Positions 1-64,000 of a stretch of DNA of 64,000 nucleotides are shown in pieces (within the stretch, counting starts at the first letter, position 1; every line of letters begins with the position of its first letter). The translations under genes were made by a program, and so were the position numbers. The stretch is from Serinicoccus sediminis (lineage in GTDB: Bacteria; Actinomycetota; Actinomycetes; Actinomycetales; Dermatophilaceae). The stretch is taken from assembly GCF_004153545.1 (NCBI RefSeq), contig NZ_SDVA01000004.1, positions 62,001 through 126,000 on the forward strand. Reading direction: 5' to 3'. The notes beneath the pieces were generated by a model. It worked only from the letters and a program-made list of their open reading frames with translations, was not told where the DNA came from and did not search any database.

Positions 1-20
1 GACTGACCAGGAAGTTCTCA

Positions 21-287
21 GTGGCAAACATCAAGAGCCAGATCAAGCGCGTCAAGACCAACGCGGCCCGCACCGAGCGCAACCGCGCCCACAAGTCCGA
101 GCTGCGCACGTTCATGCGCAAGTTCCGCGAGGCCGCCGACAGCGGTGACACCGGCAAGGCCCAGGACGCGCTGCACGCCGCGTCCCGCAAGCTGGACAAG
201 GCGGTCACCAAGGGCGTCATCCACCAGAACCAGGCCGCCAACAAGAAGTCGGCGATGGCCAAGCGCTTCAACGCGCTCGGCGGCTGA
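21..287 (+). CDS. rpsT: 30S ribosomal protein S20
   Basis: S20 binds 16S rRNA early in small-subunit assembly. The 88-residue product starts [10 protein letters not shown] and is Lys/Arg/Ala-rich with the helical pattern and the C-terminal AxKRFNAL-type ending of the bacterial family; its length is normal. The GTG start at 21 is preceded by AGGAAG at 9-14, six bases away, which fixes the start. The gene stands alone and is followed by a strong hairpin at 313-342. Identification is secure. Confidence 0.97.
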
Positions 288-312
288 GCACAGCCCGCCG
301 CAGCACGGCACC

Positions 313-342
313 GGGCGTCCACCCCCACCGGGGTGGGCGCCC
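313..342 (+). terminator. rpsT terminator hairpin
   Basis: A 13-bp stem (313-325 with 330-342, one T-G wobble) closes a CACC loop, 26 bases after the rpsT stop. There is no U tract, as is common for GC-rich actinobacterial terminators. It separates rpsT from the leuS leader region. Confidence 0.75.
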
Positions 343-349
343 GCTGCGC

Positions 350-355
350 TACCAT
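350..355 (+). promoter_or_regulatory. Candidate -10 element of the leuS leader transcript
   Basis: TACCAT fits the actinobacterial TANNNT -10 pattern and lies 9 bases before the ATG of the leader ORF at 365, so the transcript would start at or very near that ATG and be almost leaderless. No convincing -35 is visible. This is inferred from spacing only. Confidence 0.35.
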
Positions 356-364
356 GGCCGCACC

Positions 365-406
365 ATGGCGACCCGCTGCGAGCTGCTGCTTACCGGGCCG
401 CGCTGA
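365..406 (+). CDS. Candidate leucine-rich leader peptide upstream of leuS
   Basis: This 13-codon ORF reads MATRCELLLTGPR, with three consecutive Leu codons (CTG CTG CTT at 383-391), and lies 110 bp before leuS. Immediately downstream, 396-403 (GGCCGCGC) can pair perfectly with 426-433, and an 8-bp hairpin follows at 434-455. CTGCT in the Leu codons can also pair with AGCAG just after the stop. A leader peptide rich in the cognate amino acid before a hairpin and an aminoacyl-tRNA synthetase gene is the classical layout of ribosome-mediated attenuation. The exact alternative fold is not worked out, and a longer overlapping ORF starts at 354, so translation is unproven. Confidence 0.5.
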   Translation: MATRCELLLTGPR

Positions 407-433
407 GCAGACGACATACCTGCGAGCGCGGCC

Positions 434-455
434 AGCCCCTCCTGCGTGAGGGGCT
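434..455 (+). terminator. Candidate attenuator hairpin before leuS
   Basis: AGCCCCTC at 434-441 pairs perfectly with GAGGGGCT at 448-455 across a six-base loop, followed by TTCGT. It lies 28 bases after the leader ORF stop and 60 bases before the leuS start. It would act as the leucine-sensitive terminator if the leader ORF is translated. Confidence 0.5.
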
Positions 456-515
456 TTCGTATGCACCGGGCACGGTGAGCACGCACCCGCAGCGAGAACG
501 AGACGAGGGCAGACG

Positions 516-3443
516 ATGAGCGAGCGCATCCCGCAGCACCGCTACACCGCCGAGCTGGCCGGCCAGATCGAGCGCCGCTGGCAGGACCGGTGGGAGCAGG
601 ACGACACCTTCGCCTCGGCCAACCCGGCCGGCCCGTGGGCGGCGCCGGACGACCCGCGCCTGGCGCAGGGGCGCGAGCACCGGGTGGTCATGGACATGTT
701 CCCCTACCCCTCCGGCGCGGGCATGCACGTCGGGCACCCGCTGGGTTACGTCGCGACCGACGTCCACGCCCGGTTCCTGCGGACGACCGGCGCCAACGTC
801 ATGTACGCCATGGGCTTCGACGCCTTCGGCCTGCCCGCCGAGCACTACGCCGTGCAGACCGGCCAGCACCCCCGGGTGACGACCGAGCAGGCGATGGCGA
901 CCTACCGCCGGCAGATGCGGATGATCGGGCTGTCGCACGAACCGCGCCGCACCTTCGCCACCATCGACCCGGACTACGTGCGGTGGACGCAGTGGATCTT
1001 CCAGCGCATCCACGACGCGTGGTACGACCCGCAGGCCGCGCCGCGGGAGGGGTCGGGGCAGGCGGCGCCCGGTCGGGCCCGCCCGATCAGCGAGCTGGTC
1101 GCCGAGCTGTCCGAGGGGACCCGGCAGACCCCGGACGGCCGCCCGTGGGTGGAGCTGTCGGAGGCGGAGCGGGCCCGGGTGCTGGACGGCTACCGGCTGG
1201 CCTACGTCTCGGCGGCCCCGGTCAACTGGTGCCCCGGCCTGGGGACGGTCCTGGCCAACGAGGAGGTCACTGCCGACGGTCGGTCCGAGCGGGGCGACTT
1301 CCCGGTCTTCAAGCGCAACCTGTCGCAGTGGATGATGCGGATCACCGCGTATGCCGACCGCCTCACCGACGACCTCGACCGGCTGGACTGGCCGGAGCGG
1401 GTGCGGCTCATGCAGCGCAACTGGATCGGCCGCTCGACCGGCGCGCAGGTCGCCTTCGCGACGACGACCGCCGCGGGGGAGCAGGCCCGGCTGGAGGTCT
1501 TCACCACCCGCCCGGACACCCTGTTCGGTGCGACCTTCATGGTCGTGGCCCCCGAGCACCCGCTGGTCGAGCAGATCGTCCCGGACGCGTGGCCGGCCGG
1601 CACCAAGGACGCGTGGACCGGTGGCGCGCCGACCCCGCGCGAGGCGGTGACGGCATACCAGCGGCAGGCCTCGACCAAGAGCGACGTCGAGCGGCAGACC
1701 GAGGGCAAGGCGAAGTCCGGCGTCTTCAGCGGCGCCTGGGCGACCAACCCGGTCACCGGCGACCAGGTGCCGGTCTTCGTCGCCGACTACGTGCTCATGG
1801 GCTACGGGACCGGCGCGATCATGGCGGTGCCCGGCCAGGACGAGCGCGACTGGGACTTCGCCCGGGCCTACGACCTGCCGGTCGTGCGCACGGTGCAGCC
1901 CACGCCAGGCCACCCCGAGGACCAGGCGTTCACCGGCGAGGGCCCGGCGATCAACTCCGCCAACGACGAGGTCAGCCTGGACGGGCTGGGCGTCGCCGAC
2001 GCCAAGGAGCGCATCATCGGCTGGCTGGAGGAGACCGGTCGCGGGCGCGCGACCGTGACCTACCGGCTGCGGGACTGGCTCTTCAGCCGGCAGCGCTACT
2101 GGGGCGAGCCCTTCCCGGTCGTCTGGGACGAGGACGGCGTCGCCCACGCGGTGCCCGACGACCAGCTGCCGGTGACCCTGCCGGACGTGCCGGACTACGC
2201 GCCGCGCACCTTCGAGGCCGACGACGCCGACTCCGAGCCGGAGGCGCCGCTGGCGCGCGCCGCCGACTGGGTGCACACGACGATGGACCTCGGGGACGGG
2301 CGCGGGCCGGTGCCGGTGCGCCGGGAGACCAACACCATGCCCAACTGGGCCGGGTCGTGCTGGTACTACCTGCGCTACCTGGACCCGGAGAACACCGCGG
2401 CACCGGTCGACCCGGGGGTGGAGGAGTACTGGATCGGCCCGCGGGAGCAGACCGTGCCCGGTGCCCCCGAGGGTGCCGTCGACCCGGGCGGCGTCGACCT
2501 CTACGTCGGCGGGGTGGAGCACGCGGTGCTGCACCTGCTGTACGCCCGCTTCTGGCACAAGGTGCTCTTCGACCTGGGCCACGTGCGCAGCGAGGAGCCG
2601 TTCCGTCGCCTCATCAACCAGGGCATGATCGAGGCCTACGTCTACCGCGACGCCCGGGGCTTCCCGGTCCCCGCGGAGGAGGTCGAGGAGCACACCTCCT
2701 CCGACGGCGGGCCCTCGACCTACACCTGGAACGGGCAGCCGGTCACCCAGGAGTACGGGAAGATGGGCAAGTCGCTCAAGAACGTCGTCACGCCGGACGA
2801 GATGGTCGAGCAGTTCGGCGCCGACACCTTCCGGGTCTACGAGATGAGCATGGGTCCGCTGGAGCAGTACCGGCCGTGGGAGACCCGGGCCGTCGTCGGC
2901 AGCCAGCGCTTCCTGCAGCGCCTGTGGCGCAACGTGGTCGACGAGGACACCGGCGAGCTGACGGTGACCGACGAGGCGCTCAGCCCCGAGCTGGCGAAGG
3001 CGCTGCACCGGACCATCGACGCCGTGGGCTCGGACTACGCGGCGCTGCGCACCAACACCGCGGTCGCGCGGATGATCGAGCTCAACAACCTGCTGACCAA
3101 GCTGGACGCCGTGCCGCGCGCCGCCGTGGAGCCGCTGGTGCAGATGGTGGGCCCGGTCGCCCCGCACCTGGCGGCCGAGCTCTGGGAGCGGCTCGGGCAC
3201 GAGGACCTGACCTACGCGCCGTTCCCGCAGGCCGACCCGGCCCTGCTGGTGGAGGACACGGTGACCGCGGTGGTGCAGGTCAAGGGCAAGGTGCGCGACC
3301 GGCTGGACGTCGCGGCCGACATCTCCGAGGCCGACCTCGAGGCGCTGGCGCTGGGCAGCGAGAAGGTCCAGCGCTTCCTCGACGGGGCGCCGGTGCGCAA
3401 GGTCGTCGTGCGGGCCCCGAGCCTGGTCAACATCGTCGTGTGA
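516..3443 (+). CDS. leuS: Leucyl-tRNA synthetase
   Basis: This cytoplasmic class Ia synthetase charges tRNA-Leu. The 975-residue product has [12 protein letters not shown] at 63-74 (HIGH signature HVGH), a long CP1 editing region, and KMGKS at 749-753 (KMSKS loop), then the anticodon-binding domain. The length fits high-GC actinobacterial LeuS, which carry a longer insert than E. coli. ATG 516 follows GAGGG at 505-509. The candidate leucine attenuator at 365-455 implies regulation by charged tRNA-Leu. The degV-like gene starts 20 bases after the stop and may be cotranscribed. Confidence 0.98.
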
Positions 3444-3463
3444 GCCGGCCCCCCCGCTCTGCC

Positions 3464-4324
3464 ATGGAGGTCGCCCTCGTCACCGACAGCGCCAGCTGCC
3501 TCCCGCCGGGGGCGGAGGGGGCGCTGACGGTCGTGCCGTTGCACGTCGTCGTCGCCGGGCGCAGGGGCGACTCGCGCGAGGTCGGCCACGCCGAGGTGGT
3601 CGAGGCGCTGCGCTCCGCCGGGCCCCGGGCCGGGGTCTCGACCAGCCGGGTGTCCCCGGGCGAGTTCGCCGAGGCCTACCGTGAGCTGGTCGCCCGCACC
3701 GGCTGCCGGGCCGTCGTGTCGGTGCACCTGTCGGGTGGGGTGAGCGGGACGGTCGAGGCCGCCCGGCTCGCGGCGGCCGAGGTCGCCGACGAGGTCGACG
3801 TGCGGGTCGTCGACTCCCGCTCGGTCGGTATGGCGCTGGGCTGGGCCGCCCAGGACGCCGCCGCGCTCGCCGCGCAGGGCGGGGACCTGGAGCAGGTCGA
3901 GGAGCTGGTGCACCGCCGGCTGGCGGGGGCCCGGGCCTGGTTCTACGTCGACACGCTGGAGCACCTGCGTCGGGGCGGTCGTCTCGGTCGGTCGCAGGCG
4001 GTCCTCGGGTCGGCGCTCTCGATCAAGCCGCTGCTGACCGTGGTCGAGGGGGAGGTGGTGCTCGCCGAGCGGGTGCGCACCCGCGGCAAGGCCCTCGCGC
4101 GGCTGGAGACGCTGGTCGAGGAGGCGGTCGGGCAGATGCGGGAGACCGGTGGGCGGCCCCGTCTCGCGGTGCACGAGCTGGACGCCCAGGACGCGGCGAC
4201 GGCGCTCGCGGACCGGCTGGCGCAGCGGCTGGACGTCGACCCCGTCGTGCTGCCGGTGGACCCCAGCCTCGGGGTGCACACCGGGCCGGGGACCCTGGGC
4301 GTGGTGGTCGCCGACGCCGGCTGA
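3464..4324 (+). CDS. DegV family fatty-acid-binding protein
   Basis: DegV proteins bind a single fatty acid; in Firmicutes (FakB) they present it to the kinase FakA. The 286-residue product shows the family hallmarks: VTDSASCLP near the N terminus, a TSRVSPGEF lipid-head-group motif around residue 60, VHLSGGVSGT near 86 and VDSRSVGMALG near 115. The ATG at 3464 lies 20 bases after leuS. No FakA partner is visible in the window, so the lipid-binding role is by family only. Confidence 0.9.
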   Translation: MEVALVTDSASCLPPGAEGALTVVPLHVVVAGRRGDSREVGHAEVVEALRSAGPRAGVSTSRVSPGEFAEAYRELVARTGCRAVVSVHLSGGVSGTVEAARLAAAEVADEVDVRVVDSRSVGMALGWAAQDAAALAAQGGDLEQVEELVHRRLAGARAWFYVDTLEHLRRGGRLGRSQAVLGSALSIKPLLTVVEGEVVLAERVRTRGKALARLETLVEEAVGQMRETGGRPRLAVHELDAQDAATALADRLAQRLDVDPVVLPVDPSLGVHTGPGTLGVVVADAG

Positions 4325-4378
4325 CCCGCTGACGTCGGCCGACCTGCTGACGTCAGCCGACCTGCTGGCGTCGTCCAC
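4325..4378. repeat. Three 18-bp tandem repeats between degV-like gene and comEA
   Basis: Three successive 18-mers at 4325, 4343 and 4361 share the pattern CCYGCTGACGTCRGCCGA; the third copy is degenerate. The middle copy contains the palindrome CTGACGTCAG. They directly follow the stop of the upstream gene. They could be a binding-site cluster or a slippage product. Confidence 0.6.
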
Positions 4379-4460
4379 AGCCTCGGCCTGACGGGCGGGC
4401 CGTCCACAGATGCCTCGCGGCCCCTGTCCGGGTGACCCCGCCGTGCCTAGCGTGCCGACC

Positions 4461-5528
4461 ATGGACCCGGGGGAGATCGAGGCCCTGCACCAGGGCAGGC
4501 ACCGCGTGCGGCGTGCAGCGGAGGACGAGTCGCCGGCGCGGTCGGCGCGTCGCGGTGACGAGGAGGAGCGACACCCGCGGGCCGCCGCAGGCCCCGGAGG
4601 TCTGCGCGAGACCGGAAGGGCTGGGGACGCCGAGGGTGCCGGGGACCCCCGAGCTGCCGAGGACGTCGGCGCCGGGGACGACCGAGCTTCCGAGGTGCGG
4701 CTGGTCCCGGTGCCGGGGGCGGGGCGTGCTGCCGCGCTCGGCGTGGGGGCCCGGTCCGTGGGCGGCCTGCTGCTGGTGGCCGTCGTCCTGCTGGTGGTCC
4801 TGGGCGGCCGGTGGTGGTGGGTCGAGCAGCAGGCCACGGCGGTCCCGAGCGTCGCCCCGGCGGAGCAAGGGGGCGTCGCGGGCGAGGGGACTGCTCCGTC
4901 AGGGCCACCGACCGACGAGGGCGCCGGTGAGGCGCCACCGACGGGCGTCCCGGACGGGGCCGGTGGGCCGGCCCCGGCGGAGTCCGGGCAGCCCGAGGGC
5001 AGCGGCGCCGCGCCGTCGGTGGCAGGGACGACGGAGGCCGCCGCGGCCGGGCCGGTCCTGGTGCACGTGGTCGGGCAGGTCGCCGCACCCGGTGTCGTCG
5101 AGCTGCGGGCCGGCTCGCGCGTGGTCGACGCCGTCGACGCGGCGGGAGGTCTCACCGACCGTGCCGACCCCGGGTCGCTCAACATGGCCCGCGTCGTGAC
5201 CGACGGGGAGCAGATCTGGGTGGGAGCGCCCGGTGAGGAGCCTCCCGCCGCGTGGGCCGCGGGGGCACCCGCCGCAGGCGCGTCGCCGGTCGCCACGGGT
5301 GGCCCCGTGCCCGGCACCGAGGCACCGGCGGCCCTGGTCGACCTGAACCGGGCCACCCAGGCCGAGCTCGAGGAGCTTCCGGGCATCGGCCCGGTGACGG
5401 CCGGCCGCATCCTCGCCTGGCGCCAGGAGCACGCCGGGTTCACCACCGTCGAGGAGCTGCTGGAGGTGAGCGGCATCGGCGATCGGACCCTGGAGCAGCT
5501 CGAGCCGCTGGTCACGGTCGGTTCGTGA
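4461..5528 (+). CDS. comEA: ComEA, competence DNA receptor
   Basis: ComEA binds incoming double-stranded DNA outside the membrane and passes it to the ComEC channel. The product (355 residues from ATG 4461) has a charged cytoplasmic N terminus, one membrane segment at about 100-116, a Pro/Gly/Ala/Glu-rich linker, an SLBB domain (VLVHVVGQVAAPGVVEL) and a C-terminal pair of helix-hairpin-helix motifs (VDLNRATQAELEELPGIGP). TAGCGT at 4448-4453 sits seven bases before this ATG, which fits a leaderless start; an in-frame ATG at 4410 would add 17 residues. Its stop overlaps the comEC GTG by four bases (GTGA), so the two genes are translationally coupled. Confidence 0.92.
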   Translation: MDPGEIEALHQGRHRVRRAAEDESPARSARRGDEEERHPRAAAGPGGLRETGRAGDAEGAGDPRAAEDVGAGDDRASEVRLVPVPGAGRAAALGVGARSVGGLLLVAVVLLVVLGGRWWWVEQQATAVPSVAPAEQGGVAGEGTAPSGPPTDEGAGEAPPTGVPDGAGGPAPAESGQPEGSGAAPSVAGTTEAAAAGPVLVHVVGQVAAPGVVELRAGSRVVDAVDAAGGLTDRADPGSLNMARVVTDGEQIWVGAPGEEPPAAWAAGAPAAGASPVATGGPVPGTEAPAALVDLNRATQAELEELPGIGPVTAGRILAWRQEHAGFTTVEELLEVSGIGDRTLEQLEPLVTVGS

Positions 5529-5650
5529 CGCAGCCCAGCCCGGTCGTCGCCTCGCGCCATCGTGGCGGGGGCCAGGAGGGCTGCGGCCAGGGCGGGGGTG
5601 GGCAGCCAGGCCCCGACGGACCGCCGGCGGCCGACCATCACGACCTGGCC

Positions 5651-5722
5651 GACCGCCACGACCCAGACGACCGCCACGACCCAGACGACCGCCAGGACCC
5701 GGACGACCGCCACGACCCCGAC
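5651..5722 (+). repeat. Four 18-bp in-frame repeats in comEC
   Basis: Copies at 5651, 5669, 5687 and 5705 of GACCGCCACGACCCAGAC encode DRHDPD four times. The first two copies are identical; the third and fourth differ by a few bases. The repeats lie in the hydrophilic N-terminal tail before the first membrane segment and are likely to vary in copy number. Confidence 0.8.
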
Positions 5723-6535
5723 GGTGTTGTTCCGGAGGAGGAGAGCCCGCACGACGCACGCCTGTTGCTGCCGGCCGTCGTGGCGTGGGCGGTCCTGGTC
5801 GCCGCCCTGCCCGGACCGAGCTGGCTGCCCGCTGTCGTCGCGGCCGGTGCCCTGGCCCTGGCCTCGGCGGTCCTCGCCAGGCACCGGGTCCGCCGGCGGG
5901 CCGGCGTCGGAGGGAGCATCAGCGTCGGGAGGGCGAGCCCCGTCCTGCTCGTCGTCGCGCTGGTGGCAGCGGCCGTGGGCCTGGTCTGCGGAGCCGCGGC
6001 GCTGCACCTGGCGGCCGCCCGCGCCGGCCCGGTCCAGGGCTGGGCCCAGGAGCGTGCCGTGACCGAGGTCGAGCTGGTCGTCACGACCGAGCCGCGGGTG
6101 GTGGCCCGGGCGGACGAGCGGGACCCCCTCGTCATCCTCGAGGCGCGGGTCGTGAGGGCTTCGGCCCGGGGCGAGACCTCGCGCCCCCGCACCCCTGTGC
6201 TGGTCATCGCCACGGCCGACCAGGGGTGGGACGACGTGGCCTGGCGCAGCCGTCTGCAGGCGGCCGGCCGTTGGGCTCCCGCCGAACAGGGGGACCGCGT
6301 CGTAGCCGTGCTCACGCCCCGCGGGCCGCCCACGACGCTGGACCGGCCGGCAGCCCTGCTGCGGGGCGTCGACCAGGTCAGGGAACGGTTCCGCCGGGCG
6401 GTGGACCCGTTGCCGGTGGATGCCCGCGGACTGGTGCCCGGGCTGGTCATCGGGGACACCTCGCTCACCCCGCCGGACCTGACCCAGGCCATGCGGGACA
6501 CCGGCATGACCCACCTGAGTGCGGTCAGCGGGGTG

Positions 6536-6541
6536 AATGTC
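6536..6541. other. attL core (AATGTC)
   Basis: The left prophage junction. Host comEC sequence continues up to AATGTC and phage sequence (TGTTGAGGG) follows. The same six bases occur at 46982-46987 in the same reading frame. Short cores are typical of large serine integrases, which is the enzyme type found at the right end. Confidence 0.85.
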
Positions 6542-6558
6542 TGTTGAGGGTAGTCGTG

Positions 6559-6798
6559 TCAGCTGGTGAGGCGCGAGGCCCCGCGGCCCCGGCGGGGCAC
6601 GCCGGCGCGTTGCAGGATGTTGCGGACGGCGCCGTGAGAGCGGCCGGTGATCTCGGCGAGCTCGCGCAGGGACCGGCCTGCCTGATACTCGCGGACGATG
6701 TAGGCCTTGACGTCGTCGGGGAGGTTGTGGCCGGGGGCTGCCCAGCGTGCGAGCTCGGGGTCGGGCTCGTGGGTGGAGGTGCGGCCAGGGTAGGGCAC
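6559..6798 (-). CDS. Small helix-turn-helix protein next to attL
   Basis: The 79-residue product has a basic C-terminal half with a resolvase/sigma-like HTH pattern (REYQAGRSLRELAEITGRSHGAVRNIL) ending in GVPRRGRG. Similar small HTH proteins are common in actinobacterial genomes and phages. The GTG start at 6798 has TAGCCT at 6805-6810 on the same strand, six bases upstream, so it may be leaderless with its own promoter. It is the first phage gene inside attL; after excision it would lie beside the integrase gene across attP. It could be a regulator or a recombination directionality factor; neither role is shown. Confidence 0.75.
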   Translation of the reverse strand: MPYPGRTSTHEPDPELARWAAPGHNLPDDVKAYIVREYQAGRSLRELAEITGRSHGAVRNILQRAGVPRRGRGASRLTS

Positions 6799-6841
6799 TC
6801 GTTCAGGCTAGGCTACGAGAGGTCAAAGCCACTCCGGGAGG

Positions 6842-7912
6842 TCAGAATCTGAGCGGCACTGCTGACGCGTTGACTGCGACTGCAGGGTTGTATCCGCAAC
6901 TGCGAAGAAACATCCGTAGCGAGTCCACTGCCAGGTCCGGATGAGCTGTAGGGCCATGTCGAACGCTGCGCAGCGGCAGCCGCGGTGGAAGCGAAGTTTC
7001 GTGCAGCTTCAATTCGACGTAAGGTATAAGGCCAATGGCTGATTTTCTGAAGTTCACACGCACGCCTTCGCGCGATGCAGCTAGATTTGGGGGTCTTTCG
7101 AAAGTCCGACCTAAGGCCTTCATTTTCCGAGCGGCTGCTGCGACCATTTTGTCAGATTCCACATTGAGTGCGTGTTCTATTTCTGCATCGACATCTATCA
7201 ATTTGATAAGTCGCCATTCACGCTCCTCGGAGAACGAGGGATGCTTGAAGCATAGATATTGCTCCCTCAATGCGCGCATTAGGGCCTCCCTTGCCGGCTC
7301 CGGGAGCAGGGCGGACCTCGGGAATCCATCATCGAGGAGCGCTGCCAGGGTGATAAGCCACGTTTCGACGACCTCTGTTACGGCGGCGCGCTGTTGATTT
7401 GGGTCGTAGACAACCTTCTCCAAGGTGGTCTGGTTGGGCAGTCTCAGCCGGCTCACCGAAGGGCGGAGTGAAAGGCCGATGGATACTGGCGCCTGTGAAG
7501 AGCCGTAGCCGCGCCACTGAGAGAGTAAGTCTCCCTCTTCGCAGAAGCAGGCAATGAACGGATGCAGGCCCATGGCTGGCATGTCTACCAGGCCGTGAAG
7601 GTCCGGCAAGTACGACTTTACTTGTTCTGACACGCTGGTCGATGAAGAAACTGCCTCCTGTACCCACTCATCTACTAGACCCGCCGCGTAGGTCAGTTCA
7701 GAAGAGTCATTCAAGAAGCGCGGATCCGACGCCCATATCGACGATGAGGTGATGATCCCCTCTAGGCCGTCCAGGCTCGTGTAATGGTAAAGCAGATCCG
7801 GGTAGTTGGCCCCGTTGTCAAGCCATGCGGCTTTTCGTAACTTTTGGTCTTGTTCGAAGCGTGACAGTAGCGCCACGCCAGTGAATATGCTGGTTCTCCG
7901 TCCGTGCTCCAT
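6842..7912 (-). CDS. DUF2971 family protein, lower-GC prophage cargo
   Basis: The product (356 residues from ATG 7912) matches the DUF2971 pattern: LLYHYTSLDGLEGIITSSSIW followed by NDSSE, then a CFCEEGDLLSQWRGYG block and SEEREWRLI. I know of no firmly established function for the family; it is widespread on mobile elements. Base use differs sharply from its neighbours (32 G/C in the 60 bases from 7081), which points to recent acquisition. It lies beyond the late-operon terminator, near attL, a usual place for lysogenic-conversion or anti-phage cargo. A GTG at 7951 would extend it, but that codon lies in the terminator stem, so 7912 is preferred. Confidence 0.8.
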   Translation of the reverse strand: MEHGRRTSIFTGVALLSRFEQDQKLRKAAWLDNGANYPDLLYHYTSLDGLEGIITSSSIWASDPRFLNDSSELTYAAGLVDEWVQEAVSSSTSVSEQVKSYLPDLHGLVDMPAMGLHPFIACFCEEGDLLSQWRGYGSSQAPVSIGLSLRPSVSRLRLPNQTTLEKVVYDPNQQRAAVTEVVETWLITLAALLDDGFPRSALLPEPAREALMRALREQYLCFKHPSFSEEREWRLIKLIDVDAEIEHALNVESDKMVAAAARKMKALGRTFERPPNLAASREGVRVNFRKSAIGLIPYVELKLHETSLPPRLPLRSVRHGPTAHPDLAVDSLRMFLRSCGYNPAVAVNASAVPLRF

Positions 7913-7940
7913 CGCGCCATCATGCCCTGCTACCTGACGA

Positions 7941-7975
7941 GGCGCCCCCACCCTCGCGTGGAGGGTGGGGGCGCC
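7941..7975. terminator. Late-operon terminator, perfect 15-bp stem
   Basis: Positions 7941-7955 and 7961-7975 are perfect reverse complements around the loop GCGTG. It lies just after the lysis genes on the minus strand and before the DUF2971 gene, so it should stop late transcription and insulate the cargo gene. Confidence 0.85.
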
Positions 7976-7990
7976 GTGGTGCGGGTGCGG

Positions 7991-8065
7991 TCAGGTGGCG
8001 AGGCCGAGGAGGAGGCCGATGAGGAACGCGAAGACGACCCAGGTCCAGGCGTCGAGCCGGTCCAT
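7991..8065 (-). CDS. Tiny single-pass membrane protein after the holin
   Basis: This 24-codon ORF reads MDRLDAWTWVVFAFLIGLLL and ends GLAT, a short head and one membrane helix. It lies four bases downstream of the holin stop and before the late terminator. Position and hydrophobicity suggest an accessory lysis or holin-modulating peptide. It is too short for certainty. Confidence 0.45.
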   Translation of the reverse strand: MDRLDAWTWVVFAFLIGLLLGLAT

Positions 8066-8069
8066 GGGG

Positions 8070-8423
8070 TCAGGTCTGCGCGTGGTCCGCGACGCCGTCG
8101 CCGTCGTGGTCGGTATGCCGGGCGGCCGGCGGTTCGGCGGCCATCCACGACAGGGCCCGGACCCGCTCGAGGAGGGCCTCGACCTGGGGGATGGCCATGA
8201 CCCGGGCGAGGATCGCGGAGACCGCGGTGACGACGGCCGCGGTGCCGAGCAGGGCGACCCGGAGCCAGTCGGGGACGTCGGTGCGGGCGCCGACCTCCTC
8301 GAGCACGATGCGCACGACCTCGGGTACGACGAGGCCGAGGGCGAGGACGGCGGGGACGCCGACCTGCAGGGAGGTGCGGACGACCGCGCGCCACGGGTGG
8401 CGGGTCTGGGTGGCAGTGCTCAT
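8070..8423 (-). CDS. Putative holin
   Basis: The 117-residue product has a short basic N terminus, two hydrophobic segments at roughly 14-40 and 58-80, and a charged tail with an acidic/His stretch (ARHTDHDGDGVADHAQT). Its ATG overlaps the endolysin stop by four bases. Two membrane helices, small size and coupling to the endolysin gene support a holin that lets the endolysin reach the wall. No family-specific motif was recognised. Confidence 0.7.
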   Translation of the reverse strand: MSTATQTRHPWRAVVRTSLQVGVPAVLALGLVVPEVVRIVLEEVGARTDVPDWLRVALLGTAAVVTAVSAILARVMAIPQVEALLERVRALSWMAAEPPAARHTDHDGDGVADHAQT

Positions 8424-9523
8424 GCGCTGATCTCCTGGTAGACGGTGGCGGCGAGGATGGGGGTGACGGCGTTGGGGCCGCCGACGACGACGAGCTCGGT
8501 GGCCCTGGCGGTGGCGAGGAAGTCGCGCACCTCGGGGGCCAGGGTCCCGGCGCCGCGGCGGCCGAGCAGGACGACGCCGTCGCGGGGGATGAGGCCGTGG
8601 ACGGGCGAGTCGTGCGCGACCAGGTAGGCCCGCGCCTCGCCGTCGGCCGGCGGGTCCAGCTGCTGCAGCAGGACCGAGGTGGCCATGCTGGTCTCGCCGC
8701 CGAGGCGGGTGAAGTTGGGGGCGTCGGGGTCGACCACGTCGGGCACCTCCAGGTCGGGCTCCGGCTCGGGAGCGGGAGCGGGGGTGGGCATGGGCGGCTC
8801 GGGGGCGGGCGGCGGCTTCGGCTCGGACTGGGCCTTGAGCTGGCGCCGGATCTCCGCTTGGGTGATCGGGCCGGGGATGCCGTCCCGCTCGAGGCCCCAC
8901 CGGGACTGGAACGCCTTGACGGCTGCGTTGGTTTTCGGGCCGTTGACGCCGTCGGCCGGGCCGGGGTCGCGGCCGAGGGTGGTGAGGTCGATCTGGACCT
9001 GCCGCCAGTGGGCCAGGTCGTAGCCGTGCTGGGAGTAGGCGGTCCACGGTGGCCGGTAGGCCCCGCGGATCTGGGAGCGGTAGCGCGTCCGGTTCCAACA
9101 GCCGCGGCCGTTGCTCTGGGAGCCGGAGTCGTCCTTCGAGGTGTTCCACTCCACGGTCGCGACGGAGTTGCCCTGCGGGCGCGCTCGGGCGGGCCCGATG
9201 TGGTCGCCGATGCCGTCGCCGCCCCAGTCGAAGATGATGAAGTCGCCGGGCTGGATGTCGTCGAAGTCGACCCAGGCCCCCTGGTTGCGGGCGTACTGCT
9301 CCATCGACGGGACGTAGTAGGGCAGCGTGCACGGGACGAGGCCCATGCCGACGCGGATCATGGCCAGCTGGATGCCGCCCTGGCAGTAGGGGGAGTCCCA
9401 GTCGGCCCACCGCTTGAGTGAGGCGTCGGGCACCTCGGCGGCGAGGCCGAGCCAGGTGGAGTTGTCGCCGGTCTCGCCGACGTGCTTGGCGCACTGGTCG
9501 AGGAAGTCGCGTGCGGTGGGCAT
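8420..9523 (-). CDS. Endolysin: CHAP peptidase/amidase, PG-binding and cell-wall-binding regions
   Basis: The lysis enzyme of the phage. Of 367 residues, about 1-165 form a CHAP-like domain with Cys47 (SPYCQGGIQLAM) and His108 (GDHIGPA) as the likely catalytic pair. A peptidoglycan_binding_1-like region follows (residues about 170-230, DGVNGPKTNAAVKAFQSRWGL). A Pro/Glu-rich linker then leads to a C terminus resembling cell-wall-binding repeat 2 (FTRLGGETSMATSVLL, VVVGGPNAV). Having two different wall-binding modules is notable. It is followed by the holin with a four-base overlap. Confidence 0.88.
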   Translation of the reverse strand: MPTARDFLDQCAKHVGETGDNSTWLGLAAEVPDASLKRWADWDSPYCQGGIQLAMIRVGMGLVPCTLPYYVPSMEQYARNQGAWVDFDDIQPGDFIIFDWGGDGIGDHIGPARARPQGNSVATVEWNTSKDDSGSQSNGRGCWNRTRYRSQIRGAYRPPWTAYSQHGYDLAHWRQVQIDLTTLGRDPGPADGVNGPKTNAAVKAFQSRWGLERDGIPGPITQAEIRRQLKAQSEPKPPPAPEPPMPTPAPAPEPEPDLEVPDVVDPDAPNFTRLGGETSMATSVLLQQLDPPADGEARAYLVAHDSPVHGLIPRDGVVLLGRRGAGTLAPEVRDFLATARATELVVVGGPNAVTPILAATVYQEISA

Positions 9524-9524
9524 G

Positions 9525-9680
9525 TCAGTCCTCCAGCTTCTCGGCCTCGGCCTGCGCGGCGAGCTGCTGCGCGCGGGCCTTAAGGCGGTGCTGGTCCTCG
9601 GGGTGCTCGGCGTCGCCGGCGAGCGCGAGGAGGCGGACGGCCTCGGCCTGGTAGTCGGTCACGGTCTTCTGCTGTGCCAT
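9525..9680 (-). CDS. Small phage protein, Ala/Gln-rich
   Basis: The 51-residue product (starts MAQQKTVTDYQAEAVRLLAL) is predicted helical and charged, and is preceded by a strong AGGAGG at the right distance from ATG 9680. It lies between the tail-fibre-like gene and the endolysin. Function unknown. Confidence 0.75.
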   Translation of the reverse strand: MAQQKTVTDYQAEAVRLLALAGDAEHPEDQHRLKARAQQLAAQAEAEKLED

Positions 9681-9739
9681 GTCGCCCTCCTGGGCAGGAC
9701 GGAGCGCCCCGCTGGTGCGGGGTCGCGGGTTGGGGTGGG

Positions 9740-11419
9740 TCAGATGGAGACGAGCGCGGCGAGCGCGGCCCGTGACAGGTCGTACCCGGTGACGTCGACG
9801 CGGGAGTTGTTGTTGGGGCCGCTGTCGGAGTTCCAGTAGATGGTGAACTCGAGGTCTTCGGCGTCGATCGCTGCCTGCGTGGACGAGATGAACCCGGCGA
9901 TGGACGAGTCGGTGTATGACCGGTCGGTGCCGTACTCGGTGAGGGCGACCGCGACGGGGGAGCCCTTCTCGTTGCCGAGGCGGATGATGTTGGTGTTGGA
10001 GCGGACGTTGGCGGGGGTGAGGTTCTTCCCGTTCATCATCTGGCGGACGGTGGTGGAGGGGTTGCCGCCGCCGCCGCGGTAGGGGTCGAGGCCCATGACG
10101 TCCATGCCGACCTGCTTGTGCCCGAGGATCTCGAGGATGGCGGTCGCGTCGAAGTGGCCGACGTGGTAGACGGTGCGGCAGTCGGGGGCGTGCTGGCGGG
10201 CGTAGGTGCAGAACAGGTCGTGTGCCTGGGCGAACGTCTGGTTGGAGACGCCCGTGATGAGGCCCTGGTTGACCTGCACCTCGAACTCGGAGCCCATGCC
10301 GATGTACGTCTGCTGGGGGGAGTAGTCGGCGAGGGCTTGCACGAACTCGCACCACTTCTGCAGGCGCGCGAGGGCAGCGGTATTGCCGCCCGCTATGTCG
10401 TTGTACGAGTGGGGTGCGCCGTCCTTCGCCTGGACGGTGAGGTAGACCGCTGTGCCGGCGTCGATGACGGCCTTGAACATGTTGAGGCGGTCGGTGCCGG
10501 ACTGGGTGGTCAGGTCGAAGTTCTCGCCCCACTGGAGGTAGGCGGACACGAGCTGGGGGGTGACGCCGAACCCGGACTGGGTGTTGGCGACGGGGTCGGT
10601 GGTGGCGTTGACGGTGCCGTAGTAGAGGCCGGTGAGCGCGGTCGCAGGCTCGGGTGAGGTGCCCCCGTCTGCCACGAGCTCGAGGACGGTGGTGACGCCG
10701 CCGGCGCGGCGCACGACGTCGAGGACGGTGGTGACGCCGCCGACCCTGCGGACGACCTCGTAGTCGCCGGTCTGCCCGGGTGCGGTGGGTGCGGCGACAA
10801 GCTCGACGGCCGCGGCGGACCAGGCGTACCCGTTGTTCATCGTCACGGTGGGGGTGACGGGGTTGTTGTCGGTGGACAGGCGGTGCGCGGCCCACCCGGA
10901 CCGGTTGGAGTTGCCGCCGGTCGCTGCGCCTGTGCCGATGACGGTGGTGCCGGTGGACCCGGTGAGGGTCGCGGACGCCGCGGACGTGGCGGCGATGATG
11001 ACCATGTTCCCGGCGGCGGAGGGGACAGCCCCGGTGGCGATGGTGGCGGTGGTGCCGGTGTTGGTGACCGACGACCCGACCGCGCCGGACGCCCCGGTGA
11101 TGCGGAGGGCGTGCCAGACCAGGCCGCCGGACCCGGCACGGGCCACAGTGATGGTGTCTGACTCCTCCAGGGGCTCGGTGATAAGCGCGGTGAAGATGCG
11201 GGTCGTCGACCCGGGCGCGGTGGCCTGGGTGATCAACGGCCCCGCGGCCCACGTGTTGCCCTTGGAGTCGCCGATGGCTAGGTCCGCGGCCCCGCCGGCG
11301 TGGGCAGTGACCACGACGACCTCGCCGGCGGGCACGGCGACACCCACGGCCATCTGCCCGGTGGTGACGTTCGCTGTCGACTGGTAGGTCGCCAGGAGCG
11401 TCGGGGTGCCAATGGCCAT
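9740..11419 (-). CDS. Tail-associated protein with probable glycoside-hydrolase-like C-terminal half
   Basis: The 559-residue product starts at ATG 11419, overlapping the stop of the upstream gene. Residues 1-200 are beta-rich (Ser/Thr/Gly/Val). A linker near 205-235 repeats VVRRxGGVTTVL twice. The C-terminal 310 residues look like a TIM-barrel hydrolase: GMGSEFE and ALTEYGTD place acidic residues where clan GH-A enzymes carry their acid/base and nucleophile after strands 4 and 7. This is inference from motif spacing; the likely role is a virion-borne surface-glycan depolymerase. Confidence 0.6.
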   Translation of the reverse strand: MAIGTPTLLATYQSTANVTTGQMAVGVAVPAGEVVVVTAHAGGAADLAIGDSKGNTWAAGPLITQATAPGSTTRIFTALITEPLEESDTITVARAGSGGLVWHALRITGASGAVGSSVTNTGTTATIATGAVPSAAGNMVIIAATSAASATLTGSTGTTVIGTGAATGGNSNRSGWAAHRLSTDNNPVTPTVTMNNGYAWSAAAVELVAAPTAPGQTGDYEVVRRVGGVTTVLDVVRRAGGVTTVLELVADGGTSPEPATALTGLYYGTVNATTDPVANTQSGFGVTPQLVSAYLQWGENFDLTTQSGTDRLNMFKAVIDAGTAVYLTVQAKDGAPHSYNDIAGGNTAALARLQKWCEFVQALADYSPQQTYIGMGSEFEVQVNQGLITGVSNQTFAQAHDLFCTYARQHAPDCRTVYHVGHFDATAILEILGHKQVGMDVMGLDPYRGGGGNPSTTVRQMMNGKNLTPANVRSNTNIIRLGNEKGSPVAVALTEYGTDRSYTDSSIAGFISSTQAAIDAEDLEFTIYWNSDSGPNNNSRVDVTGYDLSRAALAALVSI

Positions 11420-12681
11420 CAGGCGCGCTCCCTCAGCCAGATCCCGTCGGAGGGTGGGGTGGCTCCGGCCGCGAGGATGGTGGGCTGCAGCAGCGTCGCG
11501 TCCGCGGGCTGCACGGCCGTTGCCGCGGCCTGCAGGCGCGAGTCGTTGCCCTGCGCCGCGGTGCCCGCCGTGGTGCCGTAGTTGACGGACAGGGACCGGT
11601 TCGCGGACAGGTCGCCGCCACCGGACAGGCCCGTGCCGGCGGTGATGGTGCGGGTGGTCGGCGCGGCGCCGACGTTGGCCGCGGACAGGGTGATGGCCCC
11701 GGTCTGCCCGTTGACGGACGTGACAGCGTCGGTGGGGGAGGACAGCAGCGTCCACGACCCGATCTGCGCAGGGTTCGCCCCGGACAGGATGAACGTGCCC
11801 GCGCCATCGGTGCGGACGGCGATGTCCCCGGTCTGCACGTTGCTGAGCGCCAGCATCGCGGCCTGGGAGGCGACGACGTTGGTGCTCGTGAGGGCAAGCG
11901 CGGGGATCTGAGAGGAGGGGATGACGCCGCCGACGAGGGTGGCGTAGGACCCGGCCGGCTGCGCACCGACCTCGCCGGGGGTCGAGGGGATGGTGGGCTT
12001 GCCGGTGAGGTCGCCGTAGGCGCCGGTGGTGGCGACCGTGGCGAGGCTCGAGGTCTGGGCGTACCCCGACAGGTCAGGGGCGGGCTCGCCCTCGAGCGCG
12101 TCCAGGCGCGCGATGACGCCGGAGTCGTCGTAGGTGGCTCCCGCCTGGACGGGGTCGACCCACGCGAGCTCACCCGCGACGTCGCGGGTCAGCAGCTGCC
12201 CCGGGACACCGTCGTCCGGGACCACCAGGGTCTGGACCGTCGCCCCAGCCGGTGCGGTGTAGGGGAACGCGCGGGAGAGCTGCTGCGGGGTCTCCAGGGT
12301 GTGCTCCGGGCCGATGGTGAGGCGACCCTCCAGCGGCTTCCGCTTCGGCTCGTTGCCGTTGCTCGCGGGCTCCACCCGGACGGCCCACGACCCCTCGGGG
12401 AGCCAGATGCCCTGCCGGCCCTCGCCGTCGAGGATGCGCCCGGACGAGGACAGGGACGCCTCGATGACGTCGTGGTAGACGATGTCCGCGTACCCGGTGG
12501 TGCCGGCCTGGTCGGGGGACCCGAAGGACACGTCGACGTCGTCGGTGAAGAACACCTTGCCGGCGAGCGGGCGCGCCTGGGGGTACTCGTCGGCGTCCTC
12601 GGCGGTGTCAGCGACCGACGCGATGACGCGGCCGCGGACGTAGCCCCAGCCGATGTGGGCGGGGAGGGTGGTCTCGGACAT
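11419..12681 (-). CDS. Tail fibre/receptor-binding protein
   Basis: The 420-residue product has an N-terminal virion-attachment-like beta domain (residues 1-150), a short collagen-free linker and fibre-type repeats: SVNGQTGAITLSAANVGAAP and NYGTTAGTAAQGNDSRL are typical of phage tail-fibre stalks. The start ATG 12681 has GAGGAG upstream. It probably sits at the tail tip and contacts the host. The next gene starts inside its stop codon (ATGA). Confidence 0.75.
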   Translation of the reverse strand: MSETTLPAHIGWGYVRGRVIASVADTAEDADEYPQARPLAGKVFFTDDVDVSFGSPDQAGTTGYADIVYHDVIEASLSSSGRILDGEGRQGIWLPEGSWAVRVEPASNGNEPKRKPLEGRLTIGPEHTLETPQQLSRAFPYTAPAGATVQTLVVPDDGVPGQLLTRDVAGELAWVDPVQAGATYDDSGVIARLDALEGEPAPDLSGYAQTSSLATVATTGAYGDLTGKPTIPSTPGEVGAQPAGSYATLVGGVIPSSQIPALALTSTNVVASQAAMLALSNVQTGDIAVRTDGAGTFILSGANPAQIGSWTLLSSPTDAVTSVNGQTGAITLSAANVGAAPTTRTITAGTGLSGGGDLSANRSLSVNYGTTAGTAAQGNDSRLQAAATAVQPADATLLQPTILAAGATPPSDGIWLRERA

Positions 12682-12692
12682 GGGGGTGCTCC

Positions 12693-12947
12693 TCAGTCGT
12701 GCGGGATGGTGATGCCGTGGTCGCGCATCACGGAGTGGCAGAGGCGGTGCTCGAGCTGCTCACGGTCGAAGTCGTCGACGAGGCGCGCGTCCCAGTCGAT
12801 GCCCTGCACGGGCTGCCCGACGACGACCGTGGTGGACTCGTCAGGCTTGTCCCGCTCGGGGTTGACCCTGGGGGAGATCAGGTCCTTCCACACCAGCGGG
12901 GCCAGGACCAGGAGCACGGGCAGGATGGCGAGCGTCCACAGCTCCAC
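12693..12947 (-). CDS. Small membrane protein in tail module
   Basis: The 84-residue product begins with a membrane helix (ELWTLAILPVLLVLAPLVW) followed by a charged soluble tail ending ITIPHD. It lies between the tail fibre and another membrane protein. Function unknown; it could be an accessory lysis or exclusion protein. Confidence 0.65.
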   Translation of the reverse strand: MELWTLAILPVLLVLAPLVWKDLISPRVNPERDKPDESTTVVVGQPVQGIDWDARLVDDFDREQLEHRLCHSVMRDHGITIPHD

Positions 12948-12950
12948 GCC

Positions 12951-13445
12951 TCACTCCTCGTCTGCGTCGGGTCTCCCGAGCGGCGCGGGGTCCGCGGCCA
13001 CGGGGTTGTCCAGGGATGCCCGGACGTCCCGGATCTCGCTGCGGATCTGGCGGACCCGGAACGCGCAGCCGAGGCCGATGCCGGTGACGAGGATCTGGGT
13101 GGCGGCACCGTCGAAGAGCCCGAGGTTGCGGAGGATGACGACCTCGTAGCCGAGGAGCGCGACGGCGATGCCGGCCGCTGACCATGCCTCGTCGCGCATG
13201 GCCCCGAGCAGCGGCTTCGCAGAGCCTTTGGAGTAGGTCGCGGCGCGTATGGACAGGACGCCCCACGCGCCGGCGGCGCCGAGGCAGATGGACCAGATGC
13301 CGACGAAGACCTTGCCGGTGAGCTCCTCGAGGGAGGTGGCTTCGGCCCACCCGGTCATGTAGGCGATGCCGAGGACCCATGCCATGCCGTAGCCGGCTCG
13401 GGCGACCGCGTGCCCGGGGGAGGTGACGGTGAGCGGTTGCGTCAC
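12951..13445 (-). CDS. Polytopic membrane protein in tail module
   Basis: The 164-residue product starts at GTG 13445, overlapping the previous stop (GTGA). It has about three to four hydrophobic segments (YGMAWVLGIAYMTGW, VGIWSICLGAAGAWGVL, AAGIAVALLGYEVVIL) and an acidic C terminus. With the gene upstream it forms a two-gene membrane cassette. Function unknown. Confidence 0.65.
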   Translation of the reverse strand: MTQPLTVTSPGHAVARAGYGMAWVLGIAYMTGWAEATSLEELTGKVFVGIWSICLGAAGAWGVLSIRAATYSKGSAKPLLGAMRDEAWSAAGIAVALLGYEVVILRNLGLFDGAATQILVTGIGLGCAFRVRQIRSEIRDVRASLDNPVAADPAPLGRPDADEE

Positions 13446-13885
13446 GGCCGGGACTCGCGCCAGTAGGACAGGGCGGTGACGGCGCAGAGGACCGAGGCGA
13501 GGGAGTACATGACGACCGCGGACAGGACAACGGACGGGTCGGTCGTCGAGAGCAGCGCGGCGGCGGACCACCCGCAGTAGAGGCCGGTGAGGAAAACGGC
13601 TGGCCAGTAGGCGTCGCGGCGTGAGGTGAGGATCGTGAGGCCCATCGCGGTCGCGGTGAGGATGAAGAACACGCCCCACGTTTGGGCGGGCATCCAGTGC
13701 ATGGCGACGGCGAAGGTGGGCCGATTGAAGGGGCCGGGGTCGAAGAGCATGACGGCGCCGAGGACGACGGACCCGGCGGCGAGGATGAGGGCGATGGTCT
13801 CGCGAAAGCTGTCGCGCTCGACCCACCTCCAGGTGCGCGCGCCCCACGCTTCGATGCTGGTGAGCGAGCCCTTGATGCGGCTCAT
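13442..13885 (-). CDS. Membrane protein with four predicted helices
   Basis: The 147-residue product starts at ATG 13885, preceded by AGGAGG. Hydrophobic stretches lie near 30-50, 62-85, 92-112 and 118-140. It is coupled to the membrane protein that follows. The pair resembles accessory membrane proteins of actinophage tail/lysis regions; no specific role is supported. Confidence 0.65.
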   Translation of the reverse strand: MSRIKGSLTSIEAWGARTWRWVERDSFRETIALILAAGSVVLGAVMLFDPGPFNRPTFAVAMHWMPAQTWGVFFILTATAMGLTILTSRRDAYWPAVFLTGLYCGWSAAALLSTTDPSVVLSAVVMYSLASVLCAVTALSYWRESRP

Positions 13886-13977
13886 GTGGCCTCCTGGTCG
13901 ATGACGAGTAAGGGCCGTTCGCACGGCGAGTTCTTTACCAAACCTTTACTCTTGGGGGAGCCAAAGGAGGTCGTGGG

Positions 13978-14121
13978 ATGCAGGCGTGCATGGTGCTGGA
14001 CTGCCGGGAGTCCGGTGAGACGTGGTTCGGGGGGACGCTGCTGTGCACGGCCCACGCTCACGAGGTGGAGCGCAGGGTCGCGGCCGCTTCCGAGCAGAAG
14101 CTGGTCAGGCCCGGTAGGTGA
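13978..14121 (+). CDS. Plus-strand small Cys/His protein (zinc-finger-like moron)
   Basis: The 47-residue product begins MQACMVLDCRESGETWFGG, with Cys at 4, 9 and 23 and His at 26 and 28, a CX4C...CX2H arrangement like small treble-clef zinc fingers. AGGAGG at 13965-13970 lies seven bases before the ATG, and the AT-rich stretch 13931-13952 upstream contains a possible -10 (TACTCT at 13947-13952). It is transcribed against the surrounding tail genes and its 3' end overlaps the end of the tail-spike gene. An independently expressed moron is likely. Confidence 0.6.
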   Translation: MQACMVLDCRESGETWFGGTLLCTAHAHEVERRVAAASEQKLVRPGR

Positions 14122-15754
14122 TGGTCGCGGCGGTCAGGACGACCGGGCCCTCGTAGGTGTCCGCGGCGTCGGTGCCGATCCGGTAGACCCGGATGCCGAG
14201 GACCTGCCCTGGGCTGGTCACGTACTCCGCGAGGGGGACCTCCACGAGGATGTCGTCGCCGACCATGTCGACCAGGGCCGTGCGCGACGTCGTGCTGGTC
14301 GTGGATTGCAGGTTGGTGCCTGCGCCGGCCACGGGGGCCGCGGAGATCGCGAGGGACGCCTTCCCGGTCGTGCCGCCGACGCCGGCGACGTGGAGGACCA
14401 TGGTGGCCTTCGTCGCGCGGGGCGGGACGCGCATGGTGAACGTGACCCCGGAGAGCCCGTTGTTGGGGAAGCGCCACGCGGGCGCGTTGCGACGCATGTC
14501 CCAGGTCGCCGCGACGGGCCGCGAGAGATCGACCTCCATCTCGGGGGCACCGATCGGGGGCTGCGTGGCCGACCACGGCGCGATGGTGAACTGGTCCTGG
14601 ATCGTCACCTCGCCGGCGGGCGCCCGGTTCTGCACGTTCTGCGCGCCGAGGAGCCCGCCCTGGATGTTGATGGACCGGGCGTCGGCGTCCACGTCGAGCG
14701 ACACGGCCGCCGGGTTGTAGCCGATGTCGAAGAGGTTGACGTCACGGAGCGACCAGTTGCGGCCAGTGAGCTTCTTGATGCCGAACTCGGTGAAGTTGCC
14801 GGACTGGCCCTTGACCGGACCCACGGTGTTCCCGGCGAAGCCGACTGCGGTGGACCCGTTGCGCTTGCACTCCATGTAGGTGCGGTAGTACCAGGAGGGG
14901 CCGGTGACGTCGCACACGTTGACCCAGCCGAGGCCGACGACCTCCCAGAGGACGTGCCGGTCGGGCCACCAGGACGTCCACTGGATCCGGCCATCGGTGA
15001 CGCCGGTGTTGTTGCCGAAGATGTGGAACGCGGTCCACGCCCCGGGCGGGGTGGTGCGGCCACCAGACTTGCCCGGTTCCTTGATGGCGGCGGGCCCGTC
15101 CAGCTTCCAGCTGATGATCTGCGTGGTCGTGTCGCCGACGAGCACTACGTCGCCGGCATACCCCGGGGGCACCCACAGGGTCGTGCCCGCCTGCGTCTCG
15201 ACGACCGTGTGCGACTGGGTCACGCGCAAGGGCCCGGTGATCTTGCACTGCCGGTCACCGGGGAGCAGCCACCGGCCGCCCATGGCGAGACAGGCGTTGA
15301 TGGCGGCGGTGTCGTCGGTGGCGGCGGCGAAGTCGCCGGCGTAGTCGCCGACGACGCCGTAGTCGGTCATGTTGCGGGTGACCTCGTCCTTGCCGACCGC
15401 CTGCACACCACCGTCTGGGGCGATGGCGGAGACCGTCGCGTTGGCGATGGACTCGATGGCGGCGCGGGTGCTCGAGGGGTCGCCGAGCAGCGCGGCGACT
15501 GCCGTGTCGGTGGCGTCCTGCCCCTGCTGGTAGGCGTAGAGGACGTCCGCCATCTCCGGGGTCAACTGCTCCCACCGGGCCAGGCGGTCCTCGATCGCGT
15601 CGAGGACCGGGCGCACGTAGCCCCACATGGACCCGTCCGGGACCTCCGGCATGTTCGTGCCGCCGGCCGCGTTCATGCGGCGGATGATCTCGTTGATGAA
15701 CGAGACCGTCGCGGTGCCCGTGATGGTGGTGGGCAGGGGGGCGAGGTCAGTCAC
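14105..15754 (-). CDS. Tail spike with pectate-lyase-like beta-helix
   Basis: The 549-residue product has an N-terminal helical head (1-120), then YGVVGDYAGDFAAATDDTAA, the entry signature of right-handed parallel beta-helix (pectate-lyase-like) tail spikes, a Gly/Val/Asn-rich beta body (about 130-400) and a C-terminal beta-sandwich-like region. Such spikes bind and often cleave surface polysaccharide. The GTG at 15754 has GGAGG upstream. It is the third putative receptor/glycan-acting protein of this phage. Confidence 0.75.
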   Translation of the reverse strand: MTDLAPLPTTITGTATVSFINEIIRRMNAAGGTNMPEVPDGSMWGYVRPVLDAIEDRLARWEQLTPEMADVLYAYQQGQDATDTAVAALLGDPSSTRAAIESIANATVSAIAPDGGVQAVGKDEVTRNMTDYGVVGDYAGDFAAATDDTAAINACLAMGGRWLLPGDRQCKITGPLRVTQSHTVVETQAGTTLWVPPGYAGDVVLVGDTTTQIISWKLDGPAAIKEPGKSGGRTTPPGAWTAFHIFGNNTGVTDGRIQWTSWWPDRHVLWEVVGLGWVNVCDVTGPSWYYRTYMECKRNGSTAVGFAGNTVGPVKGQSGNFTEFGIKKLTGRNWSLRDVNLFDIGYNPAAVSLDVDADARSINIQGGLLGAQNVQNRAPAGEVTIQDQFTIAPWSATQPPIGAPEMEVDLSRPVAATWDMRRNAPAWRFPNNGLSGVTFTMRVPPRATKATMVLHVAGVGGTTGKASLAISAAPVAGAGTNLQSTTSTTSRTALVDMVGDDILVEVPLAEYVTSPGQVLGIRVYRIGTDAADTYEGPVVLTAATITYRA

Positions 15755-15770
15755 TGCGGGCCTCCGGGGG

Positions 15771-18119
15771 TCACGTGAGCTCGATGGGGAACGGGTCGAA
15801 ACCGGGGGGCGGCTCGAGGTTGCGCAACCAGGCCGGCAGCGGCGGCGCGATGCTCGGGGGCTCGGCCGGGGCGACCACGTCGGTGTCGGTCACGGCCATG
15901 TGCACGGTCATGTCGGCCCGCCAGGTCGCGCCCTCGACCCGCACGACCACGCCCTGCTGGATCTCGGTGAAGCCGTCGGGGCGGACCTTGTGGACCTGGT
16001 GGACCTGGCCGGGCTTGATCCACGGGTCGGCGGAGCACGCGAACTTGATGACCCGGACGGGGTCGGTGAGGGCTTCGGCCTGCTCTGAGGCGACGTACTG
16101 GGCGTGAGGGTCTCGCTGCACCCAGGCGCCGCAGTCGTGGGTGGAGATGGGGTGCCGGTCGTTGCCGGACACGGTGATGGTGACCTCGGACGGGATCTCG
16201 GTGACCTTCGCGGGCCCGCGCAGCTGCGGGAGCGGCTGCTGCTTGCGCGGCTCGGGGAGGCCGGCGGAGTTCTCCGACGGCATCGTCGACATGTCGAGCC
16301 CGGCTGGGGTGTTGACGGTGCCCGACATGACCACGGTCTCGGGGTCCAGCATCGTCAACGCGCCCACGACGAGCCCGTTGGCGTCCTGGGTCCAGCCCAT
16401 GTCGGACGCGAGGAGCCACCCCTGCGGGTTGCCGTCGCCGTCCCGTCGGGAGCCACCGAGGAAGGTGCCGATGGCCCGGTCGAGGTACTTGCCCTCGGTG
16501 CCGCCGTACGGGTGGCCGGCGAGGCGTGGCCGCAGCTCCGGCTCGAGCCAGATCTCGCCCTCGTTGGGCTTGAGGAAGATGGACCAGTCGTCGCCCCGCT
16601 CGATGGTCTCCTGGCGGCCCTGCGCGAGGAGCCGGGTCGGCATCGTCGCGTTGTCGCCGCTGCGGCGCATGGACATGTAGGTGACGGTGTGCGACGCCCA
16701 GGGGCCGTTGCTCTCCTCGGTCCACCACAGGTTGTGCAGCCTCGTGGGGGTGTCGGTGGTGGAGATGACGGACTCGACGGGCTGCCCGGAGGGGTTGCGG
16801 GCGCCACTCTGCAGCGACTCGAAGTCGGCGTTGATGAGGCGCCCGTCGCTGTGAATCCACTGCATGAGCGGCAGCCCTCGGAGGCCCCGCTCGGCGTTGG
16901 CCTGGAGGGCGAGGATGTCGCCGGCCTCGCGCTTCGCGACGTACCCCCAGGCGATGAGGGACCGCTCGGTGACGGAGTACGCGGCGGGCGCGCGGAGGAT
17001 GGTGGCGCCGGTGATGCGCTCGACGTGCCCGGGGGAGTCCGCGCGGGCGACCTGCACGGCGCCGATGCGGCCCTCGGCCTCGACCTTGACGCCCATGCGG
17101 ACCGACCCGGTGGGCATCTCCGCGCCGTGCTCGCCGTAGGTGGCCACCGCGTTCCACGTCCGGTTCCCGGAGGTGTCGTCCTCGCACATGAGGCGGCCGG
17201 TGCCGTCCGGGCGGCCGACGAGGGACCACCGGGTGCGGTAGACCCCGGAGCGGGCGCGCTCGTGCTCGGACAGGAGCGTCTTGGTGCCGCCGACGTTGAG
17301 CCGGTAGACCCGGACCTTGTCCTGGATCCAGTCGAGCTCGAGCCCGGCGTAGGCGGACGAGCGGCGCATGGACACGCGGCCGGTTTCGCCCGGTGCGGGG
17401 GTCGCGGTACCGAGGTCGACGGTGAGCTGCCACGGGAGGACGGAGTTGGTGGGGCGGGTCAGGTAGAGGCCGTAGACGTCGCTGGTGACCGGGCATTCGT
17501 CACCCGGGACGGGGGTGGGGGCGACGGTGTTGTCGGACAGGCGGTGCACCTGGCGGCACTCACCCAGTGGCGCGAAAGCGTGCTTGAGGTCGGGGATGGG
17601 CCACGCGGACCCGCACATGGACACGTAGAGGACGGAGTAACCCTGCACGGCCTGGGAGGGGTAGAAACCGGCGCGGGTGAGGGCCTGGTGGGTGAACCAC
17701 CAGGAGAAGAGCCCGGGCTTGCGCTTGATGGCGCCGGTGAGCATGGGGTTGGCGGGCATGTAGTAGCCGAGGGGGCGCAGGTCGAGGCGGGCCTGCAGCC
17801 GGGACGTCCAGTCGGTCAGGCGGGACGTGGCCTGGGGCTGGTCGGTGCCGCCCGAGGAGTCGTCGACGCGGCCGGTGATGACCCGGGTGGTGCCGCGGTG
17901 GTCGGTGCAGTCGAGCTCGAAGTAGTGCCCGGCCTCACGGGTCCACGTCCCGGCCACCGGGGACGGCTGGCCAGGGTCGCCCCACTCGACCTTCCCGTCC
18001 AGGCCGGCGACGTGCCCGCTGTTGAGGACGATGCCGTAGTTCCACGAGCACCCTCGGATGCGGGTGGGGTCGTACTGGGGGCCTGTCCGGGCTTCGTAGT
18101 GGACTAGGCGGGCACCCAT
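15771..18119 (-). CDS. Minor tail protein, probable tail tip/baseplate hub
   Basis: This 782-residue protein starts at ATG 18119 within the stop of the upstream tail gene. It lies in the standard siphovirus position after tape measure and distal tail protein. The sequence is mixed alpha/beta with a probable lectin-like domain around 240-400 (SVRMGVKVEAEGRIGAVQVA) typical of phage tip proteins. No enzyme motif was recognised. Assigned mainly by gene order and size. Confidence 0.65.
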   Translation of the reverse strand: MGARLVHYEARTGPQYDPTRIRGCSWNYGIVLNSGHVAGLDGKVEWGDPGQPSPVAGTWTREAGHYFELDCTDHRGTTRVITGRVDDSSGGTDQPQATSRLTDWTSRLQARLDLRPLGYYMPANPMLTGAIKRKPGLFSWWFTHQALTRAGFYPSQAVQGYSVLYVSMCGSAWPIPDLKHAFAPLGECRQVHRLSDNTVAPTPVPGDECPVTSDVYGLYLTRPTNSVLPWQLTVDLGTATPAPGETGRVSMRRSSAYAGLELDWIQDKVRVYRLNVGGTKTLLSEHERARSGVYRTRWSLVGRPDGTGRLMCEDDTSGNRTWNAVATYGEHGAEMPTGSVRMGVKVEAEGRIGAVQVARADSPGHVERITGATILRAPAAYSVTERSLIAWGYVAKREAGDILALQANAERGLRGLPLMQWIHSDGRLINADFESLQSGARNPSGQPVESVISTTDTPTRLHNLWWTEESNGPWASHTVTYMSMRRSGDNATMPTRLLAQGRQETIERGDDWSIFLKPNEGEIWLEPELRPRLAGHPYGGTEGKYLDRAIGTFLGGSRRDGDGNPQGWLLASDMGWTQDANGLVVGALTMLDPETVVMSGTVNTPAGLDMSTMPSENSAGLPEPRKQQPLPQLRGPAKVTEIPSEVTITVSGNDRHPISTHDCGAWVQRDPHAQYVASEQAEALTDPVRVIKFACSADPWIKPGQVHQVHKVRPDGFTEIQQGVVVRVEGATWRADMTVHMAVTDTDVVAPAEPPSIAPPLPAWLRNLEPPPGFDPFPIELT

Positions 18120-19108
18120 CACACGCCCACCTCCATCACCTGGTAGGACGTGGACGCCATGGACCGGCCGGGCGTGAGGAGGGTCGGGTCCTGGGTCGGG
18201 GGGAAGATGACGACCTGGTCGGCGCACTGGCCCTGGACCCACCGGGTCAGGCGGTCGCCGAGGGTGATGGACGGCCACGCCAGGCGCAGGGAGTCCGCGG
18301 TGTGGGAGATCACCATGCGGGCACCGACCGCGGAGGTGGGGATGCCGTCCCAGAGCCACGTCTCGCGGCGCATGACGGCGGACGGGGTGGTCGTGCGAGT
18401 GGCCGAGGAGACGACCGTGCCGGTTGCGGTGACGCCCTGCAGGGTCACGGTGACCGACCCCCCGGGCCCGGCGTGCGCCAGGAACACCCCGAACCGGGCC
18501 TGCCGCTGCCCGAGCAGGGGCACCACGGGGGACACGGCGGCCTGGTTGGGGGGCAGGGTGACCGACGCGGACGCGTAGGTCGTCTCGTCGGCGGCGACGT
18601 CCTCGGTGGTCCACCGGGGGCCGCGCAGGATGAGGGAGTCGTCGAGGACGGTGTCGTCGGTCAGGACGGTCTCCCCGGTTTGGACCAGTCGGGTCGAGTA
18701 GACCGGCTCGACGACGGCCACGAGGCCCGCCCGGGTCAGGGCACCCGTCCAGTACCGGGACGCCTCAGCGCTCGTGGCGCCGTTCGGGGGCACCATCTCC
18801 TCGGACGCGCCGGGGGTGAGCATGTTCATGTGCTGCGCCCCGTGCGGGACCATGCGCAGGCCCTGCCCGGCGAGCTGCTGCGCGCGCACGAGCGACGCGA
18901 GAGCGTTGCTCTCGGCGATGGCGTGGTTGGCCTTCGTGAGGTCCCACCGGCGGGCGCCGGCGCCGTGCTGGGTCACCATGAGCGCCTCGACGGGGGAGAG
19001 GGTGCCCTCGCCGCCGGCGAAGAGCCACCGGTCCTCCTGCCGGCGGGACCGGCGGGACTCGCACATCACCTCGACCATGGACCCGAGCTGCCCGAACCAC
19101 GTGCTCAC
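18119..19108 (-). CDS. Distal tail (Dit)-like protein
   Basis: The 329-residue protein follows the tape measure gene with a GTGA overlap, the normal place of the distal tail protein linking tube and tip. It starts MSTWFGQLGSMVEVMC and has an N-terminal domain followed by a beta-rich carbohydrate-binding-like region (YASASVTLPPNQAAVSPVVP). The assignment is by synteny. Confidence 0.6.
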   Translation of the reverse strand: MSTWFGQLGSMVEVMCESRRSRRQEDRWLFAGGEGTLSPVEALMVTQHGAGARRWDLTKANHAIAESNALASLVRAQQLAGQGLRMVPHGAQHMNMLTPGASEEMVPPNGATSAEASRYWTGALTRAGLVAVVEPVYSTRLVQTGETVLTDDTVLDDSLILRGPRWTTEDVAADETTYASASVTLPPNQAAVSPVVPLLGQRQARFGVFLAHAGPGGSVTVTLQGVTATGTVVSSATRTTTPSAVMRRETWLWDGIPTSAVGARMVISHTADSLRLAWPSITLGDRLTRWVQGQCADQVVIFPPTQDPTLLTPGRSMASTSYQVMEVGV

Positions 19109-22100
19109 CGGCGACCCCCGATCTGTCGTGACGGGTCGCCCCAGGTAGCCGGGGCGCCGATCTCCTGCAGGCCTGCGCGGGCGCCGCGGGCGATGGCCTG
19201 CCGGTCGACTTCGACGACGGCCTCGATGCGGTCAGGGATGGACGCCACGGCGGCGGACAGGGCGGCGACCTGCGCGGCGAGCCCGGACAGGTCCTGGTGG
19301 CCACCGGCCGGCGACGACACCATGGAGGGGGCGGCGGCCCCGGGCCGGCCACCCGCGGCGAGGGGCTGCGCCATGACCCCGTCGAGCCACTCGCGGGGGA
19401 TCGTCATGGCGTTGAGCTCGTACATCTTGTCGACGCCGTAGTAGTCCACCGCCGCGGCACGCTGCACGAACTCCTCCCGGGACAGGCGCGCGTCGACCTC
19501 GTCGGACGTCGGGGTGCCCGGGCCGGTGACCATGCGGCCGGTGAAGCTCTGCGGGGTGCCGCCACCGGCGAGGCCGTAGGCGGTGGCCACGTCGTCGGCG
19601 TAGCCGCCGGTCGCGACGGGGGCCTGCCCGATGGTCTTCATCATCGTGTAGACCGTCATCGTCCGCCCGTTGTAGGTGCGGATCATGTTGTCCAGCGCGG
19701 ACGTCGCCGAGTAGGTGTTGGCGCCGACCCGAATGTCCGCCGACGAGGCGCGCACGGCCTGCAGGAGCTGGCCCAGCTCAGACCGGGCGGGGTAGTCCTG
19801 CCCATTGATGGTCACCGTGTCCGACGAGCTGCCGATCGCGCCGAGCAGCTGCTCGAGGGTGATGTCGGCCGGGACCTTGTTCCCGAGGATCTTCACCGTG
19901 CCGTCGGAGGCGTTCACGTTGCCGACGAGCTCGCCGAGGGTGGTGTCGGCGGGGGTCTTGTCCCCGTTGACGGTGACCGTGCCGGTGGCCGCGTCGATCT
20001 CCACGACGAGGTCGCCCAGGTTGGTCTTCGCCGGGGCGGTGTCGAGGGTCGCGGACGTCTCGATCTGCTCCGGGACGGCACCGTAGGCCTCCGCGAGCAG
20101 CTGCGCCTGCTCGGTGGTGAAACCCATGGCCTCCAGCTGGGCGACGAGCGCGTCCCGGCCGGCCTGCCACCGGGCGTTCAGCTCGGACTGGGACTCCCCG
20201 GCCGCCTTCGCGGACTCCTGCACGGCCCCGATGGAGTCGACCGCGGTGCGCAGCTGCTCGTCGAGGAGCTGGGCGTCCTCGGTCGCGGTCTTGAAGGACC
20301 CGTCCTCGAACAGCTCGATCTGGGACACGTCCTCCAAGGACTCCCCGAGGTCGCCGATGCTGGACTGCATGGCCGTGGTCGCGTCGTGGACCTGGGCCTT
20401 GATGATCTCGGTGTCGAGGCCCTCGTTGAACCGGTCCTGGATGGGGTCGATGCCCTCGTCGATGAACGCGGTGCGCATGTCGTCCGAGGCGGCGTAGGCG
20501 TCCCACGCGACGCCGCGGAGGTCGTCGACCATGCCGTTGGTGGTCTCGGTGAAGGCCTCCGCGTCGAGGTCGACCCCGGGGATGCCGTCGAGGGCGTAGA
20601 CGACCTGCTCGACGCCCTCGATCATGGGGATGATGCCCTGGTTGATGAAGTCGCCCATGGAGTGCAGGCCGGTCGCGGCGAACTCGACCACGGCCCGGCC
20701 GGCGTCGAAGAACCCGTTGGCGATGAGGCCCATGAACTCGAGCACCCCGGCCCGGTTCGAGGAGACGTAGGCGGACAGCTCGGTCAGGGGGTCGGAGAAG
20801 GCGACGGCGAGGGCACCCTGGATGCCCTGGGCGGAGACCTCGATGGACCGCTTCGCGGACTCGACCGAGGAGGCGGTGTTGTCGGCCATGGTGTCGAGGG
20901 CCTCACCAGACCGGCCGGCGACGTCCCCGAGCTCCTCCAGCTCGGACACGGCCGTGCTGGTGTCCATCGCGAAGAGCGCGTCGCCGAGGTCCTCGGCCTT
21001 GGTGCCGAACAGGCCGACCGCGGCCTGGTTCCGCAGCACCGGGTCCTCGATGGCCCGGAGCGCGTCGAGGACCATGCCGAGGCCCTCCTCGGCGTCGGCG
21101 CCGCCCTTCGCGATCTTGGCGGTCATGTCCTCCGCCGAGAGCCCGATGAGCTTGTAGGCGTCGGCGGACGCCTCGGACCCGTCGGTCGCCCGGATCTGGA
21201 ACTCCTTGAGGGCGTCCGCGGCGTAGTCGGTGTCGCGGGCACCGGCCTGCATCGCCTGCGAGATGAGGCCCATAGAGGTCTGCCCGTCGAGGCCGAGCCG
21301 CTCGAACACGGCGGGGTACTCGGTGTAGGTGTCGAGGAGGTCCTCGGACACGTTCGCGCCGGCCTGCATGCCGGAGACGAGGATGTCGAGGGCGGCCTGG
21401 GCGTCCGGGGCCATATCGGTCTTCATCATCACGCCGACGGCGCGCGACAGGCGGGGGATGTCCTCGCCGAGGAGCTCGGACACCCCGGACAGGGACGCGA
21501 TGATCTCCTCGACCTCGGCGGTGGTGTCGTCGGCGTCGATGAGGCCGCCCTGCAGCGCGAGGCGGGCGGTGTCGAGGTTGGTCTCGATGGACTCGCCCCA
21601 CGCCTGCCCGTAGGCGTTGCCGGCGGCGCGCCCGAACCGGTCAGCGGTGGCCGCGTCGAGCCCCGTGCGGGCCGAGAAGAGGTCCCGGGTGGCTTCCTGC
21701 TGCAGCCCGGCCATGACGCCGTCCAGGAGGCCCTCACCGATGGCCTGCCCGACCTTGATGACGGCCCCGGCGATGGGAATGGACGCGAGCCCGGCGAGGA
21801 TGCCGGCGGCCATGCCCATCCCGGCGTCGTCGCCGGCCTGCTCGCCCTCGTCGGCGAGGTCGTCGAAGGCGGCCTCCGCGGGGGAGGTGTCCGCGTCGAC
21901 CCGCACAGACGCGACCTCGGCGTCGAGCCGGTCGAGGAGGCCCCGGAAGTTGGTGAGCTCGGCGTCGGCCTTGCCGGTCTCGGCGAGCACGTCGACCTCG
22001 GCGCGGGCCCCGTCGATGGCGCCCTTGAGCAGGGACTCCAACGACGTCAGCTGCCGCGTCGCGGTCTCGGTGTCGGCGCCGACCTGGACGTCCTTGACCC

Positions 22101-22218
22101 GGCGGCCCTCCAGCTGCAGGAGCAGCCGGTCGACGTCGCCGTACTTCCGCTCGAAGTCGGCGATGTCGAGCTCGACGGAGCCCTTGATGGAGCCAAGGTC
22201 CATGGGTCCAGTGCTCAC
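19105..22218 (-). CDS. Tail tape measure protein
   Basis: The 1037-residue protein (GTG 22218) sets tail length. It begins with a coiled-coil-rich region (residues 1-120), continues with Gly/Ala-rich hydrophobic helices (GMGMAAGILAGLASIPIAGA) and a TIGR01760-like central part, and ends with repeats of the form LGxLVGxxxxxDGTVxxxG (about 690-830). At about 0.15 nm per residue it predicts a tail near 150 nm. The GTG overlaps the stop of the frameshifted chaperone product. An alternative ATG is at 22203. Confidence 0.9.
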   Translation of the reverse strand: MSTGPMDLGSIKGSVELDIADFERKYGDVDRLLLQLEGRRVKDVQVGADTETATRQLTSLESLLKGAIDGARAEVDVLAETGKADAELTNFRGLLDRLDAEVASVRVDADTSPAEAAFDDLADEGEQAGDDAGMGMAAGILAGLASIPIAGAVIKVGQAIGEGLLDGVMAGLQQEATRDLFSARTGLDAATADRFGRAAGNAYGQAWGESIETNLDTARLALQGGLIDADDTTAEVEEIIASLSGVSELLGEDIPRLSRAVGVMMKTDMAPDAQAALDILVSGMQAGANVSEDLLDTYTEYPAVFERLGLDGQTSMGLISQAMQAGARDTDYAADALKEFQIRATDGSEASADAYKLIGLSAEDMTAKIAKGGADAEEGLGMVLDALRAIEDPVLRNQAAVGLFGTKAEDLGDALFAMDTSTAVSELEELGDVAGRSGEALDTMADNTASSVESAKRSIEVSAQGIQGALAVAFSDPLTELSAYVSSNRAGVLEFMGLIANGFFDAGRAVVEFAATGLHSMGDFINQGIIPMIEGVEQVVYALDGIPGVDLDAEAFTETTNGMVDDLRGVAWDAYAASDDMRTAFIDEGIDPIQDRFNEGLDTEIIKAQVHDATTAMQSSIGDLGESLEDVSQIELFEDGSFKTATEDAQLLDEQLRTAVDSIGAVQESAKAAGESQSELNARWQAGRDALVAQLEAMGFTTEQAQLLAEAYGAVPEQIETSATLDTAPAKTNLGDLVVEIDAATGTVTVNGDKTPADTTLGELVGNVNASDGTVKILGNKVPADITLEQLLGAIGSSSDTVTINGQDYPARSELGQLLQAVRASSADIRVGANTYSATSALDNMIRTYNGRTMTVYTMMKTIGQAPVATGGYADDVATAYGLAGGGTPQSFTGRMVTGPGTPTSDEVDARLSREEFVQRAAAVDYYGVDKMYELNAMTIPREWLDGVMAQPLAAGGRPGAAAPSMVSSPAGGHQDLSGLAAQVAALSAAVASIPDRIEAVVEVDRQAIARGARAGLQEIGAPATWGDPSRQIGGRR

Positions 22219-22894
22219 CTGCTCACCCCCCTCTTGGTCGTCGCGATGAAGGTGCGGGAGGTGGGCTCGGTGAGCAGGCCCTCGATGCGGGCCCGGAGCC
22301 ACCGCCAGGGCCGTTCGGTGTGCTCAGGGTCGTCGACGTCGGCGATCCCGAAGACCTGGTGCAGGTCGAGCTCGACGAGCTCCCAGAGCCGGAAGAAGTC
22401 GACCCAGGTGACCGGGTCGGGTTGCTTCCCGGTCAGGCGGTCCCGGTGCTGCTCGGGGACCTCGTACCACTCGTAGAGTCCGGTGTCGGGGTCGTACTCG
22501 CCGCGTCCGCACTCGTCGAGGCTTTTGGGGCCTCGTCCTCACCGCCGTCCTGCTCGAGGTAGCGGGTGGGGTCGAGGATGAGGAGGGCGGCGCGTTCGGA
22601 CCCGGTCGCGATCCAGATGTGCGCAGCCGCGGCGGCACGCTTGAGGTCGACCATGGTGAGCTCGTCCTGCATCCGCTCCCACGCAACGGGTCCGAGGGCG
22701 TCCTCGTCCATGTCGTGCTCGCGGGTGCCGTACCGGGCCTGCCACCGCTCGACGGCGTAGGCGGGCGGGTCGATGTTCTGGCGCCGGCAGCGGGAAATGG
22801 TGAACGCGGCGACCTGGGCGAGGCCGACCCGTGCCGGTGGCTGGGGGATGACGTACTCCCGGCCAGCCACCGGCAGGGTGAGGGTGTTGCTCAC
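22215..22894 (-). CDS. Tail assembly chaperone GT fusion made by -1 frameshift
   Basis: Reading frame 0 from GTG 22894 reaches the heptamer C CCA AAA (22529-22523). A -1 slip there gives a 226-residue product: 124 residues of the G protein plus 102 from the -1 frame. The extension contains TWVDFFRLWELVELDLHQVF and RPWRWLRARIEGLL and ends at TGA 22217-22215, overlapping the tape measure GTG. This is the conserved siphovirus G/GT arrangement, directly before the tape measure. The extension has no good start of its own, which supports frameshifting. Confidence 0.85.
22433..22894 (-). CDS. Tail assembly chaperone G
   Basis: The 153-residue unshifted product starts SNTLTLPVAGREYVIP after GTG 22894, with GGAAGGA upstream. 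Its globular part ends near residue 120; the last 30 residues (Ser/Thr/Pro-rich) are the 0-frame readthrough of the region that encodes the GT extension. It lies between the tail tube and tape measure genes and should chaperone tape measure and tube assembly. Confidence 0.85.
   Translation of the reverse strand: MSNTLTLPVAGREYVIPQPPARVGLAQVAAFTISRCRRQNIDPPAYAVERWQARYGTREHDMDEDALGPVAWERMQDELTMVDLKRAAAAAHIWIATGSERAALLILDPTRYLEQDGGEDEAPKASTSADAASTTPTPDSTSGTRSPSSTGTA
22523..22529 (-). promoter_or_regulatory. Programmed -1 frameshift slippery heptamer
   Basis: On the minus strand CCCAAAA is read as C CCA AAA in frame 0, matching the X XXY YYZ rule. It sits at codons 122-124 of the G chaperone and opens a 102-codon frame that ends exactly at the tape measure start. 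Confidence 0.8.
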
Positions 22895-22927
22895 GGATGG
22901 TCCTTCCGGTCAGGGGGTGGGGGTCGG

Positions 22928-23401
22928 TCAGGGGGTGGCGTCGGGGTGCGCGATGGTCTTGCGCTCCCCGCGGCCGGTGAGGGTGACCCCGACCTCCTGC
23001 CAGCCCGGGCCGGCGCCGCCGGTGGGGGACCAGCCGACCTGGACCATGCCCTCGTAGGCCTCACCCTCGGGGGTGGCCCGGTTGTAGTACCGGACGTGCG
23101 CCGGCAGGCCGGCGTCGGCGGCCGCACGGAGGGCCTCCTGGCCGGGGTCGAAGGAGCTGTCGGCGTCGATGTTGCGGCGCACGGTGACCGTCGGCGCCCA
23201 CGACCGGGACTGGACGCCCATGGACGTCCAGATGCCGTCGTCGTAGTCGGTGTCGTCGGCCATCTGGTCGGTCTGGGACGGCACGAAGTTGGTGACCCCG
23301 CGGACCTGGGTCCACTCCGGCGTCTCGGTGGCGCTGGTGTCGACGTCGATGCGCCACTGCCGGTTGGTGGTGGGGACGGTCTCGGGTGCGGGCGTGCTCA
23401 T
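22928..23401 (-). CDS. Major tail tube protein
   Basis: The 157-residue protein lies before the tail chaperones, where the tube protein is found in siphoviruses. It starts at ATG 23401 with AGGAGG upstream, as expected for an abundant virion protein. The sequence (WRIDVDTSATETPEWTQVRG, ending TLTGRGERKTIAHPDATP) has the beta-rich layout of actinophage tube proteins. Confidence 0.82.
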   Translation of the reverse strand: MSTPAPETVPTTNRQWRIDVDTSATETPEWTQVRGVTNFVPSQTDQMADDTDYDDGIWTSMGVQSRSWAPTVTVRRNIDADSSFDPGQEALRAAADAGLPAHVRYYNRATPEGEAYEGMVQVGWSPTGGAGPGWQEVGVTLTGRGERKTIAHPDATP

Positions 23402-23464
23402 GGTTCCTCCTGGGTGGGGGGTGGGGCTTCCGGCCAGGAGGCTTCCTGCCCGGGGCTGGTGGGC

Positions 23465-23893
23465 TCAGTCGGTGTGAGCGGTGGGCGCGCCGATCTGCGC
23501 GGCGTAGTTCGAAGACAGGCCCCACCGGTCGTCGGCGTCGCGACCGAGCGAGGCCTGGCTGATGCGCTCCAGGGAGACGACGTGCACGCCGCCGATGACC
23601 ACGTCGGCGAGGCCGTGGAGGTCCTGGTAGATGGCCTCGTCGAGGTCGTCGACGTCGGTGGGTCGCCCGGGCGCGCGGGTGCGGACCTGGATGCGCTGGA
23701 TGCGGCCGCCGACGAGGTCGTCGGTGGGACCGTAGGCGGTGAGCGCGATGACCCGGTCGGGGGCGGTGGGCATGAGCTTGTGGGTGATAGCGGTCTGGCC
23801 GGGCGTCCAGATGCCCTGCTCGGACCAGGTGCCGTGGCCGGCCGCGTCGAGGCGTTCCGCGAGGCCGGTGAGGAGGTCAGTCGGTGTCGCCAT
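23465..23893 (-). CDS. Tail terminator-like protein
   Basis: The 142-residue protein begins ATPTDLLTGLAERLDAAGHG and has an alpha/beta pattern (RVIALTAYGP, IQRIQVRTRA, EAIYQDLHGL) like minor tail/tail-terminator proteins of actinophages. It starts inside the 3' end of the preceding gene (17-base overlap) and precedes the tube gene. Assigned by pattern and order. Confidence 0.7.
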   Translation of the reverse strand: MATPTDLLTGLAERLDAAGHGTWSEQGIWTPGQTAITHKLMPTAPDRVIALTAYGPTDDLVGGRIQRIQVRTRAPGRPTDVDDLDEAIYQDLHGLADVVIGGVHVVSLERISQASLGRDADDRWGLSSNYAAQIGAPTAHTD

Positions 23894-24290
23894 CGCCCAC
23901 GGTCAGCTCGTGCACGGTGCCGTCCGCGGCGACCTCGACGCCCTCGCCCGGGTCGCCGGTGCCCTCGGCCTCGTGCTCGACGGCGTCCACGGTCGGGGAC
24001 GCGCTGGCGATGGCGTCGACGTAGTCGGCCTTCCGCTTCGCGCCGGTCACGTCGATGTCGTGCTCGGCGGCGTACTCGCGCAGCTGGGCGACGGTCAGGG
24101 TGTTCATGTCGACGAAGTCGCCGTCGTCGGTGGGGACCTGGCCCTCCTCGCCGACGCGGTAGCCGGCGTGCTGGAGGTGCAGGAGGACGCGGGGCTGGGT
24201 GACGCGCGCGCGGCCGCTCTCGAAGGGGATGCGGTAGGCGCCGACCTGGGCGGTGCCGGTGAATGTGGGGTCGGGGTGGTGCACGAACAT
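23877..24290 (-). CDS. Connector-region protein with HeH/SAP-like helix motif
   Basis: The 137-residue protein has an N-terminal beta segment (FTGTAQVGAYRIPFESGRAR), a helix-extension-helix-like motif (NTLTVAQLREYAAEHDIDV followed by GAKRKADYVDAIA) of the kind often appended to phage head/connector proteins, and an acidic tail. ATG 24290 has AGGAGA upstream. It probably takes part in head completion or tail joining. Confidence 0.65.
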   Translation of the reverse strand: MFVHHPDPTFTGTAQVGAYRIPFESGRARVTQPRVLLHLQHAGYRVGEEGQVPTDDGDFVDMNTLTVAQLREYAAEHDIDVTGAKRKADYVDAIASASPTVDAVEHEAEGTGDPGEGVEVAADGTVHELTVGDGDTD

Positions 24291-24299
24291 GGGCTTCTC

Positions 24300-24647
24300 C
24301 TACTGGGCGAGTCGGGATCGGATGGCCTGGGCGATGAGCGACCGGATGACGGGCTGCTCGGTCTGCATGGGTTCCTCGAGGTACTTGGCCTGCCCGCCGC
24401 GGGGGTGGTGCCAGTCGAGCTCCTCGTGCTGGCGTGCCGCGTAGGGCCCGTCGAAGCCGACGGTCGCGGTGAGGCCGTCGTGGTAGACGGCGCCGGTGCC
24501 GCGGAGGGTGCCCTCGTCGATGGGGGCGTTGGCGCGGGACTCGGTGAGGAGGTGCTCGCCGGCGAGGTAGACGCCGCGCTCGGCGCCTTCGCGGGCGGCG
24601 CGGCGGGGGTCTCCGGTGGGGCCGCCGACACGGCGCATGACGCCCAC
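24300..24647 (-). CDS. HK97 gp10-like tail-completion protein
   Basis: The 115-residue protein fits the gp10/minor-capsid family: a helical N terminus (AAREGAERGVYLAGEHLLTE), APIDEGTLRGTGAV, then YAARQHEELDWHHPRGGQAKYLE, the usual 'A-x-HExxxxxHPxGGxAKyLE' block. It starts at GTG 24647; ATG 24638 is possible. It joins head and tail during assembly. Confidence 0.78.
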   Translation of the reverse strand: MGVMRRVGGPTGDPRRAAREGAERGVYLAGEHLLTESRANAPIDEGTLRGTGAVYHDGLTATVGFDGPYAARQHEELDWHHPRGGQAKYLEEPMQTEQPVIRSLIAQAIRSRLAQ

Positions 24648-24650
24648 GGG

Positions 24651-24830
24651 TCAGTCCTGCTCGTCGCGGCCGTGGAGGACGTAGTCCTGGGCCATGGCGA
24701 GCATGCCCAGCGCCTCGAGCGCGCTGAGGTCGTCGGGCATGGTGATGGCGACCTGGTCGCCGTTCGGGCCGGGGTGGATTTCCCGGGTGATGACGATGCG
24801 GGCGACCTCGTAGACGGGCTCGTCGCTCAC
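24651..24830 (-). CDS. Small connector-region protein
   Basis: The 59-residue product (GTG 24830, overlapping the previous stop) is mixed beta/alpha: PVYEVARIVITREI then DLSALEALGMLAMAQDYVL. It lies between the head-tail stopper and gp10-like genes. Function unknown; its tight packing supports that it is real. Confidence 0.6.
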   Translation of the reverse strand: MSDEPVYEVARIVITREIHPGPNGDQVAITMPDDLSALEALGMLAMAQDYVLHGRDEQD

Positions 24831-25147
24831 TCGCAGGCCGCTTCGACGTGGTCGGGTAGGTCCAGCGGCCCGGAGTCCGCGAGGGACCGGGACAGGATCG
24901 TCGTGCGGTCCCCCGATGGCAGCGTCACCCGCGACCCCGCGACGAGAGTGGGTGCGTGGTCGGGGTGGGCGACGATGGTGGTGGACGACGTCTGCTCGGT
25001 GCCATCCGCGGCCCGCACGATCCGGGTCTGCTCGTCGACGAAGCACGGCACGGGGACCGCGGGGCCGTAGTCGCCGTAGATCCCGACCTTCGGCTCGACC
25101 TGGACGGTGTGCACGTAGAAGTCGGCCAGCTCGTCGGCGCCGCTCAC
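24827..25147 (-). CDS. Head-tail stopper-like protein
   Basis: The 106-residue protein starts at GTG 25147 overlapping the previous stop (GTGA). It is small and beta-rich (FYVHTVQVEPKVGIYGDYGP, TTIVAHPDHAPTLVAGSRVT), the size and place of the head-closure/stopper protein after the adaptor. Assigned by order and size. Confidence 0.6.
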   Translation of the reverse strand: MSGADELADFYVHTVQVEPKVGIYGDYGPAVPVPCFVDEQTRIVRAADGTEQTSSTTIVAHPDHAPTLVAGSRVTLPSGDRTTILSRSLADSGPLDLPDHVEAACE

Positions 25148-25578
25148 CCGCGCACCTGCACTGCCCCGGACGTCAGCCCGGCGTTGCCCAGGATGAGGGC
25201 CGCCTCGGTGCACAGGTGGGTCGCGGCGTCCGCGCGGGCCTGCGCGACGCCGGCATAGACCGCGTAGCTGATGGTCGCGCCGCGGATGGTCTTGGACGCC
25301 ACGGTCTTCGTCCCGTCGTCGGCGGCGCCCTTCGCGGGGTCGATCGCGAGCTGCAGCCACGCCTCGACCTGCGCGAGGGTCGCGTCACGCATCGCGTCGG
25401 CGGCGTCGGACCCGACCGCGGGGAGCCCGGCGGGGGTGGTGTCGTAGATCGCGGTGCGGGTCGCGGAGCGGACCAGCTGGGACGCGGTACGGATGAGCTG
25501 GTCGGCGTTGTCCGGCCACGGGTAGCTGGGCGGGAGCCATCCCTGCAGCTCGGCGGTGGTGGCGTAGGTCAGGGGCAC
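25144..25578 (-). CDS. Head-tail adaptor (connector)
   Basis: The 144-residue, mostly helical protein begins PLTYATTAELQGWLPPSYPW and contains LIRTASQLVRSATRTAIYDT, the helix pattern of gp6/gp15-type adaptors that bind the portal ring. GTG 25578 has AGGAGG seven bases upstream. It is the first gene after the hairpin at 25741-25783. Confidence 0.75.
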   Translation of the reverse strand: MPLTYATTAELQGWLPPSYPWPDNADQLIRTASQLVRSATRTAIYDTTPAGLPAVGSDAADAMRDATLAQVEAWLQLAIDPAKGAADDGTKTVASKTIRGATISYAVYAGVAQARADAATHLCTEAALILGNAGLTSGAVQVRG

Positions 25579-25740
25579 GGGTCGACCTCCTGGGGGTACG
25601 GGTGGGGCGCAGGACGCGCTGCTGCAGGGGCGGAAAGGACCGGGCGTGAACGCCCCCAAGCGGCCTTCGGGTCAGGTATCGCGGACGGTCGGTGCCGTTG
25701 CCCGGGACCCGTTGACGCCCCACCCGCAAGCTGTGGGGTG

Positions 25741-25783
25741 CCACCCCGCCCGGCCAGCCGTGGTGCCGGGTCGGGCGGGGTGG
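25741..25783. terminator. Hairpin between capsid and connector genes
   Basis: CCACCCCGCCCG at 25741-25752 pairs perfectly with CGGGCGGGGTGG at 25772-25783; a second small hairpin (CCCCAC/GTGGGG) lies at 25718-25738. The non-coding stretch 25579-25789 holds little else. A partial terminator here would lower connector expression relative to capsid, a common phage layout. Confidence 0.6.
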
Positions 25784-25789
25784 ACTTGG

Positions 25790-26308
25790 TCAGGCGTCGC
25801 CGTCGCCCGGGGTGCCCTCGACGGACTCGATGACCTCGGCGCGGCCCTGGCCGGCCTTCTCGGCCTCGACCACGCGGGCGACCTCGGCGTCGTGCGCGTC
25901 GGCGTCCTCGTCGGAGAGCTCGGCGAGGTAGGCGAGCACCTCGTCAACCTCGTGGGCCGAGGGGTCGAACTGCTCACCCTCGGCGTCGCGGGCCGCGGCG
26001 TACTCCTCGAGCTGCTTGAGGAGGGTGCTGCGATCCTTGCCGTCACGCTCGGCCGCGACAACACGGTCGAACTCCTCGACGGTCACGGGGTCGTGGCCGT
26101 CGCTGACCCCCAGGTGGTCGAGGACCTGGGGGATGGTGTGGGCGGCGGGGTCGAACTGCTCGCCCTCGCCGCCCTCAGACTGGCCGGCCCCGGACGGGCC
26201 GCCCGGCTCGGTCACCGCGGCGCCCATCGTGCCCTCCCGGTAGTCCGGCTGACCCGCCTGGGGCCGCGCGAACTCCTTGAGCCGGTCACGATGGCGCCGG
26301 TTCAGCAT
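25790..26308 (-). CDS. Head-associated protein with duplicated acidic domain
   Basis: The 172-residue protein follows the major capsid gene. After a basic start (MLNRRHRDRLKEFARP) it carries two tandem copies of about 45 residues: EQFDPAAHTIPQVLDHLGVS...VVAAERDGKDRSTLLK and EQFDPSAHEVDEVLAYLAEL...VVEAEKAGQGRAEVIE. Such repeats occur in actinophage capsid-neighbouring genes. It could decorate the capsid or act in head assembly. A GTG six bases upstream (26314) is an alternative start. Confidence 0.65.
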   Translation of the reverse strand: MLNRRHRDRLKEFARPQAGQPDYREGTMGAAVTEPGGPSGAGQSEGGEGEQFDPAAHTIPQVLDHLGVSDGHDPVTVEEFDRVVAAERDGKDRSTLLKQLEEYAAARDAEGEQFDPSAHEVDEVLAYLAELSDEDADAHDAEVARVVEAEKAGQGRAEVIESVEGTPGDGDA

Positions 26309-26316
26309 GCCCACGA

Positions 26317-27192
26317 TCAGGCGCCCGCGGCGAGCGTGATGTCGACCACGCCGTCGTCGGCGAGGCGCTTCACGGCGTAGTGCATGTTCGTCGCGACGAC
26401 CGTGGTGCGGGCCAGGATGTCCCGGTCCTGCTCCACGATCGGGCGCCGCTTGTACATCAGCCCCAGGCTGTTGTTCTTGAGCAGCACGGCCTTGTTGTTG
26501 GCCAGCCGGTTCGTCATGAACACGCGCAGGCCGTTCTTCGTGCCGAGCAGCCCGGTGTTGATGAGGCTGTTGCCCTGCGCGGTCTGCGCGGCCTGGATGA
26601 ACTTGTCGTCGTTGAGCATCACCTCGGACGCGACCGAGGGGATGTACAGGCCGGCGAACTCGGTGGGGTCGAAGTCGTCCCCGAAGAGCAGCCCGGCCTT
26701 GACGATGTTGGCCCAGGTCAGGCCACCGGTCGCCGTCAGGGACAGCGGCGCCGAGCTCGTCGCGGCGGTCCCGTCGGCGTAGGTGATGCCGCCGGCCACG
26801 ACCGCGGTGGCCGCGGCGATGAGGTCGGCGTCGACCTTGCGGGCGGACAGGATGCCGAACTGGCGGATGGCCTCGTCCTGGACGTTGCCGATGCCGGTGA
26901 GCTTGGCCTTGTCGGACCACTCGGCGGCCTTGCCGGCCTCCTTGATGGTGGCCTGGCTGTTGCTCTGCTTGAGCTTCTCGGGGACCAGGACGTCCGTCTC
27001 GGCGAGGTCCTGCATCTCGCTCATGTTCATCCACTTGGGGAAGTTGACGGTGTCGCCGGGCTGCCCGACGAGCTGGTCGTCGACGAGCACGGCGGGGGAG
27101 GTCGCGACGATCGCCTTGCCGGCGAACTTCGACTGGGACAGGTCGGCCCAGACCTCCGGGGTGTAGAGGTCGGTGGAGAGGGTGGTTGCCAT
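26317..27192 (-). CDS. Major capsid protein
   Basis: The 291-residue protein lies right after the scaffold gene, with AGGAGG upstream of ATG 27192. The sequence (LYTPEVWADLSQSKFAGKAIVA, GDTVNFPKWMNMSEMQDL, LYIPSVASEVMLNDD, GLRVFMTNRLANN) matches the HK97-fold major capsid group related to P22 coat/N4-gp56. It forms the icosahedral shell. Confidence 0.88.
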   Translation of the reverse strand: MATTLSTDLYTPEVWADLSQSKFAGKAIVATSPAVLVDDQLVGQPGDTVNFPKWMNMSEMQDLAETDVLVPEKLKQSNSQATIKEAGKAAEWSDKAKLTGIGNVQDEAIRQFGILSARKVDADLIAAATAVVAGGITYADGTAATSSAPLSLTATGGLTWANIVKAGLLFGDDFDPTEFAGLYIPSVASEVMLNDDKFIQAAQTAQGNSLINTGLLGTKNGLRVFMTNRLANNKAVLLKNNSLGLMYKRRPIVEQDRDILARTTVVATNMHYAVKRLADDGVVDITLAAGA

Positions 27193-27213
27193 GGGTGCCT
27201 CCTGGGGCGGGTG

Positions 27214-27966
27214 CTACGCGCGGCCGGACAGCTGCGCGTAGAGGGCGGGGTTGGTGCGGTGCAGGTGGTTCCGCTCGGCGCCCGACATCTTGTCGAAGGC
27301 CTCCTGCGTGACTGCGCCCTCGCCGGACCCGCCGGCGTGGTCTGCGCTGCTCGAGCCGACCACCGGGGCCGCCTTGAGCTTGGGGTTGTCGGACACCGCC
27401 GTCTTGATGGCGTCGTCGAGCTTGGACCCGAAGTCGTCGGACGACGGGTCGAGGTCCGCGACCTTCGCCAGGAAGGTGCGGGAGTCAAGGAGCGCCTGGG
27501 CGTCGGCGCTGTGGGTGTCGGCGCGGCGGAACACGGCGAGCTCGACGCGGGCCTCGCGGGCGTCGTCGCGGGCCTTGTCGGCGTCGGCCTTGTTGGTGCG
27601 GGCCTGCTCGGCGAGGGCCTCGGGGGTGACCTGCTCGTCGCCGGGGATGTCGAGGCCGAGGGCCTTGAGCGCGGGGGACAGGGACGCGAGGAGCTCGGTG
27701 CGGGCCTGGTCGGCGGCCTGCTGCTTCGCGGTGGTCCGCTCGGCGCCGTTCTCGCGGCGGAGGCGCTCGATCTCGGCCTTGGCCTTGTCGGGGTCCGCCC
27801 AAGGGTTGTCGCCGGCGGGGGCGGGGTCCTGGGTCTGCTGGGTGGCCTGCTGCTGGGCGGCGACGTCGGCGGGGGTCGCCGTGGTCTGGGTCTGCTCGGC
27901 GGGCTGCTGGGTGCCCTGGCCGGTGTCGGTCGCGGTGGCGCTCGTCTCGGTGGCGGTGGTGGACAT
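27214..27966 (-). CDS. Capsid scaffolding protein
   Basis: The 250-residue protein has a Thr/Gln/Ala-rich disordered N terminus (1-60), a charged coiled coil (ADPDKAKAEIERLRREN onward to about 160) and a small C-terminal helical domain (AFDKMSGAERNHLHRTNPAL) of the kind that docks on the capsid. It directly precedes the major capsid gene. ATG 27966 has AGGAGG nine bases upstream. Confidence 0.82.
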   Translation of the reverse strand: MSTTATETSATATDTGQGTQQPAEQTQTTATPADVAAQQQATQQTQDPAPAGDNPWADPDKAKAEIERLRRENGAERTTAKQQAADQARTELLASLSPALKALGLDIPGDEQVTPEALAEQARTNKADADKARDDAREARVELAVFRRADTHSADAQALLDSRTFLAKVADLDPSSDDFGSKLDDAIKTAVSDNPKLKAAPVVGSSSADHAGGSGEGAVTQEAFDKMSGAERNHLHRTNPALYAQLSGRA

Positions 27967-28010
27967 GGTGGGTTGCCTCCTGGGCATGGTGGTGGCCCGC
28001 GCCTGGCGGG

Positions 28011-28016
28011 TATGGT
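28011..28016 (+). promoter_or_regulatory. -10 element of a leaderless moron
   Basis: TATGGT fits the actinobacterial -10 and ends six bases before ATG 28023, the spacing expected when transcription starts at the first base of the start codon. The -35 is weak. Confidence 0.5.
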
Positions 28017-28022
28017 GACTGC

Positions 28023-28169
28023 ATGGTCTGGTGGTTCGTCATCGTCGCGTCGCTCGTCGTGACCGTCGCGGCCCCAGTCGTGGTGCTCCTGCTCTGGCAG
28101 ATCAGCGGCCAGTTGCGGACCCTCACCGACGTCACCGTCGCGCTGCAGTCCGACGACGTCGACGCCTAG
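28023..28169 (+). CDS. Plus-strand small membrane protein (moron)
   Basis: The 48-residue product starts MVWWFVIVASLVVTVAAPVV, one long membrane helix, then a short soluble tail (QISGQLRTLTDVTVALQSDD). It runs against the structural operon and fills the gap between scaffold and minor capsid genes; its stop overlaps the minor capsid stop (CTAG). The -10 at 28011-28016 suggests independent leaderless expression, possibly in the lysogen. Function unknown. Confidence 0.6.
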   Translation: MVWWFVIVASLVVTVAAPVVVLLLWQISGQLRTLTDVTVALQSDDVDA

Positions 28170-29269
28170 CGCGCCCGGCCGACCTGCTCCCGCGCGCTCT
28201 TCCGGGTCAGGCCCTCGGTCGCGGCCAGGTGCTCCCGCATCGCGGCCTGCCACTGCCTGACCTTCGCGGTGGCCTTCGCCTCGGCCTCCGGGGTGAGCGC
28301 GGTGGCCTGGCGGGTCTTCCACCGGCGGATGTTCCGCTCGATCGCCCGCTGCCGCTGCTCCTGCGCGACCCGCTCGTCGGTGTCCTCGGTGCTCCGCGGG
28401 ACCGTGGTGGCCCCGGGCAGGTAGGCGCTGACCCCGTGCCGGCAGTTGGGGTGCTGCAGCCCGGCCCGGCGCGCATCGTCGAGGGTGCCGGCGACCCGCA
28501 CCGTGACGAGCTCGCCCGTGGTCAGCGACTGCCGCTCGATGGTGCCGGCGACCCCACCGGACAGGGACAGGACCTTGCCCTCCCACGGCCTGCACAGGTC
28601 GCACTCGCGCGGCGAGTTGGACACGATGACGAGGTCGAGGCTGTTGGCCTGCAGCTGGTCGACGTGGCCCTGCACGGCGGCCTGCCCGGCGCTGGTGCGC
28701 ACGGCCATCTCGACGTAGGACTCGGCCTGCCACCGCCGCCCGGCGGTGTCGGTGAAGGACCGGACACCGTTGGTCGTGAGCCGGTCGAGGGCCTGCTGGG
28801 CGGCGTCGCGGCGGGTGTTCGCGCCGAGGAGAATGGTGGACGACGCCTCGGCGACGACCTGGGTGTAGATGTCCAGGGAGGCCCGGAGAATGCGGGCACC
28901 GACGGGGGCGAGGACCTGCAGGGTCTCCGCGGCGAGCCGCTCGACCGCGTTGGCCTTCGCGGGGGCGAGGCGGACGTCGAGCCCGTACCGGTCGAGGTCG
29001 CCGACGGCCAGCGCCTGCCCGGTGGTGAACGCCTCGGTGAGGACGGACCGGACCTCGCCAGCGGCCTGCTGGGTAAGGGCGGCCATGTCCGTGCCGGCGC
29101 GGGCCCGGATGAGGTCGAGCTGGGCGAGCTTCCCGACCGCCCAGGCGGGGCCGTCGTCGCCGGCGGCGAGGGCGCGGGCGATGCGGCGCAGGAGGGACAG
29201 CTCGGCGGCCGCGTAGAGGGAGGAGACGCGGACTGCTAGCCGCTCACCGTAACCGGGGTCGACGGGCAT
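28166..29269 (-). CDS. Phage minor capsid protein (Phage_min_cap2-like)
   Basis: The 367-residue protein follows the portal gene. It is largely helical, with VIVSNSPRECDLCRPWEGKV and a later LQHPNCRHGVSAYLPG block whose two Cys pairs and His residues form a likely metal site typical of the minor capsid/MuF-like group. It probably enters the head with the portal. The C-terminal 70 residues are a basic helix. Confidence 0.8.
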   Translation of the reverse strand: MPVDPGYGERLAVRVSSLYAAAELSLLRRIARALAAGDDGPAWAVGKLAQLDLIRARAGTDMAALTQQAAGEVRSVLTEAFTTGQALAVGDLDRYGLDVRLAPAKANAVERLAAETLQVLAPVGARILRASLDIYTQVVAEASSTILLGANTRRDAAQQALDRLTTNGVRSFTDTAGRRWQAESYVEMAVRTSAGQAAVQGHVDQLQANSLDLVIVSNSPRECDLCRPWEGKVLSLSGGVAGTIERQSLTTGELVTVRVAGTLDDARRAGLQHPNCRHGVSAYLPGATTVPRSTEDTDERVAQEQRQRAIERNIRRWKTRQATALTPEAEAKATAKVRQWQAAMREHLAATEGLTRKSAREQVGRAR

Positions 29270-29303
29270 GGGTCGGGGTGCTCCATCCGGTCAGGGTAAG
29301 CGG

Positions 29304-30863
29304 TCAGGACCCGAAGAGGCCAGGGTTTGCCGGGTCCGCGACGGGCCCGATGCCCTGCTCGTCCCGGATCTTCGCGGCCTCGGTCTCGACCTGGTCCGGT
29401 GACCAGTCGGGGTGCAGCATCTGCACCTTCGTCTCGACCGACGCGGCCTGCGCCCGGGAGATCGCCTCCACGGTCTGCGCCAGCTGCAACGGCGAGTCCT
29501 GCACCGTCGCCCCGAAGTCCACGTCGACCGGCTTGGACGGGTCCAGCCCGGGGGTGTTGAAGACGGCCTGGTCGACGAGGAGCATCTTCGTCGCGAGACC
29601 GGCCAGCGCGGGCCGCTCGAGGCGGACCTTCCGGCCACGGGTGAGCAGGGACCGGCCCTTGCGTGCCTGCGTCTCGGTCGCCGTGGCCGGGTCGGACTCT
29701 TCCTCGCCGAACGTGGACGCGGAGTACCCGGCGGAGCGGAGGATCTGCTCGACGAGGTCCTGCGCGGTGCGCTGGTGCTCGTCGACGCGGATGGCGAACT
29801 GCATGGGCGTGATGGGCGCGTCGCTGTCCTCACCGGCCGCGGCCCGGATGGTGGTGTAGGCCTCCTGGTCGAGGTCGAAGGACACGCCCTCGCCGGGCTT
29901 CCCGGTCTGGGTCATGTACTCCGGGATCAGGAGGCGCGACTTCGCGACCCGGATGTCCCGCATCCACGAGGAGTAGGTCTCGTCGAGGGAGTCCATGAGG
30001 GGCTCGACGCCCTCGTAGTCCGACCGGCCGAGGTCTTTCCCGGCCTGGTCGGTGCGCCAGATCCGGTTCGGGGTGAGGTTCGGGATGTAGGCGACCGCGA
30101 GGCCCGGGGTGCGGCCCTCGGTGAGCGCACCGTCCGCCCCGACCTGGGTGGCGAGGTGCCGCACGGCGGGGTGCTCGGTGAGGGGGATGACCCGGCCGAG
30201 GTCGGAGTCGGTGCCCTGGTAGAGCCCGTGGTAGACGAGACCGGTGCCGTTGACGAGCTCGTGCCGCTCAAGGTGCCGCAGGACCGTCCCGTTGCCGCCG
30301 TTGTGGGCCAGGCGGGTCCAGAACGTGACCGCGACGAGCCGGCCCCACCGGAAGGTGGGGATCGCGGCGTCGGCGTGCACGGTCGACAGGAAGGGCCGGT
30401 CGGCGAGCTCCCGGTCCCAGGTGACGCGGTGGTAGCGGCCGCCGAGGGCGGCGCCGATCTCGGACCCGGCGGACAGGACGGTCGCCATGTGGTCGTCGAC
30501 GTAGTCCGCGAGCCGGTCGGCGGTCTTCTGGTCCTCGCTGGTGACCTTCGGGGGGTCGGCGTAGAGCAGGTCCGCGGACGCCTGCGCGAGGTCCGCGGCG
30601 ATGGGGATGTGGAGGCGCCCGTCGCGCTGCCCGTCGGCGACCGGCCGGCCCCACAGGAACCGGGCGAGGGTCCCGACGACCCCGCCGGCGTATTGCGACG
30701 GCCGGGACAGGGGCGCGCGGGTGTGCGTCGCGCTTGCGTAGGCGCGGGTGAGGGCGTCGTGGGAGCCGGTGTACCAGGCGTCCCACTCGGCCATCTTCGT
30801 GAGGATGTGCGCGTTCGCCGGGGGCGGCCACGTCTGGGTCTTCTGGGTCTCAGGAAGCGGCAT
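29304..30863 (-). CDS. Portal protein
   Basis: The 519-residue protein forms the dodecameric DNA gate at one capsid vertex. Its place between large terminase and minor capsid genes is canonical. Features include the helical N terminus (ANAHILTKMAEWDAWYTGSH), a central beta region with RHLERHELVNGTGLVYHGLY, and the long helix near 380-440 (QRTAQDLVEQILRSAGYSAS) as in SPP1/A118-type portals. It overlaps the terminase gene by 14 bases. Confidence 0.87.
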   Translation of the reverse strand: MPLPETQKTQTWPPPANAHILTKMAEWDAWYTGSHDALTRAYASATHTRAPLSRPSQYAGGVVGTLARFLWGRPVADGQRDGRLHIPIAADLAQASADLLYADPPKVTSEDQKTADRLADYVDDHMATVLSAGSEIGAALGGRYHRVTWDRELADRPFLSTVHADAAIPTFRWGRLVAVTFWTRLAHNGGNGTVLRHLERHELVNGTGLVYHGLYQGTDSDLGRVIPLTEHPAVRHLATQVGADGALTEGRTPGLAVAYIPNLTPNRIWRTDQAGKDLGRSDYEGVEPLMDSLDETYSSWMRDIRVAKSRLLIPEYMTQTGKPGEGVSFDLDQEAYTTIRAAAGEDSDAPITPMQFAIRVDEHQRTAQDLVEQILRSAGYSASTFGEEESDPATATETQARKGRSLLTRGRKVRLERPALAGLATKMLLVDQAVFNTPGLDPSKPVDVDFGATVQDSPLQLAQTVEAISRAQAASVETKVQMLHPDWSPDQVETEAAKIRDEQGIGPVADPANPGLFGS

Positions 30864-32172
30864 GCGTGTCGTCCTCCTGGTCCTGGTCGGGCGCGGCGGC
30901 CGGTGCGAGAGGGATGAGGTCCTGCCAGTCGAGGCGGGAGGTGTAGACCGCGTAGCGCAGCGCGTCGACCTCGTCGTCCGCGTCCTTCACCGGTTTCGTC
31001 TCACCCCGGGCGGCGGCCTTCTCGTCCCAGACGTAGCCGGGGAGCCGGTCGATGAGGTGGGTGCAGGTGTCTGCGACGACGAGCTTGTCGACACCGAGGA
31101 GGCCGCCGACGGTGCGGATGCCGGCGAGGACGTTCTTGTGGGCGTTGCGGACGCCGACCATGCCGTCGTGGAACAGTTGTCGCTTGAACGATGCAGCGGC
31201 GGAGTCGACGGCGACCCATTCGGGGTGCCGCCACGGCTCCGGCTGGCCCGCGAGCCACTGCCGCAGGGACGTCGAGTGCTGCCCGATGGTGCCGGGCCCG
31301 GGCGCCCACTCGGACAGGACGTACAGCCGGTACCCGCCGGCGGGGGTGGTGTCGGGGCCGATGCCGAGAAGGTAGCCGCGGGTGGGGTGGACGTCGCCGT
31401 AGTCGACGCCGACGGTGAGGACCTGGTCCATGCGGGGCAGGGCCGCCGCGGGGATGACGTGCCGGGACTCGTCCCAGGTCTCGTAGACGGCGCCCTGGGC
31501 CTGCACCCAGTCGCCGAGGATGAACCGGCGGTACCAGAGACCCGTGTACTGCTTCTGGACCCGCTCGTAGTAGGCGTCGTCGAGGTTGGCCCGGTTGTCG
31601 GCGAGCTGGAACTTGAACACCCGGTAGCCGAGCTCGTCGGCGCGGGCGATGACCTGCTTCCGTAGGTAGTGCGCGGGCCCGTCGGGGTTGGTGGTCGCGA
31701 AGATCCGGGCGCCGGTGACGCGCATGCGGCCGAGGAGCTGGGTCCAGAACGCCTCGGAGACGAGGGTGGCCTCGTCGACGTAGGCGCCGGCGCAGGTGAG
31801 GCCGCGGAGGACGTTCTCGGAGCGGGCGTCGGATGCGCCGAGGACGTGGACGGTGCGTCCGAGGATCTTCCCGGTGGGTGCGCCGGGGGTGTAGGACACC
31901 TGGAGGGCGAGGGCGCCGAAGAGGGACGGGTCGGACAGGGGCCCGAAGACGTTGCGGGCGATGGACTCGCGGGTGCGGCCGACGACGACGAGCTCGCCGC
32001 CGCGGGGGGCGTGGGACACGTAGATGAGCCACGCGAGGAGCGACCCGATCGTCTTGCCGCTCGAGATGCTGCCGTGCCAGAAGTTGATGGGCGCGTCGGC
32101 TTGGGCGACGGACCGGACCTGGGCGGGGGTGAGGGCTTCGAGGACGGCTCGGGTGGTGCCGGCGGTGGTCAT
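30850..32172 (-). CDS. Terminase large subunit
   Basis: This is the DNA-packaging motor. The 440-residue protein has a Walker A-like loop HGSISSGKT at 33-41, a Walker B GAYVDEA near 125, the coupling motif FATTNPDG, and a C-terminal RNase-H-like nuclease with VGVDYGD and the final DDEVDALRYAVY acidic pair. It starts at ATG 32172 overlapping the small terminase stop. Confidence 0.93.
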   Translation of the reverse strand: MTTAGTTRAVLEALTPAQVRSVAQADAPINFWHGSISSGKTIGSLLAWLIYVSHAPRGGELVVVGRTRESIARNVFGPLSDPSLFGALALQVSYTPGAPTGKILGRTVHVLGASDARSENVLRGLTCAGAYVDEATLVSEAFWTQLLGRMRVTGARIFATTNPDGPAHYLRKQVIARADELGYRVFKFQLADNRANLDDAYYERVQKQYTGLWYRRFILGDWVQAQGAVYETWDESRHVIPAAALPRMDQVLTVGVDYGDVHPTRGYLLGIGPDTTPAGGYRLYVLSEWAPGPGTIGQHSTSLRQWLAGQPEPWRHPEWVAVDSAAASFKRQLFHDGMVGVRNAHKNVLAGIRTVGGLLGVDKLVVADTCTHLIDRLPGYVWDEKAAARGETKPVKDADDEVDALRYAVYTSRLDWQDLIPLAPAAAPDQDQEDDTHAAS

Positions 32173-32666
32173 GCGTCGAGGGCCTGCGCGGCGCCCTTGA
32201 TGGCGTCGGCGATCTTGTCGAGCATGCCGACCGCGTCCGCGACCCCGCCGTCTCCGTCGAGCTTCTCGAGCCGGTCGTAGGCGCCGAGGTAGGACGTGAT
32301 GGACGTCGCGAGGTGCTTCTCGTCGTCGGGCGGCACGAACGACAGCTGGCGGGGGTCGTGGATGCCGGGCCCGGAGGGGACGAGGGTGTGGAAGGTGTCG
32401 GCGTCGAGCCGGTCGAGGTTGGCCTCGACGCGGGTGAGGAGGCGGAGCTTGATGTCGGCGCGGCGTGCCTTGGCGTCGCGGGTCTTCGCCTGGGTGGCGG
32501 CGGCGACCTGGTCGCGGTCCCAGGTGAGGCCGGCTGCCTTCGCCCGGGTGCTGATGGTGGCCTTCCCGCGGCCCATCTGCTCGGCGATCTTCCCGAGGGA
32601 CAGGCCTTGGGAGTGGAGGTCGGTGAGGCGGTCGGTGTCTGCCTGGGTCCATCGGGGTGTGGCCAT
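32169..32666 (-). CDS. Terminase small subunit
   Basis: The 165-residue protein recognises the packaging site. It has an N-terminal HTH (WTQADTDRLTDLHSQGLSLG then KIAEQMGRGKATISTRAKAAG), a basic linker and a helical oligomerisation region. It lies immediately before the large subunit with a four-base overlap. Confidence 0.85.
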   Translation of the reverse strand: MATPRWTQADTDRLTDLHSQGLSLGKIAEQMGRGKATISTRAKAAGLTWDRDQVAAATQAKTRDAKARRADIKLRLLTRVEANLDRLDADTFHTLVPSGPGIHDPRQLSFVPPDDEKHLATSITSYLGAYDRLEKLDGDGGVADAVGMLDKIADAIKGAAQALDA

Positions 32667-32744
32667 CGGGTCACCACCTCGGGACGGTCATGGGGGGCCG
32701 GTGCGGCGCCTGGCCGTCCGGGTGGTGCTTGAGGGTGGGCGGGA

Positions 32745-33329
32745 CTACCAGAGTCCTAGGAGAATGCCCACGGCTTGCACAGTGATCCACAGACTCACGA
32801 GTCCGAAGAGGGCCAGCCCGCTCTGCCAGACCAGGTAGGCACTGTGCCGAGTCAGGACTGTGGTGGGCACGTCCTCGTGCGCTTCTCGGACCACCAACGG
32901 CAGGAGGCCGAGAGCTGGGTCGTGCTCAAACTCCTGAGCAGCGCGCTTGTCCAGCGCTGAGTGGTAGCGGTGCTTCGCCATCAACTGGATGCTGAGAAGG
33001 GCGATGACCAGACTCAAGGTCGCGGCGACGGCCCGCTCGAGTGGCGTGTGCATGGTGCTGCCGAGGCCGATGGTCAGTAGGAACGCCTGGGCGGTGAAGG
33101 CCATTGTGGGTGTTTGCCACATCTTGGCGTCTTGCTCATAGAGCCGCAGCATCAGCAGTTCGTAACTGATCAGTTCGGGCCTGGTCGTGCTGCTGTCGAC
33201 AAAGCGCGGAGTGCGGGGGCGACGCCGTATGGGAAACACGCGGACATCATCGCGCAGCAGGACAGCTTTGCCTGGACAGTCGACCCGCGTGCCTAGGGGT
33301 CTCAGGGCAGCACGAATCGCTGGGCCCAT
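32745..33329 (-). CDS. Three-helix membrane protein, probable moron
   Basis: The 194-residue product has a basic N terminus, a helix pair around residues 80-115 (TMAFTAQAFLLTIGLGSTMH, AVAATLSLVIALLSIQLM) and a C-terminal helix (LVWQSGLALFGLVSLWITVQ), with a soluble insert between. Its base composition is lower in GC than the flanking genes and it lies between terminase and the early genes. The layout resembles small membrane sensors/effectors of exclusion systems, but no family was recognised. Confidence 0.65.
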   Translation of the reverse strand: MGPAIRAALRPLGTRVDCPGKAVLLRDDVRVFPIRRRPRTPRFVDSSTTRPELISYELLMLRLYEQDAKMWQTPTMAFTAQAFLLTIGLGSTMHTPLERAVAATLSLVIALLSIQLMAKHRYHSALDKRAAQEFEHDPALGLLPLVVREAHEDVPTTVLTRHSAYLVWQSGLALFGLVSLWITVQAVGILLGLW

Positions 33330-33338
33330 GATGACACA

Positions 33339-34112
33339 TCACGCACCACGCGCAACAGCCTGACCCTGCGCGGCGCGCCGGGTCGCCCTCGCCTCCCGAA
33401 ACTCCAGGCACTCGGTGCACTCCACCGGGTAACCGCCGGCGTCGGTCAGCCAGTGCCTCGGGCGGGTGACCTCGTGGTCGGTGCACCACCGGATGTGCTG
33501 GGCGAGCAGCGCTAGGGGACGGGAGTCGGGCTGGCCGGTGGTGTCCCATGTCTCGCCGCACGAGGTGCAGTGCCCGAGCTCGTCGTCGACACGGATGCGC
33601 AGCGTGTCGGGTTCGTCGCAGGCTGGGCAGGGGGCGTGCGGCCGGTAGGGGGGTGCGTCGTGCTGGGTGATGACGCGGGCGGAGGCCCACCAGGACCGGA
33701 CGAGGCGGTGCGGGTGGTGCCCGATGAACCCGGACAGGGCGAGGAGCCGCTTAGTGAGGTCGGGCTGGTCGATGCCGTGCTCGTTGGCGAGGTCGGTGGA
33801 CTGGCGGTCGATGCGGGCGACCAGGTCGAGGGATTCGAGGTGGCCGGCGGGCTTGGACCCGAACCGGGTTCCGGCTGACTCGTCGGACAGGGCGGTGGAG
33901 CCGGTGATGGCGTCCCGGAGCTGGGCGAGGAGGGGCGGGTGGGTGACGACGTGGAGCTCGGTGTTCCCGGAGGGGTCGTTGGTCCAGGCAGTGTGGTGTC
34001 GGGGTCCGATGGTGGTGGGGACGGGGACGCGCCGTGGGCGCTTCTCGGTGGTGGTGTGGTGCTGGGTGAGCTCGCGGATGTGGTCGGCGGCGAGGAGCTC
34101 GGGGCGGGTCAT
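33339..34112 (-). CDS. Zinc-ribbon protein of unknown function
   Basis: The 257-residue protein has a C-terminal metal-binding part: PCPACDEPDTL, then GHCTSCGETWD (two CXXC knuckles), and a later ECTECLEF pair. The N-terminal half is helical. Similar proteins occur upstream of terminase in actinophages. Nucleic-acid or protein binding is likely. It is coupled to the small gene upstream (ATGA). Confidence 0.7.
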   Translation of the reverse strand: MTRPELLAADHIRELTQHHTTTEKRPRRVPVPTTIGPRHHTAWTNDPSGNTELHVVTHPPLLAQLRDAITGSTALSDESAGTRFGSKPAGHLESLDLVARIDRQSTDLANEHGIDQPDLTKRLLALSGFIGHHPHRLVRSWWASARVITQHDAPPYRPHAPCPACDEPDTLRIRVDDELGHCTSCGETWDTTGQPDSRPLALLAQHIRWCTDHEVTRPRHWLTDAGGYPVECTECLEFREARATRRAAQGQAVARGA

Positions 34113-34261
34113 GGCTGGGTGTCCTCCTGGGGCTCGGTGGTGGGTGTGAGTTCGTGGCGTTGGTCGGTGCCGTGCTGGACGGTGTCGGCGAGGTCAGACC
34201 GGCCGAGCGCGTCGAGGTGGGCGGCTGCGACGAGGGCGCGGGTGGCGGTCAGGTCAGGCAC
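34109..34261 (-). CDS. Small early protein
   Basis: The 50-residue product starts PDLTATRALVAAAHLDALGR after GTG 34261 and ends EPQEDTQP. A helical N terminus is followed by an acidic tail. Its TGA overlaps the ATG of the zinc-ribbon gene. Coupling and codon use support it; function unknown. Confidence 0.55.
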   Translation of the reverse strand: MPDLTATRALVAAAHLDALGRSDLADTVQHGTDQRHELTPTTEPQEDTQP

Positions 34262-34344
34262 CGGTGGTCACCTGTCGGATGCGCGGTGAGAACGCGAAAG
34301 GAGAGAACGGGCCAGAAGTGCCCCCGAGCACCCGAGAGACGCCA

Positions 34345-34737
34345 ATGACACCCCAAGAGCTCGCCGCTGAGCTCCTTCAGCTCGCCACGAAGGTCCCTTC
34401 CGCCCTGTCCGTGGCAGCGGACCTCACTGCACTCCGACCCCTCATCCGAGACATCGGATTGAGGCTCCAGCCGAGGCGACTTCCAGGGAGGCACCGTGCG
34501 GCTCATCTCCGCGCGACTGCGGGTCTGTCGGTGGCCGGTGGCAACCTGGCCATCATGAAGATCAAAGTGCTTTTCCCGGACTCGAACATCGCCCGAACGA
34601 TCGAAGTCACGAACTACAAGGTCACCGACGGCGGGGTGCTGATCTGTACCCCCGCTGACGGGCTGAGGGTGACCTACGCCCCCTCGGCCTGGCGCTCCGT
34701 CACAGAAACCGAGAAGCGGCGTTCGATGGTGGTCTAG
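34345..34737 (+). CDS. Plus-strand hypothetical protein(s) within the early region
   Basis: The frame from ATG 34345 gives 130 residues: a helical part (MTPQELAAELLQLATKVPSA) and a more protein-like C-terminal 60 residues (MKIKVLFPDSNIARTIEVTN). An alternative is two genes: a 20-codon ORF from GTG 34496, with GGGAGG upstream, whose TGA overlaps ATG 34555 of the 60-residue ORF (ATGA). A GTG at 34264 could extend the frame. The segment runs against its neighbours, so it may be a moron. Which model is right is open. Confidence 0.45.
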   Translation: MTPQELAAELLQLATKVPSALSVAADLTALRPLIRDIGLRLQPRRLPGRHRAAHLRATAGLSVAGGNLAIMKIKVLFPDSNIARTIEVTNYKVTDGGVLICTPADGLRVTYAPSAWRSVTETEKRRSMVV

Positions 34738-34754
34738 GTCTAAGGGATGGGTTT

Positions 34755-35342
34755 TCATCGCACCAGCCCCACTCCCGCCAGGCCCCCCACACGCGAGCCA
34801 CCGGCGGAACGTTCGGGCCACTCGGCTCCGTCGAGGACGGCCCGCTGGGCGGCGGGGAGCGTGGCCAGGGGCTGGCCGAGCCAGTCGGCTCCGGTGGCGG
34901 CGAGCCAGGTGGCGTCGACGGCGTTGTCGTCGGGCTCGTCGATGTGGAGGCGCCGGTAGAGGGCCATGCGCATGTCGGGCTTGGTGGCGTTGCCTTTGCC
35001 GGTGGCGTACTTCTTGAGGGTGGTCGGGGGGACGATGGCGACGGGGTGCTCGTCGCCGCGCAGGAGGGTGTCGATGGTGAGCCACCAGAGGCCGGCGCGG
35101 TCCCAGGTGCCGGGGTTGGACCGGGAGTAGGCGGGGCCTTCGATAACGACGAGGTCGGTCCCGCGGGTGTGGTCGAGGATCTGCTCGAGCAGCTGGTGGA
35201 GGCGTTCGCCGCGGTCGGTGACGGTGGTGCCGTCTGGACGGGAGGTGATGACGTCGCGTTCGATGACGCGTGAGTGGTCGCCGATGGCGACGCGGGCGAT
35301 GCCGGTGCCGGTGAGTGATGGGTCGATGCCGGTGATCTGCAT
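34755..35342 (-). CDS. RuvC-like Holliday junction resolvase
   Basis: The 195-residue protein has a complete RuvC-type acidic set: Asp7 in ITGIDPSLTGTG, Glu68 in LVVIEGPAYS, and Asp139/Asp143 in EPDDNAVDA. Phage RuvC-like nucleases resolve branched DNA before packaging. It is an early gene upstream of terminase. ATG 35342 has GAAAGG upstream. Confidence 0.87.
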   Translation of the reverse strand: MQITGIDPSLTGTGIARVAIGDHSRVIERDVITSRPDGTTVTDRGERLHQLLEQILDHTRGTDLVVIEGPAYSRSNPGTWDRAGLWWLTIDTLLRGDEHPVAIVPPTTLKKYATGKGNATKPDMRMALYRRLHIDEPDDNAVDATWLAATGADWLGQPLATLPAAQRAVLDGAEWPERSAGGSRVGGLAGVGLVR

Positions 35343-35356
35343 TTGCGTGGCCTTTC

Positions 35357-35761
35357 TCAGAATGGGATGTGGTCGTATTGCCGGGCGGTGAATGTGTCTT
35401 GGTGGGAATGGGTGGTGTATTCGATCCCTGGGGGTGGGGTGCAGGTGTGGGTGTGGTGGACGTCGTAGGTGGCGCTGGCGGGGGTAGTGGCGATGCGGAT
35501 GGTGCAGCGCCAGGTGAGGGCGCCGGCGACGTGGGCGTAGGTGGCGAGGCCGGCGGTGAGGGCTTGGAGCTCGCCGAGGGGGGTGAGGGGTCGGGGGTCG
35601 AGGGTGACGCGGATGCCGGTGACCTGGGGGCCGTCGTCGGCGAGGGCGACGAGGACGGTGCGGCGGCATGCTCGGCAGTGACGTCGGGTGGGTGTGGTGG
35701 TGACGCGCTCGCGGTCCATGTGGCCTTGGTCGATCGCGTGCTTGAGGGCGCGTGGGTCCAT
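35357..35761 (-). CDS. Small protein with Cys-rich motif
   Basis: The 134-residue protein begins DPRALKHAIDQGHMDRERV and has HCRACRRTVLVALADDG (CXXC) near residue 30, then a beta-rich region. Its ATG overlaps the prim-pol/helicase stop. It may bind nucleic acid through a zinc ribbon. Function unknown. Confidence 0.65.
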   Translation of the reverse strand: MDPRALKHAIDQGHMDRERVTTTPTRRHCRACRRTVLVALADDGPQVTGIRVTLDPRPLTPLGELQALTAGLATYAHVAGALTWRCTIRIATTPASATYDVHHTHTCTPPPGIEYTTHSHQDTFTARQYDHIPF

Positions 35762-38235
35762 CAGTCGATGACCTCTCCGGTGTCGAGGTTGATGCGGACT
35801 CGTTGGCCGGCGATGGTGCGCTCGACGATGCGGGAGGCACTTGGGGTGTCTGGTGGTGGCTCCTGGTCGACCCGTGCCGTCCGAAGCGCCTCCGTCTCCC
35901 CGTAGGGGGAGCGAGACGGGGAGGCACTTCCGGGGGAGGCACTCGAACCGCCGCCCGGGAGGCACTTGGGAGGCAGTTGGGAGGCGCTTTCGGGTGGGCC
36001 TGGGTCGGATAGCTCGACGAAGGCGCGGACGTGGGTGTGGACCATGCGGGCGCCGCCTCGGCCGGTCTCTTCGTGGCGGTCGACGTAGCCTTCGGCGACG
36101 AGGGTGTCGAGGGCCTGGACGATGTACTCCTCCTTGCCGCGGACCTCCTTGGTCACGACCCGGCGGGAGGCGCCGCCTTCGCAGGTCTGCAGGAAGGTGC
36201 TGACGCGCTCCATGAGGGCGGTGGGCCGGAACGCCGGGCGCTCGCCGGTGGTGGTGTCGCCGGCCTGTCCGGTGCCGGGTGCGTGGAGCTGGACGTCGAT
36301 GGCGTCGTCGTGCTCGCCGGGGGCGATGGTGATGTCGCCGGCCCAGTGGCCGGTCTTGCCGGGGAGGGAGGCGCCGCGGACGTCGCCTTGGCGGTCTTTG
36401 TCGACGCGCAGCCGCAGTTTTCCTTCTTGGCCTTTCCCGAATTGTTTGATGACTTCGACGCGAATAGCGCACCCGGTGGTCATGGCCCTTTTTGCTTGGG
36501 CTCCGATTCCGCCGCTGGACTTGTTCTCGGTGTCTTTGGGGGTGTGGTCGATGTAGACGACGGCGGCGCCGTCGTGGGCGAGGGGTTTGAGGATGGTCTG
36601 GGAGAAGCTGGTGGCGTCCTTGTTGGACATGAGGTCGAGGCCCTGGAGGGTCATGGCGGCGTTGAAGCCGTCGACGATGACGAGGTGGGGGGTCCAGTCG
36701 GCGAGGTGTTGGTGGAGGTCGCGGCCGGTGGGCAGGTAGGGGGAGAAGGGTTCGTCGGGGCCGATGTAGGCGATGTGGGCGCGGATCTGGTCGCGGGTGA
36801 GGCCCATGGCGCGGAGGCGGCTGGTGATGCCGCGGTGGGAGTCTTCGAAGTCGAGGATGGTGGTGCGGTGTCCGGCCTGGGTGGCTTGGACGACGGCGAG
36901 GAGGGCGATCCAGGTCTTGCCGGATTCGGAGGGGGCGACGATGCCGTTGACGCGGCCTGGGTAGAAGAGGGCGTGGCCGTCGTCGCGGGTGAGGAAGGCT
37001 GGTGGTGGTTCGGGGGTGTCGTCGTCGAGGGCGAGGTCGTTGTCGCGTGGCCACCAGGTGGTCCGCTCGACCGTGTCCGGGTCAGCCGTTGCGCTCGGTT
37101 CGGCTGCAGCGGTGGCAGGTGCGTCCGCCGTGCCAGATGAACCACTCGTGTCCGTCGACGGCGCAGTAAGCCCGCTCGAGGAGCTCGATAACGGAGCCGA
37201 GGGTGCGTGCGACGAGGTCGCGGGTGGTGGGCATGGGGTGGTGCTCCTGTCGATGAGGCCGGCGAACGGGTCGGTGCACGGGTCCGGGGTGGTGGCCGGG
37301 GTTGGGTGGTGGGCGGCGGCGATGTCGATGGACCCGGTGATGAGGCGGGCGTACTCGGCCTCGGCTTCCCCGGGTGCCCGGTCGGTGCCGGTGGCGGCGA
37401 GGAACGCTGCCTGGATCTCGGCGAGGGCCGTGGTGGTGCCCGGGTGTCCTTCGGCGGCGAGCCAGACGAGGCGGTGCACGGCGCGCAGGGCAGTGTCGTG
37501 GCGGGCGCCGGCCTTGTTGGTGAGGTCGGTGTGGGCGCGGGTGGTGGCGGCCTGGACGGCGCGGCAGGGGTGCCCGGGTGGTGCCTGGTCGAGCCAGGCG
37601 GTGGTCGCTGCGGTGGTGAGGCCGGCGGTGGTGGTGTCGGGTGCGAGCTCGCCACCGGTGAAGTGGGACACCCATGCGTCGGGGAGGGCCGGGAGGTCAC
37701 CGGGGGTGGGGATGGTGCCGATGGTGGTGGTGCCGTCGGGGCTGATCCACCGGTAGGTGCCGCCGTGGTCGGGGTGGGTGGAGGGCCAGGCGACGGCGTA
37801 GCGGTGTTCGCGGCGGATGGTTTCGATGCCGGGCCCGAGGACGGAGGGCCACCGCAGGCCGGGTGGGACGGTGTAGAAGCGGATGCCGGAGGTGCCGTCG
37901 TCGCGGGACGTGGACCGCCACGTCGCGGGCAGGGACCCGTGGGTGGTTTCGAGCTGGTCGAGGACGAGGCCGCCGGGTTTGCTGTCGTAGGCGTCGACGT
38001 CGATGCCGAGGACGTCGGGGGGCATGCGGAGGGCGATGTTGCCGTCGGGGTGGTCTTCGGTCCAGGCATGGACGTCGGGCCCGGAGGGGGTGGCGCCGTC
38101 GCGTCCGGTCCACCCGGCGGGTGGGTGCTTCTTGGCGCGCGGGGGCAGGGGGAGGGGCGCCCAGCCTGCGCGGAGGTAGTGGAGGGCGTGGTCGCCGTAG
38201 GGGCCGGTGGTGGGGGTGTCGTCGGGGGCCGACAT
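35761..38235 (-). CDS. Primase-polymerase/AAA+ helicase fusion
   Basis: This 824-residue protein is probably the phage replication initiator. Residues about 1-200 match the bifunctional primase/polymerase N-terminal domain (YLRAGWAPLPLPPRAKKHPP; metal-site acids in LGIDVDAYD; later RWISPDG). A low-complexity Ser/Thr/Pro/Ala linker follows (about 330-400). Then comes a RepA/DnaB-like ATPase with Walker A VAPSESGKTW and Walker B HLVIVDGFNA, and a winged-helix-like C terminus. The linker coincides with a well-formed 50-codon ORF in another frame (37082-37234), so the fusion may have arisen by read-through of an intervening gene. ATG 38235 overlaps the upstream stop. Confidence 0.85.
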   Translation of the reverse strand: MSAPDDTPTTGPYGDHALHYLRAGWAPLPLPPRAKKHPPAGWTGRDGATPSGPDVHAWTEDHPDGNIALRMPPDVLGIDVDAYDSKPGGLVLDQLETTHGSLPATWRSTSRDDGTSGIRFYTVPPGLRWPSVLGPGIETIRREHRYAVAWPSTHPDHGGTYRWISPDGTTTIGTIPTPGDLPALPDAWVSHFTGGELAPDTTTAGLTTAATTAWLDQAPPGHPCRAVQAATTRAHTDLTNKAGARHDTALRAVHRLVWLAAEGHPGTTTALAEIQAAFLAATGTDRAPGEAEAEYARLITGSIDIAAAHHPTPATTPDPCTDPFAGLIDRSTTPCPPPATSSHAPSAPLSSSSSGLTAPSTDTSGSSGTADAPATAAAEPSATADPDTVERTTWWPRDNDLALDDDTPEPPPAFLTRDDGHALFYPGRVNGIVAPSESGKTWIALLAVVQATQAGHRTTILDFEDSHRGITSRLRAMGLTRDQIRAHIAYIGPDEPFSPYLPTGRDLHQHLADWTPHLVIVDGFNAAMTLQGLDLMSNKDATSFSQTILKPLAHDGAAVVYIDHTPKDTENKSSGGIGAQAKRAMTTGCAIRVEVIKQFGKGQEGKLRLRVDKDRQGDVRGASLPGKTGHWAGDITIAPGEHDDAIDVQLHAPGTGQAGDTTTGERPAFRPTALMERVSTFLQTCEGGASRRVVTKEVRGKEEYIVQALDTLVAEGYVDRHEETGRGGARMVHTHVRAFVELSDPGPPESASQLPPKCLPGGGSSASPGSASPSRSPYGETEALRTARVDQEPPPDTPSASRIVERTIAGQRVRINLDTGEVID
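37082..37234 (-). CDS. Overprinted small zinc-finger-like ORF inside the prim-pol/helicase linker
   Basis: The 50-codon ORF starts at ATG 37234 with AGGAG eight bases upstream. The product, beginning MPTTRDLVARTLGSVIELLE, ends with a plausible metal site (AYCAVDGHEW, then TCHRCSRTERNG). Its third codon positions are almost all G or C, as in true genes here, while the overlapping long frame is low-complexity in exactly this interval. It is therefore likely to be a real gene on the same strand in a different frame. Confidence 0.55.
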   Translation of the reverse strand: MPTTRDLVARTLGSVIELLERAYCAVDGHEWFIWHGGRTCHRCSRTERNG

Positions 38236-38405
38236 CACGCGGGGACCTCCTGGGGACATTGGTGGGTGACGTGGACGGGCACGAGGTGGTCCCTGAGGCA
38301 TGGGCCGTCGTCCTGCAGGTGCGGTGCCGAGTTGTTGGCCCGGTACCGCTCGGAGGCGGTGACGAGGTCGGTGACCATCACCTCGAGGGCGGTGCTGTTG
38401 CTCAC
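38235..38405 (-). CDS. Small early protein
   Basis: The 56-residue product starts SNSTALEVMVTDLVTASERY after GTG 38405, which overlaps the previous stop; it ends HVTHQCPQEVPA. A helix is followed by a Cys/His-containing tail (GPCLRDHLVPVHVTHQC) that could bind metal. Function unknown. Confidence 0.6.
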   Translation of the reverse strand: MSNSTALEVMVTDLVTASERYRANNSAPHLQDDGPCLRDHLVPVHVTHQCPQEVPA

Positions 38406-38761
38406 CCGGTGGCCGCCTGGTCGTGGCTGCAGCGGACGTAGGTCCGGTCGCCGTGGCCGTTGACGAGGCCGCCCCCAGGCGGGTTGGTGCAGATGGCTGA
38501 CCAGGACGCCCGGCACTGCATCCGCGCGCCCGAGAACGTCGCCTTCTCGTGCTCCTTGTAGAGCAGGTGCCCGTTGGACTGGACGAGTCCGATGTTGGGG
38601 TTGGCGCAGTCGGGGCAGGAGGTCCAGGCGACGGCGCGCGGCCGCGGGCTGCGCTTGTTGGCGTTCTCGTCGTTCCGTGCGGTCTGGGCGACGGCGTCGA
38701 GCTCGATGAGCGGGTCGTGGTCCTCGGCTGGGTCGTAGGGCTTGCTCGCGGTGCGTGACAT
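38402..38761 (-). CDS. Zinc-binding early protein
   Basis: The 119-residue protein has SCPDCANPNIGLVQSNGHL (CXXC) and two further Cys (MQCRASWSAIC) plus a late RCSH, a Zn-ribbon-like set. ATG 38761 has GGAGG upstream. It is one of a run of Cys-rich early proteins between about 38.2 and 40.3 kb. Function unknown. Confidence 0.68.
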   Translation of the reverse strand: MSRTASKPYDPAEDHDPLIELDAVAQTARNDENANKRSPRPRAVAWTSCPDCANPNIGLVQSNGHLLYKEHEKATFSGARMQCRASWSAICTNPPGGGLVNGHGDRTYVRCSHDQAATG

Positions 38762-38779
38762 GGCGTCCTCCGGTCCGGT

Positions 38780-39292
38780 TCAGGCGGCGGTGCCGCTGGT
38801 GGTGGTGCTGGGCTGCCAGACGCGGATGCCGCGGCGGCTGACCCACCGGCCCGTGCCGGTGAGGTCGAGGGGTGACTCGGTGTCGTGCACGAGCTCCTGG
38901 TGGTGCTGCTCGCACAGGCCCGTCGTGCCTCGGCCCTTCGTGACGCGGCGCCGGCAGCCGGTGACGGTGCACCGGTCGGCCGTGGCCGGGTTGGCGGACG
39001 GGCGGGTGCGGACGGCGGTGTTGGCCTTGGCGGTCTGGCGGTGGTGGCGCTCCTCGGGGGTGAGGTAGTTCGGGGAGAGCGCGCATGCGGTGGACGCCTG
39101 GTGCTGCTCGAGGTGGTCGGTGGCCCGGTAGGCGAGCTCTTGGGGTGTGCCGACGAAGCCGCATCCGCAGCTGACGGGGTGCAGGGGGGTCCAGGAGTAG
39201 TGGTGGTCGCCGTCGTGCCCGGTGGTGCGGTCGCAGCGGTAGCGGCCTTCGGAGTGCGCTCTGCACTGGCGCTGCCTGGTGGAGGTGCTCAC
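38780..39292 (-). CDS. Cys/His-rich early protein with two metal-binding regions
   Basis: The 170-residue protein carries an N-terminal Cys/His cluster (QCRAHSEGRYRCDRTTGHDG followed by HHYSW, typical of small phage zinc proteins), SCGCGF, and a C-terminal treble-clef-like finger (RCTVTGCRRRVTKGRGTTGL, then CEQHH). It starts at GTG 39292, overlapping its neighbour. Probably nucleic-acid binding. Confidence 0.68.
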   Translation of the reverse strand: MSTSTRQRQCRAHSEGRYRCDRTTGHDGDHHYSWTPLHPVSCGCGFVGTPQELAYRATDHLEQHQASTACALSPNYLTPEERHHRQTAKANTAVRTRPSANPATADRCTVTGCRRRVTKGRGTTGLCEQHHQELVHDTESPLDLTGTGRWVSRRGIRVWQPSTTTSGTAA

Positions 39293-39519
39293 GACGCCGC
39301 CTCAGGTGTGGCACCGCGGTGGCAGGGGCACGAGCAGGTGCCCGGGGTCGCGACGAGCAGCGGCGCTTGCGGGCAGTCGCGGTGCCATCCGCTCTCGCAG
39401 AGCCCGTTGACGTGCGTTGGGAGGTCTTCGGGCCAGGGCTGCTCAAGGACGCCGGCGTAGTCCTTGCGCCATTTCCACCCGGGTGCGTGCCCAGGGAGCA
39501 GCGGTGCGAGGGCGCTCAC
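39289..39519 (-). CDS. Small Cys-rich early protein
   Basis: The 76-residue product starts SALAPLLPGHAPGWKWRKDY after GTG 39519, overlapping the previous stop. The C-terminal half has LCESGWHRDCPQ and TCSCPCHRG, a dense Cys/His set likely to bind zinc. Function unknown. Confidence 0.62.
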   Translation of the reverse strand: MSALAPLLPGHAPGWKWRKDYAGVLEQPWPEDLPTHVNGLCESGWHRDCPQAPLLVATPGTCSCPCHRGATPEAAS

Positions 39520-40070
39520 GAGCGCACCTCGACGAGGAGGTCGATGAGGTGCAGGACGTACTCCTGCGCGACGTCCGGGTCGTAGCCGACGCCGACGAGG
39601 CGCGCCGTCGCAGAGCTGAGGATGTCGACGCCCTCGACGAGCTCGGCCACCCGGCCGGGGCGGTCTTCGGCCAGCTGCTCCCAGGTGAGGAGGGAGACGC
39701 CCGGGCGGGCGGGAGGCGTAGGGCTCGCCTCGACCGCCTCGCCCGGGCTCTCGACCTCCGCCTCGCGCTGGGGCGGCGCGGGGGACGCGGCGGAGGGAGC
39801 CTCGTCCTCGTCGGGGGTGTCGTCGATGAGGTTGCCGTCGGCGTCGTAGGCGTCGGGGTACATCTGCCGGTGCCAGGTGTCGACCTGGTCCTCGCCGGTG
39901 CCCTGCTCGGCCTTGGTCTCGACGGGTGCCGGGGTGGTGGCGTGCTGGGTGGACCAGTGACGGCCGACGCCGGCGGCTGCGTTGAAGGTGCGGCGGCATT
40001 CGGGGGCGGGGCAGGGGTAGTGGCCGCGGGCGTCGGTGGTGAACCGTGGCCGGTCGAGGGTGGTAGTCAT
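39516..40070 (-). CDS. C2H2 zinc-finger protein
   Basis: Residues 18-43 of this 184-residue protein form a C2H2-type finger: Cys20, Cys25, His38 and His43 (CX4C, 12 residues, HX4H) with the hydrophobic F29. The rest is acidic and low-complexity, with a helical C terminus (VDILSSATARLVGVGYDPDV). Single C2H2 fingers occur in some bacteria (Ros-type) and actinophages, where DNA binding or protein contact is likely. Confidence 0.7.
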   Translation of the reverse strand: MTTTLDRPRFTTDARGHYPCPAPECRRTFNAAAGVGRHWSTQHATTPAPVETKAEQGTGEDQVDTWHRQMYPDAYDADGNLIDDTPDEDEAPSAASPAPPQREAEVESPGEAVEASPTPPARPGVSLLTWEQLAEDRPGRVAELVEGVDILSSATARLVGVGYDPDVAQEYVLHLIDLLVEVRS

Positions 40071-40297
40071 GGCGTGGCCTTTCCTGGGTAGCAGCGGAGG
40101 TCGGTGCCGGGGTGGTCGGCGTGGGTGTGGCGGCCGGTGCGGGTGTCGATGCGGGCGCTGCAGGCCCGGCAGGTCAGCCACCGGCAGGCGTTGTTGGTCT
40201 CGGGGCAGTGCCGCTTGAACCGCTGGTGGTCGCAGTGCGGGCACCGCATGGGCTTCGCCGGCTTGGGGGCGGGCTGGGGTTGGGTGTCGGTGGCCAT
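40067..40297 (-). CDS. Zinc-ribbon early protein
   Basis: The 76-residue protein has MRCPHCDHQRFKRHCPETNN and LTCRACSARIDTRTGRH, two CXXC knuckles of a zinc ribbon. Overlapping start/stop codons couple it to both neighbours. Confidence 0.7.
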   Translation of the reverse strand: MATDTQPQPAPKPAKPMRCPHCDHQRFKRHCPETNNACRWLTCRACSARIDTRTGRHTHADHPGTDLRCYPGKATP

Positions 40298-40587
40298 CAG
40301 TGCTCGCCCCTGGCGATGAGGCCGTCGATGTGGCGGCGGGCCTGCTCGTCGGTCATGGGTGCGGGCCCGTCGGTGTGCGGGTTCCAGACGGCGACGCCGT
40401 TGACCTTGAAGTCGGGGGCGAGGGGCGCGCGGGTCTGGGCATCGCGGATGGTCGACCGGCGGGGGAGATAGAGGCCGATGGCGACGAGGGCGAACAGGCC
40501 CCAGAGGGCGCCGATGGCCTCCTGCTGGGCGACGTTGCCGATGAAGTCGACGACGTCGGCGGCGAGGTTGAGGACGGTGGGGCTCAC
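40297..40587 (-). CDS. Single-pass membrane protein
   Basis: The 96-residue product has a helix (ALWGLFALVAIGLYLP, about 28-43) preceded by a short amphipathic region and followed by a soluble tail (DEQARRHIDGLIARGEH). It is the first gene after the hairpin at 40626-40667. Function unknown. Confidence 0.62.
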   Translation of the reverse strand: MSPTVLNLAADVVDFIGNVAQQEAIGALWGLFALVAIGLYLPRRSTIRDAQTRAPLAPDFKVNGVAVWNPHTDGPAPMTDEQARRHIDGLIARGEH

Positions 40588-40625
40588 GCTTCGGCCCTTT
40601 CGTGGTGGGTGGGTGGCCTGGCTGG

Positions 40626-40667
40626 CTCTCCCACGCCCGGACGTGACTGCCGCCCGGGCGTGAGAGG
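40626..40667. terminator. Hairpin in early operon
   Basis: CACGCCCGG at 40632-40640 pairs with CCGGGCGTG at 40654-40662, and flanking CTCTC/GAGAG can extend the stem past a bulge. It lies between the ssDNA-binding-like gene and the next gene, so it may attenuate early transcription. Confidence 0.55.
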
Positions 40668-40672
40668 GCCGG

Positions 40673-41311
40673 TCAGCCCGCCTGCTGCTGCTGGCTGGCC
40701 TGCCACGCCTGGAAGGCGGCCAGGGCCTCCGGGGTCGGCTGACCCGCCGAGGCGGGCTGGGCGGCCGCCTGCGGGGCCGGGCTGGCTGCCGGGGCCGGCT
40801 GCTGCTGGGGCTGAGCCACCGGCGCCGTCTGGGCGGCAGGGGCGGGGGCCTGCTCGCTCATCAGCTGGGCGTTGCCGGCCGGGGTGTAGGCGATCTGCCA
40901 GTTGCGGCCCGAGCGCCGGTCACCGGGCACGTCGTACCGGGTGAGGGTGACGTCCAAGACCCCGCCGACCTCGAGCCCCGACCCGCCCGCGGCGCGGATG
41001 CCGGCCTTGACGGCGTCCTTGAGGCGCTTGCCCTCGATGTAGAAGGTGCGGCGTCCGTCGTCACCGTCGCGGGAGGGGTCGCGCTCGTCGGTCTGGACCT
41101 CGACGAGGATGCCCATGATGGGGTCGCCCGAGGGGAAGAACTTCGGGGCGCCGCCGCCGGGGTTGCCGGGGTCGTACTCGCGCTCCTGGCGGGCCTCCGG
41201 CGGGGACGTGACCGTCCCGACCTTGCGGATGCCCTCGGTGTCGAACTTCCAGGTGGGGGCGCCGCCGCCACCCATGAGCAGGGCGTTGGCGTCGTGCGTG
41301 TGCGTCGTCAT
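40673..41311 (-). CDS. Putative ssDNA-binding protein
   Basis: The 212-residue protein has a beta-rich N-terminal 130 residues (GTVTSPPEARQEREYDPGNP, PIMGILVEVQTDERDPS, GRRTFYIEGKRLKDAVKAGI, GGVLDVTLTRYDVPGDR) like an OB-fold, and a Gln/Ala/Pro-rich tail, the general design of phage SSB-like proteins. It lies beside the RecB-like nuclease. ATG 41311 has AGGAG upstream. Assignment by architecture. Confidence 0.6.
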   Translation of the reverse strand: MTTHTHDANALLMGGGGAPTWKFDTEGIRKVGTVTSPPEARQEREYDPGNPGGGAPKFFPSGDPIMGILVEVQTDERDPSRDGDDGRRTFYIEGKRLKDAVKAGIRAAGGSGLEVGGVLDVTLTRYDVPGDRRSGRNWQIAYTPAGNAQLMSEQAPAPAAQTAPVAQPQQQPAPAASPAPQAAAQPASAGQPTPEALAAFQAWQASQQQQAG

Positions 41312-41323
41312 AGTTGTCGTCTC

Positions 41324-42148
41324 CTACTGGTGCGCTGTGGTGGGCGCGGTGGACCCGGTCGCGGTCGCGCCGGGGGTCTGGGGGATGAGCCCGTCGAGCT
41401 GACGGTCGGTCGACGGGGTGGCCTCGCCGGGCCACCGGTCGCAGTCGAACTCCTGCCCGGTGTGGGGCGGGCTCATCGCGAGCACGGCCTCGGCACCGAG
41501 GGAGGTGATGCCGGCGTGGAGGGCGTTCGCCCGGTCGAGGGCGTGCTGGGCGACCTGCCGGTCGTAGGGGGCGGACCAGCAGATACCGCCCTGCAGGCTG
41601 ACGGCGTTGCGCGGCAGGAAGATGACCTGGACCGCCCGGACGGTGTGGCCGGCGTCCTCGTAACCCTTGCCGTAGAGCTGCGCCTGGCGCTGGTAGGTCA
41701 GGGACGCGCCGTGACGGCGGACGCTGTCGATCTTCGGCTTGCCGCTGATCTTCCAGTCCGTGACAGTGCCGGTGACCTCGTCGAACAGGTCCGCGTTGCC
41801 CTTGATGTCGACGCCGCCGATCTGGCCGACGGTGACGCGGCTCTCGACGTGCCACCTGTCGCCGTCGTCGCTGGCGAGGGCGTGCAGGCGCATGGCCTTG
41901 TCGAGCCAAGCGTGGACGGCGTGCCCGATGGTGGGCAGCCAGGGCGCGACGTACTCGGTGGCCTTGTGCCCGGCGAGGAGGTGCACGAGGCACCGGTCGC
42001 ACGCGGTGCCAATCTCGGAGGGGCCGAGCGCGACCTGCAGGGTGCGCGGGTCGGTGAGGATGGTGTGCTCGATGACCTCGCGCAGGTGCTTCCACGAGGA
42101 GTCACCGACCACGGCCGGGCCGGGGGCAGGGGCGGTCGCGGTGGTCAC
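41324..42148 (-). CDS. RecB/Cas4-like PD-(D/E)XK exonuclease
   Basis: The 274-residue protein has the active-site layout of this superfamily: His78, Asp120 (IKGNADLFDE), Asp131-x-Lys133 (TVTDWKISGK) and a later YQRQAQLYGKGYE helix (QxxxY). ALGPSEIGTACDRC in the N terminus is the usual entry motif. Phage homologues process DNA ends during replication or recombination. It is a neighbour of the SSB-like gene. Confidence 0.82.
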   Translation of the reverse strand: MTTATAPAPGPAVVGDSSWKHLREVIEHTILTDPRTLQVALGPSEIGTACDRCLVHLLAGHKATEYVAPWLPTIGHAVHAWLDKAMRLHALASDDGDRWHVESRVTVGQIGGVDIKGNADLFDEVTGTVTDWKISGKPKIDSVRRHGASLTYQRQAQLYGKGYEDAGHTVRAVQVIFLPRNAVSLQGGICWSAPYDRQVAQHALDRANALHAGITSLGAEAVLAMSPPHTGQEFDCDRWPGEATPSTDRQLDGLIPQTPGATATGSTAPTTAHQ

Positions 42149-42501
42149 TTCACGCTCACTCGGGGCGTATAGGTGACCTGGGCGGCGTCGTAGACGTCGG
42201 GCAGGAGGTCGCGCAGGGCGTCCTTGTGCACCCGGGTCTCGGGGTAGGTCAGCACCGGGAGGACCTCGGCCGGGATGAGCTTGAGGGCCTTCTTCTCGTC
42301 AAAGCGCCGGTTGGGGGTGACGGTGACCTCACCGTCACCGGCGGGGTGCTTGCCCTCGGGCACGAGGTCGCGGATGGCGGCCTTGATCTCCTCGAGCTCG
42401 CCGTCGATGGTGTCGCGGGCCGCGGTGAGCTGGTGGTAGCGGTCGCGGAGGCCCGCGAGCTTGTCGGCGAGGACCTGGGGGTCGAGGTCGGTGTTGGTCA
42501 T
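42145..42501 (-). CDS. Coiled-coil early protein
   Basis: The 118-residue product begins MTNTDLDPQVLADKLAGLRD and is a charged coiled coil up to about residue 55, followed by a compact region (VTVTPNRRFDEKKALKLIPA). It lies next to the RecB-like nuclease and overlaps its start. Such proteins often accompany phage exonucleases; function unproven. Confidence 0.65.
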   Translation of the reverse strand: MTNTDLDPQVLADKLAGLRDRYHQLTAARDTIDGELEEIKAAIRDLVPEGKHPAGDGEVTVTPNRRFDEKKALKLIPAEVLPVLTYPETRVHKDALRDLLPDVYDAAQVTYTPRVSVK

Positions 42502-42779
42502 CGCGCACGTCCTTCGGTGTGGGTGGTGAAGCAGCAGGGGCACAGCGCCCCGCCGGTCATGGGCTGGTTGGTGGCGCAGGCGATGGCGTCCGCCTGGCCT
42601 TGGGGGTCTGCGTCGATCTGGGCGCGGCGTGCAGCTGCGCGGGCCTCTGCGGCGTCTCGCGCGTCGCAGTCGGCCTCGGCGCGGTCGTAGCGGTCGGTGA
42701 CCATGCCGGCGAGGGCACCGATGAGGTCGCCGGAGTCGACGAGGGTGTTGATGTCGTCGGAGTGGGTGAGGAGCCTCAT
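42498..42779 (-). CDS. Small early protein with C-terminal Cys motif
   Basis: The 93-residue product is helical (YDRAEADCDARDAAEARAAA) and ends with GGALCPCCFTTHTEG, a CXCC...H knuckle. It is coupled to both neighbours by overlapping stop/start codons. Function unknown. Confidence 0.62.
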   Translation of the reverse strand: MRLLTHSDDINTLVDSGDLIGALAGMVTDRYDRAEADCDARDAAEARAAARRAQIDADPQGQADAIACATNQPMTGGALCPCCFTTHTEGRAR

Positions 42780-43042
42780 GCGGACACCACCCCGTGCGCG
42801 GCGAGGAGGAGCGTGGCGTAGACGGCGGTGCCGGTGTCGCGGTCCTCGATGACGACGCGGATGCCGTCGCGGATGGGCTCGGCCTTGGTGATGCGGTAGA
42901 CGTCGCCGTGGTGCTGGACGGGCTGCCCGGTCGCGTTGGCGAGGGGCCGGCCGATGACGGCGCGGGCGATGTCCTCGGCGTCGAGGTCGGGGAGGGTGCG
43001 CACCTCGGGGGTGGCAGTGACGGGGCTGACGGTCGTCGTCAT
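42776..43042 (-). CDS. Small early protein
   Basis: The 88-residue product starts MTTTVSPVTATPEVRTLPDL and is beta-rich in its second half (DVYRITKAEPIRDGIRVVIE). ATG 43042 has AGGAG upstream. Function unknown. Confidence 0.62.
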   Translation of the reverse strand: MTTTVSPVTATPEVRTLPDLDAEDIARAVIGRPLANATGQPVQHHGDVYRITKAEPIRDGIRVVIEDRDTGTAVYATLLLAAHGVVSA

Positions 43043-43064
43043 CTGGGATACTCCTGTCGTTCGT

Positions 43065-43100
43065 GAGACCCGGTTCTGCTTGGCGGTGGGGCCGGGTCTC
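43065..43100. terminator. Hairpin after the first early genes
   Basis: GAGACCCGG at 43065-43073 pairs perfectly with CCGGGTCTC at 43092-43100. It follows the two promoter-proximal minus-strand genes and may act as an early attenuator or antitermination target. Confidence 0.5.
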
Positions 43101-43113
43101 CGGCTGTCTGGGG

Positions 43114-43254
43114 TCAGGCCGGCTTCTTGACCGGGGCCTGGGTGGTGGGGGTGGCGCGGGCCAGTCGCTTCGCGACGTCGCGCACCAGGTGGTCGGGCAT
43201 CGGGCCGTGGTCGGCGACCATCCGCTTCACGACCTCGCGGGCTTCGGCGCTCAT
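43114..43254 (-). CDS. Small early protein
   Basis: The 46-residue product begins MSAEAREVVKRMVADHGPMP and ends TTQAPVKKPA: one or two helices with a basic tail. Its ATG overlaps the Cro-like gene stop. Function unknown. Confidence 0.55.
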   Translation of the reverse strand: MSAEAREVVKRMVADHGPMPDHLVRDVAKRLARATPTTQAPVKKPA

Positions 43255-43505
43255 GCCGCGGTCGCCTTGGTCGTGACGTTCTGTCCAGCAGCGTGCGACT
43301 TCGACGGCTCGAAAAGGGTGCGGGGGAGCACGCGCAGGCCCTCCTCGATGCGCGCGGCGACCTGCGGGGTGCAGGTGGTCCGTTCGCCTCGGCAGAGCTG
43401 GTTGATGAACTGGCGGCTGACTCCGGCGTAGCGGCCGAGGCGGGCCTGGGAGAAGTCGCCGAGCTTCATGTACTCGAGCAGCAGTGCCCGGTCCTTGAGC
43501 TTCAT
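43251..43505 (-). CDS. Cro-like XRE-family regulator
   Basis: The 84-residue protein (ATG 43505, GAGAGGA upstream) has an HTH: GDFSQARLGRYAGVSRQFIN followed by QLCRGERTTCTPQVAARIEE. It faces the plus-strand repressor across a shared regulatory region, the standard cro/cI geometry, and heads the early operon. An upstream in-frame ATG at 43553 is less likely. Confidence 0.8.
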   Translation of the reverse strand: MKLKDRALLLEYMKLGDFSQARLGRYAGVSRQFINQLCRGERTTCTPQVAARIEEGLRVLPRTLFEPSKSHAAGQNVTTKATAA

Positions 43506-43575
43506 CCATCGTCCTCTCGCGCTGCGACGTCGTCGCTGGGCTTGTTCTCTCATCCTGCGCTCCTCCGTGTTGGTT

Positions 43576-43729
43576 GTCAAGCGGTGCAGGACTAAAAGTC
43601 GCACAACGCTTGTCATCCTGTCAACAACTCACACGGTTGTAGTTCCGCAGGTGGTCCTTGACCTGCGATGATGCTCGGTCGCGTGTTGCTTGACGTGTGA
43701 TGCCTTGACTCGTTGCTACTCTGCTTGAC
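43576..43729. promoter_or_regulatory. Immunity operator/promoter region with repeated CTTGAC sites
   Basis: Between the diverging regulators the motif SCTTGAC occurs on the plus strand at 43656-43662, 43688-43694, 43703-43709 and 43723-43729. It occurs on the minus strand at 43576-43582, and a variant GCTTGTC lies at 43608-43614. TTGACA on the minus strand (43619-43624) could be the early -35, and TACTCT at 43717-43722 a repressor -10. The repeats are likely operators. Confidence 0.6.
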
Positions 43730-43783
43730 ACGGCGTCCTGTCACGACTGGACGCGCTTACCCCGCGCCAAGGAGCCTCACCTC

Positions 43784-44281
43784 ATGCACGCACTCCGCCG
43801 CTACCTGCAGGACGGGCTCGACGCCCGTGGGTGGCAGCCGGCGGAGCTCGCGCGCCGCAGTGGGCTCACGAAGCAACGGGTCTCGCAGATGCTCACCGAC
43901 GACCGTGAGGTCCTGCCGCAGGCTCCCAAGAGGGAGACGCTGGCAGCGATCGCACGGGCGTTCTCAGTGAGTGAGTCCGTGGTCACGGCCATCGCGTTCG
44001 AGGCGATGGGCTATGACCTGGACGTCGCGAGGGGCGAGGCGTCTCTGTCCACTGCTTCCGACGAGCAGATCGTCCGGGCCCTGGCCGACAGGCTGGGGGT
44101 CGGGCTCAGGACAGAGGAGCGTGATGGCGATGGCGACGCCGCCCCCACCAGCCCTGCGGGTGACGCCCGCGCGAGGCAGGACTACTACGACCTGGCGGCG
44201 AGCCAGGTGCAGGACGACGACACCCGGGAGGACGCAGCCCGGGCTATGCAGCAGGGGGAGGATGGTCACCCGCAAGGGTGA
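43784..44281 (+). CDS. XRE-family repressor (CI-like)
   Basis: The 165-residue protein has an N-terminal HTH (GWQPAELARRSGLTKQRVSQ followed by MLTDD) and a longer C terminus without a LexA-type Ser/Lys protease motif. With the ImmA-type protease encoded next, this suggests inactivation by proteolysis in trans. AAGGAG precedes ATG 43784. It probably maintains lysogeny by binding the CTTGAC repeats. Confidence 0.8.
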   Translation: MHALRRYLQDGLDARGWQPAELARRSGLTKQRVSQMLTDDREVLPQAPKRETLAAIARAFSVSESVVTAIAFEAMGYDLDVARGEASLSTASDEQIVRALADRLGVGLRTEERDGDGDAAPTSPAGDARARQDYYDLAASQVQDDDTREDAARAMQQGEDGHPQG

Positions 44282-44358
44282 GGGGGTTGCCGTGGCGGCA
44301 CATGATCTACTCAATGCTTCAACTTTTGCTCGACGTCGAGAGAAAGTGATGAGTAGCC

Positions 44359-44769
44359 GTGACCTACCATCCGTGGCGCACCCTGCGTGCGCTCGACCAC
44401 GTGACCCTGCACTGGGTCGACGACCTGCCTGCCGGCGTGCGCGCGATGACGGACGGGCACTCCACGATCTGGATGCGACACACCCTGTCCCAGGTCGAGC
44501 GGCGGTGCGTCCTCACGCACGAGCTGCGACACCTGCATCACGGGCACCGCGGCCACCAGCACGCGAAGGCGGAGACAGCGGTGCGGCAGGAGACGGCGCG
44601 CCTGCTCATCCCGGACGTGCACCAGCTGGGGGACGTGATGGCGTGGGCGAACGACGACCTCGAGGCCGCGGACGAGCTGTGGGTGTCGCCGGACGTGCTC
44701 TACACCCGCATGAAGCACCTGCACCCCACGGAACGGGCAGTCGTGCTCGGCAGGGCCAGGCGGCACTGA
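44359..44769 (+). CDS. ImmA/IrrE-family metalloprotease
   Basis: The 136-residue protein carries the zinc motif HELRH (His54, Glu55, His58) in CVLTHELRHLHHGH and a downstream acidic helix. Family members cleave phage or ICE repressors (ImmA in ICEBs1) to trigger induction. It lies directly after the repressor gene. Start GTG 44359. Confidence 0.85.
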   Translation: MTYHPWRTLRALDHVTLHWVDDLPAGVRAMTDGHSTIWMRHTLSQVERRCVLTHELRHLHHGHRGHQHAKAETAVRQETARLLIPDVHQLGDVMAWANDDLEAADELWVSPDVLYTRMKHLHPTERAVVLGRARRH

Positions 44770-44834
44770 GACCTCCCGTTGGCTTCACAGTGAGCCTTGG
44801 GGCAAGCAGAACCACGATGAATGAGGAGCAGACG

Positions 44835-45248
44835 ATGGGTGCGAGATGGGCGATTGTGGCAGGGGCTGGCCTGATGTTGGCGGGGTGTGACAGCGCGGAG
44901 AGTGAGCCTGCGGCAGCTCCCCCCACGGTTACGGCGACGGTGACTGCGACTGAGGAGGTCGAGGTGACACGAGATGTCGAGGTTACGGAGACGGTCACCG
45001 AGACGGTGACCGTTGAGGCAGAAGCGGAGGCGGAGGACATGGGCGACGCGTTGAGCGGTGAGATGTCGGACGAGATGGCCGCTCTCGCCCTGGAGGTGGC
45101 GTGGTCCAACATGGAGAGTGATGAACAGAGCTCGCTGTGCGAGTTCTACGTGCTTGCCCCGGAGCTGGTCGCGGACATGTTCGTGGAGGAGGCGGGGGAG
45201 AGCTTCGATTCACGCCAGATCATGGAGTTCTTCGACGGGGAGTGTTGA
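44835..45248 (+). CDS. Prophage lipoprotein in immunity region
   Basis: The 137-residue product has a lipoprotein signal (MGARWAIVAGAGLMLAGC, lipobox LAGC, Cys18), a Thr/Val/Glu-repeat stalk (TVTATEEVEVTRDVEVTETV) and a compact C-terminal domain with two Cys (SLCEFYVLAPE, FFDGEC). It is on the repressor strand and so is probably expressed in the lysogen. Small surface lipoproteins at this locus are known superinfection-exclusion factors in other phages; this role is inferred. GGAG precedes ATG 44835. Confidence 0.7.
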   Translation: MGARWAIVAGAGLMLAGCDSAESEPAAAPPTVTATVTATEEVEVTRDVEVTETVTETVTVEAEAEAEDMGDALSGEMSDEMAALALEVAWSNMESDEQSSLCEFYVLAPELVADMFVEEAGESFDSRQIMEFFDGEC

Positions 45249-45514
45249 TGACGACCGACGGTCACCAGCCGCTGAGCGAACGCGACCGCGCTATCATCCG
45301 GGCCGCGGCCGGCACCCACCGGGACGCCAGCGAAGAGCTCGCCGCCCTGACCTACGCCTCCGGGATGAGCCTGGCCAAGACGTGGCAACGGCTCGCCGAG
45401 CTCATGGCCGACCAGGAGGCATGGGAGGCCGAGCCGGTCGCGATGGACCTGCTGCAGCGGCGCCGCCGCGCCACGGGCGCCAGGGGCCGGCGTCGGTCTA
45501 CCAGCGGGGCGTGA
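45248..45514 (+). CDS. DUF3263-like small protein
   Basis: The 88-residue protein starts at ATG 45248 overlapping the lipoprotein stop (TGATG). The pattern LSERDRAIIRAAAGTHRDAS, LAKTWQRLAELMADQEAW and PVAMDLLQRRRR resembles the actinobacterial DUF3263 family (short HTH-like proteins). It may regulate lysogeny genes. Its 3' end overlaps the convergent integrase gene by 17 bases. Confidence 0.65.
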   Translation: MTTDGHQPLSERDRAIIRAAAGTHRDASEELAALTYASGMSLAKTWQRLAELMADQEAWEAEPVAMDLLQRRRRATGARGRRRSTSGA

Positions 45515-46925
45515 CGACGACCGTCTCCCGCTCGAACACCCGCGGCTGCTTCCGGGTCGTGCGGCGGTGGATGACGACGTCGACGACCGACCGGAGCAGG
45601 TGCCGCCGCTCGGCCAGGTCCAGGCCGTCCCATGCCGCGGCGGGGTCGGTAAGGTCGATGCCGTCGAGGGCCCGGGGGGTGAGCAGCTGTCGCACCCTCG
45701 ACTCGGCGGCCCGGATCTGCGGGGTGAGCCGCGCCTCGATGGTGGCCAGGGTCGCGGGGGACACCTGCCCGTCGGCGGCGGCCGACACGAACCCGTCGAG
45801 GCGGGTGCGCAGGCCCTGCAGCTCGTCGCGGGCCGCGGTCACGTCCGGGCGGTCGTCGGTGGTGGTGCCGGCGGCGAGCTGGGCGCCGTGGACGGTGAGC
45901 AGCTCGAGGAGAACGTCGGTGACCCAGGCCTCGGTGGGGGCGATGGAGCGGACGACGGCCATGCACCCGGTGCGGGGGCAGGCGTAGGAGTGGATGCCGC
46001 GGTTCTTGATGCGCCGCACGGGGGCGCCGCAGACCCCGCAGGTGGCGATGCCGGTGAGGAGGTGGGTGGCGGTGGAGTCGCCGGTGCGGGTGTTGCGGGC
46101 CGGGTCGGTGAGGACGGCGACGGCACGCTCCCAGGTGTCGACGGTGACGAGCGGCGGCCAGTCGGCGTCGCCGACGATGGTGCCTTGGTGGACGCGGCGG
46201 GCTGCGTAGGTGGGTGAGGTGCCGATCCTCTTCACGGTGACGGGCAGCCACTGCTGGGCCGGCCACGTGCGGGAGGTGGGCGGCCTGGGGGGTGTGATGT
46301 CGCGGCGGGTAAGGTCCTTGGCGATGGTGGCGCACCCGTCGCCGTCGAGGATGCGGGCGTAGATCTCTCGGACGATGGGAGCGGTGTCCTCGTCGGGGAC
46401 CTGGCGGAGGAGGGCGCCGCTGGTGGGGTCGTACTCGCGGCGGTACCCGTAGGGGAGTTTCCCGTGGGGGCGGCCGGCGGCGGCTCGGGCGCGGGAGGAG
46501 CGGCGGACCCGTTCGGAGGTGCGGGCGGACTCGTCTTGGGCGAGGAGGGCGTCGAGGCCGGTGCGGAAGCGGGCGTCGCGGGTGGCGAGGTCGTGGACGG
46601 TGCCGGAGTATCCCCAGAGGACGTGGTGGGTGGCGCAGAGGTCGGCGAGTTCGGCGTACTCGGCGAGCTGGCGTGTGGCGCGGGAGGCTTCCCAGGTGAG
46701 GAGGATGTCGTGCTGGCCGGAGGTGATGGCGGCGGTGAGGTCGGCCCATCGGGTGCGGGCGCGGGTGCCGGAGGCGTAGCGTGAAGCGGACCCGGTCTCG
46801 GTGATGACGCGGGTGACGTCCCACCCTTCTCGGTCGGCCCAGGCTCGGCACTCGGCTTCCTGTTCGGCGGTGGAGCGGCCTTCGTGGAGGTCGAGGGAGA
46901 CGCGCGCGTAGATGAGTGCCCTCAT
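45498..46925 (-). CDS. int: Large serine integrase
   Basis: The enzyme integrates and excises the phage at short att cores. From ATG 46925 the product is 475 residues: a resolvase domain with Ser10 in MRALIYARVS (same spacing as Bxb1 integrase) and WEASRATRQLAEYAELADLC, a recombinase domain (GKLPYGYRREYDPTSGALLR), a zinc ribbon (CGVCGAPVRRI, then CPRTGC) and a coiled coil (ATLATIEARLTPQIRAAESR). An ATG at 46955 with GGGAG upstream would add ten residues. The gene ends at attR; no tyrosine integrase is present. Confidence 0.93.
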   Translation of the reverse strand: MRALIYARVSLDLHEGRSTAEQEAECRAWADREGWDVTRVITETGSASRYASGTRARTRWADLTAAITSGQHDILLTWEASRATRQLAEYAELADLCATHHVLWGYSGTVHDLATRDARFRTGLDALLAQDESARTSERVRRSSRARAAAGRPHGKLPYGYRREYDPTSGALLRQVPDEDTAPIVREIYARILDGDGCATIAKDLTRRDITPPRPPTSRTWPAQQWLPVTVKRIGTSPTYAARRVHQGTIVGDADWPPLVTVDTWERAVAVLTDPARNTRTGDSTATHLLTGIATCGVCGAPVRRIKNRGIHSYACPRTGCMAVVRSIAPTEAWVTDVLLELLTVHGAQLAAGTTTDDRPDVTAARDELQGLRTRLDGFVSAAADGQVSPATLATIEARLTPQIRAAESRVRQLLTPRALDGIDLTDPAAAWDGLDLAERRHLLRSVVDVVIHRRTTRKQPRVFERETVVVTPRW

Positions 46926-46969
46926 GGGGGTGAAGGTAGGGCGGGGCCCTGACATACCTGCTCCCGACG

Positions 46970-48559
46970 TTGGTGGGCAGCAATGTCGCCATCGTGGCCG
47001 GAGGTGTGGCGCTGCTGGCCGCGCGGCTCGGGCTGCCCCGGTGCTGGCGGCTGCCGGTGGTGCTCCTGGCGCTGCTGGGGTTCATCCTGCTCTGCCGGCC
47101 TGAGCCCTCCGTGCTGCGCGCGGGCGTGATGGGGGCCGTCGGGCTGATGGCGCTGACCCGGGGCCGGCGTCGGGCCAGCCTGCCGACCCTCGGGGCGGCC
47201 GTCATCGCCCTGCTCTGCATCGACCCCTGGCTGGCCCGTTCCTACGGCTTCGCGCTGTCGACCCTGGCCACGCTCGGTCTGGTGCTCTGGGCCCGTCCCT
47301 GGGGCCTCGCGATGGCCAGGGCGGTGCCCCGGTGGGCGAGGCTGCCGGCCCGGGCCGCCGCCGTCCCCCTGGCGGCGCAGGTCATCTGCGCGCCCGTCAT
47401 CGTGCTGCTGCAGGGCACGGTCACCACCGTGGCCGTGCTCGCCAACCTCCTGGCCGCCCCGCTGGTCCCACCCACCACCGTCCTGGGTGTCGTGTCCGCC
47501 CTGCTGGCGCCCCTGTCGGTCCGGCTGGCGACAGCGGTGGCCTGGCTGGCGGCCGTGCCCGCCTGGGTCATCGGGCGGATCGCCCGGGTCTGCTCGCGGC
47601 TGCCCGGGGGCACCCTGGAGTGGTGGGACGGCGTGCTGGGCGCGTGGGCGCTGGCCGCGGTGACCCTGGCCCTGCTGCTCAGCTGGGGGTGGTGGAGCCG
47701 ACAGGTGCGCCGTCGTCCCTGGGTCACGGCCTCGGCGGTCGGGGCGCTGCTGGTCTGGGTCGCGCCGCTGCCCGGGCTCTCCGGCTGGCCACCGGCCGGG
47801 TGGGTGGCGGTCGGCTGCGACGTCGGGCAGGGTGACGCGTTCGTCCTGCCCACCGGGCCGGGGCGGGCGGTGGTCGTCGACACCGGGCCGGACCCGCAGG
47901 CGATGGCGGCGTGCCTGCGGTCCCTCGACGTGCGGCGCGTCGACCTGCTCGTGCTGACGCACTTCCACAGCGACCACGTCGGCGGGCTGTCCGCGGTGCT
48001 CAGCTCCACCGAGGTGGCGCAGGTCCTGGTCACGCCGGTGCAGGACCCGGCCGAGTCCGCGGCGGCCGTGACCGCCCAGGTGGGCGCTGCCGGCATACCG
48101 CTCCGCCAGGCGCGGACCGGGGACCGGTGGACCTGGGGCACCACCTCGGTCACCGTGCTGTGGCCCCCGGAGCGCCCGCCCGTCGGCGGCTCCGCGGCCA
48201 ACAACGCCAGCATCGTGCTGGATGCCCAGGTGTCCGGCACGAGCGTGCTGCTGACCGGCGACGTGGAGCCGGAGAGCGCCCGGATGGTCCGCCGGGTGAC
48301 GGCGGGCCGTGACTACGACGTGCTCAAGGTGGCCCACCACGGCTCGGCCGCGCAGGACGAGCAGCTGGTGCTGCAGGCCCGTCCGGAGATCGCGCTCATC
48401 GGTGTGGGGGCCGACAACGACTTCGGCCACCCCGCCCCGAGCGCCCTCAGCCTGCTCTCCGAGGCTGGGGCCGTCGTGCTGCGCACGGACCTGCACGGCG
48501 ACATCGCCGTCGTCCGCGACGGCCGACGACTCGTCCCGCACGCGCGGGAGGGTGGGTGA
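46970..48559 (+). pseudogene. comEC: ComEC C-terminal part, separated by prophage
   Basis: Host sequence resumes at the core; the in-frame TTG at 46970 is phage-derived. This part holds the rest of the competence membrane domain (NVAIVAGGVALLAARLGLPR, many hydrophobic helices to about residue 270) and the C-terminal metallo-beta-lactamase-like domain with HFHSDHVGG, LLTGDVEPES and KVAHHGSA, thought to degrade the non-transported strand. With codons 5525-6541 it makes about 862 residues, a normal length. Without the N-terminal half it cannot form the channel. Confidence 0.93.
46982..46987. other. attR core (AATGTC)
   Basis: The right junction of the prophage. AATGTC here is in the comEC reading frame (AAT GTC GCC ATC) and matches the left core at 6536-6541. 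Bases just left of it belong to the phage (GGTGGGCAGC) and differ from the host side of attL. Confidence 0.85.
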
Positions 48560-48583
48560 GGACGCCGGGCGACGTCGCGGGGG

Positions 48584-49528
48584 TCAGGAGGCCGGGGTCA
48601 CGTGGGCGCACGGCGAGCCGCCGAGCTCCCGGGCGCTGTGGCACAGGGCGTCGAGGGTGGCGGCGACGGCCGGCACCCGTCGCAGGTCGGGGGTCGTCAC
48701 CACCTGGACGGTCCGGCGGGACGGCGGCGACACCGGCCGGACGACGACGTCGGGGTGCGAGACGGTGCTGAGGATGAGCTGCGGGACGAGGGCGACGCCG
48801 AGCCCCGCCGCCACGAGACCGAGAACCGCGACGTAGTCCTCGGTCTCGAAGGTCACGTCCGGGCTGAACCCCGCCCCGTCGGCCAGGGTGAGCAGGTGAC
48901 CGCGGCAGCGCGGGCAGCCCGCGATCCAGCGCTCGGCGGACAGGTCGGCCAGGTCCACCTCGTCCTGCTCGGCGAGCTCGTGGTCCCGGGGGAGCACGAG
49001 CATCACCGGGTCGTCGAGCACGTCCATGACCACCAGCCCGGTGAGGTCGTCCTCGCCGCGGCCGGCATCCGTGCCCTCGTAGGCGAAGGCCACCGCCAGG
49101 TCCACCGCCCCGGCCCGCACGGCGGCGAGGGACTCGGGCGGCTCGGCCTCGCTGAACTGGACGGTGACCGCGGGGTGGCTCGTCCGCAGCCGGGCCAGGG
49201 CGCGCGGCACCAGCGTGGCCGACGACGAGGGGAAGGCCATGAGCCGGACGCGCCCGGCCTTGAGGCCGGCGATCGCCACGACCTCCGCCTCGGCCTCGTC
49301 GATGCGGTCCAGGATCTCGGCGGCCCGCCGGGCCAGCAGCCTCCCCGCCTCGGTGAGCCGCACGGTGCGGCCGATGCGCTCCACCAGGGCCGTGCCCGCC
49401 CGCTGCTCGAGGCGGCGCACCATCTGCGACACCGCCGGCTGGGTGTAGCCGAGGGAGGTCGCCGCCGCGGTGAAGGACCCCTCCTCGGCGATGGCGCGCA
49501 TCACGCGCAGCCCTGCGGCGTCGAACAT
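48584..49528 (-). CDS. LysR-family transcriptional regulator
   Basis: The 314-residue protein has an N-terminal winged HTH (residues 1-60: MFDAAGLRVMRAIAEEGSFT, then AAATSLGYTQPAVSQMVRRL) and a periplasmic-binding-like effector domain. An unusual CPRCRGH lies near residue 200, possibly thiol- or metal-responsive. It diverges from the patatin gene, a possible target. ATG 49537 would add three residues. Confidence 0.9.
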   Translation of the reverse strand: MFDAAGLRVMRAIAEEGSFTAAATSLGYTQPAVSQMVRRLEQRAGTALVERIGRTVRLTEAGRLLARRAAEILDRIDEAEAEVVAIAGLKAGRVRLMAFPSSSATLVPRALARLRTSHPAVTVQFSEAEPPESLAAVRAGAVDLAVAFAYEGTDAGRGEDDLTGLVVMDVLDDPVMLVLPRDHELAEQDEVDLADLSAERWIAGCPRCRGHLLTLADGAGFSPDVTFETEDYVAVLGLVAAGLGVALVPQLILSTVSHPDVVVRPVSPPSRRTVQVVTTPDLRRVPAVAATLDALCHSARELGGSPCAHVTPAS

Positions 49529-49648
49529 GACCAGCATCGTAGTCGGCGCGGCGCTCGTCACCAGAGCGACGCCGACACCACGGCCGGCGTTCACGCTGCG
49601 GCCACCCGCGGACGCTGTGCTGGCGGTGTGCCTGCCCCGCACCAGCAC

Positions 49649-50971
49649 ATGCCCTCGCCACCTCCGCCCGGTGACCCCACCCTGGCCCAGCTCGAGGCCG
49701 CCCGCGCGACCGCGCACCACGGGCCCTCGGCCCTCCGACCCCGGCACGGGAGCGCGCTGTGCCTGTCCGGAGGCGGGTTCCGCGCGTCGCTGTTCCACCT
49801 CGGCGCCGTGCGGCGTCTCGACGAGCTCGGGGTCCTCGGGTCGCTGCGCACGATCAGCGCGGTGTCCGGTGGCGCCGTCCTGGCCAACCTGCTGCTGCAC
49901 CCCGACCTGGACTGGCCCGACCCCCGGCAGGGCCCGGGCCGGGTCGGCGGCCTCGAAGAGCTCGTCGCCGAACCGTTGCGCGAGCTCACCGGGCGCAACC
50001 TGCGCACCCCCGCGCTGCTGTCGCGCGTCCGGCCGAGCGGGTGGGGGCGGCCGGACGCGAGCGTGGGCGTGCTCGCCGCCGGCCTGGAGCGGGCGGTGCC
50101 GTGGTGGGGCACGGACCTGCGCGAGCACGCCCGCAGCCGTGGTCCCGTCGTCCTCACCGGCGCGACCGAGATCGGGTATGGCGTGTCCTGGGTCTTCGCC
50201 GACCCGTACTCGGCCGGACCCCGGGGCAGGATGGGCGACCACCGGCTCGGGCACTGCGCCCCGCCGCCGGGGCTGCGCATCGTGGACGCGGTGGCGGCGT
50301 CGTGCGCCTACCCGCCGTTCTTCGCGCCGCTGGAGCTCGACGGCGACGCGCTCGGGCTGGTCGGCGGCGCCCCCGACCCGGACGAGCCCGAGGACGTCCG
50401 GGCCGCGATCCGGCGCCGCATCCAGCTCGTGGACGGAGGGGTCTACGACAACCTGGCGCTGGAGCCGGTCTGGGCCGACCACGACACGGTCCTGGTCAGC
50501 GATGGGGGCGCGGTGTTCCGTGGCCGACCGCCGGGCTCGCTGCTCTCCCGGCTCTGGCGGCTGCTGTCCATCGCCTCCAGCGGCGGGCAGACCGCGCGGC
50601 TCCGGTGGCTGCGGGCCGGCTTCGCACGGGGCACCCTGTCCGGCGCCACGTGGTCCCTCGAGTCGCCGGGAGACCTGGCGCGGGTGCCCGGCCATGAGCT
50701 CGGCGGGGGTGTCCTCGACGATCACGCGCCTGAGGTCCTGGGCGCGATCCACGCGGTCCGGACCGACCTGGACGCGTTCAGCCCCGGGGAACAGATGGTG
50801 CTGGAGCGGCACGGGTACCTCGTCGCGGACGCCTCGGTGCGGCGGCACAACCCCGCCTCGGTGCACCTGGACGCGCCGCTGCGCCCGCCGCACCCCGAGG
50901 TGGCCGGGCCCTCGGACGTGGTGAGCGCGCTGCGGGGATCGGGACGGGTCACCGCCCTCGGCCGTCGGTAG
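49649..50971 (+). CDS. Patatin-like phospholipase
   Basis: The 440-residue protein has the patatin hallmarks: oxyanion loop SGGGFRAS (41-45 GGGFR), nucleophile Ser73 in AVSGGA, and the DGG dyad Asp in LVDGGVYDN. These are Ser-Asp lipid acyl hydrolases, probably cytoplasmic or membrane-peripheral here because no signal peptide is seen. It diverges from the LysR gene. A GTG at 49628 is an alternative start. Confidence 0.88.
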   Translation: MPSPPPPGDPTLAQLEAARATAHHGPSALRPRHGSALCLSGGGFRASLFHLGAVRRLDELGVLGSLRTISAVSGGAVLANLLLHPDLDWPDPRQGPGRVGGLEELVAEPLRELTGRNLRTPALLSRVRPSGWGRPDASVGVLAAGLERAVPWWGTDLREHARSRGPVVLTGATEIGYGVSWVFADPYSAGPRGRMGDHRLGHCAPPPGLRIVDAVAASCAYPPFFAPLELDGDALGLVGGAPDPDEPEDVRAAIRRRIQLVDGGVYDNLALEPVWADHDTVLVSDGGAVFRGRPPGSLLSRLWRLLSIASSGGQTARLRWLRAGFARGTLSGATWSLESPGDLARVPGHELGGGVLDDHAPEVLGAIHAVRTDLDAFSPGEQMVLERHGYLVADASVRRHNPASVHLDAPLRPPHPEVAGPSDVVSALRGSGRVTALGRR

Positions 50972-51098
50972 CTCCCGGGGCGCCTGAGCCGGCTCGGGCT
51001 GGCAGGATGAGAGGCACCATGCCTGCGCCTCCCGGAGCCCCAGCCCGCGCCCCCGTCGAGCCCGCGCGCCTGCAGCCGCCCCGGCCCAGGGCGGCGGC

Positions 51099-51989
51099 GT
51101 GAGCACTGCCGGGCCGCTCGACCTGGCCCTCACCATGCCCCCGGCGGCTCCGGTCGACCCGTTTCGGTTGGGCGAGCTGCGCGACCTGCTCGCGGACGGG
51201 GACGTCGTGGTGCTCACCGGCGCGGGGATGTCGACGGCCAGCGGCATCCCCGACTACCGCGGCCCGGACGGGAACCGGCGGGTGCAGCCCATGCAGCACG
51301 GCGAGTTCGTGCGCTCCGCCGAGGGGCGTCAGCGCTACTGGGCCCGGGCCTTCGCGGGCTGGGGTCGCTTCGCCGCGGCCGAGCCGAACGCGGCCCACCA
51401 GGCGGTCGCCGACCTCGAGCGGCTGGGGCTGCTGCGGCACGTCATCACCCAGAACGTCGACGGCCTGCACCAGCGCGCCGGCAGCCGGAGGGTGCTGGAG
51501 CTGCACGGGACGCTGGCCGCGGTGACCTGCCTGGACTGCGGGGAGCGGACCTCCCGGGAGCAGGTGCAGGCGTGGCTGCGCGACGCGAACCCGGACGTCA
51601 TCAGCAGCGTCGACGCCCCCGCCCAGGTGCGCCCGGACGGCGACGTCGCCCTGCCCGAGGAGCTCGTGCGTAGCTTCCGTGCACCGCGGTGCCTGGTGTG
51701 CGGCCAGGACCGGCTCAAGCCGGACGTCGTCTTCTTCGGCGGGTCGGTGGACAAGGAGGTCGTCGAGCGAGCCTTCGGCCACCTGGAGCGGGCCAGCGCC
51801 CTGCTCGTGCTCGGCTCCTCGCTGCAGGTGATGAGCGGCTACCGGTTCGTGCGCCGCGCGGCGCGTGACGGCATACCGGTCGCCGTCGTCACCCGCGGCA
51901 GCACCCGGGGGGATGCCGAGACGACGATCCGGCTGGACGCGCTCGTCGGCGACGTGCTGCCCGGTCTCGCCGCCGACCTCGGTGGTTAG
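51099..51989 (+). CDS. Sir2-family NAD-dependent deacylase
   Basis: The 296-residue sirtuin has GAGMSTASGIPDYRG (41-55, NAD site), TQNVDGLH, the catalytic His in LELHGT, and two Cys pairs (CLDC, CLVC) for structural zinc. It should remove acyl groups from protein lysines using NAD. Start GTG 51099. The PRC-barrel gene follows 44 bases later. Confidence 0.92.
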   Translation: MSTAGPLDLALTMPPAAPVDPFRLGELRDLLADGDVVVLTGAGMSTASGIPDYRGPDGNRRVQPMQHGEFVRSAEGRQRYWARAFAGWGRFAAAEPNAAHQAVADLERLGLLRHVITQNVDGLHQRAGSRRVLELHGTLAAVTCLDCGERTSREQVQAWLRDANPDVISSVDAPAQVRPDGDVALPEELVRSFRAPRCLVCGQDRLKPDVVFFGGSVDKEVVERAFGHLERASALLVLGSSLQVMSGYRFVRRAARDGIPVAVVTRGSTRGDAETTIRLDALVGDVLPGLAADLGG

Positions 51990-52033
51990 GCTGGGGGAAC
52001 CGGCCAACCGGGGCATCGACGAGGAGGTCCACT

Positions 52034-52366
52034 GTGGTCACCTACGAGCAGCTGGGTGAGATGTATGACGCGGAGGTCGTCGATCAGGACGGCCACAAGG
52101 TCGGAGGACTCGACCAGGTCTACCTGGACAACGGGACGGGGGCACCGGCCTGGGTGTCGGTCCGGACCGGATGGTTCGGCGGGCGGAAGATCCTCTGCCC
52201 GGTGTCCAACGCGGTCATCCGGAACGGGCACATCGAGGTGCCCTACCCGGTCGAGATGATCAAGAACGCCCCGGACATCCCGTGCGACGGGCACCTGACC
52301 GAGGACGAGGAGGAGCAACTCTACGACTACTACTCCATCGACGAGGGCCCTGCCCCGTCGGGGTGA
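52034..52366 (+). CDS. PRC-barrel domain protein
   Basis: The 110-residue protein has a PRC-barrel: YDAEVVDQDGHKVGGLDQVY then APAWVSVRTGWFGGRKILCP and an acidic C terminus (EDEEEQLYDYYSIDEG). These domains bind RNA or other proteins in varied settings; this stand-alone form has no settled role. GAGGAGG precedes GTG 52034 by six bases. Confidence 0.85.
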   Translation: MVTYEQLGEMYDAEVVDQDGHKVGGLDQVYLDNGTGAPAWVSVRTGWFGGRKILCPVSNAVIRNGHIEVPYPVEMIKNAPDIPCDGHLTEDEEEQLYDYYSIDEGPAPSG

Positions 52367-52433
52367 GGATGCGGCGCCACCCCCGGAGAGGATGGAGGGG
52401 CCGGGGGCGGCGCCGCGGTCTGGGGCGCCGGGG

Positions 52434-53168
52434 TCAGACCCGGCGGAGCACCGCCGTCACCTTGCCGAGGACCACGGCGTGGTCGCCGTCGATCGGCTCG
52501 TAGGCGGGGTTGTGGGGGATGAGCCACGTCTTGCCGTCGCGGTGGCGGTAGGTCTTGACGGTCGCCTCGTTGTCGAGCATCGCGGCCACGATCTCGCCGT
52601 TGAGGGCGGTCGGCTGCCGGCGGACGACCACCCAGTCCCCGTCGCAGATGGCGGCGTCGATCATCGAGTCGCCGACCACCTTGAGCAGGAACAGCTCGCC
52701 GTCGCCGACGATCTGGCGGGGGAGCGGGAAGACGTCCTCGACCGCCTCCTCGGCGAGGATGGGCCCGCCGGCCGCGATGCGCCCGACCATGGGGACGTAG
52801 GAGGGCTGAGGGCGGGCGTCACCGATGCCGGTCTCGTCGATGGTCTCGCTGGAGACGGGTCCGAGCGCGGCATCCTGCTCGGCGCGTCGGTAGCCGGCCC
52901 CCTCCTGACCCGGGGTGACGACCTCGATGGCGCGCGGACGGTGCGGGTCGCGGCGCAGGAAGCCCTTGCGCTCGAGGGTCTTGAGCTGGTGGGCGACCGA
53001 GCTGGGTGAGGTCAGGCCGACGGCGTCACCGATCTCGCGCAGGCTCGGGGGGTAGCCGCGCTGGTCGACCGCGTCGCGGATGACGTCGAGGACGCGCCGC
53101 TGTCGGTTGGTCAGCTCGGCACCGCCGTCGCGGTCCGGCATCTCGTGAATCGTGGCCATGTTCTCCAT
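52434..53168 (-). CDS. lexA: LexA repressor
   Basis: The SOS repressor/autoprotease. The 244-residue protein has a winged HTH ([40 protein letters not shown]), the Ala133-Gly134 cleavage site in [12 protein letters not shown], catalytic Ser168 (VVGDSMID) and Lys205 (EATVKTYRH). ATG 53159 or a longer start at 53198 are possible. An SOS-box-like site at 53306-53319 lies between it and the divergent LysM gene, suggesting autoregulation. Confidence 0.95.
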
Positions 53169-53305
53169 CCCCTCGTACGGGCCCCACTCCCCGACCATCG
53201 CGGCTGACCGGCCGCGACTGCATCATCGCTGGTCAGAGCGTATGTCAGTGGCGGGTGCTTGAGTTCCTGACATGGAAACAGCGTACGTCCGACGAGGACC
53301 GGAGA

Positions 53306-53319
53306 CAAACATGTGTTCG
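53306..53319. promoter_or_regulatory. SOS box (LexA site)
   Basis: CAAACATGTGTTCG differs by one base from the actinobacterial CGAACNNNNGTTCG consensus. It is the only such match seen in the lexA/LysM intergenic region and can serve both divergent genes. Confidence 0.7.
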
Positions 53320-53340
53320 GTCGGCGTGTCGACGTCGTCC

Positions 53341-53375
53341 GACAGGTGTGCTATCAATAGGACAGACGTGCTATC
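53341..53375. repeat. Direct repeat pair upstream of the LysM gene
   Basis: GACAGGTGTGCTATC (53341-53355) and GACAGACGTGCTATC (53361-53375) are 15-mers differing at two bases and spaced exactly 20 bp, two helical turns. GACAGGTGT also pairs with ACACCTGTC at 53378-53386. An operator for another regulator is possible. Confidence 0.6.
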
Positions 53376-53418
53376 GGACACCTGTCCGCATCGCACCGCC
53401 CCCAGGAAGGTGAACACC

Positions 53419-53832
53419 ATGAGCACCGCCATCGCGCACGACATCCTGAGCCCGCTCCCGAGCCCGGGCGCGGCCTCGCCCCGGCCGTCCCACCTGCGAC
53501 TGGTGGGTGAGCTGGAGCGGCGCCCGGCGAGGGCCGCGAGGCGACGTCTCCGGGCCGGTCACCTGCGGCTCACCAGGCGTGGCCGCCTGGCCGTCACCGC
53601 GACGACCACCCTGGTGCTGGCGGCTGTCATCTGGTCCGTGGTCGGGCTGCTCGGTCCCGCCGGGGCCACGACGTCCATCACCGTGGAGCGCGGGACGACC
53701 CTGAGCCAGATCGCCAGCGAGCAGCTGCCCGAGCTCCCGTTGAGCCGGGCCGTGACCGCGATCCAGCGCGCCAACGACCTGAGCACGACCTCGATCGCGG
53801 CGGGTCAGGAGCTGGTCATCCCCGGTCGCTGA
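53419..53832 (+). CDS. LysM-domain membrane protein, probable SOS-controlled division inhibitor
   Basis: The 137-residue product has a basic N terminus, one membrane helix (about 60-82, AVTATTTLVLAAVIWSVVGL) and a C-terminal LysM-type wall-binding domain (ITVERGTTLSQIASEQLPEL ... LVIP). In mycobacteria (Rv2719c) and corynebacteria (DivS) a protein of this class lies divergent from lexA and blocks division after DNA damage. AGGAAGG precedes ATG 53419. The role is inferred from context and architecture. Confidence 0.82.
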   Translation: MSTAIAHDILSPLPSPGAASPRPSHLRLVGELERRPARAARRRLRAGHLRLTRRGRLAVTATTTLVLAAVIWSVVGLLGPAGATTSITVERGTTLSQIASEQLPELPLSRAVTAIQRANDLSTTSIAAGQELVIPGR

Positions 53833-53913
53833 CCCGCGGTCGGTGGCGTTCCCGCCTGGCCGAGCCGCGGCCGTGGCAGCTCGAACGCGTCGAGCGGACG
53901 GATCGGGCCCCGG

Positions 53914-54549
53914 TCAGGAGGCGTTCTGTGGACCGGACGTACCGGGGTCGTCGGACGCGGTGTGTACGGCGTCCCAGACGACCGGCAGCTGGTCGGTGGG
54001 GATGAAGTAGCCGGACAGGTGCGGGTCGAACATCAGACCGGCGATCCCCGCGTCCGCATAGGTCGGGGAGGAGTCGACGAGCTCACGGGGGGTCAGGGCG
54101 ATGGCCCGCAGGTCCTCGTCGGGGGCGACCATCTCGTTCTGCACCGCGAAGTGCCGGGCGCGCTCGGCGCTGGTGAAGGTCAGCAGCATCATCTGGCCGT
54201 CGATCTGCGCCGCGGCGGGGGACTCGGACCCCGCGTCGCCGACGGCGACGAACCACCAGTGCGGCAGGTCCATGGTGGCGCGCCAGAGACGGGTCATGCC
54301 CTCGTGGTCCTCCGGCCCGGTGACCCGGGCGGCGAGCACGTCGGTCTCCGTCTCCTCGGGCTCGGACAGCTGGCCGAGGCGGGTGGTGCCCGGGGTCGAT
54401 CCGCCACCGGTCGCCTCCCGGTCGCCCTGCCGAGGTGCCGGATCATCACCGCTGCGGTCCGCGTGCTTCTCCACCGGACGCTCACCCTCGTAGATGGACT
54501 CCGGCCGACGCTCGTCGTCCTGGAAGGGGAGGTCGGTGGGCTCACTCAT
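53914..54549 (-). CDS. SseB-like domain protein
   Basis: The 211-residue protein has a long acidic, disordered N terminus (1-75) and a folded C-terminal half with WWFVAVGDAG, MMLLTFTSAERARHF and a late LMFDPHLSGYFIPTDQLP, resembling SseB N-terminal-like domains. Function unknown. It diverges from ldh. Confidence 0.65.
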   Translation of the reverse strand: MSEPTDLPFQDDERRPESIYEGERPVEKHADRSGDDPAPRQGDREATGGGSTPGTTRLGQLSEPEETETDVLAARVTGPEDHEGMTRLWRATMDLPHWWFVAVGDAGSESPAAAQIDGQMMLLTFTSAERARHFAVQNEMVAPDEDLRAIALTPRELVDSSPTYADAGIAGLMFDPHLSGYFIPTDQLPVVWDAVHTASDDPGTSGPQNAS

Positions 54550-54630
54550 GTCCTGTAGTCGACCACACCCCGGGCTGCAGGGCTAATCCCGCGACGGCGC
54601 CGACGTCCTTGAGACTGCCATGATGGAGCG

Positions 54631-55566
54631 GTGACGGACAGCATCTCGGGACCCAAGGTGGCCATCGTCGGAGCGGGCTCGGTCGGTTCGACCCTCGCCT
54701 ACGCGCTCCTCCTGAGGGGGGTCGCCCGGCACGTCGTCCTGCACGACATCGACGCGGAGAAGGTCCGGGCGGAGACGCTTGACCTGCGACAAGGCCTGCA
54801 GTTCATGCCGGCGGCGCACGTCGACGGGTCGGAGGACGTCTCGGTGTGCGCCGGCGCCGACGTCGTGGCTGTCACCGCCGGCGCCAAGCAGCAGCCCGGC
54901 CAGAGCCGGCTCGACCTGGCCGCCTCCACCACCCGGCTCATGGTCGATCTCATGCCGCGCCTGGTCGAGGTGGCACCGGACGCGACCTTCGTCATGGTGA
55001 CCAACCCCGTGGACGTCATCACCTACGTCGCGCAGAAGGTCACCGACCTGCCCCCGGCCCGGCTGTTCGGCTCCGGCACCGTCCTGGACTCCGCCCGGCT
55101 GCGCGGGCTGGTGGCCCAGGCCTGCGACGTCGCGGTGCAGAGCGTCCACGCCTACATCGTCGGCGAGCACGGGGACTCCGAGGTCCCGCTGTGGAGCAGC
55201 GCGACCGTCGGGGCCGTGCCGATCACCGAGCTCACGACCGCCGAGCAGCGGGAGCAGATGGCCCACGACGTCGTGCACGCCGCGTACGAGATCATCGCCG
55301 GCAAGGGGGCCACCAACTACGCCATAGGCGCCTCGGCCAGCCGGATCATCGAGTCCGTGCTACGGGACGAGCGGCAGGTGCTGCCGGTCTCCACCCTGCT
55401 CTCGGGGACCCTGGGGCTGGAGGACGTCTGCCTGTCGATCCCGACCGTCGTGGGCGCCGGGGGCGCCGAGCGCCCGCTGGCGCCCACCCTCTCCGGGGAG
55501 GAGCAGTCCGGGCTGGAGGCCGGCGCCGACTCACTGCGTCGCGCGGCCCGGAGCCTCGGCTTCTGA
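54631..55566 (+). CDS. ldh: L-lactate dehydrogenase
   Basis: Catalyses pyruvate + NADH to L-lactate + NAD. The 311-residue protein has the Rossmann motif VGAGSVGS (13-20), the substrate loop GAKQQPGQSR with Gln/Arg near 87-93 typical of lactate rather than malate dehydrogenase, NPVD (125-128), and catalytic His180 in GEHGDSEVP. Start GTG 54631. Its 3' end overlaps the convergent GH65 gene by 36 bases. Confidence 0.95.
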   Translation: MTDSISGPKVAIVGAGSVGSTLAYALLLRGVARHVVLHDIDAEKVRAETLDLRQGLQFMPAAHVDGSEDVSVCAGADVVAVTAGAKQQPGQSRLDLAASTTRLMVDLMPRLVEVAPDATFVMVTNPVDVITYVAQKVTDLPPARLFGSGTVLDSARLRGLVAQACDVAVQSVHAYIVGEHGDSEVPLWSSATVGAVPITELTTAEQREQMAHDVVHAAYEIIAGKGATNYAIGASASRIIESVLRDERQVLPVSTLLSGTLGLEDVCLSIPTVVGAGGAERPLAPTLSGEEQSGLEAGADSLRRAARSLGF

Positions 55567-58122
55567 GCCCACGCGGACGCGGGGGACCGGCCCCGTGGAG
55601 TCCCACTCCTCCTCCGGCCAGCTGTGCGGGACCACGCCGGTGGGCCGGCCCGGCATACCCTTGCTGCGGTCGGTCGGGATGCTGCCGGAGGACACCGCCT
55701 CCGAGGTGGGGGCGCCGTCGCGCCGCAACCCGTGGCCGTCCAGGGGGACGGTGACCTCCTCCTCGGCGACCTCTACCTGCTCGCCGCGGACCTCGAGGGT
55801 GACGGGGTCGCCCACCTCGACGACCAGCCTGACCTGCTCCTGCTCGACGGTGACGCGCAGGCGGGAGCCGTGCCACCGCATACGCCACGTGAGCCCGGGC
55901 CACGAGGCCGGGAGCCGCGGGTCGAGCGACAGGACGCCACCGTGGTCGCGCATGCCCCCGAAGCCGGCGGCCAGCGCGCTCCACACGCCGCCCGTCGAGG
56001 CGACGTGGACCCCGTCGCTCGCGTTGCCGTGGCGGTCGTCCAGGTCGACGAAGAGGGCGGCGTAGAAGTAGCGCAGCGCGAGGTCGTGGTAGCCCACCTC
56101 AGCCGCGACGATCGACTGCACGACCGCGGAGAGGGTGGAGTCGCCCGTGGTGATGGGGTCGTAGTAGGCGAAATCGGTGAGCTTCTCCTCCGCGGTGAAC
56201 GCGTCGCCGGCGAGGTAGAGGGCGAGGACGACGTCCGCCTGCTTGAGCACCTGGTAGCGGTAGATGACCAACGGGTGGTAGTTGAGGAGCAGCGGCCGCT
56301 TGTCCGCGGGGGTCGCGTCGAGGTCCCAGACCTCGCGCTCGAGGAAGTGGCTGTCCTGCGGGTGGACGCCGGTCTCCTCGTCGAACGGGATGTGCATGCC
56401 GTCGGCGGCCCGCTGCCACGACTCCACCTCGTGGTCGCCCAGGTCGAGGCGCGCCACGGCGCGGGCGAACTGGCACGGGTCGGCGACCTGGAGCCGGCGC
56501 ACCGCCTCGACCGCGGCCCGCAGATTGAGCTGGGCCATGACGTTGGTGAAGAGGTTGTCGTTGACGATCGTCGTGTACTCGTCCGGGCCGGTGACCGCGT
56601 GGATGTGGAACTGCCGGTTGCCGTTGGTCTGCCAGAAGCCCAGGTCGGCCCAGAGGCGGGCCGTCTCGACGAGCATGTCGACGCCCTGGTCGAGCAGGAA
56701 CTGGTCGTCGCCCGTGGCCCGGGAGTACTTCATCAGGGCGTAGGCCACGTCGGCGTTGATGTGGTACTGCGCGGTGCCGGCGGCGAAGTAGGCGGACGCC
56801 TCCTCGCCGTTGATGGTCCGCCAGGGGAAGAGGGCGCCGTACTGCGCCATCTCCGCGGCCCGCCGCCGTGCCGCCTCCAGCATGCCGTGGCGGAACCGCA
56901 GCGCGTTCCGGGCGGCCTGGGGGTGGGTGTAGACGAGGAACGGCAGGACGTAGCACTCGGTGTCCCAGAAGTAGTGCCCGCCGTAGCCGGACCCGGTGAG
57001 CCCCTTGGCGGGTATGCCGTGCGACCCGGCGCGGATCGAGGCCTGGCCGAGCTGGAAGAGGTTCCACCGCACGGCCTGCTGGAGGGCCGGCTGGTCGGGC
57101 AGCTCGACGTCGGACTCGTCCCAGAACCGGGCCCAGACCTCGGCCTGCTCGGCGTGCAGCGCGGGGACGCCCCGGTCGGCCGCCCGATCGAGGGTGCGCG
57201 AGCAGCGGTCCGCGAGCTCCTGCGGCGGAACCCCGCGCGAGGTGTGCACCGACACGAGCTTCTCCAGGCGCACCGGCCGACCCTCGCGGGCCTCGACGCG
57301 GACGACGTGCTTGGCGAGGTCGTCGGTGACGGAGAGCTGCTCGGTCCAGGCGTTGTCGGTCTCGACCGTGTGCTGCGCCAGGGTGGCGATCGTCATCCCC
57401 GAGTTGTGGCAGCGGTAGCCCAGCAGCAGGCGGTGGTCGCGCACCTCGGCGAGGACGGGGTCGAGCACCCGGTGCTCGAAGCCCTCCGCCTTGCGCGGGT
57501 CGATCCCCTCGCCCATGGCGGCGCTCGTGACGTGGTACTCGTCCGAGCCGTCCTGCCGGTTGAGGATCTGGCTGGAGATGTCGAGCGCGGCGTGACCGTC
57601 GAGCATCTCGACCTCGAAGGTCATCACGGCGAGGTGGCGCTCGACGACGCTGGTCATCCGGGACGAGGTGATCTTGACCCGCTTGCCGGCGCTGGTGCGC
57701 CAGATGACCGAGCGGCGCAGCAGACCGGCCCGGAAGTCGAGGGTGCGCTCGTAGTGGTCGAGGTCGGCGGTGGACAGCAGCAGGGGCTCGTCGTCGACGT
57801 AGAGCTTGATGGTCTTGGGGTCGGGGACGTTGACGATCGTCTGGCCGACCCGGGCCAGCCCGAACGCCTCCTCGGCGTGGCGGATGGGCCAGGTCTCGTG
57901 GAAGCCGTTGACGAAGGTGCCGTGCGCGTAGGTGTCACGGCCCTCCTCGACGTTGCCGCGCAGGCCGAGGAAGCCGTTGGAGGTGGCGAAGAGAGTCTCG
58001 GTCACCCCCAGGTCGCCGTCCTCGTAGGCCGTCTCCGACAGCTGCCACGGGTCGGCTGGGAAGCGGGTGCGGTCGAGCGGGTCGACGGGGGCCGGGGGGC
58101 GGTGGTCGGACATGGTGGCCAT
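55531..58122 (-). CDS. GH65 disaccharide phosphorylase (maltose/trehalose/kojibiose type)
   Basis: GH65 phosphorylases split alpha-linked glucose disaccharides with phosphate to beta-glucose-1-phosphate and glucose. The 863-residue protein shows the family order: N-terminal beta-sandwich, the alpha/alpha barrel with GYGGHYFWDTECYVLP, the catalytic-acid motif VTGPDEYT, and the substrate/phosphate region LKQADVVLALYL. The beta-phosphoglucomutase-like gene 32 bases upstream makes a complete route to glucose-6-phosphate. Exact substrate cannot be set from sequence alone. ATG 58113 is an alternative start. Confidence 0.92.
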   Translation of the reverse strand: MATMSDHRPPAPVDPLDRTRFPADPWQLSETAYEDGDLGVTETLFATSNGFLGLRGNVEEGRDTYAHGTFVNGFHETWPIRHAEEAFGLARVGQTIVNVPDPKTIKLYVDDEPLLLSTADLDHYERTLDFRAGLLRRSVIWRTSAGKRVKITSSRMTSVVERHLAVMTFEVEMLDGHAALDISSQILNRQDGSDEYHVTSAAMGEGIDPRKAEGFEHRVLDPVLAEVRDHRLLLGYRCHNSGMTIATLAQHTVETDNAWTEQLSVTDDLAKHVVRVEAREGRPVRLEKLVSVHTSRGVPPQELADRCSRTLDRAADRGVPALHAEQAEVWARFWDESDVELPDQPALQQAVRWNLFQLGQASIRAGSHGIPAKGLTGSGYGGHYFWDTECYVLPFLVYTHPQAARNALRFRHGMLEAARRRAAEMAQYGALFPWRTINGEEASAYFAAGTAQYHINADVAYALMKYSRATGDDQFLLDQGVDMLVETARLWADLGFWQTNGNRQFHIHAVTGPDEYTTIVNDNLFTNVMAQLNLRAAVEAVRRLQVADPCQFARAVARLDLGDHEVESWQRAADGMHIPFDEETGVHPQDSHFLEREVWDLDATPADKRPLLLNYHPLVIYRYQVLKQADVVLALYLAGDAFTAEEKLTDFAYYDPITTGDSTLSAVVQSIVAAEVGYHDLALRYFYAALFVDLDDRHGNASDGVHVASTGGVWSALAAGFGGMRDHGGVLSLDPRLPASWPGLTWRMRWHGSRLRVTVEQEQVRLVVEVGDPVTLEVRGEQVEVAEEEVTVPLDGHGLRRDGAPTSEAVSSGSIPTDRSKGMPGRPTGVVPHSWPEEEWDSTGPVPRVRVGSEAEAPGRATQ

Positions 58123-58154
58123 CGAGGGTCTCCTCTAGGGCGGGGGAGGGCAGG

Positions 58155-58868
58155 TCAGATGAGCTCGGCGAGGTCGGAGACGACCTCGTCGGCGCCGGCG
58201 TCGCGCAGCGCCGAGCGGCCGGCGCCGCGGTCCACCCCGATGACCCGGGCGAACCCGCCCGCGGCTCCCGCGCGGACGCCGGAGACGGCGTCCTCGACCA
58301 CGACGCAGCGGGCGGCGTCCTGCCCGAGCTGCGTGGCGGCATACAGGTAGGTGTCGGGGCGCGGCTTGCCGGCGAGCTGCTCCCGGCTGGCGACCGACCC
58401 GTCGACGACGACCGGGAAACGGTCGGCCAGGCCCGCCGTGGCGAGGACAGAGGGGGCGTTCTTGGACGACGACACGACGGCCATGGCGATGCCGCGCTCC
58501 TCGAGGACGTCCATGAGCCGCAGCGAGCCGGGGTAGGCGGTGATGCCCTCCTCGGCGAGCACCTCGTTGAAGATCTCGTTCTTGCGGTTCCCGAGGCCGC
58601 AGACGCTGGCCAGCTCGGGCGGGTCGGAGGGCTGGCCGTAGGGCAGGTCGATGCCGCGGGCGTCGAGGAAGGACTGCACCCCGTCGTAGCGGGGCTTGCC
58701 GTCGATGTAGGCGAAGTAGTCCTGGTCGGTGTAGGGATCCTGGGACGTGGGCTGTTGGTCCAGGACGCGGGTGAACATCACCTCCCACGCACGCATGTGG
58801 ACGTCCGCGGTGGGGGTGAGGACCCCGTCGAGGTCGAAGAGGACTGCGGACACCGGCTCCCAGTTCAC
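58155..58868 (-). CDS. pgmB: Beta-phosphoglucomutase-like HAD hydrolase
   Basis: Converts beta-glucose-1-phosphate to glucose-6-phosphate. The 237-residue protein has HAD motif I DLDGVLTPT with Asp12 and Asp14, motif II VVSSSKN, motif III Lys in AGKPRPDTY, and motif IV VVVEDAVSGVRAG. The first gene of the pair with the GH65 phosphorylase, which supplies its substrate; the pairing is common. Some pipelines would call it a trehalose-phosphatase-type HAD protein. Confidence 0.88.
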   Translation of the reverse strand: MNWEPVSAVLFDLDGVLTPTADVHMRAWEVMFTRVLDQQPTSQDPYTDQDYFAYIDGKPRYDGVQSFLDARGIDLPYGQPSDPPELASVCGLGNRKNEIFNEVLAEEGITAYPGSLRLMDVLEERGIAMAVVSSSKNAPSVLATAGLADRFPVVVDGSVASREQLAGKPRPDTYLYAATQLGQDAARCVVVEDAVSGVRAGAAGGFARVIGVDRGAGRSALRDAGADEVVSDLAELI

Positions 58869-58991
58869 TCACGACACCCTAGTGGAGGCCGGCCGGTGGG
58901 CGGGGTCGGTGGAAGGGGCGGCCCGGGTGGGCTGCGGGTGTCGCCGGAGGCAGGGTGTGGACGGGGAGGACGGGCTGTGGGTGGTCGCGGC

Positions 58992-58997
58992 TACGGT
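58992..58997 (+). promoter_or_regulatory. -10 element for the leaderless recQ-like gene
   Basis: TACGGT ends six bases before ATG 59004 and fits the TANNNT -10 rule; no SD precedes the ATG. Transcription would start at the start codon. Confidence 0.5.
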
Positions 58998-59003
58998 CGG
59001 GGT

Positions 59004-61169
59004 ATGCAGCAGGTGAGCGGGCAGGAGCTGGCGAGGTCGGCGAGGGAGGCGTTGCGCCGCCTGGTCGGGCGCGACGACGCGGACTTCCGGGACGGGCAGC
59101 TGGAGGCGGTCGAGGCGCTGGTGCGCGAACGCTCCCGGGTGCTGGTCGTTCAGCGGACGGGGTGGGGCAAGTCGGCGGTCTACTTCGTCGCGACGGCCCT
59201 GCGCCGGGCGGAGGGCGCCGGGCCGACCGTGATCGTGTCGCCCCTGCTGGCGCTGATGCGAGACCAGATCGCGGCGGCCGGGCGGGCCGGGGTGCGCGCG
59301 GTGACCATGAACTCGGCCAACGCCACGGAGTGGGACGAGGTGCGGGCGGCCCTGGCCGCGGACGAGGTGGACGTGCTCCTCGTCAGCCCGGAGCGGCTCA
59401 ACAACCCCCGGTTCCGTGAGGAGCAGCTGCCCGACCTCGCCGCCCGGTGCGGCCTGCTGGTCGTGGACGAGGCGCACTGCATCAGCGACTGGGGCCACGA
59501 CTTCCGCCCCGACTACCGGAGGATCCGCACGCTGCTGGACGCCCTGGCGCCGGACACGCCGGTCCTGGCGACCACGGCGACCGCCAACGAGCGGGTCGTC
59601 GACGACGTCGTCGAGCAGCTGGGGGTGGGCGGCCGGGAGGTGCGCACCATCCGCGGCCCGCTGGCCCGGTCCTCCCTGCGCCTGGGGGTGCTGCCGAGGC
59701 TCACCCCGGAGCAGCGGCTCGGGTGGCTGCTGGCGCACCTGGAGAGCCTGCCGGGCAGCGGCATCATCTACTGCCTCACCGTGTCGGCCGCCGAGGACGT
59801 CGCCGACGCGTTGGCGGCCGCCGGTCACGAGGTGGCGGCCTACACGGGCCGCACCGACGCCGAGGACCGGGAGCGGTTGGAGGGGGCGCTGCGGGCCAAC
59901 CAGGTGAAGGCGCTGGTCGCGACGAGCGCGCTGGGCATGGGCTTCGACAAGCCGGACCTGGGGTTCGTCGTGCACCTCGGGGCGCCGAGCTCGCCGGTCG
60001 CGTACTACCAGCAGGTCGGTCGTGCCGGGCGTGCCACCGAGCGGGCCGACGTGCTGCTGCTGCCCGGGTCGGAGGACCGGGAGATCTGGAACTACTTCGC
60101 GACGGTGTCCATGCCGCGGCAGGACCAGGCCGACGTCGTGCTGGGCGCGCTGGGCGACAGCGACCGGCCCTTGTCGACACCGGCGCTCGAGACGATCGTG
60201 GACGTGCGGCGCACCCGCCTGGAGCTGCTGCTCAAGGTGCTGGACGTCGACGGGGCGGTGGAGAAGGTGCGCGGGGGTTGGACGGCCACCGGCCAGCCCT
60301 GGGTCTACGACCGGGAGCGCTACACCAGGGTGGCCGAGGCCCGGGTGCGTGAGGCCGAGCTCATGGTCGCCTACCAGCAGGGCGAGCGGTGCCGGATGGA
60401 GTTCCTCCAGGAGTGTCTCGACGACCCCAGTGCGCAGCCGTGCGGTCGGTGCGACCGGTGTGCCGGGGCGTGGTTCCCGACCGAGGTGCCGACGGAGGCC
60501 GTGGGGGCGGCCCGCGAGCGCCTGGGTGCGGTGGGTGTGCTCGTGGAGCCACGCGGCCAGTGGCCGACGGGGATGCCGCGGCTCGGCGTGGACGTCAAGG
60601 GCAAGATCGCTCCGGAGGAGCAGGCGGGGGCGGGCCGCGCGCTAGCCCGGTTGTCCGACCTGGGTTGGGGGCAACGGCTGCGGGCCGTCCTCGAGGCGGG
60701 GACCTCCCGGGTCGCCGACCCGGAGGACCCCGAGAAGGAGATGGCAGCAGGAGAGCCGGTGCCCGAGGACGTGGTCCGGGCGGTCGTCCAGGTGCTCTCC
60801 GGCTGGGGGTGGACCAGCAGACCGGTGGGTGTCGTGGCCATGCCCTCGCGACGCCGCCCAGCCGTGGTGGGGTCGCTCGCCGAGCAGATCAGCCAGATCG
60901 GGCGGCTGCCGCTGCTGGGCAGCCTCGACCTGGCGCACGGCGGACCGGTGGGCGAGCCGGGCGGCAACAGCGCCTTCCGCCTGGCCAACGTCTGGGACAG
61001 GATCGTCGTCGGCCCCGAGCTGGCGGGAGCCCTGCGCGACGCCCGCGGACCCGTCCTGCTCGTCGACGACGTCGTGGACTCGCGGTGGACCGTGACGGTG
61101 GCCGCGCGGGCGCTGCGGCGGGCCGGGGCCGAGGCGGTGCTGCCGCTGGCGCTGGCCGTCGACGGGTGA
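59004..61169 (+). CDS. RecQ-family helicase fused to a phosphoribosyltransferase-like domain
   Basis: The 721-residue protein has a RecQ helicase core: QRTGWGKS (Walker A, Lys56), VVDEAHCISDWGHDFRPDYR, ATTATANERV and a helicase-C domain with ALGMGFDKPDLGFVVHLGAP and QVGRAGR. A Cys-rich zinc region (CRMEFLQECLDDPSAQPCGR) follows. The last 200 residues resemble a PRTase, with the PRPP-loop-like VLLVDDVVDSRWT. It unwinds DNA 3'-5'; the role of the PRTase domain is unclear. Such fusions occur in actinobacteria. Confidence 0.9.
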   Translation: MQQVSGQELARSAREALRRLVGRDDADFRDGQLEAVEALVRERSRVLVVQRTGWGKSAVYFVATALRRAEGAGPTVIVSPLLALMRDQIAAAGRAGVRAVTMNSANATEWDEVRAALAADEVDVLLVSPERLNNPRFREEQLPDLAARCGLLVVDEAHCISDWGHDFRPDYRRIRTLLDALAPDTPVLATTATANERVVDDVVEQLGVGGREVRTIRGPLARSSLRLGVLPRLTPEQRLGWLLAHLESLPGSGIIYCLTVSAAEDVADALAAAGHEVAAYTGRTDAEDRERLEGALRANQVKALVATSALGMGFDKPDLGFVVHLGAPSSPVAYYQQVGRAGRATERADVLLLPGSEDREIWNYFATVSMPRQDQADVVLGALGDSDRPLSTPALETIVDVRRTRLELLLKVLDVDGAVEKVRGGWTATGQPWVYDRERYTRVAEARVREAELMVAYQQGERCRMEFLQECLDDPSAQPCGRCDRCAGAWFPTEVPTEAVGAARERLGAVGVLVEPRGQWPTGMPRLGVDVKGKIAPEEQAGAGRALARLSDLGWGQRLRAVLEAGTSRVADPEDPEKEMAAGEPVPEDVVRAVVQVLSGWGWTSRPVGVVAMPSRRRPAVVGSLAEQISQIGRLPLLGSLDLAHGGPVGEPGGNSAFRLANVWDRIVVGPELAGALRDARGPVLLVDDVVDSRWTVTVAARALRRAGAEAVLPLALAVDG

Positions 61170-61178
61170 GGGTCTCGC

Positions 61179-62000
61179 TCAGTAGATGAAGAACGGGAAG
61201 ATGCTGCGGTCGTGCGCGTGCACGATGGCGAGGAAGACCACCGCGTCGAAGAGCAGGTGGATGATGACGACGTACGTCAGCGACTTGGTGCGCGTGAAGA
61301 TGTAGCCCTGCAGCAGGGCGAAGGGGATGGTCAGGAGCGGGCCCCAGGAGCGGTAGCCCAGCTCCCACAGGAACGACACGAAGATCGTGGCCTGCAGGAC
61401 GTTGGCGGTCCACAGCGGGAAGTGTCGCCGCAGCAGGGCGAAGCAGATGCAGATGAAGAACAGCTCGTCCCAGAGGCCGACGGCGTTGACGCCGACGAAG
61501 AAGCGGCCGAACTCGCTGGGCGTCTGGATGGGCGGCCAGTTCTGGTAGCTGCCGGAGTGGATGAAGTAGGCGGGGAGGATCAGGTAGCCGAGCACGGGTA
61601 CGGCGACCACGTAGGCCCACTGCAGCCGGGTCCACCGCCGGCGGGTGATCCACGGGAAGGTGATGGCCTGGCGTCGGTAGACGATCCGGTCGACGAGCAC
61701 GGGGGCGGCCACCGCCGCCGTGAGGACCGCGCCGAGCAGGAAGAACATGTCCCAGCTGATGTCAGCCTCGACCGAGGTGGTCGAGACGATGCCGATGCCC
61801 AGGGCGATGAGCAGCAGGTCACGGAAGAGCGGGCGGTCCAGAAGGAAGGCCGCCACGAGGCTGACGACGAGCACGGCGTAGCCGGCCCAGGGGAGGTGGA
61901 CGCCGAAGAGGAGCAGGGCGGACACCGACACACCTGCCGCGGGCAGGAGGCTGCGCGGACCAGGGTGGGTGTCGGCGAAGGTGGTGGTCACCGGGCCCAT
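61179..62000 (-). CDS. CPBP-like intramembrane protease family protein
   Basis: The 273-residue membrane protein has about eight hydrophobic helices. GLWDELFFICICFALLRR and the late YVVIIHLLFDAVVFLAIVHA resemble the EExxxR and FxxxH/HxxxN motifs of CPBP proteases, but the first motif has DE instead of EE. Function unknown. It starts at ATG 62000; GTG 61991 is possible. Confidence 0.7.
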   Translation of the reverse strand: MGPVTTTFADTHPGPRSLLPAAGVSVSALLLFGVHLPWAGYAVLVVSLVAAFLLDRPLFRDLLLIALGIGIVSTTSVEADISWDMFFLLGAVLTAAVAAPVLVDRIVYRRQAITFPWITRRRWTRLQWAYVVAVPVLGYLILPAYFIHSGSYQNWPPIQTPSEFGRFFVGVNAVGLWDELFFICICFALLRRHFPLWTANVLQATIFVSFLWELGYRSWGPLLTIPFALLQGYIFTRTKSLTYVVIIHLLFDAVVFLAIVHAHDRSIFPFFIY

Positions 62001-62016
62001 TGTGCCGGGGCGCGGG

Positions 62017-63351
62017 TCAGACCTGGCCCTCCTCCCGCCCCGAGCCGACCACGACGTCGACCTCGTTGCCCTCGGGGTCGGCCAGGGTCCACCCGGCAGG
62101 GCCGCGGTCGCGCACGACGGAGCCTCCGGCCCGCAGCGCCGTCGACGTCCGGGCCTCGGCGTCGTCGTGGGCGACGACGGCCTCCAGATGGAGGCGGTTG
62201 CGCTGCGCACGACGCGCCGTGTCCTCGCGGTCCAGGGGCTGGAAGAAGAGGACCGGTCCGAGCCGGCGTGGATCGACGAGGTCGGTGACGTCCTGCCGGG
62301 GGTCGGGCTCGTAGCCCAGGACCGCCTGCCAGAAGGACCGGGTCGCCGGCACGTCGGCGGCGTCGATGCCGACCTGGACGAACCGCGCCCGCTCCGGGGT
62401 AGCGGTGAGCCCCAGCGTCCGGGCCTCACGCTGGATCTGCTGGCACAGCGTGAGGTAGCGCTCGTCCATCTCCCAGCGGTCCTTGCCCGTGTCGAGCACC
62501 ACGACCGCCTGGGGCCTCTCGTCATCGTGGTGTCGAGGCGTGCCGGTACCTCGCACGTCGACCAACAGCGGGAGACTCGCCCGGTCGGCGAGCTCGGCGG
62601 ACACCCTCACGAGCTGGGCGGTCGCTACGGGAGTGGCGGTCGGGTAGACGGCGACGGCGGAGAAGACCAACCTCCAGTCGTCGGTGTCGGGCTCACCCCA
62701 GCGGTCGGCATCCGTCGGCAGGGGGAGCACATCGACCTCGTTCCCCTCCCCGTCCGCGAGCGTCGCGTAGTAGCCGTGGTGGGCGACCTGGGCGCCTGCC
62801 CGGGCCAGGTGGTCCACCGTCCCGGAGGCGACCGGCTGGGCGGCCACGGAGTCGAGGTGCAGCCTGTTCCGCAACGGCCGGGGGGAGTCCAACGGCTGGA
62901 ACCGGAGCGGCAGGTGGCGACGCAGCGGGTCGACGAGACCGTGCCGGCCGTCCCGGTCGTAGCCGAGCGCAGACTGCCAGAAGGCCGACACGTCGTCCTC
63001 GTGTCCGGTGTCGACCACGAGCCCCACCTCCAGCAGGACCTCCGGCTGCGGCTCCAGGCCGAGGCGGCGGGCGGCGGTCGAGACCGCCGTGGCCAGGTCT
63101 GCACGTGCGGCGACCGACCCGTCGCCGTCGCGGAGCCGGATACGGACACCGGTGTCGCGTACGTCGACGTCGGGCAGGGCCGCTCCGGCACCGGTGCACA
63201 GGTCCAGCACGTCGCACGCCAGCGACCCTGGCTGCGCGTGGGAACCGGCGGAGAACCACGCGACGGCACCGTCGCCGAGGACGCTCCACTCCGCGGTGCC
63301 GGGATGGTCGGGGATGTCTGCGCCGGTCGTCGACGGTGAAGGGGGTGTCAT
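62017..63351 (-). CDS. Duplicated pterin-dehydratase-like/VOC (glyoxalase) protein
   Basis: The 444-residue protein consists of two similar halves, each with a 4a-hydroxytetrahydrobiopterin-dehydratase-like segment (PDVDVRDTGVRIRLRDGDGS, ATAVSTAARRLGLEPQPEVL in the first; LLVDVRGTGTPR and QIQREARTLGLT in the second) followed by a VOC domain (DVSAFWQSALGYDRDG; PATRSFWQAVLGYEPDP; RNRLHLDSVAA and RNRLHLEAVVA; GNEVDVL). The catalytic His pair of true dehydratases is not visible in either half. A GTG at 63360 could extend it. Confidence 0.8.
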   Translation of the reverse strand: MTPPSPSTTGADIPDHPGTAEWSVLGDGAVAWFSAGSHAQPGSLACDVLDLCTGAGAALPDVDVRDTGVRIRLRDGDGSVAARADLATAVSTAARRLGLEPQPEVLLEVGLVVDTGHEDDVSAFWQSALGYDRDGRHGLVDPLRRHLPLRFQPLDSPRPLRNRLHLDSVAAQPVASGTVDHLARAGAQVAHHGYYATLADGEGNEVDVLPLPTDADRWGEPDTDDWRLVFSAVAVYPTATPVATAQLVRVSAELADRASLPLLVDVRGTGTPRHHDDERPQAVVVLDTGKDRWEMDERYLTLCQQIQREARTLGLTATPERARFVQVGIDAADVPATRSFWQAVLGYEPDPRQDVTDLVDPRRLGPVLFFQPLDREDTARRAQRNRLHLEAVVAHDDAEARTSTALRAGGSVVRDRGPAGWTLADPEGNEVDVVVGSGREEGQV

Positions 63352-63444
63352 GGGACCCACGCTGTCACCGCACCCCCGACCGCGTCAGCAGTCCGGAGTT
63401 CTCATCGGACAGAGAGCGTCCGCGTCGTCGTCATGGCACCGACC

Positions 63445-64000
63445 TCAGGAGGCCATCTCGACGGGGGAGGCGGAGGACAGGCCCCAGGCGTCGGCGAGCA
63501 TTCGGTAGCTGCGGCGGCGCATCTGCGGGTCGAAGGTGTACGTCGTCACGATGAGCTCGTCCAGCTCGTGGGTGGCGGCGAAGGTCTCGAGCTGGTCGAC
63601 CACGGTGTGCGGGGTGCCGACCATCCGCACCGACTGGTGGGCGTTCGCCAGGGGCAGCAGCTCGGTCGGCACGACAGCGGCCAGGCTTTCCACCGGCGGG
63701 TCGAGCGGCGCCGGCTGACCGGAGCGGATGCGGATGGCCATGAGCTGTGCGGTGGTGAAGAGGTGGTCCGCCTCCTCCTGCGTGGGTGCCACCAACACGT
63801 TCACGCCTGCCATGGTGGTGGGCCGGTCGACCTCGGCGGTCGCGGCGTCGGCGCGGAACCGGTCCCGGTAGATCGTCAGCGCCTCCTTGAGCTGGTCCGG
63901 GGCGAAGTGCGACGCGAAGGAGAAGGGAAGTCCCAGCGCTGCTGCGACCTGCGCGCCCCCGGTCGAGGAGCCCAGCATCCACAGCGGCACCCGGGTCCCC
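63445..64000 (-). CDS. Luciferase-like monooxygenase, 5' end beyond window
   Basis: The visible 180+ residues are the C-terminal half of a flavin-dependent bacterial-luciferase-like enzyme: VPLWMLGSSTGGAQVAAALG, FSFASHFAPDQLKEALTIYR, VAPTQEEADHLF and the terminal VRMVGTPHTVVDQLETFAAT, DELIVTTYTFDP. The reading frame is open to the window edge, so the start lies outside. Substrate unknown. Confidence 0.88.
   Translation of the reverse strand, partial: GTRVPLWMLGSSTGGAQVAAALGLPFSFASHFAPDQLKEALTIYRDRFRADAATAEVDRPTTMAGVNVLVAPTQEEADHLFTTAQLMAIRIRSGQPAPLDPPVESLAAVVPTELLPLANAHQSVRMVGTPHTVVDQLETFAATHELDELIVTTYTFDPQMRRRSYRMLADAWGLSSASPVEMAS

Follow-up and report, generated by a model that had tools for sequence, protein, structure and literature searches.

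The window analysed here is a stretch of 64,000 nucleotides from Serinicoccus sediminis. It contains a prophage replication gene with a probable second, tiny gene inside its linker, in another reading frame (Table 1). The long ORF consists of a prim-pol domain, a disordered linker and a RecA-like helicase, and either position 38301 or the internal ATG at 38235 could be its start. Both domains pass their Pfam cut-offs within this one ORF: Prim-Pol with 84.3 bits (cut-off 22.8, E = 1.6e-23) and AAA_25 with 41.6 bits (cut-off 27, E = 1.4e-10). In PHROGs it matches DNA primase (E = 1.8e-58). The prim-pol edge of the linker is defined as the cut point of the alignment. The linker lies inside residues 322–393 of the AlphaFold model, where pLDDT is mostly 25–35 and no secondary structure is seen.

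Table 1. Features of the replication gene and of the small gene in its linker (window coordinates).
Feature	Position	Strand	Source or remark
Long ORF, 846 aa: prim-pol, disordered linker, RecA-like (AAA_25) helicase	35761..38301	(-)	
Prim-Pol domain (PF09250), long-frame residues 39-195	37717..38187	(-)	Pfam
Helicase AAA_25 domain, long-frame residues 447-591; Walker A SESGKT	36529..36963	(-)	Pfam
Interdomain linker of the long frame, 65 codons, S/T/P/A-rich	37057..37251	(-)	
Overprinted small gene, 50 aa, +2 frame of the long ORF	37082..37234	(-)	ATG at 37234
Shine-Dalgarno AGGAG of the small gene, 9 nt before ATG	37244..37248	(-)	

The preliminary description of this DNA had noticed a 50-codon ORF in another frame of the long gene, with a good Shine-Dalgarno sequence and G/C-rich third positions, exactly where the long protein becomes Ser/Thr/Pro/Ala low complexity. 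This observation is confirmed, and is stronger than first stated. The small ORF has 50 sense codons and TGA, and is a complete ORF within another ORF on the same strand in a different frame, as embedded genes are. Its GC contents at the three codon positions are 0.63, 0.57 and 0.86, the normal coding pattern. The same bases in the long frame give 0.56, 0.88 and 0.64; outside this slot the third-position GC of the long frame is 0.92 in the prim-pol part and 0.89 in the helicase part. Across the small ORF, 40 of the 50 residues of the long protein are Ser, Thr, Pro or Ala, compared with 36% elsewhere. When the long protein is resampled with synonymous codons, a third-position GC this low has P of about 1e-4, and at least three Cys in the small frame have P of about 0.008. 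The small frame is easily open by chance given the long protein (P = 0.73) and is stop-free upstream of its ATG too, so its openness alone is no proof. The case beyond chance comes from the combination of signals and from the recurrence across loci.

A megablast search with window positions 35700–38350 found no match among 50,697 phage records. The long protein matches 258 of these records, and none of the matches spans 80% of it. Whole genomes of the genus (11), family (99), order (297) and class (394) were also searched, the latter three only at E up to 1e-60, and gave eight matches besides the window. Six of them, all but G242 and G618, were read as larger regions: L353 has the same linker as L029, and five are without the small ORF.

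The preliminary description had made its reading depend on a small product in relatives that share the linker. Such ORFs are present at the same slot and in the same frame in nine relatives, which were found via prim-pol or helicase similarity. Together with the window, ten distinct loci carry an ORF of 44–81 aa in the +2 frame; they are not independent, because eight of the nine loci placed in the tree fall in one group. At least three Cys are seen in nine of the ten products, and the product of L007 has none. The GC pattern flips between the small and the long frame in all nine loci tested. By synonymous resampling, the third-position GC of the long frame is below expectation in nine of the ten loci (P < 0.01); L026 is weak in both resampling tests (P = 0.055 and 0.064). 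Shine-Dalgarno matches of at least 5 nt are seen in seven of the ten loci versus 4 of 149 background starts. Matches of at least 4 nt at a spacing of 5–9 nt precede the start in all ten versus 23 of 149, so that each small ORF has its own initiation signal. Read in the long frame, the slot is 81% Ser/Thr/Pro/Ala, and the unused third frame is 42% Lys/Arg/His.

A combined test of start codon, frame-switch score and Shine-Dalgarno sequence was applied to 134 prim-pol ORFs. It is passed by 11 of 246 candidate slot starts, which come from 10 of these ORFs, and by none of 1,856 starts elsewhere in the same genes, with thresholds that were fixed after nine of the ten loci had already been seen. When 241 ORFs, made non-redundant only by containment, were scanned for frame switches, all ten loci came within the 16 top rows. 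Of the remaining six rows, four belong to ORFs that lack a prim-pol match, and in two the segments lie well away from the slot. L074 contains another +2 ORF at the prim-pol end, which fails the combined test and is left out of the count. L028, in the same tree group, is without the small ORF and has a different helicase. Among the loci compared, no two close relatives were found of which one has the slot occupied and the other has it empty.

The 50-aa product of the window has a predicted N-terminal helix (lone-sequence model, mean pLDDT 72). By motif reading its Cys and His positions are of the zinc-knuckle type, suggesting a corresponding function. Pfam gives no match for this product at E up to 1, and its best PHROG match reaches only E = 0.17. 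Three of the nine scanned products match phage families at E < 1e-3: phrog_36899 (3.4e-5), phrog_12902 (1.2e-4) and phrog_6060 (1.4e-4). Mutual best matches between products of different loci are L103/L192, L005/L105 and L008/L029, and the product types are scattered over the tree. The product of L105 is below the Pfam cut-offs for anti-TRAP (31.9 bits, cut-off 32) and DnaJ CxxCxGxG (25.5 bits, cut-off 32.7), as is that of L005 (DnaJ 18.6 bits, anti-TRAP 13.3 bits). No HNH match is seen for the nine products in Pfam and PHROGs at E up to 1 (for L105, within the top 25 of its 26 PHROGs rows). A nuclease name occurs only with RNase_E_G_Thio, a thioredoxin-like part, which L005 and L105 match below its cut-off. 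With tblastn against the 50,697 phage records, no match was found for the window product at E up to 1 or for the products of L103, L008 and L029 at E up to 0.1; short queries are weak in such searches, so these blanks do not mean absence. In viral contigs, the small family of L103/L192 is seen in those two contigs only.

The long frame is open through the small ORF in all ten loci, and for nine loci the product of the chance probabilities of a stop-free long frame is 0.017. Since eight of nine loci have no long-frame ATG, GTG or TTG from the end of the small ORF to Walker A, both reading frames are probably translated. Possible long-frame restarts are an ATG 86 codons past the small ORF in L008 and a GTG near the P-loop in L192. 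L002, L026 and L103 have an in-frame long-frame GTG within the small ORF. L103/L192 is the only usable pair for dN/dS: all aligned codons give 1.02 for the small and 0.77 for the long frame with no significant contrast, and the better-aligned block gives 0.58 and 1.00, so that this one pair singles out neither frame. An intein or intron was rejected, because the open long frame in all ten loci makes splicing unnecessary. Sequencing error as the origin of the open frame was also rejected, as the loci are on ten distinct contigs.

It is rather likely that the linker DNA encodes two proteins, an internally started small gene in +2 and a long-frame read-through product whose linker arises by codon shadow. 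Just after the prim-pol part, as can be read directly from the DNA, an internal Shine-Dalgarno sequence and start codon open a putative +2 gene of 44–81 codons, whose third positions have the normal GC bias. Ribosomes that started at prim-pol would read the slot one frame off, meet no stop and link prim-pol to helicase by a run of Ser/Thr/Pro/Ala; the frame is open, and its translation can be presumed from this. A small gene with C-ending codons would be read at +1 as xCy codons, which gives an inert flexible linker by default. The Ser/Thr/Pro/Ala linker of the long frame would be the shadow of the small gene. Over time the slot may have received one small gene after another, of different types and mostly Cys-rich. 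As the weakest step, the product could be a microprotein that binds zinc and is co-produced with the replication enzyme, as an accessory or as cargo. It can be speculated, as an idea more doubtful than probable, that the linker is a reading-frame-locked cargo slot where unrelated small zinc-type genes are swapped without breaking the replication enzyme. They would be exchangeable because a +2 gene with C-ending codons spells an inert Ser/Thr/Pro/Ala linker.

As one alternative, there would be no second gene, and the ORF would be a side effect of a GC-rich gene's Ser/Thr/Pro/Ala linker, at whose composition both frames are readily open. This is quite improbable, as the long-frame third-position GC is too low in nine of the ten loci, the starts, Shine-Dalgarno sequences, Cys content and recurrence speak otherwise, and the other 124 of the 134 prim-pol ORFs fail the combined test. 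Programmed frameshifting is known from dnaX, which yields two products in this way. Here, a -1 slippage from prim-pol would make a prim-pol/zinc-finger protein beside the full fusion. The small frame of the window is open upstream of its start and the Shine-Dalgarno sequence could serve as a stimulator, but a classical slippery heptamer was not seen by eye before the start in the window, and all ten loci have a start codon with a Shine-Dalgarno sequence at 5–9 nt. The frame-switch segment, moreover, begins exactly at the start codon in four loci, 1–6 codons earlier in five and inside the ORF in L026, which makes slippage most improbable. A selfish homing-type insertion, by which the linker would have received a mobile element that carries a nuclease gene out of frame, is unlikely. 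It would fit the scattered product types and the architecture of the actinobacteriophage ShiLan, where, according to the cited sections, the "third frame" of a methylase gene contains a second gene, while the methylase frame itself has no stop and is predicted to be loop-like or disordered across the insertion (PMC11855218). However, the products here are short, none of the nine scanned has an HNH match, and the search for close pairs with occupied and empty sites was negative.

The history of the linker is a separate question. The preliminary description had proposed that prim-pol and helicase were separate genes with a small gene between them, fused by loss of a stop. The part that stands is that the small gene is overprinted and that the frame of the long protein passes across it in a different register; a stop-loss fusion here is not demonstrated. 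In this history, three neighbouring genes merged as prim-pol lost its stop and the helicase was brought in frame with it, leaving the linker as an out-of-frame reading of the middle gene. Its chance is somewhat below even. The expected three genes are found in L227, one of three loci with the matched prim-pol and helicase in different ORFs; this count covers loci with both matches, apart from 133 with a helicase match but no prim-pol match. In L227 prim-pol, a 56-aa gene and helicase follow one another with ATGA overlaps, and the small gene has the same +2 offset from prim-pol that is seen in the fused loci. With the A in ATGA changed, the prim-pol frame would run on through the small gene, which makes the route plausible, and stop loss with extension is named as one route to embedded genes in the cited part of a paper on spanins (PMC6139136). 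ATGA coupling could by itself explain, with no linker constraint, why the frame is always +2. The linker composition, as an out-of-frame shadow, also agrees with it. In all ten fused loci, the base after the small start is G or C, so that the long frame has TGG or TGC here, each a single base away from TGA. As an open long frame requires a codon other than TGA, this is compatible but not independent evidence. On the other side, L227 is a distant relative (its prim-pol scores 248 bits, whereas eight of the ten loci with a small ORF reach 435–569 bits), its 56-aa product gives no match to any of the ten slot products, and its helicase is in +1, so that stop loss alone would not give a fusion. 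L091 has two genes with an ATGA overlap and nothing between them. Among the 27 ORFs with both profile matches, 19 are fused without the small ORF; the small gene may thus instead have entered an older fusion. Either history could have led to the present arrangement, and we slightly favour the entry of a small gene into an existing fusion over stop loss in an ATGA-coupled operon.

The closest precedent appears to be the out-of-frame HNH genes in phage methylases, such as that of ShiLan. In both cases the gene is out of frame, in +2 if the "third frame" of ShiLan is read as such, and the host frame stays open through it. The ShiLan-type products, as given in the cited sections, are 195 and 160 aa, of HNH type and without a detectable RBS (PMC11855218), whereas the slot products are 44–81 aa, mostly Cys-rich and preceded by a good Shine-Dalgarno sequence, and several types occur at one interdomain linker. 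Lambda Rz/Rz1 spanins are likewise small phage genes wholly embedded in another frame and often missed in annotation, but they are described there as one functional, membrane-associated pair (PMC6139136), whereas this slot is in a replication-gene linker and its occupant type changes. The sgl lysis genes of leviviruses are also short, embedded and of little or no mutual similarity; they differ in belonging to RNA phages, in acting in lysis and in being described as de novo genes (PMC7693330), whereas some slot products resemble other phage families. Actinophage prim-pol genes such as gp54 of Gordonia phage Hibiscus likewise continue from prim-pol into a long C-terminal part within one gene, and some others are annotated as DNA primase/polymerase/helicase. 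The Hibiscus locus (L181) is within the tested set and has no small ORF at the slot by the combined test. A limited literature search found no published case of a prim-pol/helicase linker with a small gene inside it.

Embedded small genes are easily overlooked by gene callers. At this site of one replication gene, four states can be traced over many phages: two genes, three genes, and fusions with and without the small gene. A small gene in +2, a Ser/Thr/Pro/Ala-rich long frame and a Shine-Dalgarno sequence just after the domain end offer a signature to look for in other GC-rich genomes. The locus is a tractable case of two frames kept open together, and of a low-complexity linker that can arise as another gene's shadow. 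If the cargo slot is true, GC-rich genomes would have a general means of hiding genes in interdomain linkers, and such linkers may be born as shadows of other genes.

The 3.55 Mb genome contains the window at 62001-126000 of its contig, and the IMG/VR viral contig L001 encodes the long prim-pol/helicase protein at 100% identity. The preliminary description placed a 50-codon ORF with a good SD in another frame of the long gene, and such an ORF is present in the linker. Its ATG lies 17 nt beyond the end of the prim-pol alignment, which was set by the analyst at a conserved GLI.

Features of the window and of related loci (L numbers), with motif types of the small products
Feature	Position or loci	Strand	Basis or frame
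Long ORF, Prim-Pol domain joined to RecA-like AAA_25 domain	35761-38301	-	ORF reading, profile matches
ORF with RuvC-like resolvase, downstream of long ORF	34755-35942		
Small ORF, 50 codons, ATG start, AGGAG 9 nt before	37082-37234	-	+2 frame of long ORF
C-terminal motif of long protein	35761-35830		
Prim-pol, 56-codon gene and helicase	L227:3611-5822		
More distant prim-pol ORF; +2-frame ORF ~1060-1270 nt into it	L074:3462-6128		
Motif C..GH..CxRC	window, L026, L103, L192		read by eye
Motif CxCGH	L008, L029		read by eye
Motif two CxxCxGxG	L005, L105		read by eye
Set apart from these types, each on its own	L002; L007		read by eye

In the AlphaFold model of the long protein (four homologues used; whole model weak, mean pLDDT 55), residues 322-393, which include the linker, are mostly at pLDDT 25-35 and without secondary structure. 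The small product modelled alone, with no alignment supplied (mean pLDDT 72), is predicted to form a helix at 4-27, with a less certain Cys/His part. The long proteins of the window, L002, L008 and L192 share a short C-terminal motif, V/I/F-N-x-x-T-G-E/D, seen in L008 and L192 although the helicase profile does not match their helicase parts.

Relatives were gathered with the long protein and then with alignments of its parts, from viral contigs (the best 80 matches in three lists, the best 80 of 83 in one) and one bacterial contig. When their linkers are read in three frames, nine further distinct loci (L002, L005, L007, L008, L026, L029, L103, L105, and L192) have a small ORF at this position. 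The ten products are 44-81 aa long, starting with ATG (7/10) or GTG (3/10); nine contain at least three Cys, and that of L007 contains zero. With phmmer against a database of the ten, mutual best matches are L103/L192 (~1e-30), L005/L105 and L008/L029 (0.001-0.006). The window product matches best L192 (0.003), L005 (0.005) and L026 (0.01), the second of which carries another motif type. Among nine products scanned against PHROGs, L008 (3.4e-5), L005 (1.2e-4), L105 (1.4e-4), and L029 (0.0022) have matches, those of L007 and the window are only above 0.1, and L002, L026 and L103 have none. The L192 and L103 products are 77% identical, while the helicase profile that matches the helicase part of L103 does not recognise those of L192 and L008. 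The small gene is thus associated with the prim-pol side.

The strongly G/C third positions first noticed in the small frame recur in all nine loci examined: GC at position 3 is 0.82-0.94 in the small frame and 0.57-0.77 in the long frame, where it peaks at position 2 (0.83-0.96). When the long protein is resampled with synonymous codons, its low GC3 is reached with P < 0.01 in nine of ten loci (L026, P = 0.055), and the small-frame Cys count with P < 0.04 in eight (L026, 0.064; L007 is without Cys). An SD of at least 5 nt precedes 7/10 small ORFs versus 4/149 background starts of the same loci; for at least 4 nt, the counts are 10/10 versus 23/149.

A scan for frame switches covered 241 ORFs, of which 134 match the prim-pol profile. 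Its 16 highest rows include all ten loci, each in the +2 frame near the prim-pol end. The remaining rows are L148, L138, L134, and L146, which lack a prim-pol match and were scored upstream of the helicase, plus L237 and L212, whose segments are in the +1 frame and distant from the prim-pol end. A combined test required a candidate start of at least 30 codons, a frame-switch score > 5 and an SD of at least 4, criteria chosen after nine loci were already known. At the slot just after the prim-pol part, 11 of 246 candidate starts (137 distinct stops) pass, in the ten loci, L105 twice; away from it, 0 of 1,856 (822 distinct stops) pass. The two sets exclude the zones that lie 45-200 nt ahead of the prim-pol end and 150-400 nt past it, and the 134 prim-pol ORFs contain near-copies. 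The +2-frame ORF at the prim-pol end of L074, which begins MRSVAGDQEG, has a hydrophobic stretch and is preceded by GGAGGAGG, fails this test and is outside the ten-locus count. Short +2 frame-switch segments are also seen in prim-pol-containing L219, L220, L222 and L226, ~2.6-3.5 kb into the long ORFs, away from the slot.

Between the small-ORF end and Walker A, no in-frame ATG, GTG or TTG occurs in eight of nine loci; the exception, L008, has a long-frame ATG 86 codons past the small ORF, without an evident SD. Long-frame GTG lies inside the small ORF in L002, L026 and L103, and L192 has a GTG near the P-loop. With the small proteins and the local codon use taken as fixed, the long frame would stay open in all nine loci with a probability of 0.017 (product). 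A TG-ending codon before an A-starting codon creates TGA in the long frame, and 13/13 Leu/Val/Ile/Met codons at such positions end in C or T. The helicase would thus most simply be made as part of the prim-pol fusion. The long-frame reading of the ten small ORFs is stop-free and consists of 81% S/T/P/A and 1% K/R/H; in the remaining frame, K/R/H make up 42% and two stops occur. For the one pair L103/L192, dN/dS is 1.02 (small frame) and 0.77 (long frame) over all aligned codons, and 0.58 and 1.00 from APADPL on; prim-pol shows 0.41 (L025/L192). The contrast with prim-pol third positions does not reach significance (lowest P 0.10).

Embedded phage genes are already known, among them lambda Rz1 within Rz (PMC6139136), levivirus sgl genes (PMC7693330), and the ShiLan domain. 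The last is an HNH gene of 195 aa without detectable RBS; it occupies the third frame of a methylase gene in an actinophage, the methylase frame is open, and Pacc40 has a similar case (PMC11855218). ShiLan is the nearest precedent, and the linker ORFs have its out-of-frame, open-host-frame architecture. Their products differ, since its defining HNH nuclease was not found in the nine scanned with Pfam and PHROGs.

Prim-pol and helicase matches fall in one ORF at 75/78 loci (copies counted) and are separate at L020, where prim-pol appears by eye to be frameshifted, at L091, where two genes overlap at ATGA, and at L227. Of 134 prim-pol ORFs, 124 extend at least 200 codons further, 94 of those with a Walker-A-like string; five others reach the end of the available sequence and five have a stop. 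L016, L259 and L260 may have prim-pol divided between two genes: the ORF breaks off inside the aligned region, and the next, overlapping or adjoining, resembles its continuation by eye. Linkers are 60-97 codons with the small ORF versus 29-66 without (L028 set aside).

In the prim-pol tree (37 rows, midpoint root, backbone largely unresolved; L105 left out for too little prim-pol sequence), eight of nine small-ORF rows group with L028 (support 92/95), and L026 is outside. L028 has another helicase and no small ORF. The small-ORF label needs three changes versus 8.3 for shuffled labels; a one-change history appears in 0/200 bootstrap trees, and the starred branches alone still permit one.

The preliminary description proposed that loss of a stop fused three genes. 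Three genes do exist in L227, with two ATGA overlaps: AGGAG precedes the one where the prim-pol stop meets the small-gene start, and the small-gene stop overlaps the helicase ATG. Each downstream gene is in +2 of the preceding one, and the 56-codon gene is thus in +2 of prim-pol. Its product carries a single Cys, matches nothing in Pfam up to E = 1 and is matched by none of the ten small products. An ATGA-coupled small gene of this kind would by itself account for the +2 frame, and its fusion by stop loss is only a little less probable than the alternative below. Against it, 19 of the 27 ORFs with both matches are fused without a small ORF and eight have one; the 19 include several near-copies, and the helicase match of L028 is marginal. 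The stop-loss step is thus slightly disfavoured. These many fusions without the small gene suggest that the fusion is the older, and from the sequences it can tentatively be preferred that the small gene entered an already existing prim-pol/helicase fusion.
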